Positions 1 through 20,926 of a DNA stretch of 20,926 nt are shown here, piece by piece (within the stretch, counting starts at the first letter, position 1; every line of letters starts with the position of its first letter). The stretch covers positions 1-20,926 of IMG/VR virus record IMGVR_UViG_3300030107_001926; one strand, 5' to 3'. The notes below the pieces were generated by a model. That model searched no databases. It was not told the origin of the DNA and was given only the letters and a program-made list of their open reading frames with translations. This stretch comes from a virus. The position numbers and the translations under genes are program-made.

Positions 1-295
1 TGCCTGTGTAGGTATAGTTAGAGCCGTTAGCAGTAACTCTATATTGAGTACCAGAAATATTAGATGATCCGACCGAAACCTCCATTTTCCGGCAACGCAT
101 GTCGTCTCTAACGTGAAGGCGGATTAATGCGTGAATAGCATTTTCCACACTAACGCCCCCGTCTAGAGCGGGAAAAGAACCAGCATCTAGCGTCCCCGAA
201 GACCCGTTAACCTCCGCCTGAGAGGTCCATACAGGGTAGAGCGCAGATGCCTTACCTGAAATACTTCTAACTTTTGCCTCGGAGGGTGTAGCCAT
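1..295 (-). CDS. Unknown protein downstream of the tail fibre (partial, runs off the left edge)
   Basis: An open frame starts with ATG at 295 and stays open for 98 codons to the window edge, so the C-terminus is missing. It begins two bases after the TAA stop of the fibre gene (TAAACATG), an arrangement that suggests translational coupling. There is no strong Shine-Dalgarno site; only a weak GAG lies upstream. The visible part starts MATPSEAKVRSISG and is rich in Ser, Gly, Thr and Asn, with no membrane segment or signal peptide. I do not recognise the family. Its place after the fibre suggests a second fibre, an adaptor or a fibre chaperone, but that is inference from position only. Uninterrupted reading in the operon direction and close spacing make it a real gene with good probability. 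Confidence 0.7.
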   Translation of the reverse strand, partial: MATPSEAKVRSISGKASALYPVWTSQAEVNGSSGTLDAGSFPALDGGVSVENAIHALIRLHVRDDMRCRKMEVSVGSSNISGTQYRVTANGSNYTYTG

Positions 296-297
296 GT

Positions 298-1800
298 TTA
301 AGTCTCGTCGTAAAAGTGCGGCATCGCAGCAATATGGTACGGCTTCCTGTAACGCTCAGTGCCCGCCATCTTAGTTACCATAGTAGGAGGAGCGTTGAGT
401 TTGTGGGAAGTAATTTTAGATTTATCAGGGGTGGCACTACCGTGGTGCAGGAAGCTGTATAGGTTAAACCCATCAGTACATATAGTTAGTTTATAGTCCG
501 TGTGGTCAGTAGTGCTCGTTATAGATGAGAAGTCAAAATTTACACGGTCTACACCGTGGCCAGTCCTGGCATTTAATCTGGACAACAGGACGCCGCTTGA
601 AGTGCCTCCTCTGCCAGAAATAATAACGTGCCCTCTACCGTCGAATACAATACCATATGCCTCTTTAATTATTCCCGATTCATCAGAACCCACGGACCAA
701 ACAAGGTCGGCAGTATCTTGTTGAATGCAGCGAATATTCATCGCTGAGCCTACCTCCAAGTTATTACTGCCAGCTAGAAATATGCTGTGTTCTGATATAG
801 CCATGCATGTGAAAGTAACGTCTGCCTCTGTATTGTCTGGGGGGTAAGAGAAATACAACTTGGAGTTGTCGAAATCAGTTACGTTAGACAGGTCATCGTA
901 CTTTAACTTGCGGAAAGCTGCAGATACGGGGGTTCCTGCACCCTCATCGTAGTCTGCGCTCTCCCCGTTCTCTCCAGCTATGTACACAAACCTGCCATCG
1001 GAAATGATCTGGTAGACAGAACCCCCGTGGTTTTTACTGGCAGTGCCCGCTGCTACAATAGAGCCGTCAGAATACCGCATCTTTCGGTGAGTATCATCGT
1101 CTGTTCCTTGTTCCCCTCCGATGAAGACGTATTTACCATCGGAGAATACAGAGTATATATTTGCCCCGTGGCTAACGCCTGCGCTGGGCCAGCCGCCGCC
1201 GAAGTCTGTCCCATCTGAGGGCTTCAACTTAAACACTTTCGTGTTTTGCGTAAGGAACACTGCGTTGCCGTCTGCTGATACAGAGGTTTCCGATACAGAG
1301 TCGTCCCCTGACAGGTTCCCCCTAGTCCACAACAATGATCCATCGGTTGCGCTAATAGCGACTAACATTCCAGTAGCGCCGCCTGATACAGAGCTACCGT
1401 TGTATTCAGTGGTGGAGCGTGTAGCAAAGTAGATACGATCACCGTCTGTTGCTATAGTCTTGTTAAACTCATCATTATCGTCCCCGTACATAGAAGTCTG
1501 CCAAGACTGAGACAGGTATTCACTATCGGCGTCTAGGTCTTTTACAAACCCTACCTCGCCTGCTGATAGCGAGGAGCATAGAGACGACAAGCTAGTAAAG
1601 CTACGAGGTCTACCGTCGTGCAGGTAGCTAATCCAATCCGTAAAGTTTTTTAGGATGTAGTTAAACTCATCGTGCGGGAGTACTTGGTTAAAAGTATATC
1701 CTGCTGCTTCCTGCCCACCGCTGGGGGCAGTAACGTCTCCCGCAGCCGCAGAGGAAGCCCATGCCATTTCATCAGATGGTTTTGTACCGGACTCAGACAT
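298..1800 (-). CDS. Tail fibre / receptor-binding protein with a beta-propeller
   Basis: This 500-residue protein is probably a fibre or host-contact protein at the distal baseplate. The N-terminal part (residues about 37-60, core FNYILKNFTDWISYL) resembles the short N-terminal region of many phage fibres that attaches them to the baseplate. Residues about 116-450 hold seven spaced copies of a strand motif of the form xDGxxVYxAG (near 118, 176, 220, 267, 336, 386 and 441; the fifth is degenerate). This is the pattern of PQQ- or WD-like beta-propellers and suggests seven blades. The blade near 150-158 carries an AISATDGSLLW stretch typical of PQQ-type repeats. A short C-terminal tail (471-500) is rich in aromatic and basic residues. 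The ATG at 1800 follows a GAGGT Shine-Dalgarno site five bases upstream, which overlaps the stop of the preceding gene. No enzymatic residues are recognisable, so receptor binding is inferred from fold and position. Confidence 0.72.
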   Translation of the reverse strand: MSESGTKPSDEMAWASSAAAGDVTAPSGGQEAAGYTFNQVLPHDEFNYILKNFTDWISYLHDGRPRSFTSLSSLCSSLSAGEVGFVKDLDADSEYLSQSWQTSMYGDDNDEFNKTIATDGDRIYFATRSTTEYNGSSVSGGATGMLVAISATDGSLLWTRGNLSGDDSVSETSVSADGNAVFLTQNTKVFKLKPSDGTDFGGGWPSAGVSHGANIYSVFSDGKYVFIGGEQGTDDDTHRKMRYSDGSIVAAGTASKNHGGSVYQIISDGRFVYIAGENGESADYDEGAGTPVSAAFRKLKYDDLSNVTDFDNSKLYFSYPPDNTEADVTFTCMAISEHSIFLAGSNNLEVGSAMNIRCIQQDTADLVWSVGSDESGIIKEAYGIVFDGRGHVIISGRGGTSSGVLLSRLNARTGHGVDRVNFDFSSITSTTDHTDYKLTICTDGFNLYSFLHHGSATPDKSKITSHKLNAPPTMVTKMAGTERYRKPYHIAAMPHFYDET

Positions 1801-1808
1801 TTACTACC

Positions 1809-2375
1809 TCAATCATCGTCTATGCGGCGAGCAAGTCTGCCCACCCCGAACCCTCTAGCTTCAGAATTACCCGCGAAACCAAAGTACCCTACAGGGGCTT
1901 CTACTACATTAACAGCAACGCCCGCAGAGGTGGCCTGTTTTACCTGGCTGCTTATCCTTCGTCTGCGCGACAAAGAGGTGTCACCTCCTGTCACATATTC
2001 AAATCTAGCGGTTCCAGGAAATTCTACGTGAAGGACACGCTCTGGATAAGACGCAATAATACTCAAAATATATAGAATAGTTTCAGCTTTTCCAGCACTG
2101 TTACGTGTGGCTGCTCTAGCGTAGATAAATTTTCTATAGTCTCCATCTGATAGGCCGTCTCTAGGTTCTCCTAGCAGCGATCCCCACATGTCTAGAGTAG
2201 CCCCAGTAGCCATCTCAATAGTAGTGTCGTTTATCAGCGTATAGAGTAGATCCTCTATCTCCTGAATACCTTCACACAAAAGAGTAACTATAGACCGGAG
2301 ATTACTGTACTCCGCTTGGTACCCCAGTAGCCTGCTTAGAGCCTCTTCAGCGTGATTTGGTATATGGGTAATCAT
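1809..2375 (-). CDS. Baseplate protein, DUF2612 / gpI-like
   Basis: This 188-residue protein follows baseplate J directly, as gpI follows gpJ in P2 and as DUF2612 proteins do in many myophages. The N-terminal half is helical and contains the signature-like stretch MATGATLDMWGSLLG followed by a DGDYRKFIYAR segment, both familiar from DUF2612 and the related tail-protein-I proteins that link wedge to fibre. The C-terminal part (about 120-188) is Gly- and Arg-rich and may contact the fibre encoded next. Its ATG at 2375 overlaps the TGA of baseplate J (ATGA, four bases), so translation is probably coupled. The family call is from memory of the motif pattern and gene order; a role as connector between wedge and fibre is inferred. 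Confidence 0.72.
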   Translation of the reverse strand: MITHIPNHAEEALSRLLGYQAEYSNLRSIVTLLCEGIQEIEDLLYTLINDTTIEMATGATLDMWGSLLGEPRDGLSDGDYRKFIYARAATRNSAGKAETILYILSIIASYPERVLHVEFPGTARFEYVTGGDTSLSRRRRISSQVKQATSAGVAVNVVEAPVGYFGFAGNSEARGFGVGRLARRIDDD

Positions 2376-3556
2376 ACGGAAGTTGAGGTTACTTCAACGT
2401 CAGCCAGGTCGCTAACACGGGCGACTTGGTTGGGGGCTATTACAATATTATTAGCGTCGTACCCCGCATCAGATCCTAGTTTAGTAGTAACAACCATGCT
2501 TACGACCCCAGTAAAACTAGCCAGGGCACATACCAGCTTAAAAGTCTGCAAGTCATCGCCCGGATCTAGGGCGTTTACATAATCCATTACTAGCTGCTTA
2601 AGCTGGGCATCCCCGTCTGTGTCTGGAGAGGGGTAGGTAGAGTCGTAAGTAAGGACAATTGAAACGTCCACAGGTACGGCAGTAGCAAAGCTAAAGTAAA
2701 CGTCGTGAGAGAAGCCCTGAGAATCTACAACGGATACAGCTTCCTGGTTCCCGTAAGTGGCGATACCTGCGGGCTTATTGTTCCAAATAAAGGCAGCAAG
2801 AACGTCCTTATCTATGGTGTCTGGATATACCACGCATTCAATACTATGAGGAGGTTGCCCGTTAACTGTAGAATCAGTGGCATTCTCAGAAACAAGTACT
2901 GATTGAACATCTGTAATCTGGAACAAACGGGACCGAATAGCATCCACCGTCGTCGAGCCCGTGATAGACGAAGCAGACGCCATTCGATCCCGTAACTCCG
3001 CATCTGTTTCCTCGTCTGTTCCTGTAGTTGCAGCTGCAGGATTTGTTACAGTCGAGAGGCCAGACAGCGGAACTGCGATTACCGTTATTGAGGCGTCCGC
3101 AAGAGCTACTGCGCCCGCTTCTTGGGCAGTAACAGCGACCCCTGTTGCAGCGCCGGAACCGTCTAACGTAACGGCATCGTCCTGCGTAAACACGATACCA
3201 GAAGGGGTGGCGTACTCTTGCCCAGCAGGTACTACCAGCGCAGCAGTGCCGGTCAAATTAACGAGTGCGGTAGAGGGCGTAGCAGCCTTGCGGGTGAGCC
3301 CTAATACAGTAGCTAGGTTATCCAAAGGTATTCCAGACGCACCGCTGCGGCTGCCGGAATCGTATAGGTCTTGAGCCATCTCGTAGAGCAGGGCAAAACG
3401 CTCAGAAAATATGGCTATTAACTGTCCTGCTATACTGTCTGGGTTGTTTGTATCTACGTTAAGATCTGCACCAAATTTAGACCTAAAAGCAGCCTGCAAT
3501 TCGGAGATGTACGTTTCCTGGCGCTTAATAGTAAAGCCAGTAGATGTAAGACTCAT
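2372..3556 (-). CDS. Baseplate J-like protein
   Basis: At 394 residues this is of normal length for the baseplate J family (P2 gpJ, Mu gp47, T4 gp6-like wedge). The wedge protein forms the ring around the hub and relays sheath contraction. The N-terminal region (residues 1-60) has the expected QAAFRSKFGADLN and DSIAGQLIAIFSE segments. A Gly/Ala-rich beta region (about 95-180) with AVALADASITVI follows, then the conserved GTDEETDAELRDRM segment near 180-195 that is characteristic of the family. The C-terminus (about 290-394) is a mixed alpha/beta wedge domain. The ATG at 3556 has a GGAGG Shine-Dalgarno site a few bases upstream, lying within the end of the previous gene, and shares ATGA with its stop. 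This is one of the firmest family assignments in the baseplate block. Confidence 0.9.
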   Translation of the reverse strand: MSLTSTGFTIKRQETYISELQAAFRSKFGADLNVDTNNPDSIAGQLIAIFSERFALLYEMAQDLYDSGSRSGASGIPLDNLATVLGLTRKAATPSTALVNLTGTAALVVPAGQEYATPSGIVFTQDDAVTLDGSGAATGVAVTAQEAGAVALADASITVIAVPLSGLSTVTNPAAATTGTDEETDAELRDRMASASSITGSTTVDAIRSRLFQITDVQSVLVSENATDSTVNGQPPHSIECVVYPDTIDKDVLAAFIWNNKPAGIATYGNQEAVSVVDSQGFSHDVYFSFATAVPVDVSIVLTYDSTYPSPDTDGDAQLKQLVMDYVNALDPGDDLQTFKLVCALASFTGVVSMVVTTKLGSDAGYDANNIVIAPNQVARVSDLADVEVTSTSV

Positions 3557-3966
3557 GTAATACCTCCGTACTCTCCAAGCAGTACGACAGCCATGCCTCC
3601 GCTACTGCCGACAGAAGAAACTGAAAGTACAGCTTCTTCCTCCTCAAGAATCACAGCAAAGCTCTCCTGTAAATTCCGAGTCACCGGATCCAAAGACATC
3701 TTGTATTCAGACACGGACCTTATTCCAGGCACGGCAACTACTTGAGCCTTTCGGACTGCACTAACATACGAAAGATTTGGAGCTTTAACCAGCATTCGTT
3801 CTTTGTCTACGGAACCGTAGTCAAAGTTCATAAACCACTCGCCCACAAAAGATTCTAGCCGCGACCATAAAAACTGGGCCACTGCTGTTCTTCCAGAAAC
3901 CAGGGAAAAGTTACCGTTCTCTAAAGCGATGTCCCCGTTGGTGTCTCTTTTGAAATCTATAGGCAT
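3553..3966 (-). CDS. Baseplate wedge protein, gp25/gpW-like
   Basis: This 137-residue protein sits immediately before baseplate J, where phages place the gp25/gpW-type wedge protein. The central part has the usual pattern for this group: a helix containing RLESFVGEWFMNFDYG (about 36-51), then a helix starting VRKAQVVAVPGI (about 71-82) and a strand region ending in an R-N-L segment. The GEW-x(4)-YG stretch corresponds to the place where gp25 proteins carry their ER/G-type motif. The protein would start sheath assembly and join the wedge to the hub. A hydrophobic C-terminus (114-137) is rich in Val, Ser and Gly. Its ATG at 3966 overlaps the upstream TAA by one base (TAATG). The assignment rests on pattern and order; a related wedge family such as DUF2634 is the main alternative. 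Confidence 0.75.
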   Translation of the reverse strand: MPIDFKRDTNGDIALENGNFSLVSGRTAVAQFLWSRLESFVGEWFMNFDYGSVDKERMLVKAPNLSYVSAVRKAQVVAVPGIRSVSEYKMSLDPVTRNLQESFAVILEEEEAVLSVSSVGSSGGMAVVLLGEYGGIT

Positions 3967-4271
3967 TACGAAATGGTCCCTGTAGCAGTAGCACTGCCTG
4001 CAGCTATGTCCGGCACACTAACCGCAGCATTGCTGGTTATATGGGTCACTATAGCACCGGCAAGTGCCTGCATAACAGCCGTACTGAATACGTGTTTGAG
4101 TACCTCGTCGCCAATAGCTTCCCAGATAGAATCGAACTGGGCAGCGTCTGTTATTGTAACTACGTCAGAAGGCAGTGCGCCCCTAATAGCATCAGCTAGA
4201 GCAGCCTTGTCTACAGCAGCTAGAGCAGCAGTGCTTATGGCTGTACCCATAGTGTTTCCGTTAAGGCTCAT
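3966..4271 (-). CDS. Small Ala-rich protein between spike and wedge, unknown function
   Basis: This 101-residue, Ala/Thr/Ile-rich protein lies between the spike gene and the gp25-like wedge gene and is joined to both by one-base TAATG overlaps, so it is certainly expressed with the baseplate set. The segment about 43-86 has the order W-EAIGDEVLKH followed by a hydrophobic helix and HITSNAAV. I recall similar small proteins with an HI-x(2)-NA-x-V ending beside spike or hub genes in other myophages, but know no established function. There is no signal peptide; the hydrophobic stretch near 63-76 is short and amphipathic rather than a membrane anchor. A role as a spike-associated structural protein or assembly helper is possible and only inferred. 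Confidence 0.75.
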   Translation of the reverse strand: MSLNGNTMGTAISTAALAAVDKAALADAIRGALPSDVVTITDAAQFDSIWEAIGDEVLKHVFSTAVMQALAGAIVTHITSNAAVSVPDIAAGSATATGTIS

Positions 4272-4900
4272 TATTCAGCCTTGATAGCAGCTAGGGTGGT
4301 TTTAAGTCCGCCTATAGTTGCGGCAGAGCTTAGCGGCTGCGAGCCCAGAGAAGTAACTGTAAATGTAGTCTCCAAAGCTGCCAGCAGCTGGTACAGAACA
4401 GAAACAAGATCGACGGTGTTGTTTCCCAGCCGCACTTTATCCGTAAGCTCTAGTCTAGCGTTATTGCCCGAAGAGGAGATATCTCCTACACGAACATAGT
4501 GGGAATCAGACAGGTCTACGAAGTCGTTATTTAGCGGTACGATACCGGGAACTGCCATTGCATCTGACAGATCAAAACTCCTTACATCGTAAGGCTCCTG
4601 CTCCCCGCCATTTGACAGCCACTCGTCGAGAGATTCCTGATTGAATAGCAGAACAACGTAGTCCCCTGCTGCTAGGGGATAGGCAACGCCCATCTGCTTA
4701 GAACTGCTCATGGGGTAAACGACAGGAACTCGGACGATAATCGGGAGCTTTTCGCCTCTGTTATTTGTAATAGCAGGCTGAACTTCAACGTGCGGAGCAC
4801 CGGAGCTTTCTTGAGAAAAACTAATGACTTTAGCAAGGCGAACAGTGTTCACCTGCTCCATAGAGTTATCTATTAAAGATCTGATGACTCTAGCGTTCAT
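4271..4900 (-). CDS. Baseplate spike protein, Gp138/gpV-like
   Basis: This 209-residue protein is probably the central membrane-piercing spike that closes the tube at the baseplate. The N-terminal 100 residues have the layout of the Gp138/gpV OB-fold domain: a strand set with VRLAKVISFS and HVEVQPAI, then a segment VPVVYPMSSS, a GDYVVLLF strand and a segment ending WLSNG. A region with GDISSSGNNARLELTDKVRLG (about 139-159) resembles the start of the triple beta-helix that follows the OB domain. The last 40 residues are helical rather than an HxH iron-binding tip, so the apex may be supplied by another protein. The ATG at 4900 shares ATGA with the stop of the hub gene. Order (hub, spike, wedge) supports the call. 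Confidence 0.8.
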   Translation of the reverse strand: MNARVIRSLIDNSMEQVNTVRLAKVISFSQESSGAPHVEVQPAITNNRGEKLPIIVRVPVVYPMSSSKQMGVAYPLAAGDYVVLLFNQESLDEWLSNGGEQEPYDVRSFDLSDAMAVPGIVPLNNDFVDLSDSHYVRVGDISSSGNNARLELTDKVRLGNNTVDLVSVLYQLLAALETTFTVTSLGSQPLSSAATIGGLKTTLAAIKAE

Positions 4901-5850
4901 TCGCCTAGCTCAAAAAGACTCATCCTAGTTTCCCACGTATCTCCTACAGTGTCGCCCGAGTGGAGGACTTTCTTTGCTACAAAATTACCATTAACAGAGC
5001 TAGATTCAACCTGCACTAAAGCGCCTGGATATATCTGAGGGTTTAGAAGGGACGTAACCTCTACGCCACCCTCATCCTCGTTGCTCCTGGAAGACCTGCT
5101 AGAGCCGCGCCTCCTGCGACGAGTGCTCTCAAAACGTATCTTTGTTTTTACGGGAGCGGGGGTTCCTATTAACCCGGTAGCAGGGCTAACTCTTATAGCA
5201 GAAGCACCAGAAGCTCCGCCCTCTTGTAAGATCTGAACTACGCCCAGCTGGATAGACCAAGAATTGCCGGTGCTTCTGCAGATCCTCCTGATGAATTCGT
5301 GCGAACTGCCGTGGAAAGTTCTGCCGTTGAGTATCTGCCTTCCGAGCGCCTCTAGATCTGCTGCAGTAGTGTCCAAGGACAGTCCCATAGACTCAGCTGC
5401 TCTCTGCAAAAGATGAAGGTAAGATTGCCCTGGCCCCGATGTTATAGATATAGCACCGTCCCTGTATGCAGCTATGCCGTCACCTGACTCAATAGTAGTA
5501 ACCCAGTCTGTACCCTTGCGGGCGCTAGTTGCTCTATAGATGTCTCCCCTAAATATCTGAGACAGCCCAGGAGACTGGCCTGCGTACCCTACTTCTAGGA
5601 TTACTTCCTTACCGGCTAACTCCCCTTCTATATAGGCCCTGTTTTCACGGGATAGGTTGTATAGGCTAATCACTGAGCTATTGGGCTGCTCAGAGATATT
5701 GTTATTTATAGTAAAGGTAATCTTTCTGGCGGCGTTAGTATCCGACAACGCGGAAAAAGAACGTCCTGGCCTGTACCCCTCAAAAGAGTCTCCAGCGCCT
5801 ATAGTTACTACAGCTTCCCTGAGCCATGATTCTGTAGTAGCACCGGCCAT
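4897..5850 (-). CDS. Baseplate hub protein, gpD/gp27-like
   Basis: This 317-residue protein lies between the plug and spike genes, the position of the trimeric hub that holds the spike. The N-terminal half has strands KITFTINN and SVISLYNLS (about 43-67), followed by GKEVILEVGYAG (80-91) and FRGDIYRATSAR (100-111), a pattern shared by gpD, gp27 and Pam3-type hubs. A helical LysM-like or linker region spans about 140-195, ending HEFIRRICRSTG. Near the C-terminus a strongly basic, Ser-rich loop (residues 243-258) breaks the beta region and is followed by an acidic patch (259-260). The final strands (LNPQIYPGALVQVESS and WETRMSLFE) match the usual hub C-terminal domain. The start at 5850 overlaps the upstream TAA by one base (TAATG). 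Confidence 0.8.
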   Translation of the reverse strand: MAGATTESWLREAVVTIGAGDSFEGYRPGRSFSALSDTNAARKITFTINNNISEQPNSSVISLYNLSRENRAYIEGELAGKEVILEVGYAGQSPGLSQIFRGDIYRATSARKGTDWVTTIESGDGIAAYRDGAISITSGPGQSYLHLLQRAAESMGLSLDTTAADLEALGRQILNGRTFHGSSHEFIRRICRSTGNSWSIQLGVVQILQEGGASGASAIRVSPATGLIGTPAPVKTKIRFESTRRRRRGSSRSSRSNEDEGGVEVTSLLNPQIYPGALVQVESSSVNGNFVAKKVLHSGDTVGDTWETRMSLFELGE

Positions 5851-6185
5851 TATTGAGACTGGTCACGGAAGAAAAATTTGATGCTATTACCTAGCTCGCT
5901 ACCTTTAGGATCACGGGCTCTGCCTTCCGTATCCCACAGCCACAACCACCCCTCTGGAAGCTTGTCTTTCTTCTTAGAAATATAGGGCGCGTGGAGCACG
6001 CTAAGAGTAGTCATCTTTAAGCCCGAAACTATCGGAGCACCTGAAAAATCACTGATAGTAAGATACCAGTGCTGCGTGCGGCTAGACTTGTAGATGTGAA
6101 AGCCAAAGACTTCACCCGCTAGTAAAATAGTAAACTTCTGTGATGGGGCAGTCGGTGAGAAATCTATTATCTTTTCAACCGGCAT
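5850..6185 (-). CDS. Baseplate plug protein, cyanophage Pam3 gp18-like
   Basis: This 111-residue protein matches from memory the plug family described in the cyanophage Pam3 baseplate: an N-terminal strand with SQKFTILLAGE, a WYLTISD strand (about 41-47), a GAPIVSGLKM turn and strand (about 49-58), a helical or loop stretch with LHAPY, and a final strand after a Gly/Asp-rich loop. In Pam3 the plug occupies the tube lumen or hub centre between the Dit-like protein and the hub, and here it is encoded exactly between those two genes. The ATG at 6185 lies two bases after the preceding TAG. The role is inferred from that family; the residues are not diagnostic enough to exclude another small beta protein. 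Confidence 0.7.
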   Translation of the reverse strand: MPVEKIIDFSPTAPSQKFTILLAGEVFGFHIYKSSRTQHWYLTISDFSGAPIVSGLKMTTLSVLHAPYISKKKDKLPEGWLWLWDTEGRARDPKGSELGNSIKFFFRDQSQ

Positions 6186-6187
6186 AC

Positions 6188-7054
6188 CTACTCCCCAGAC
6201 CTGCGAGATTCGTCGAGGGTATTTAGGTACTCCTCGTTAGTCCAAATATCACTAACTACTTGTATTACCTCAGAGGGAGAACCTGAACCGTCCCAAATAG
6301 CCATGACGGACTCTCGGAACCTTCTATTTTCGTAAGCCCAAGACCCTCGTGCGGCTCTAGCAGGCTCAGAATTATCAGGCTCTGGAGGAGTCTCCTCACC
6401 TTCTTCTTCGGATGGCTCTCTAGGAGTTCTACGTCCCGTATCTTCCGTAAGCCTAGCTATCTCAGAAGCCATAGCATCAGCAGGTACAACTACACGTTCA
6501 AAGCTGACCTTTCTTATCTGCTGGAAGGACACGGTAATGGTAAGAGCATTTACGCTATACCCGCCACTAGCCTCTCTACTAAGAGAGACTTCAGTGATCA
6601 CCATATTCTCATAAACACGCAGACCCGAGACTACGGTAATAGCTTGCTTCAGGCGCTGCATTATTAGTAGGGCCTGGTATTTATCCATAGCCCTGAACTT
6701 AGCAGGCTCGCCTGGTCCGGCTTTTTCCCCCGTCCTATTGGTGGAGTACGTAAGTGGCGTGTTAGTTACAAAGAGATCCAGAGTCAGCTTAAGAGGCTCT
6801 TCGATTACGTGGTCGTTAACAAAGCCGCCGTCATCCACGGCGAACTTAGTAACTTTCATAGAATCTCTAGCCTGCTCTCTAAGACAGGCATCAAATACGA
6901 GCAGATTATCCGATCCGGGTAAGCGTAAATTAGGCCCAAAGGAGGCGCGTCCGCTTAGAACATTAGAGGACTCAATTTTGGGATGTTGTACATCGCCCCA
7001 GCTAGGGAGCCCTTTGTACAAATCGATGTCCGGTATATCGAATACGATAGCCAT
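6188..7054 (-). CDS. Dit-like tail/baseplate protein
   Basis: This 288-residue protein follows the tape measure gene and probably forms the ring joining tube to hub. Residues about 50-190 show the Dit-like N-terminal domain pattern: FDACLREQARDSMKVTKFAV, then VNDHVIEEPLKLTLDLFVTN, a helix YQALLIMQRLKQ, the segment ITVVSGLRVYENMVITEVSL and the closing strand NALTITVSFQQIRKV. These are the hallmarks of the group that includes Pam3 and many podo- and myophage adaptors. After residue 215 an acidic, Pro/Glu-rich linker (EEEGEETPPEPDNSEPA) leads to a short helical tail. An AGAGGT Shine-Dalgarno-like site at about 7066-7071 overlaps the stop of the tape measure gene, and the ATG is at 7054. Confidence 0.78.
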   Translation of the reverse strand: MAIVFDIPDIDLYKGLPSWGDVQHPKIESSNVLSGRASFGPNLRLPGSDNLLVFDACLREQARDSMKVTKFAVDDGGFVNDHVIEEPLKLTLDLFVTNTPLTYSTNRTGEKAGPGEPAKFRAMDKYQALLIMQRLKQAITVVSGLRVYENMVITEVSLSREASGGYSVNALTITVSFQQIRKVSFERVVVPADAMASEIARLTEDTGRRTPREPSEEEGEETPPEPDNSEPARAARGSWAYENRRFRESVMAIWDGSGSPSEVIQVVSDIWTNEEYLNTLDESRRSGE

Positions 7055-7066
7055 TAAAATAGACCT

Positions 7067-8779
7067 CTAGGGGGCAACGCTCATTCCAGGATCGTCAGTA
7101 AACAGACGAGCGTCTCCTGAAGGAGTAGTCATATTTTCTTCCAGCCTGCTTTGTACCTCATTAGCCGCTGCAACTGCGATTTCATCAGCGTCTGCATTAG
7201 TCTGCGCGTTTACTGTCACTGATATATTATTATTATTATTTAGGCGCTGCATTATTACGGGGCCGAGATCCGCCGGTGTGACCGAAGTATCGCCCTGCAA
7301 CCTTCTAAGATCAGCCTGCATCTCGGAGAGGCGGGGCATATTTCTAGGAAAGAAGGAGTTGCCAACAGCGGCAGCATTTTCTCTTTGTAATGCTGTAGGC
7401 TCTTGAAAAGGGTTGATATCGGGGGCTACAGTATCCCAATCAAGCACCGCCGTATACCTGCCTAAACTAACAAGGCCGTTTAGTACAGCTTGCAGGAGAT
7501 TCATTATGTCGTGCAGGACTACTCTGAAGGCGTCCCAGCCAGCTACAAGATCCTGCATTCGATCGAAGGACCAATCGCCTAAGACCATACCTAAATGAGC
7601 AAGAGCCTTCGCAGTGTGGCCTATAGCTTTGGGTATAGATTTGATAGTACCCAGCAAACCATCAAAGAAATTAGCCATGCCAGCCCGTGCCCGCTCGTCT
7701 TGACCGAGCATCTCCCCAAGGAGAGAGGGCCTGCCCTCCATAAACGCCCAGAGGTCATCTAGAGCGATGGCTAAAAAAGCCAGCCCTGCGAGGAGGAGCG
7801 ATAGCTTCCAGGTAGCTGCGTTGAAAACTACTGCTAGTCTTCTCAGACTAACAATTAGGTTAACTAATGCTACTGTTGCTAGGGCGCTCGCAGCGAGTCG
7901 AAATAGTTCGGTATTTTCTCGCAGCCAGCGAACAGCATCTGCCGCTACAAGGAAAGCAGCTCCCAGCTTTTGACCAATAGTCTCTGCCAGCTTGTTAACG
8001 TCACCGACTCCTTCGGTTACAGCCTTAACAAACTCAGTCAGCCCTTTTCTAAAGCCGAAATCACCGATGATTCCGACCATTTTCTCCCAGGCTACCGCTA
8101 AGTTAGAAGTAGCTCCGATAAGGCTGTTCATGTGGCGATTTACGCCGCCACCAAACCTCGTTCTACCCTGCTCTCTGAGCCAGTCCAGAAGCTCTGTTAG
8201 CTCCATAGGTACAAGCTCTTCTCCTGTAGGAGTCATGATATTTAAGGTGTCGTCTTCCACCTTAATTTCTGTACGCATTATGCCTTCTAAGGCTCTAGGC
8301 ATTCCGCGAGCAGCTTTCAAAGCAGCGTCTACCAAATCCCCCACGTCCGCGCCAAAAGTGGCGGATACGTTTGAGAGTTCGTGGAACATATCCTCAGTAG
8401 GAGCTAGGCCCGCTCCTCTAAGCATAATCCAGGCGTTAGTAAGCTGCGTTAAAGTAGAAGGCAGTTCCGTAGCCATAGCCTGAAGGCGCGCCTGTGCAGC
8501 GGCTGCTGCATCGGTAGAACCTTCTATAGTAACTAGGACGTTACCTAACCGTTCAAACTCGGCTACGGTTGATACAACTCCACGCAAGAGCTTGACCCCT
8601 GCGATGGCAGCAATGGAGATAGCAACACCGGCCATAGCACGGCGAAAACGGCCCGCGCTGTTTTCTGCCCTGCGAACCTCGTCCCCTACTTCGCGCACGC
8701 CTCGTTTGGCTACACGTAGCTGGGTCCGATTTAACCGGACAGTAAGCCGCCAAACTAATTCTCCTACACTACCTCCCAC
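7067..8779 (-). CDS. Tail tape measure protein
   Basis: At 570 residues this is the longest gene here and sits directly after the frameshifting chaperone, as tape measure genes do. Near the N-terminus a hydrophobic stretch (about 48-68) is followed by the typical segment FERLGNVLVTIEGSTDAAAA and an LPSTLTQLTNAWIMLRGAGL stretch (106-125). Two further hydrophobic segments (about 293-312 and 323-340) end in DDLWAFMEGR, also usual in the family. With the rule of about 1.5 angstrom per residue it predicts a tail near 85 nm; that is inference. The start is GTG at 8779, preceded by an AAGGAAG Shine-Dalgarno site at about seven bases, and it lies 11 bases inside the end of the frameshifted chaperone. 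A run of five Asn codons occurs at about residues 512-516. Confidence 0.88.
   Translation of the reverse strand: MGGSVGELVWRLTVRLNRTQLRVAKRGVREVGDEVRRAENSAGRFRRAMAGVAISIAAIAGVKLLRGVVSTVAEFERLGNVLVTIEGSTDAAAAAQARLQAMATELPSTLTQLTNAWIMLRGAGLAPTEDMFHELSNVSATFGADVGDLVDAALKAARGMPRALEGIMRTEIKVEDDTLNIMTPTGEELVPMELTELLDWLREQGRTRFGGGVNRHMNSLIGATSNLAVAWEKMVGIIGDFGFRKGLTEFVKAVTEGVGDVNKLAETIGQKLGAAFLVAADAVRWLRENTELFRLAASALATVALVNLIVSLRRLAVVFNAATWKLSLLLAGLAFLAIALDDLWAFMEGRPSLLGEMLGQDERARAGMANFFDGLLGTIKSIPKAIGHTAKALAHLGMVLGDWSFDRMQDLVAGWDAFRVVLHDIMNLLQAVLNGLVSLGRYTAVLDWDTVAPDINPFQEPTALQRENAAAVGNSFFPRNMPRLSEMQADLRRLQGDTSVTPADLGPVIMQRLNNNNNISVTVNAQTNADADEIAVAAANEVQSRLEENMTTPSGDARLFTDDPGMSVAP
7225..7240 (-). 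repeat. Trinucleotide repeat encoding an Asn run in the tape measure
   Basis: Five consecutive ATT units on the plus strand (AAT on the coding strand) give a five-residue Asn run inside the tape measure. It is in frame, so changes in repeat number by whole units would keep the gene open. Confidence 0.75.
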
Positions 8780-9463
8780 GGCGACTTCCTTTTTTCTTGC
8801 GGGCCTCGGAGCGGCTCTGCTCAGTATAGTGCTGTTTTAACGAATGGAAAATATCTAAAACATCGGCTGCTTTAGACAAATCCTCTAAGTTCCAACAGTG
8901 CTGGATTTCGTGGAGGCTTGCTCGCCCTTCTGATTGATACCAGACTTGGAAGATAAGCCACTCATCAGCGTACTCATGAACTCGGTCTTTGATACTTTGG
9001 GGAATGCTGTCTTCATTTGTTTTACGAGCCGTTGACCCCACGCTCTTAGAGGAACGACTCGCTCTACGAAAAAACCTGAGTAGCTCTCCCTGAGCACAGC
9101 AGCGAGCGCCCTTTGCATCTCCCCGAGATTGCCCTGAAAAACTAACTCAATTTGTGACTTAGTTAATTTTACACCGTCCCGATCTGCGTGTAGCAGGAGG
9201 TCGGTTATCAGGTTGCTATCGCCCGCTGAGATAATACGGTGGGCGGCTGCGTTGATAGCATTGTCTATAGGATCTCCCTCAGACTCGTAGCCAGAAAACT
9301 CTGCCATCGCAGCGTCTACTAGCTGGTCAATCATCTCGGTAGCAGTGCCTGTCTGCTGGAAACGATTGAGGAGTTTTATTGCTTTAAGGGAGGTGATTTT
9401 GAGGATGTTATATTCATGCTCCTCTCCACCATCATCGAGAATTACTACGGGCTCTCGTTCCAT
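8769..9463 (-). CDS. Tail assembly chaperone, long product made by -1 frameshift
   Basis: This is the extended (lambda GT-like) form of the tail assembly chaperone. Translation starts at the ATG at 9463, reads 132 codons to the heptamer T TTT TTC at 9074-9068, slips back one base and continues in the -1 frame to a TAG at 8769-8771, giving 231 residues. The -1 frame is open from about 9150 to 8769 with no stop. Its 99-residue extension contains the segments DRVHEYADEWLIFQVWYQ, a W-x-LEDLSKAADVLD helix and a basic Lys/Arg tail (EARKKKGSRRGR), like other extensions that contact the tape measure. The product ends 11 bases inside the tape measure start, consistent with coupling. The reading is inferred from signal and gene order, which agree with established cases in lambda, P2 and many other phages. 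Confidence 0.85.
8885..9463 (-). CDS. Tail assembly chaperone, unshifted product
   Basis: The ordinary product (lambda G-like) is 192 residues from the ATG at 9463 to a TAG at 8885-8887. It shares residues 1-132 with the long form and then has its own 60-residue tail, which is Ser/Thr/Lys-rich in its last 35 residues. The shared N-terminal part has a beta start (PVVILDDGGEEHEYNI) followed by a helical body with TSLKAIKLLNRFQQ, as usual for tail assembly chaperones that bind the tape measure and recruit tube subunits. It is normally made in large excess over the long form. A GGAG Shine-Dalgarno site lies about ten bases upstream of the ATG. It comes between the tube and tape measure genes, the canonical position. 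Confidence 0.85.
   Translation of the reverse strand: MEREPVVILDDGGEEHEYNILKITSLKAIKLLNRFQQTGTATEMIDQLVDAAMAEFSGYESEGDPIDNAINAAAHRIISAGDSNLITDLLLHADRDGVKLTKSQIELVFQGNLGEMQRALAAVLRESYSGFFVERVVPLRAWGQRLVKQMKTAFPKVSKTEFMSTLMSGLSSKSGINQKGEQASTKSSTVGT
9025..9074 (-). other. Programmed -1 ribosomal frameshift signal (slippery site plus stem-loop)
   Basis: The coding strand has the heptamer T TTT TTC at 9074-9068, placed in frame so that the codons TTT and TTC can both re-pair after a one-base backward slip. After a six-base spacer (9067-9062) a nine-pair stem follows: 9061-9053 with 9033-9025, with one G-U pair and a 19-base loop. Part of the loop (TGGGG, 9040-9036) can also pair with CCCCA at 9002-8998, which would make a pseudoknot; that last step is speculative. 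Heptamer, spacer and stem fit the standard layout for such signals. Confidence 0.85.
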
Positions 9464-9490
9464 CTGTTACGGGCTCCTATCGCTACGGGT

Positions 9491-9913
9491 TTAGTTTCCT
9501 CCGACGTTGGATATCACGTCCACCATTCGGAAGACCCACTCTCGCTCTTCTACGCCAGAGTTAAAAGTACTAACAGGTCGGCTTTTAATGTAAGCCTTTG
9601 TACACTGAATTACAGAGTAGCCGCTGTTATCTACGATAGTAAGGGGCAGAGCACCTGCGCCGGATCTAAGGTCCGCTTCTAGGAAAGCAGACAGCGTAAG
9701 ATTCGACTCAGAGGTCTGCATAAGAGTGAGAGTACACTCAGCGCCGTAATCGTTCTTACGAGCACGAGACTCTTCACCGTCTGCTCCCACAACCGGCTCC
9801 CAGACATCCTCGTTAAATTCTACAGACACGCCACCGTTCTGCCCGAACCCGGTGATGACGGCACCACCGTAGGTGACAACTACCTGCTCAAAATTATACG
9901 TCTTCAGACCCAT
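9491..9913 (-). CDS. Tail tube protein (DUF3277-like)
   Basis: This 140-residue protein follows the sheath gene and precedes the chaperone, the position of the tail tube subunit that lines the DNA channel. The sequence begins MGLKTYNFEQVVVTYGG and has alternating strands with GFGQNGGVSVEF and ECTLTLMQTSESNLTL, then a C-terminal strand WVFRMVDVISNVGGN, the pattern I associate with DUF3277 tube proteins paired with DUF3383 sheaths. I choose the ATG at 9913 over the GTG one codon upstream because an AAGGGG Shine-Dalgarno site lies six bases before the ATG but only three before the GTG. It is short for a tube protein but matches this family. Confidence 0.83.
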   Translation of the reverse strand: MGLKTYNFEQVVVTYGGAVITGFGQNGGVSVEFNEDVWEPVVGADGEESRARKNDYGAECTLTLMQTSESNLTLSAFLEADLRSGAGALPLTIVDNSGYSVIQCTKAYIKSRPVSTFNSGVEEREWVFRMVDVISNVGGN

Positions 9914-9923
9914 CACTCACCCC

Positions 9924-11288
9924 TTAAGATAGCGGGAGATATGCAGTTGCAGTGAGCGTGTGAATAGCGCCCGCTAGAACCACTTCAATTTGGTATTCGT
10001 ACACACGATTAGTCACGTTAGCAGCAGAAACTTGTGATCTCGTCTGGAACGTGTACTTAGGGCTAACTGTCTCAGTATCGGACTCAGCCCGTCGCATGAA
10101 GTGACCGGCCTCAATCCCTCTTTCTGTGACGTCTCTGACATCGGCAGAAATGATGGCAATACCAGCATCTGTGTAAGGAATCTTCTTCCCTGCGTTGCTG
10201 TATTCTGTGAAGCGTGCCTGGTGAGTTTCGATAAGCCGAGTTCTGAACCAGTCAGACGCAAGGATATTATCAATATAGGTTCCGTCAGCGACAACTCCTT
10301 TGAAGGTAGAGCCGCTGCCGCCCAGGGTAACGTAGTAGTTTACGTTTTTGCTTTCTAGTGTGTCCTGCTGAGCAGTAGTTAGCGTGTCTACCGAGACACT
10401 TTTGATGGTGTAATGAGCCCAGGTTGTGGACTGAAGATCCGGGTTAACTGCCAGCTTCCCAGCGATCCAGCCAGCGTCAGCGTATTCGCTATCCGTGGCG
10501 TGGTATAGGAGAGCAGTGCGGGCCAAAGAGTTCTGCTTAAGGACGGAGCCTACATCATCGGCATCTGCCGAGTACGCGTTGTCTTTAACAGAATCAGTTT
10601 TTGTCTGGGCTACGTAGAGTCGCTTGTTAGATTCTGCCCAGGTAGAAAGAGAAGCGATCTCCCAATCGTGCCGGACTGTACTAACCAGACCGTACCAGTC
10701 TGAATCTTCTGCGTAGATATCAGCCAGCAAGATGGCAGAGCCTGCGGCTGCTACATCCGTACTAAACTCGCCGAGATTAGAAGTAGTAAGCGAAACAGTA
10801 AAAGCTATACCGCCATATTCTGCAGTAAGTTCTACGTCCGTTCCGGTGGCATCTGCCTCTACTCCGTTGTCAGCTTCATCGATAAGGGCGGCAAGCTCTG
10901 TTGCAATCTGAGCGTGGCTTTTACCGGAGGCAGTGTACGTCACGGAGGAACCGTTGACTACGGCGGTATAGTCTCCATCGTCATTAGAAGTGACAGTAAA
11001 GTGGGACTCTTGCCGGACGGGAGCAGCTAGTCCCTTACCTACTTTCCATTTTTTAGGAGGTAGTTTCTGAGAAACCATAGCACTGGCAGCCTTGTACGCT
11101 GCGTCTGCGGTTGTCCACCCAGCGTCTACCATCTCCTGCAGTGTGCCGTAGGAATCGATAGTCTTGGAAGAAGCAGTTCCCGCAGCGGGCCAGCTGCCGC
11201 TCATAATGAGAACAGTACCAAAACCCGCTTGGGAAATAGCCTGTCCCTGGAGAACTACAGAAATATTAGTTACACTGTCGATGGACAT
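9924..11288 (-). CDS. Contractile tail sheath protein (DUF3383-like)
   Basis: This 454-residue protein is the contractile sheath that drives the tube through the envelope, and its presence defines the phage as a myovirus. The start, MSIDSVTNISVVLQGQ, leads into FGTVLIMSGS and a YGTLQEMVDAG helix, as in DUF3383 sheaths. The middle has a small beta domain (about 90-165) with DGDYTAVVNGSSVTYTA. The conserved core includes WYGLVSTVRHDWEIASLSTW (about 198-217), a segment GWIAGKLAVNPDLQSTTWAH and, near the C-terminus, strands with YEYQIEVVLAGAIHTLTATA. An AGGAGG Shine-Dalgarno site lies about nine bases before the ATG at 11288, the strongest such site in the tail block, fitting a protein needed in high copy. 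Confidence 0.88.
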   Translation of the reverse strand: MSIDSVTNISVVLQGQAISQAGFGTVLIMSGSWPAAGTASSKTIDSYGTLQEMVDAGWTTADAAYKAASAMVSQKLPPKKWKVGKGLAAPVRQESHFTVTSNDDGDYTAVVNGSSVTYTASGKSHAQIATELAALIDEADNGVEADATGTDVELTAEYGGIAFTVSLTTSNLGEFSTDVAAAGSAILLADIYAEDSDWYGLVSTVRHDWEIASLSTWAESNKRLYVAQTKTDSVKDNAYSADADDVGSVLKQNSLARTALLYHATDSEYADAGWIAGKLAVNPDLQSTTWAHYTIKSVSVDTLTTAQQDTLESKNVNYYVTLGGSGSTFKGVVADGTYIDNILASDWFRTRLIETHQARFTEYSNAGKKIPYTDAGIAIISADVRDVTERGIEAGHFMRRAESDTETVSPKYTFQTRSQVSAANVTNRVYEYQIEVVLAGAIHTLTATAYLPLS

Positions 11289-11301
11289 CTAACCCGTCCT
11301 C

Positions 11302-11817
11302 CTAGACATCAATATCTGAGATGATTCCGCCGATAGTAGTCGCAGCGGAATCAATGTTTTCGATAGTACCACCGTCAGTATTATCTGTCACGGTAGCAAC
11401 CCAACCTACAAGAAAATCTATCACAAAACGATCTTCAAAATCTGTGCCCCTTGGAGCGGACACATTTTGTATTTCTCCAGACGTACCCTGCACCGCAATG
11501 CTGGCAGCTAGAGCCTGCCTTATTAAATCGTCTCGTGCAACGCCCAATCTTGCTTTTTCAGCATATTCATAACCCTGAGAACCAAAAATAGCCAGTCTAA
11601 CTGTGCTGGTTCTATGTCCCAGAATTGTTACAGAACCGCCGGAAGTAAAAATCTTTTCTGCTCTGCCCTGCGCTACTGTTCCCAGACCTTCTACGGTAGC
11701 GTAAACAGGTGCAGGTCTAACGTCGTTGCTGTGCGCCATTCTAATTTTAGCATCAGCAAGACCTGTTGCAGTAACAGCCCAGTTTCTAAAAGCCTTTAGC
11801 ATATCTAAATAAGTCAT
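11302..11817 (-). CDS. Neck / tail terminator protein (LIC_12616, gp12-like)
   Basis: This 171-residue protein sits between the head-closure-like protein and the sheath, where the tail terminator is found. It starts with a helix YLDMLKAFRNWAVTATGL, followed by strands with YATVEGLGTVAQG and a STVRLAIFG strand ahead of a helix with EKARLGVARDDLIRQAL, and a closing FVIDFLVGW strand. This arrangement matches the LIC_12616 or gp12-like neck family, which caps the top of tube and sheath and docks to the head. ATG at 11817 overlaps the TGA of the previous gene (ATGA). Confidence 0.75.
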   Translation of the reverse strand: MTYLDMLKAFRNWAVTATGLADAKIRMAHSNDVRPAPVYATVEGLGTVAQGRAEKIFTSGGSVTILGHRTSTVRLAIFGSQGYEYAEKARLGVARDDLIRQALAASIAVQGTSGEIQNVSAPRGTDFEDRFVIDFLVGWVATVTDNTDGGTIENIDSAATTIGGIISDIDV

Positions 11818-12176
11818 CTATCCCGCCTAATTAGAGTCGCTCTATAGTGCGGAATTATGCTTATATGCCGTTCAACATTATGAACTTCGTAGTCCTCACC
11901 CTCGTGAGTAATTACGTCGCCTCGTATTCCTGTGCTTTCGTTACTTATTCTTAATTCTGTGGTCGTATAGATTTTCAGCATTCCTGCCGAAGATTCTAGG
12001 TCTGCAGCGCCCCTGTCGAACCTCACCATAGACTCGCCACCAGCGAGGACTTCGTGAGGCTGCAGGCTTCCCTGTATTGTGAATGTAGAGTCCACAACTA
12101 CGGATTCAACACCATCCGTTACGGTGCCGGTAGTGTACCGGGTAACAGTAAATTTTTTACTGCCTAAGATCCCCAA
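11814..12176 (-). CDS. Head-closure / head-tail joining protein
   Basis: This 120-residue beta-rich protein probably stacks below the connector as the stopper that closes the portal channel. Visible strands include KKFTVTRYTTG, TFTIQGSLQPHEVL, LKIYTTTELRI, and the segment GDVITHEGEDYEVHNVER, typical for gp16 or FII-type stoppers in which a long beta hairpin faces the channel. The start is a TTG at 12176, 20 bases inside the previous gene, preceded by a GAGG site at six bases; no ATG is available nearby. The exact family is not certain, but fold pattern, length and position fit well. Confidence 0.7.
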   Translation of the reverse strand: MGILGSKKFTVTRYTTGTVTDGVESVVVDSTFTIQGSLQPHEVLAGGESMVRFDRGAADLESSAGMLKIYTTTELRISNESTGIRGDVITHEGEDYEVHNVERHISIIPHYRATLIRRDR

Positions 12177-12597
12177 GCTGCGCCTCTAATGCTTTCTTTA
12201 CAGATGCTCTGTGTTCTACGTCGTCCCAGCAAAGTAAAATCCTAACATCATCAACCAAATTAACTATGTCCTGGGCTACATTCCAATGATATTCCCGTAT
12301 ATCTACCCTAGACAGGCCGCCCGCCTTTTCCAGTTCTTCCTGTGTCATATCAAGCGCAGAAAGAAGCGCAGGATTAGTGTCAGAAGCAGGGTCGGGCTTA
12401 GACTCTTTAGCGGGCTCTTCTTTAGGCTCTAAAAAGGGTTCTAGCTCTGCAAGCAAAGAAGACTCCCTGGCTTTAACTACGCTATCAAAGTCCCTAACCT
12501 TAGCCCACTCGTCGTCAGGTACATCATTGACTCCGGGTCGGAGTATTACACCAGCGATTGACCAGATAGCTAAGTTACCAGCGTATTGAATCTTCAT
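12157..12597 (-). CDS. Neck-region protein with Pro/Lys linker, unknown function
   Basis: This 146-residue protein has two parts. Residues 1-50 contain GVILRPGVNDVPDDEWAKV, a PGxNxVPxxxW pattern I have seen in small phage accessory proteins of unknown function near head genes. Residues about 51-75 form a charged linker rich in Glu, Pro and Lys. The remainder is helical, with TQEELEKAGGLSRVDIREY and a C-terminal helix ending ALEAQLGDLRQ. Two-domain layout around a flexible linker suggests a bridging or decoration protein, but that is inference. The ATG at 12597 overlaps the TGA of the gp10-like gene (ATGA); its own end overlaps the head-closure gene by 20 bases. Confidence 0.72.
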   Translation of the reverse strand: MKIQYAGNLAIWSIAGVILRPGVNDVPDDEWAKVRDFDSVVKARESSLLAELEPFLEPKEEPAKESKPDPASDTNPALLSALDMTQEELEKAGGLSRVDIREYHWNVAQDIVNLVDDVRILLCWDDVEHRASVKKALEAQLGDLRQ

Positions 12598-13127
12598 GGT
12601 TCTACGTTGTTCACTTTGTAGGCTATGTTGTTTAGCAGATTCATCTTATCTATCAACAGGGTATCGTGCCCTTTTCTTTTTACAGTAGACTCCTCTAGAC
12701 TAGGAGGAGGTTTTAGTTCTAGCACTGTCTGTCTAACAGCGGATACTACGATTTTACCCATGTTACCCAGTATTCGCCGCGTAACTCGGGGCTGAGCCCA
12801 CGCTTTGACGTTTGGGTTTCTTCTTTTTCTCCTGGCTCTTCTTATAGTAGATCGCAGAAGTCGCCTCTTAAATTCAAGCTCCCACTTTTCTCTATTTTCC
12901 CGGAGAGTAGGGCCTAAAAAGGGCCACGCTTTTTCGTAATACGTGTATCCTAGCTCCAGTCTTCTAGCATAAGCTCCCACGTCTACTAAGCGAGTCCTAC
13001 CACTAGAACTAACGGCCATTATTTTGGCCCAGATACCGACTTTTAAGGATTGACCATCGGCTCCCAGGCAAGCTTCTTCAAACGCCTGCCAGCCTTCGTC
13101 GAACCACTCGCTAGGCACCTGTACCAC
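12594..13127 (-). CDS. Tail completion / neck protein, HK97 gp10-like
   Basis: This 177-residue protein resembles the HK97 gp10-like group that completes the head-tail interface. The N-terminal part has a helix WFDEGWQAFEEACLG and a strand SLKVGIWAKI. The middle contains VDVGAYARRLELGYTYYEKA (about 46-65) and WPFLGPTLRENREKWELEF, the stretch of aromatic residues, P-F-L-x-P-like turn and long amphipathic helix that is typical of the family. A very basic stretch follows (RRARRKRRN, about 95-103). The start is GTG at 13127, 17 bases inside the preceding gene, with only weak Shine-Dalgarno pairing, so the exact N-terminus is uncertain. Confidence 0.65.
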   Translation of the reverse strand: MVQVPSEWFDEGWQAFEEACLGADGQSLKVGIWAKIMAVSSSGRTRLVDVGAYARRLELGYTYYEKAWPFLGPTLRENREKWELEFKRRLLRSTIRRARRKRRNPNVKAWAQPRVTRRILGNMGKIVVSAVRQTVLELKPPPSLEESTVKRKGHDTLLIDKMNLLNNIAYKVNNVEP

Positions 13128-13479
13128 CCACCAAAGGATGTTTTCTGTACGGCTGCCAATGGCGTCTAACGTCGTGGCCTATTTCAGCCTCGGAAGCGTA
13201 CTTTTCAGTAAGCTCTCCAGCCCGGCTCATGGTAACGCCAGGAGTTCTTCGCTGGAACTCTCGGCTGATCCAGACAAGGCACCCCAACTTAACTAATTCA
13301 GGAATAGCTGCTGCTTCTCCGTCAGAGTCTAGGAAGGGGTTATTTAGGTAGAGGTCAGCAGCCTGCTTAGCCGCTGTAATCAGGTTATTTAGAAACGTGT
13401 CCTCGGACGTATCAGCTACTCCTACGTAGTCCTTAACGTCAGATAGGGCCAGGGTTAGTCTGTCGGTAACTGCGCCCAT
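13111..13479 (-). CDS. Head-tail connector, gp6-like
   Basis: This 122-residue protein is the expected adaptor ring under the portal. The N-terminal helices read LTLALSDVKDYVGVADTSED and TFLNNLITAAKQAADLYLNN, the classic gp6/gp15 pattern (L-x-x-VK-x-YL..., then a helix with A-x-x-x-A-x-x-Y), followed by a PELVKLGCLVWISREFQRR helix and a short loop. Length is normal for the family. The ATG at 13479 is one base after the TGA of the preceding small gene (TGATATG) and lacks a good Shine-Dalgarno site, so it probably depends on re-initiation. Confidence 0.8.
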   Translation of the reverse strand: MGAVTDRLTLALSDVKDYVGVADTSEDTFLNNLITAAKQAADLYLNNPFLDSDGEAAAIPELVKLGCLVWISREFQRRTPGVTMSRAGELTEKYASEAEIGHDVRRHWQPYRKHPLVGGTGA

Positions 13480-13480
13480 A

Positions 13481-13663
13481 TCAACACGGTTTAACGGCAG
13501 CGTCTAAAGCCGCCTTTATTTTAGTAAACTTTACGCTCTTGTTGCTTTTTAGATAAAGCTCGTAGGGCTTAAGTACGATTTCCTCCCGCTCTACAACGTC
13601 CGGCGAATAGCCGTACATCGAGGGCGTTTTGAGCATTTCGGCTGTTGGTGCTTTCTTGCTCAT
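13481..13663 (-). CDS. Small conserved-position head protein, unknown function
   Basis: A 60-residue product from ATG at 13663 to TGA at 13481. It is basic and Lys-rich with a predicted helix (KFTKIKAALDAAVKP) at the end and a MYGYSPD stretch in the middle. I do not recognise it. It lies 12 bases after the upstream stop and one base before the connector ATG. There is no clear Shine-Dalgarno site, so coupling to the gene before is likely. Codon choice and operon position favour a real gene over chance, with moderate certainty. Confidence 0.6.
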   Translation of the reverse strand: MSKKAPTAEMLKTPSMYGYSPDVVEREEIVLKPYELYLKSNKSVKFTKIKAALDAAVKPC

Positions 13664-13675
13664 GTATGAAACCGT

Positions 13676-14011
13676 TTACTTATTGCTAGTGCCAAACTTC
13701 CTGGGCTTCTTAGCGGCTTTCTTAGTCGCTTTCTTAGTCGCCTTCTTAGGGGCTTCCTCGGCAGCAGCTACAGGAGCAGGCTCTGGCTTAGCAGGAGGCT
13801 TAGCAGGAGGCTTAGCAGGAGGCTTAGGAGCAGGTGCTGCCTTGACCTCTGGCACTACCGTTTTATCTCGATACGCCTTGCCTGCACGCTCGAAAGCAGC
13901 AGCAGCCGTATCGTGAAGATAGACGACATCGCCAGGAGCAAGTGGTCGGCCTTTTGGGCCGACACACCTGCGCCTAACAATCATTCGTACAAGTGGGCTC
14001 GAATTAGCCAT
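13676..14011 (-). CDS. Head-accessory protein with a Lys/Ala histone-like tail
   Basis: This 111-residue protein follows the capsid gene. Residues 1-45 form a compact part with RMIVRRRCVGPKGRPLAPGD and an AFERAGKAYRD helix, resembling small post-capsid proteins that have a G-x(4)-GD and A-x-x-x-G-A pattern. The rest is low complexity: a Pro/Ala/Lys segment with PPAK repeated (about 60-77) and a highly basic end (KKATKKATKKAAKKPRK) like histone H1 tails. The basic tail suggests contact with DNA or an acidic partner, which is inference. An AAGG Shine-Dalgarno site lies about six bases before the ATG at 14011. Two sets of 12-base repeats encode the tail. Confidence 0.7.
   Translation of the reverse strand: MANSSPLVRMIVRRRCVGPKGRPLAPGDVVYLHDTAAAAFERAGKAYRDKTVVPEVKAAPAPKPPAKPPAKPPAKPEPAPVAAAEEAPKKATKKATKKAAKKPRKFGTSNK
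13707..13754 (-). repeat. 12-base tandem repeat encoding the Lys/Ala tail
   Basis: Four units of 12 bases, close to TTCTTAGTCGCT on the plus strand, repeat head to tail (13707-13718, 13719-13730, 13731-13742, 13743-13754). The second and third differ at one base; the outer two diverge more. In frame they encode the KKAT/KKAA pattern of the basic tail. They are a likely site for copy-number change. Confidence 0.85.
13785..13832 (-). repeat. 12-base tandem repeat encoding PPAK units
   Basis: Three identical 12-base units GGCTTAGCAGGA on the plus strand (13785-13796, 13797-13808, 13809-13820) are followed by a degenerate fourth (13821-13832). In frame they encode repeated Pro-Pro-Ala-Lys. Identity at the nucleotide level points to recent slippage expansion. 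Confidence 0.9.
13945..13963. other. GC-rich hairpin at the start of the post-capsid gene
   Basis: A perfect seven-pair inverted repeat (GTCGGCC and GGCCGAC) flanks a five-base loop inside the coding region, about 50 bases after the gene start and 60 bases after the capsid stop. No T-run follows on either strand, so it is not an intrinsic terminator. It might affect mRNA stability or the step-down of expression after the capsid gene, but that is speculative. Confidence 0.4.
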
Positions 14012-14022
14012 TACTTACCTTA

Positions 14023-15456
14023 TTAGGAAAGCTTGAACGTGACTTTGCAGAAAGCTTCTGGCCGGTAAATGCACATTGCCAGCCGCTCTTCAGCAAGAAT
14101 CGCAACCATGTTCTTAGCGAAATAGTTGTCGTGGCTTTCGCTGACTCGGACGGTAGCTGCTTCGCGGTCGTGCAGGGCACAACCCATTCGGAAGTTACCG
14201 ACAAGAGCAGTTCCAGCGTCAATAGCTGTAGTAAGTACAACCGGCACTCGCCAGACCATAGGACCGGCACCCATTCCCGGTGCTCCTGCCCAGAGGTAAC
14301 GGCTCTCATCGTCCTTCTCTAGCTCAATTCCTTCCCAGTCGCTTGGGTGAAGTACGATGCCGTCAGCAGGCATGTGAGCAAGAGAGCAAAGCGTCATTGC
14401 CTTGCGGAGAGAGTCGAGTCGCGTTTCAGCCGAACTAGGAGCGTGGAGGCTGATATCGGAATCTGAAAGGATTCCGCTAATCTCGGTGGAGGTACCTGCA
14501 CCGTAGAGAAGCTGCTTCTCCTCAGAGAAGACGAGTCCCTCAACCAGTCGCTGGTCGATGTGAGCGCGGAGGCCAGCAGCATCGTCCAGGATCTGGCGAG
14601 AGGCAGGCATCCAGTGAGCAAGCGTCTTAGCAGGCTCGGTGACAAGCGAGAACTCAGCCTCTGCGGCAGGCTTAATCTTAGCCTCTGCGGTGAAGATAAA
14701 ATCTTCAGCAGTAACGTAGGAACCCGCGGGCACAGTACCACTTGGGTCTATAGTAAGAGTAATCTCTAAATCGTCGGCATTAATAGACTCAATGATGCAG
14801 TCCTCTTCTACCTCTGCACCAGAAGGCTGCTTGATAATCTCAAGCACCTGACCAACGTAGAAACCTGCAACGCTTTCCACTGCCAAAGTTTTGTCTGTAG
14901 TGGATGCTGTGGTGACAGTGTAGAGGTCAAAGAAGTTAGTCTCTTTGACGAACTCTACGCTTCCGCCCTGCATCGGGACAGTCGGAATAAGTGAGCGCAA
15001 TCGCGGAGGAGCGGGAGGAGCTTCCATGACTCCTGCGACTCGCATCGGATTGATAAGAGCAGCGCCGCTTCCAGCGTCTGAGGTAAGAGCCTTGCGACCG
15101 ATAAAAGGAGCGAAGCTCTTTACCTGAATCGGAGCACTTGTGCGCTCGCCGCGAGCCTTCATGTCCGAGAAAGCTTCGCTAGAAACCAGTGTATCTCCAA
15201 GGCTCTTAACGCCACCTTCGGAATTTCCAGCGAGAACCGGACGGTCAAGCTTGACTTCCATGTCGTCAAGTCGCCCACCAAGCTCCTTAATTTGCTCGGA
15301 GTATTCTCCAATGCGGCCTTCTACTTCAGCGATAGCCGAAGCGGTCTTTTCGGATACTTCGCCAGTCTTGGCAATTTCCGTGTTTTGCGTATCGAGAAGG
15401 CCCTTGATTTCTCCGAGGGCCGACTCAAACTGCTCTGTGAGTTGCTTGAGTTCCAT
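14023..15456 (-). CDS. Major capsid protein, HK97 gp5-like
   Basis: This 477-residue protein builds the HK97-fold icosahedral shell. Residues 1-72 form a coiled coil (LTEQFESALGEIKGLLDTQN) that would act as the internal scaffold (delta domain) and be removed by the protease next door, probably around residues 100-112. The core from about 150 matches HK97 gp5 closely in order: a VEFVKE strand, AKTLAHWMPASRQILDDA (277-294), EEKQLLYGAGT, GIVLHPSDW (366-374), RYLWAG and the C-terminal KNMVAILAEERLA (448-460). Positions equivalent to HK97 Lys169, Asn356 and Glu363 appear as K262, N449 and E456. An additional beta-rich stretch occupies residues about 175-252 in the E-loop region. Codon use is richer in CTG, CTT, GTC and CGC than in neighbours, as expected for high expression. 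The Shine-Dalgarno site (AGAGG) lies about 13 bases from the ATG. Confidence 0.93.
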   Translation of the reverse strand: MELKQLTEQFESALGEIKGLLDTQNTEIAKTGEVSEKTASAIAEVEGRIGEYSEQIKELGGRLDDMEVKLDRPVLAGNSEGGVKSLGDTLVSSEAFSDMKARGERTSAPIQVKSFAPFIGRKALTSDAGSGAALINPMRVAGVMEAPPAPPRLRSLIPTVPMQGGSVEFVKETNFFDLYTVTTASTTDKTLAVESVAGFYVGQVLEIIKQPSGAEVEEDCIIESINADDLEITLTIDPSGTVPAGSYVTAEDFIFTAEAKIKPAAEAEFSLVTEPAKTLAHWMPASRQILDDAAGLRAHIDQRLVEGLVFSEEKQLLYGAGTSTEISGILSDSDISLHAPSSAETRLDSLRKAMTLCSLAHMPADGIVLHPSDWEGIELEKDDESRYLWAGAPGMGAGPMVWRVPVVLTTAIDAGTALVGNFRMGCALHDREAATVRVSESHDNYFAKNMVAILAEERLAMCIYRPEAFCKVTFKLS

Positions 15457-15473
15457 TGGGTTTCTTTATCCTC

Positions 15474-16211
15474 TTATTTTTCAAGGGCTGCTTTCAGGTC
15501 CAGGAGCCTATCTCCTGCCCATTCAGCGAAGTCAACTACTATCAGTTTTGTGTCCTCTTGTGGAGGAACTTCATCAATTTCTGAGCTTTTTTGCTCAGGT
15601 TCCACAGGAATACTTTCCTGCCTTACCTGATTTCGCTCACTCATAAATTCTAGGTGCAGAGCTTTTAGTGCCTGTACCTGCTCAATGAAGATATCAAGGT
15701 TCTTACTACCCTCACCCAGCTGGGGCATAAGGCCCTTAATCGTGCTGATAGTAGCGAGTTCATTGGCAGCAAATGTAACGGGGGAAACTTCGTAGAGTGG
15801 ATCGTATCTCTTTACTCGGCGCACGGGTTGTCCGTGCCTACCTTTCAATTCCGTATCCATCTCATAATCAGCGACAGAAAAACCGAAAGACATCCGGTCT
15901 ACTACGCCATCAGCCATGAGAACCAGAGCGTCATCGCCCAGTGCTGTTTTGCTGACACGTCCCTCGAAAGCAAGACCTACCGAGTCTTCTCCGATCTTCA
16001 AAAGAGGACCGAGAGGATCGCGGTGCTGCCAGAGGAATTTTACCAGATTTCGTGGGAATCTATCCGCAATGGTCTGCTGGAATGCGCCCTTCTCAGTAAT
16101 ATCTGAGTCGTTATCTACATTCCCGAAAACTGCGGCGTGTCCAGAGATCGTGCGCTTTTCGGTGTCTACCTTAAATTCGCACGGCGCGGATTTCATATCA
16201 TAAGAAGACAT
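15474..16211 (-). CDS. Prohead maturation protease, HK97 gp4-like (U35)
   Basis: This 245-residue serine protease cleaves the capsid N-terminal domains during head maturation. The family pattern is clear: ISGHAAVFGNVDNDSDI near residues 22-38, GAFQQTI, the WQHRDPLGPLL segment with the probable catalytic His63, and VVDRMSFGFSVADYE with the probable catalytic Ser108, followed by YEVSPVTFAANELA around Glu141, a candidate third catalytic residue. Residues from about 165 form a charged extension with a Pro/Glu/Ser-rich part that may act as a linker to the capsid lattice, or be self-cleaved. The ATG at 16211 follows a 33-base gap, the widest in the operon. It is placed between the minor head protein and capsid, as in HK97-like modules. 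Confidence 0.92.
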   Translation of the reverse strand: MSSYDMKSAPCEFKVDTEKRTISGHAAVFGNVDNDSDITEKGAFQQTIADRFPRNLVKFLWQHRDPLGPLLKIGEDSVGLAFEGRVSKTALGDDALVLMADGVVDRMSFGFSVADYEMDTELKGRHGQPVRRVKRYDPLYEVSPVTFAANELATISTIKGLMPQLGEGSKNLDIFIEQVQALKALHLEFMSERNQVRQESIPVEPEQKSSEIDEVPPQEDTKLIVVDFAEWAGDRLLDLKAALEK

Positions 16212-16244
16212 ATAGATTCTACCCTAAGCTGCTGGTAAAAAAAG
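16212..16244 (-). other. Widest gap within the late operon, before the protease gene
   Basis: The 33-base gap starts with a T-rich tract (seven T on the coding strand) immediately after the minor head protein's stop region and ends in GGTAGAATCTAT before the ATG. It holds CTTAGGGTA (16228-16220), identical to a nine-base sequence upstream of the terminase genes. No stem precedes the T tract, so it is not a terminator; a TTGAC box and a TAGAAT box are present but 21 bases apart, too far for a normal promoter. Confidence 0.4.
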
Positions 16245-17147
16245 TCAAGAGACATCCCTGTATTCTATCACACAGCGGCAAGAGGGGTGTACAGGTGGGC
16301 TTACAGTATTACCGTCTGCCCATTTTTTAGTCTCGAATTTTTCAGCAAATGGAAGGGGGTCTGCAGCCGCTAGGCTTTTGCAAAAATCACACACCATAGC
16401 ATCGCCAGCCGTTACCCACACTTTTACTACCTGGCTCTCCATTAACGAGCGGTCTTCTATGAACAATGAAACCTGCTCATGCGCTCCCGCGTTAAAAGCC
16501 ATAGCTATTTCTGTTCTGGCTATCCTTCTTGCCCTGATAGTACCTAGCCTATCTGCATTATTTAGGAGCCTGCGCTTGCTAGTTTCTAGGTCTTGGATAT
16601 TTTCTTCTGCGAAGGTGTCCCAGATTTTTACAAGCGCTGCAGTTTGTCTAGTAGTAAGTCCCAAAGACGCTCTTACTATTTGCCGAGTATCTCTAGCAGA
16701 AACACCCCTATCTACTCCTAGTGACCTTATTATATCGCTAGTGGCTTGTCTTTGAGTCTTTGCCAGCCTTTCGGATAATCTAGCAGTTCTCGCTTCTCTC
16801 CACTGGCGGAACCTGCTTACCAGCCTTTCCAGGAAACCGCCTTCGTCTTTGCGTAGCTGGGACTGCATCTGATTAGAGCCTTCCAGCAACGCACTAGCCC
16901 ACACCGAGTCTAGCTGGCTAGACACGAAACTTAGCCAGTCAGCAGCCCACTGCTGCTCTAGATCTGGGGTAATCCTGCCAATAGCTATTGCGGCTTCTAT
17001 ATCTGACTGCTGTATATCCATAGCCTGCCGCGCCCAGAAGCGGGACAGGTTTACTATAGTCAAATTATCTTGAAGGTTAGCGTGCTGTACCAGGGCCGCT
17101 CTAAATACATGCGGGTTATTCAGACGCTTGTAATCACTCTTCGTCAT
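16245..17147 (-). CDS. Minor head protein, Mu F / SPP1 gp7-like
   Basis: This 300-residue protein is a minor capsid component that associates with the portal and enters the head with the DNA in related phages. The N-terminal half is helical and charged. Around residues 145-200 it has SARDTRQIVRASLGLTTRQ and ADRLGTIRARRIARTEIAMAF, then the diagnostic Mu F-like C-terminal domain: a KVWVTAGDAMVCDFCKSL segment with a CxxC pair (about 254-257) and the ending VSPPVHPSCRCVIEY, where the H-P-x-CRC cluster presumably binds metal with the first pair. Length is normal and no toxin domain is attached. The ATG at 17147 is 14 bases inside the portal gene, with only a weak AGG upstream, so coupling is likely. 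Confidence 0.88.
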   Translation of the reverse strand: MTKSDYKRLNNPHVFRAALVQHANLQDNLTIVNLSRFWARQAMDIQQSDIEAAIAIGRITPDLEQQWAADWLSFVSSQLDSVWASALLEGSNQMQSQLRKDEGGFLERLVSRFRQWREARTARLSERLAKTQRQATSDIIRSLGVDRGVSARDTRQIVRASLGLTTRQTAALVKIWDTFAEENIQDLETSKRRLLNNADRLGTIRARRIARTEIAMAFNAGAHEQVSLFIEDRSLMESQVVKVWVTAGDAMVCDFCKSLAAADPLPFAEKFETKKWADGNTVSPPVHPSCRCVIEYRDVS

Positions 17148-18447
17148 TGCCTAGTTCCAACGAACTGATAGCGTCCACGGGCATTTTGTTAACTGCCATG
17201 TACCCAATATCCCCGCCCTGTATCTCGTCAAAGCCGAGGTCTAGCCGGTTATTAATAGTATTAAACGGAACGCCCATGTTGTGTAGGCGCTGGGCAATTT
17301 CGACGTGCTCTTTGAACTGCTCGCGCAGAGCGGGGACGTTGGATAGATCGTAGTTAATTCTTAAATTCTTGCCGAACTCTGGAGCTAAGCTGCGGTTCCA
17401 GGTGTGCTTAATATCATCCAAAAAAGGAATGACTGTATCGAGCCAGAAAATGAGGCGGGATACCTGCACATTAGCGAGCGTTGCTTTATCGAATACGCCC
17501 ACGATTGGCGGCGGGACGTTGAAGCAGCTAAGAATCTCGTCGCGAGTAAATTTACGACCATTGAAGAAATCCATGTCGATAGGTGCCAGCGACATCTGTT
17601 GCCACTTAGCATCGTTGCCCAGAACCCACGGTGCCCAGGCATTAGTAGGCCCTTGGTATTGGGCCTTTACCATCTTCACCGACTCTTCAAACTGCTCCTG
17701 TGTAAGAGGGTAGCTCATCACAAAAGCGCCACTTGCTACAGCCCGATTCTCTAGCGCGTTCTTATTCCAGTTAGCTGCTTCGCGATCCGTATCAACAGCG
17801 CGACCGCAAGCCTGCAATGGAGCCATCCCCCAGTACGGGTTTGACGGGTCTGTAAACTGCTGATGGCAAACGTCTTGGGGCTCCAAGATTTGGACGATCT
17901 TACCGTCCTCATCTCGTACTTCGTACCCTGCTAAGGGGTAAGCCTGATGCTTAATAGGAATAGGATAAACAACATCGGGAGAGATAAGCCAAAGCTCCTT
18001 TGGCTTGCCGTTGGCTCGCACCTTAGTCTGGATGGCGTTTCCTCCCAGGTAGAGGTGCATTGTGAGTCTTTCGATGTAGTCCTGACGCGACCACAGAGGG
18101 TTAGGTCTTTGAATTAATTCAGAAAGTGGGTGGTCAGGTACAGACCGCCACCCTTTAGCCGTTTTCTGCTCTACCACCCAGTCTACGCTGGCAGCAGATT
18201 TAGCAATCCTATAGATGCACGCAAAAACCCAGACGGATGCTTTGTATCCTTCTTTGATTGCGTTCTTTGTGCTCCAGTCTTTGAACTGCGGTCTATTGTT
18301 TGCCATAGCTGGCAAAATAGACGACATGTTCAAATTCTTGAGAAGCGTAGGCGGTAATTGCCGTCTAAGGTCTTCGGCAGACGTTACCGCTGCTGGCGCT
18401 GGCAGGGACTTTTGCTTCCTGCCTAATAGTGTATTCCAGAAGCCCAA
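17134..18447 (-). CDS. Portal protein, HK97 family
   Basis: This 437-residue protein forms the dodecameric ring at one capsid vertex through which DNA is packaged and released. Typical HK97-type features are the short N-terminus MGFWNTLLGRK, the segment YKASVWVFACIYRIAKSAAS (about 68-87) and VPDHPLSELIQRPNP near residues 102-116, a DIVCHQQF-like stretch (DVCHQQFTD), then a clip and stem region with SAPLQACGRA-like PLQACGRAVD. The KFTRDEILSCFNVPPPIVGV segment (about 289-308) is the most characteristic part of the family. The start is TTG at 18447: an in-frame stop (TAG) lies just upstream, and an AGAGG site about ten bases before it supports TTG. The normal HK97-type size is about 420 residues, so this one is complete. 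Confidence 0.92.
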   Translation of the reverse strand: MGFWNTLLGRKQKSLPAPAAVTSAEDLRRQLPPTLLKNLNMSSILPAMANNRPQFKDWSTKNAIKEGYKASVWVFACIYRIAKSAASVDWVVEQKTAKGWRSVPDHPLSELIQRPNPLWSRQDYIERLTMHLYLGGNAIQTKVRANGKPKELWLISPDVVYPIPIKHQAYPLAGYEVRDEDGKIVQILEPQDVCHQQFTDPSNPYWGMAPLQACGRAVDTDREAANWNKNALENRAVASGAFVMSYPLTQEQFEESVKMVKAQYQGPTNAWAPWVLGNDAKWQQMSLAPIDMDFFNGRKFTRDEILSCFNVPPPIVGVFDKATLANVQVSRLIFWLDTVIPFLDDIKHTWNRSLAPEFGKNLRINYDLSNVPALREQFKEHVEIAQRLHNMGVPFNTINNRLDLGFDEIQGGDIGYMAVNKMPVDAISSLELGNDEE

Positions 18448-18468
18448 TTTTCTAAGTCCTCTTGAAAA

Positions 18469-19926
18469 CTAGGCCGCTCTACCAATCAGCAGAACCCTAG
18501 AGTGGCCAAAGCGTAACAGTGCTTGTGTAGCACAGTCTACTTGGTCATCGCTAGTGCCGTTGGGAAAAATCGCGGCCTCTTCTATAAAATCATTAACCCA
18601 AGGATGCGAGGCTGGATTTGGCAAAAGGACATCTCCGGCCTCGATAGTGGGCGACACAGATATGGCCCTAGACTCCTTGGATCCTTGAGGTGTGAACGAA
18701 ATAATTCCAGATATTTCTCTCGATAATGTGCTGATCACTGCGGGACCGTTTGCTTTGTCCTCTACAATCTTAGCTCTGGCCAAAGGCCATCGTGTGCTCA
18801 TCGCACGTATAGCGTTAAGAGTAGCGGTAAAATCCATCTTATCTCGGACCTGCTCAAGTAGAAACTTGCGGGGGCCTATTCTCCCCCAGACTTGGCCTAC
18901 TACGTAGGATCCCCCCTTGGTATCTTTGAAAGACAAGTCCCAGCTTTGGATGATCTCCTGGAAATCTGTCAGTGCAGGTGCGTGCTCGTAAAATCTCCAC
19001 CAGTGCCGCTTCCAGATACCGCCGTCTGTAGGGGCAGGGTTCTGTTGATATAGTGCATTCCACTTCCTAGACCCCAGAGCTTTCTTCCTTTTAGTCAGCT
19101 CTGATAGCGGCATCTTACCTGGCCAGAGGGGATCGCCCACAGACCTCAAATCTTCCGGTGTTACAGGGTCGTCTTTCTCGCGTATGGCAGGGAAGTTAAC
19201 AATGTGCCACTGGTCTGCCTCTGGATCTGACTTAGCAAGGGCGAGCAGCCTGCCTGCCAAATCGTCCTCATGCCAACGAGTCAGAGTTAGCAAGATCTTG
19301 CCGCGCCCCTCCAATCGAGTTGTAAGGCTGGAGAGATACTCTTCCCAGACCCTCTTACGATAAGACGGAGAATCCGCCTCCTGCTGGTTCTTAACAGGGT
19401 CATCGATAATGAGATAATCAGCACCCATTCCTGTCACACCGGACAGAATACCGCCGCACCTATAGGAGCCGCGCTTCTCCATTATCTCCCAGAGTTCGTC
19501 CTGCCTAATCCAACCTAAGCGATTCCCCCTCGGGGGGAGAACCGTATCGGGAAAAACTTCCTTATACTCGGGAGACTCCATGATCCGCTGGGTGTCGCGG
19601 CTCATGCGGGAAGCAAGCGCAGTATTATACGAGATAGCTATGATCTTAGCATCTGGGTTTTGGCCCATTATCATCGCAGGCAACCTACGGGACACTAGCT
19701 CTGATTTTCCGTGTCTTGGCGGCATAAATACCATGAGCCTATCTATGTCGCCCCGCAGGAATCTATCTAACGTCTCGCACAGGTGCTCATGGTGCCAGTT
19801 AACTTCGTACCCCGGAAATGTGTGCAGCGTGAAGTGCTTGAGGAACCGCCTAGCTGTCTCCCTCTTCAGAAGTGATGGATCTTCTAGCGCGGACTTCAAG
19901 AGCTTGTAGCTGGAGGATTTCTTCAT
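18469..19926 (-). CDS. Terminase large subunit
   Basis: This 485-residue packaging motor contains both the ATPase and nuclease domains. The ATPase part has WHHEHLCETLDRFL (44-57), the Walker A-type MPPRHGKSELV (68-78), a SYNTALASRMSRD segment (99-111), Walker B YLIIDDP (171-177) and the coupling motif LTLTRWHEDDL (213-223). The nuclease part has IIQSWDLSF with Asp330, IVEDKANG with Glu389/Asp390 and TSDDQVDCATQAL with Asp460/Asp461 near the C-terminus, which would coordinate two metal ions. The ATG at 19926 lies 77 bases inside the small subunit gene and has no strong Shine-Dalgarno site; coupling is likely. The residue pattern is that of the headful/phage-related terminase family. All key residues are present, so the enzyme should be active. 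Confidence 0.95.
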   Translation of the reverse strand: MKKSSSYKLLKSALEDPSLLKRETARRFLKHFTLHTFPGYEVNWHHEHLCETLDRFLRGDIDRLMVFMPPRHGKSELVSRRLPAMIMGQNPDAKIIAISYNTALASRMSRDTQRIMESPEYKEVFPDTVLPPRGNRLGWIRQDELWEIMEKRGSYRCGGILSGVTGMGADYLIIDDPVKNQQEADSPSYRKRVWEEYLSSLTTRLEGRGKILLTLTRWHEDDLAGRLLALAKSDPEADQWHIVNFPAIREKDDPVTPEDLRSVGDPLWPGKMPLSELTKRKKALGSRKWNALYQQNPAPTDGGIWKRHWWRFYEHAPALTDFQEIIQSWDLSFKDTKGGSYVVGQVWGRIGPRKFLLEQVRDKMDFTATLNAIRAMSTRWPLARAKIVEDKANGPAVISTLSREISGIISFTPQGSKESRAISVSPTIEAGDVLLPNPASHPWVNDFIEEAAIFPNGTSDDQVDCATQALLRFGHSRVLLIGRAA

Positions 19927-20425
19927 CTGTCATCTGCTTTAAGGCTGCTTCCATAGGCACAGGCTGGACCTGAATAGGACCACCCCCTCGCCCAGTATGT
20001 TCTACTCTGCTCTGCTTACCAAAAGACGCGGGACGTACTCTTTCTAGCCACCACGCAGAGGCTTTCCAGTCTCCTTCCGCGTGGTTACGTATGTTCGCTA
20101 TATGCCAAGTCTCTGCCTGGGCCTGTGCCTGGTATAGACTCTCGTTCAGCATAACCAGGGCTTGCTGTCTTTCAGTAAGTTCTTCGGGAAGTATTAAGCC
20201 ATCATCTACACTCAGTGCCAGTTCGCGCCCAGCTTTCTGCCAGCGCCTGAATGTCTTCTCATGGAGGCCCAGAGATATAGCCGATGCTGTCTTGGAGTTT
20301 CCCATCTGGATAAGCTCGCAGATCTGCCCTACTAACTTCTTAGTAAGAGGTCTGGCGTCCTCCCTCCAGTCTTTGCGCTCTACGGCTAAATCCTTTCTCC
20401 AAATAGAAGTATTTGACTCTCCCAC
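19850..20425 (-). CDS. Terminase small subunit (helix-turn-helix)
   Basis: This 191-residue protein probably recognises the packaging site and loads the large subunit. Residues about 28-62 form a helix-turn-helix region: the VGQICELIQMGNSKTASAIS helix followed by LHEKTFRRWQKAG, as in many small terminases. The middle is helical with NESLYQAQAQAETWHIANIR (an oligomerisation-type region) and HAEGDWKASAWWLERVRPAS. A Gly-rich loop (TGRGGG) precedes a helical acidic C-terminal part (MTDEEILQLQALE) that would contact the large subunit. The start is GTG at 20425: the frame closes with TGA upstream, no ATG is available, and a very good GGAGG site lies six bases before the GTG. It is the first gene of the leftward operon. 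Confidence 0.85.
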   Translation of the reverse strand: MGESNTSIWRKDLAVERKDWREDARPLTKKLVGQICELIQMGNSKTASAISLGLHEKTFRRWQKAGRELALSVDDGLILPEELTERQQALVMLNESLYQAQAQAETWHIANIRNHAEGDWKASAWWLERVRPASFGKQSRVEHTGRGGGPIQVQPVPMEAALKQMTDEEILQLQALEVRARRSITSEEGDS

Positions 20426-20488
20426 TGGCCTCCTCCGATGTATTACGTCTCAGAATACACTGTACCCTAAGAACGTACTCATCCCCTA

Positions 20489-20518
20489 AGTATATCTCTA
20501 GGTGGAGATAAGGGTCCA
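20489..20518 (-). promoter_or_regulatory. Candidate promoter for the leftward late operon
   Basis: Reading leftward, TGGACC (20518-20513) and TATACT (20494-20489) are 18 bases apart, a plausible sigma-70-like pair with four of six and five of six consensus matches. Initiation near 20482 would give a leader of about 57 bases before the terminase GTG. This is a weak sequence match and rests on position ahead of the operon; a phage-specific late promoter could be used instead. Confidence 0.35.
20493..20510. promoter_or_regulatory. Inverted repeat in the divergent intergenic region
   Basis: The arms TATCTC (20493-20498) and GAGATA (20505-20510) flank a six-base spacer. The repeat lies between two outward-facing TATACT boxes, so it could be an operator or a small stem. 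Six pairs is short enough that chance is possible. Confidence 0.3.
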
Positions 20519-20521
20519 GGG

Positions 20522-20527
20522 TATACT
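20522..20527 (+). promoter_or_regulatory. Candidate -10 box for the rightward gene
   Basis: TATACT lies about 37 bases before the ATG of the plus-strand gene. No convincing -35 box is found at 16-18 bases upstream, so activation by a factor or a different promoter is possible. Confidence 0.22.
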
Positions 20528-20563
20528 GTGATCCGATACCCAACCAGAGGAGCCCGAACAGTT

Positions 20564-20926
20564 ATGGGTGAGAACGACGCCTATTTAGAAACCTTAGAAG
20601 ACGAGACAGTAGTTAAAAAAGAAGGGGAGCTTAGACGCTGCCTGTATTGCGGAAAGATACGGATTGGTAACGCTGATGTTTGCATCTATTGCAGAAGAGC
20701 AGACAGGACCAAAGCGGGAATAGTCCTAATCCTTCTACTGTTCGCAGTAGCAATGTCTTTTTTGGCAGCTATGCTAATCCCACTAAAAAATGAAGTACAC
20801 CCGCCTAGAGTACCGCTACCCCAGGGGCTACAGCATAATTTAGATCGCCTCCACACTTTAGAAGCTCCGGTGCCTGTTGTTTCTTGGCACGCCGCTTTTT
20901 TAGAAGAAAGCTGTGCGCTTTGCCCA
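20564..20926 (+). CDS. Zinc-ribbon membrane protein, unknown function (partial)
   Basis: An ATG at 20564 opens a frame of 121 codons that is still open at the window edge, so the C-terminus is missing. It is the only plus-strand gene. After an acidic start (about 1-22), residues 26-43 have a Cys-x2-Cys and a second Cys-x2-Cys spaced by ten (C26, C29, C40, C43), a zinc-ribbon pattern. A hydrophobic segment (about 51-72, GIVLILLLFAVAMSFLAAML) is a probable single membrane span, leaving a basic stretch on the N-terminal side, so the ribbon should face the cytoplasm. Pro-rich residues follow, and another C-x2-C (C117, C120) appears just before the edge. An AGAGGAG site lies eleven bases upstream. 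I do not recognise the family; it may be a phage early or membrane gene, or a host gene. Confidence 0.72.
   Translation, partial: MGENDAYLETLEDETVVKKEGELRRCLYCGKIRIGNADVCIYCRRADRTKAGIVLILLLFAVAMSFLAAMLIPLKNEVHPPRVPLPQGLQHNLDRLHTLEAPVPVVSWHAAFLEESCALCP

Follow-up and report, generated by a model that had tools for sequence, protein, structure and literature searches.

Most long-tailed phages are already known for frameshifting in the tail chaperone gene, and the slippery heptamer of the lambda G/GT pair is G_GGA_AAG. In lambda, a short and a long chaperone result from a -1 shift just 5' of the tape measure gene (PMC5009743), and in phage P2 the E and E+E' proteins are linked by a -1 shift at TTTTTTG (PMC3091744). 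A -1 frameshift in the tail assembly chaperones (TACs) of the related Vandenendeviridae and Andersonviridae was described in 2025 (PMC12846349). The cassette of the Escherichia coli dnaX gene combines a 5' Shine-Dalgarno (SD)-like element, a slippery heptamer, and a 3' hairpin, and SD elements that act in -1 shifts are spaced 9-14 nt from the site (PMC5009743).

The locus analyzed here lies in a viral sequence of 20,926 nucleotides (IMG/VR record IMGVR_UViG_3300030107_001926), the whole of which is referred to as the window. We consider that a -1 programmed frameshift most probably yields two tail assembly chaperones, one short and one long, in this phage (probability of about 0.94), a reading that is strongly supported, as protein families, gene order, and relatives agree. 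The mechanism is already known from lambda G/GT, P2 E/E', and the Vandenendeviridae; the window adds an example with unusually complete stimulators.

Phages of the Vandenendeviridae and Andersonviridae (Adele, KPP10, and the KIL phages) share with the window homologous sheath and tube genes, the gene order, the -1 frame relation, and a poly-T site near the chaperone end (PMC12846349). Their T domain is also homologous, a profile (E=2e-10 to 2e-12) matching those of KPP10, KIL2, and PAK_P2. They differ by a shorter chaperone and by an in-frame GTT TTT C site, whereas the window carries T_TTT_TTC; in KPP10, KIL2, and PAK_P2 the site is either GTT TTT C or GTT TTT T, as reported for Vandenendeviridae, and the part of that description used here mentions no conserved hairpin (PMC12846349). 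P2, likened here by description, is also contractile-tailed, and its -1 shift on T_TTT_TTN likewise lies in the interval from the tube gene to the tape-measure gene (PMC3091744). Lambda differs in being a siphophage with another heptamer and a low shift rate.

Gene order and the two reading frames

Profile matches identify the phage as contractile-tailed and place the chaperone gene after the tail-tube gene and before the tape-measure gene (Table 1). Of the lambda G/GT-type traits of Xu, Hendrix and Duda, the sequence shows two overlapping ORFs between these genes and an in-frame X_XXY_YYZ heptamer near the 3' end of the first. The lineage is distant from named phages, the best named-phage sheath matches being about 28% identical.

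Table 1 Features of the window on the minus strand and slippery heptamers of relatives
Feature	Position or locus	Strand	Basis
Tail sheath (DUF3383)	9924..11288	(-)	PF11863 E=2e-21, phrog_205 E=7e-78
Tail tube protein (KPP10 Orf10-like), immediately 5' of chaperone	9491..9916	(-)	PF11681 E=4e-9, phrog_280 E=3e-35
Tail assembly chaperone, frame-0 product (TAC-N), 192 aa	8885..9463	(-)	PF21822 E=6e-6 (above cut-off), phrog_1613 E=2e-7
SD-like AGGGAG, 11 nt 5' of heptamer	9086..9091	(-)	Sequence; GAGGAG aligned in L002; role inferred
Slippery heptamer T_TTT_TTC	9068..9074	(-)	In-frame, X_XXY_YYZ register
Putative stimulatory stem, 5' arm, CGAGTCGTT	9053..9061	(-)	9 bp plus possible G.U 9062/9024; sequence, folding
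Inner helix, 5' strand CCTC, pairing with GGGG 9039-9036 in hairpin loop	9049..9052	(-)	Predicted in window and L002
Inner helix, 3' strand GGGG (earlier assigned to pseudoknot)	9036..9039	(-)	Predicted folding
Putative stimulatory stem, 3' arm, AACGGCTCG	9025..9033	(-)	Sequence, folding; same seven outer pairs in L002
-1 frame C-terminal (T-type) domain of fusion, 99 aa plus stop	8769..9067	(-)	phrog_4625 E=4e-4; 31-relative profile E=1.3e-10; 43% identity to L002
Tape measure protein, immediately 3' of chaperone	7067..8779	(-)	phrog_1716 E=9e-21
C_CCA_AAC	L006, L017, L018		
G_GGA_AAC	L022		
G_GGA_AAG	L047		Read by eye
A_AAA_AAG	L040		
A_AAA_AAA	L041		
C_CCT_TTG	L005		
C_CCT_TTC	L019		
G_TTT_TTC (related heptamer)	L046		

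Frame 0 runs from ATG 9463 to a stop at 8885, and its product scores 27.2 bits against PF21822 (Phage_TAC_15), above the curated cut-off of 22. The -1 frame has no stop between 9146 and 8772 (375 nt, about 296 of them 3' of the heptamer), and its terminal stop (8771-8769) overlaps the start of the tape measure gene at GTG 8779. Shifting would give a product of 132 + 99 = 231 aa. A reading made earlier from the sequence only had predicted the 192- and 231-residue products and an open -1 frame of about 380 bases up to the tape measure start, and the ORF coordinates agree with it on each count. That reading had also pointed to a basic C-terminal extension. The linker after the shift is indeed positive in 28 of 33 loci, but this is uninformative because most sampled loci show a similar basic character when the 25 codons upstream are translated in the -1 frame; we therefore dropped the basic linker as a conserved functional feature.

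Frame 0 continues for 60 codons beyond the slippery site in the window, compared with 51 in the nearest relative (locus L002) and 8-34 in the others, which speaks against a frameshift. The dual-coding overlap of the window (8885-9067) is thus unusually long.

Two other proteins of the window have no Pfam match. At the tail-fibre end of the module, positions 298-1800 encode a 500-aa protein with repeated segments that look beta-propeller-like by eye, and a 111-aa protein adjoining the capsid gene (13676-14011) has a low-complexity Pro/Ala/Lys tail (PAKPPAKPPAK...KKATKKATKKAAKK).

The heptamer and its flanking elements

On the minus strand, the heptamer reads ...tca ggT TTT TTC gta gag... and lies in the required frame, as first proposed. 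It is the sole in-frame XXXYYYN heptamer (Y = A/T) inside the chaperone gene; the genes of the window hold 11 of these in about 6,609 codons (about 0.0017 per codon, or 1 per 600). A spacer of 6 nt (9067-9062) separates it from a stem of nine pairs, one of them G.U (9061-9053/9033-9025). Both had been described in the sequence-only reading and were recovered exactly, from the minus-strand sequence and with ViennaRNA, which lengthens the stem by a tenth, wobble pair (9062/9024) and adds an inner CCUC/GGGG helix.

The 52 nt starting 4 nt past the heptamer fold at -18.7 kcal/mol, and among 3,000 dinucleotide shuffles 0.47% attain this value, as do 2.4% of the full set of 52-nt segments of the minus strand. 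Their counterpart in L002 folds at -22.5 kcal/mol, reached by 0.07% of shuffles, and a hairpin shortly after the heptamer therefore beats chance in both (99.5% and 99.9% of shuffles, respectively), with a signal that weakens when a longer piece is folded (z = -0.9 and -1.6). In L002, seven of the nine pairs (the identical outer ones) and the same inner helix are kept, and two inner pairs are broken. The sequence-only reading had looked to homologues for a kept heptamer and for compensatory changes in the stem: the heptamer is kept, and compensatory changes were not found between the window and L002, as this is the single close relative found. The predicted stem is thus supported by its energy and by one relative, without compensatory changes.

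The 3' stimulator could, as a variant of the frameshift reading, be an H-type pseudoknot instead of a plain hairpin, formed by the stem and by pairing of the loop bases TGGGG (9040-9036) with CCCCA (9002-8998), as had been suggested. The five bases are indeed complementary, and loop lengths of 12, 2, and 22 nt would be possible. However, about 0.6 such matches between the 19-nt loop and some 40 downstream bases are expected by chance (our own estimate). In the window as well as in L002, the hairpin is predicted to contain the GGGG strand paired with CCTC, and the CCCCA partner is lacking in L002, so that the loop-to-downstream pairing is not conserved between these two sequences. We rejected the pseudoknot on these grounds and regard it as improbable.

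The AGGGAG element upstream was absent from the sequence-only reading. Its predicted SD duplex reaches -8.2 kcal/mol (rank 0.07 among in-gene positions), and its 11-nt distance from the heptamer fits the 9-14 nt range (PMC5009743). The GAGGAG of L002 aligns with it despite an R-to-E codon change (R-E in the window, E-E in L002). From the sequence, AGGGAG, the heptamer, and the hairpin make up a dnaX-like layout. This resemblance is one of layout only and implies no relation: dnaX is a cellular gene with an A_AAA_AAG site and about 50% shifting, and the shift truncates its product, whereas that of the window would extend it.

The window, L002, L012, L016, L026, L037, L044, and L055 show strong SD-like pairing upstream, and in the others this pairing is weak; about half of the relatives have a strong element, partly dictated by the protein motif, and others lack one. 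The excess across the family (mean rank 0.29, bimodal) is suggestive and is confounded by the L-E-V/I-N codons and by relatedness. Near the heptamer, the window, L002, and some of the C_CCA_AAC/G_GGA_AAC group have strong hairpins (z near or below -3), whereas those of L039 and L041 are of moderate strength (z about -2.5). The signal had been called clearer than in most phages of this kind, which is fair for the stimulators, as most sampled relatives are without a strong hairpin and none is predicted downstream of the TTTTTTG sites of P2-like phages (PMC3091744); the heptamer itself is of the commonest type in the sample. A common stem for the whole family was rejected, no comparable hairpin being present in most T_TTT_TTN relatives. 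In the C_CCA_AAC or G_GGA_AAC subgroup (L006 7652, L017 7609, L018 7617, L022 8453), a GCGAT...ATCGC hairpin follows the heptamer, with inner pairs that vary by locus and an energy z of -1.8 to -3.7.

Conservation in relatives and rival readings

Loci of relatives were drawn from IMG/VR, genome contigs, named phages, and plasmid prophages. The nearest, L002 (IMG/VR 3300006753_000361), is 74% identical in the sheath, 52% in the chaperone, and 43% in the -1 extension; it carries TTTTTTC at 2469 and keeps the -1 reading frame. From the heptamer to the stem end, 35 of 45 sites are identical between the window and L002, and the remainder of the dual-coded overlap has 62 of 108, a difference that is suggestive, although the frame-0 protein is also well conserved near the heptamer. 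Single-sequence queries found no relatives, either with the chaperone (viral contigs and named phages) or with the tube protein (viral contigs). The DNA pattern of heptamer plus stem and a two-sequence chaperone alignment each matched L002's contig alone, and stem covariation is therefore confined to two sequences. Genome-contig scans gave at most three distant loci.

A profile built from the -1 extensions of 31 relatives, with the window and L002 left out, was searched against the six-frame ORFs of the window and found its -1 ORF, the next ORF scoring E=1.9. The downstream ORF is thus conserved at the protein level, and in the sequence its -1 frame stays open across the site. It might instead be a separate gene started internally at GTG 9041 and translationally coupled to the chaperone gene, without any frameshift. 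This GTG, which would give a 90-aa ORF, is kept in L002 with a purine-rich sequence ahead, and related phages usually have such ORFs annotated as small genes apart. However, the -1 frame is already open upstream of the slippery site, T-domain similarity reaches the heptamer in relatives with in-frame heptamers of different sequence, a heptamer in frame at the junction would be needless for an independent gene, and GTG 9041 falls within the predicted hairpin. We find a separate gene very unlikely.

At one and the same protein motif, xNF/Yxx(F)F, T_TTT_TTN is found in frame both in the window and in 23 diverse relatives (L002, L004, L012, L014, L016, L020, L026, L029, L031, L034-L039, L042-L045, L048, L051, L053, and L055), and other XXXYYYZ heptamers are found in nine further relatives (Table 1). 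In L024 and L025, the T domain is present downstream and a heptamer was not found. As in-frame heptamers occur about once per 600 codons in the window, their sharing is not due to chance, but the counts are not independent events because the relatives are akin to one another. These sites also bear on transcriptional slippage, in which mRNAs with one U more or less, made on the T6 run, would be translated normally into the fusion. The homopolymeric site fits this reading, as does a final protein that would be nearly the same. However, the runs for which bacterial slippage is usually cited have a length of about 9 (PMC5009743) and so exceed T6, relatives carry CCCAAAC, GGGAAAC, GGGAAAG, or AAAAAAG instead, which suit tandem tRNA slippage, and the 3' hairpin and SD-like element point to the ribosome, making this explanation quite implausible. 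It is scarcely credible that gene decay, or an indel from sequencing or assembly, divided a single reading frame: homopolymers are common error sites, but the independent contig L002 and named isolates of several genera share the T6C and the frame relation.

Proposed frameshift and variation within the family

The anatomy, the gene order, and the conservation of the heptamer and of both frames are read directly from the sequences; from them and by analogy with lambda and P2 we infer actual slippage, its rate, the effect of the stimulators, and the domain roles. With a programmed -1 frameshift, most ribosomes would continue in frame 0 and make the 192-residue chaperone, and a minority, with Phe-tRNAs on TTT and TTC, would move back by one base to TTT-TTT; their product would be the 231-residue fusion, with the 99-residue C-terminal domain added. 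The 3' hairpin, and probably also the 5' AGGGAG, would pause or pull the ribosome at the slippery site. By analogy with lambda gpG/gpGT, the shared chaperone part may coat the tape measure protein, and the added domain may recruit tail-tube subunits.

A tentative and rather doubtful extension is that, in the window and L002, a three-part cassette (SD-like element, T_TTT_TTC, and two-tier hairpin) lifts shifting well above the few percent of lambda, with both C-terminal frames of the chaperone coding for more than 50 codons, the stimulators having been gained in this lineage and most relatives having a bare heptamer. In phages with a DUF3383 sheath, the frameshift appears to be kept even though the heptamer changes.

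In phages D6E and AP45, a Lysinibacillus prophage, and a Bacillus pumilus plasmid, all four of them Bacillota-type members, the T-type domain follows in the +1 frame and not the -1 frame (L009 4402-4851, L033 6169-6600, L050 5713-6172, L054 5572-6019), and every overlap holds TTT then C (TTT CAA or TTT CTT). The T-domain match is significant for L050 and L054 and weak for L009, and L033 is not among the matches listed. Given these members, the direction of the shift may have switched within the family.

PHROG families 4625, 4364, 10409, 8811, and 16039, labelled as of unknown function, match frameshift-type C-terminal domains of tail assembly chaperones. These matches rest on the -1 extensions of L002, L004, L016, L018, L035, L037, L038, L039, and L045; the -1 extension of the window, taken alone, matches the first of these families. 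A practical correction of the annotation would be to relabel all five as chaperone C-terminal domains.
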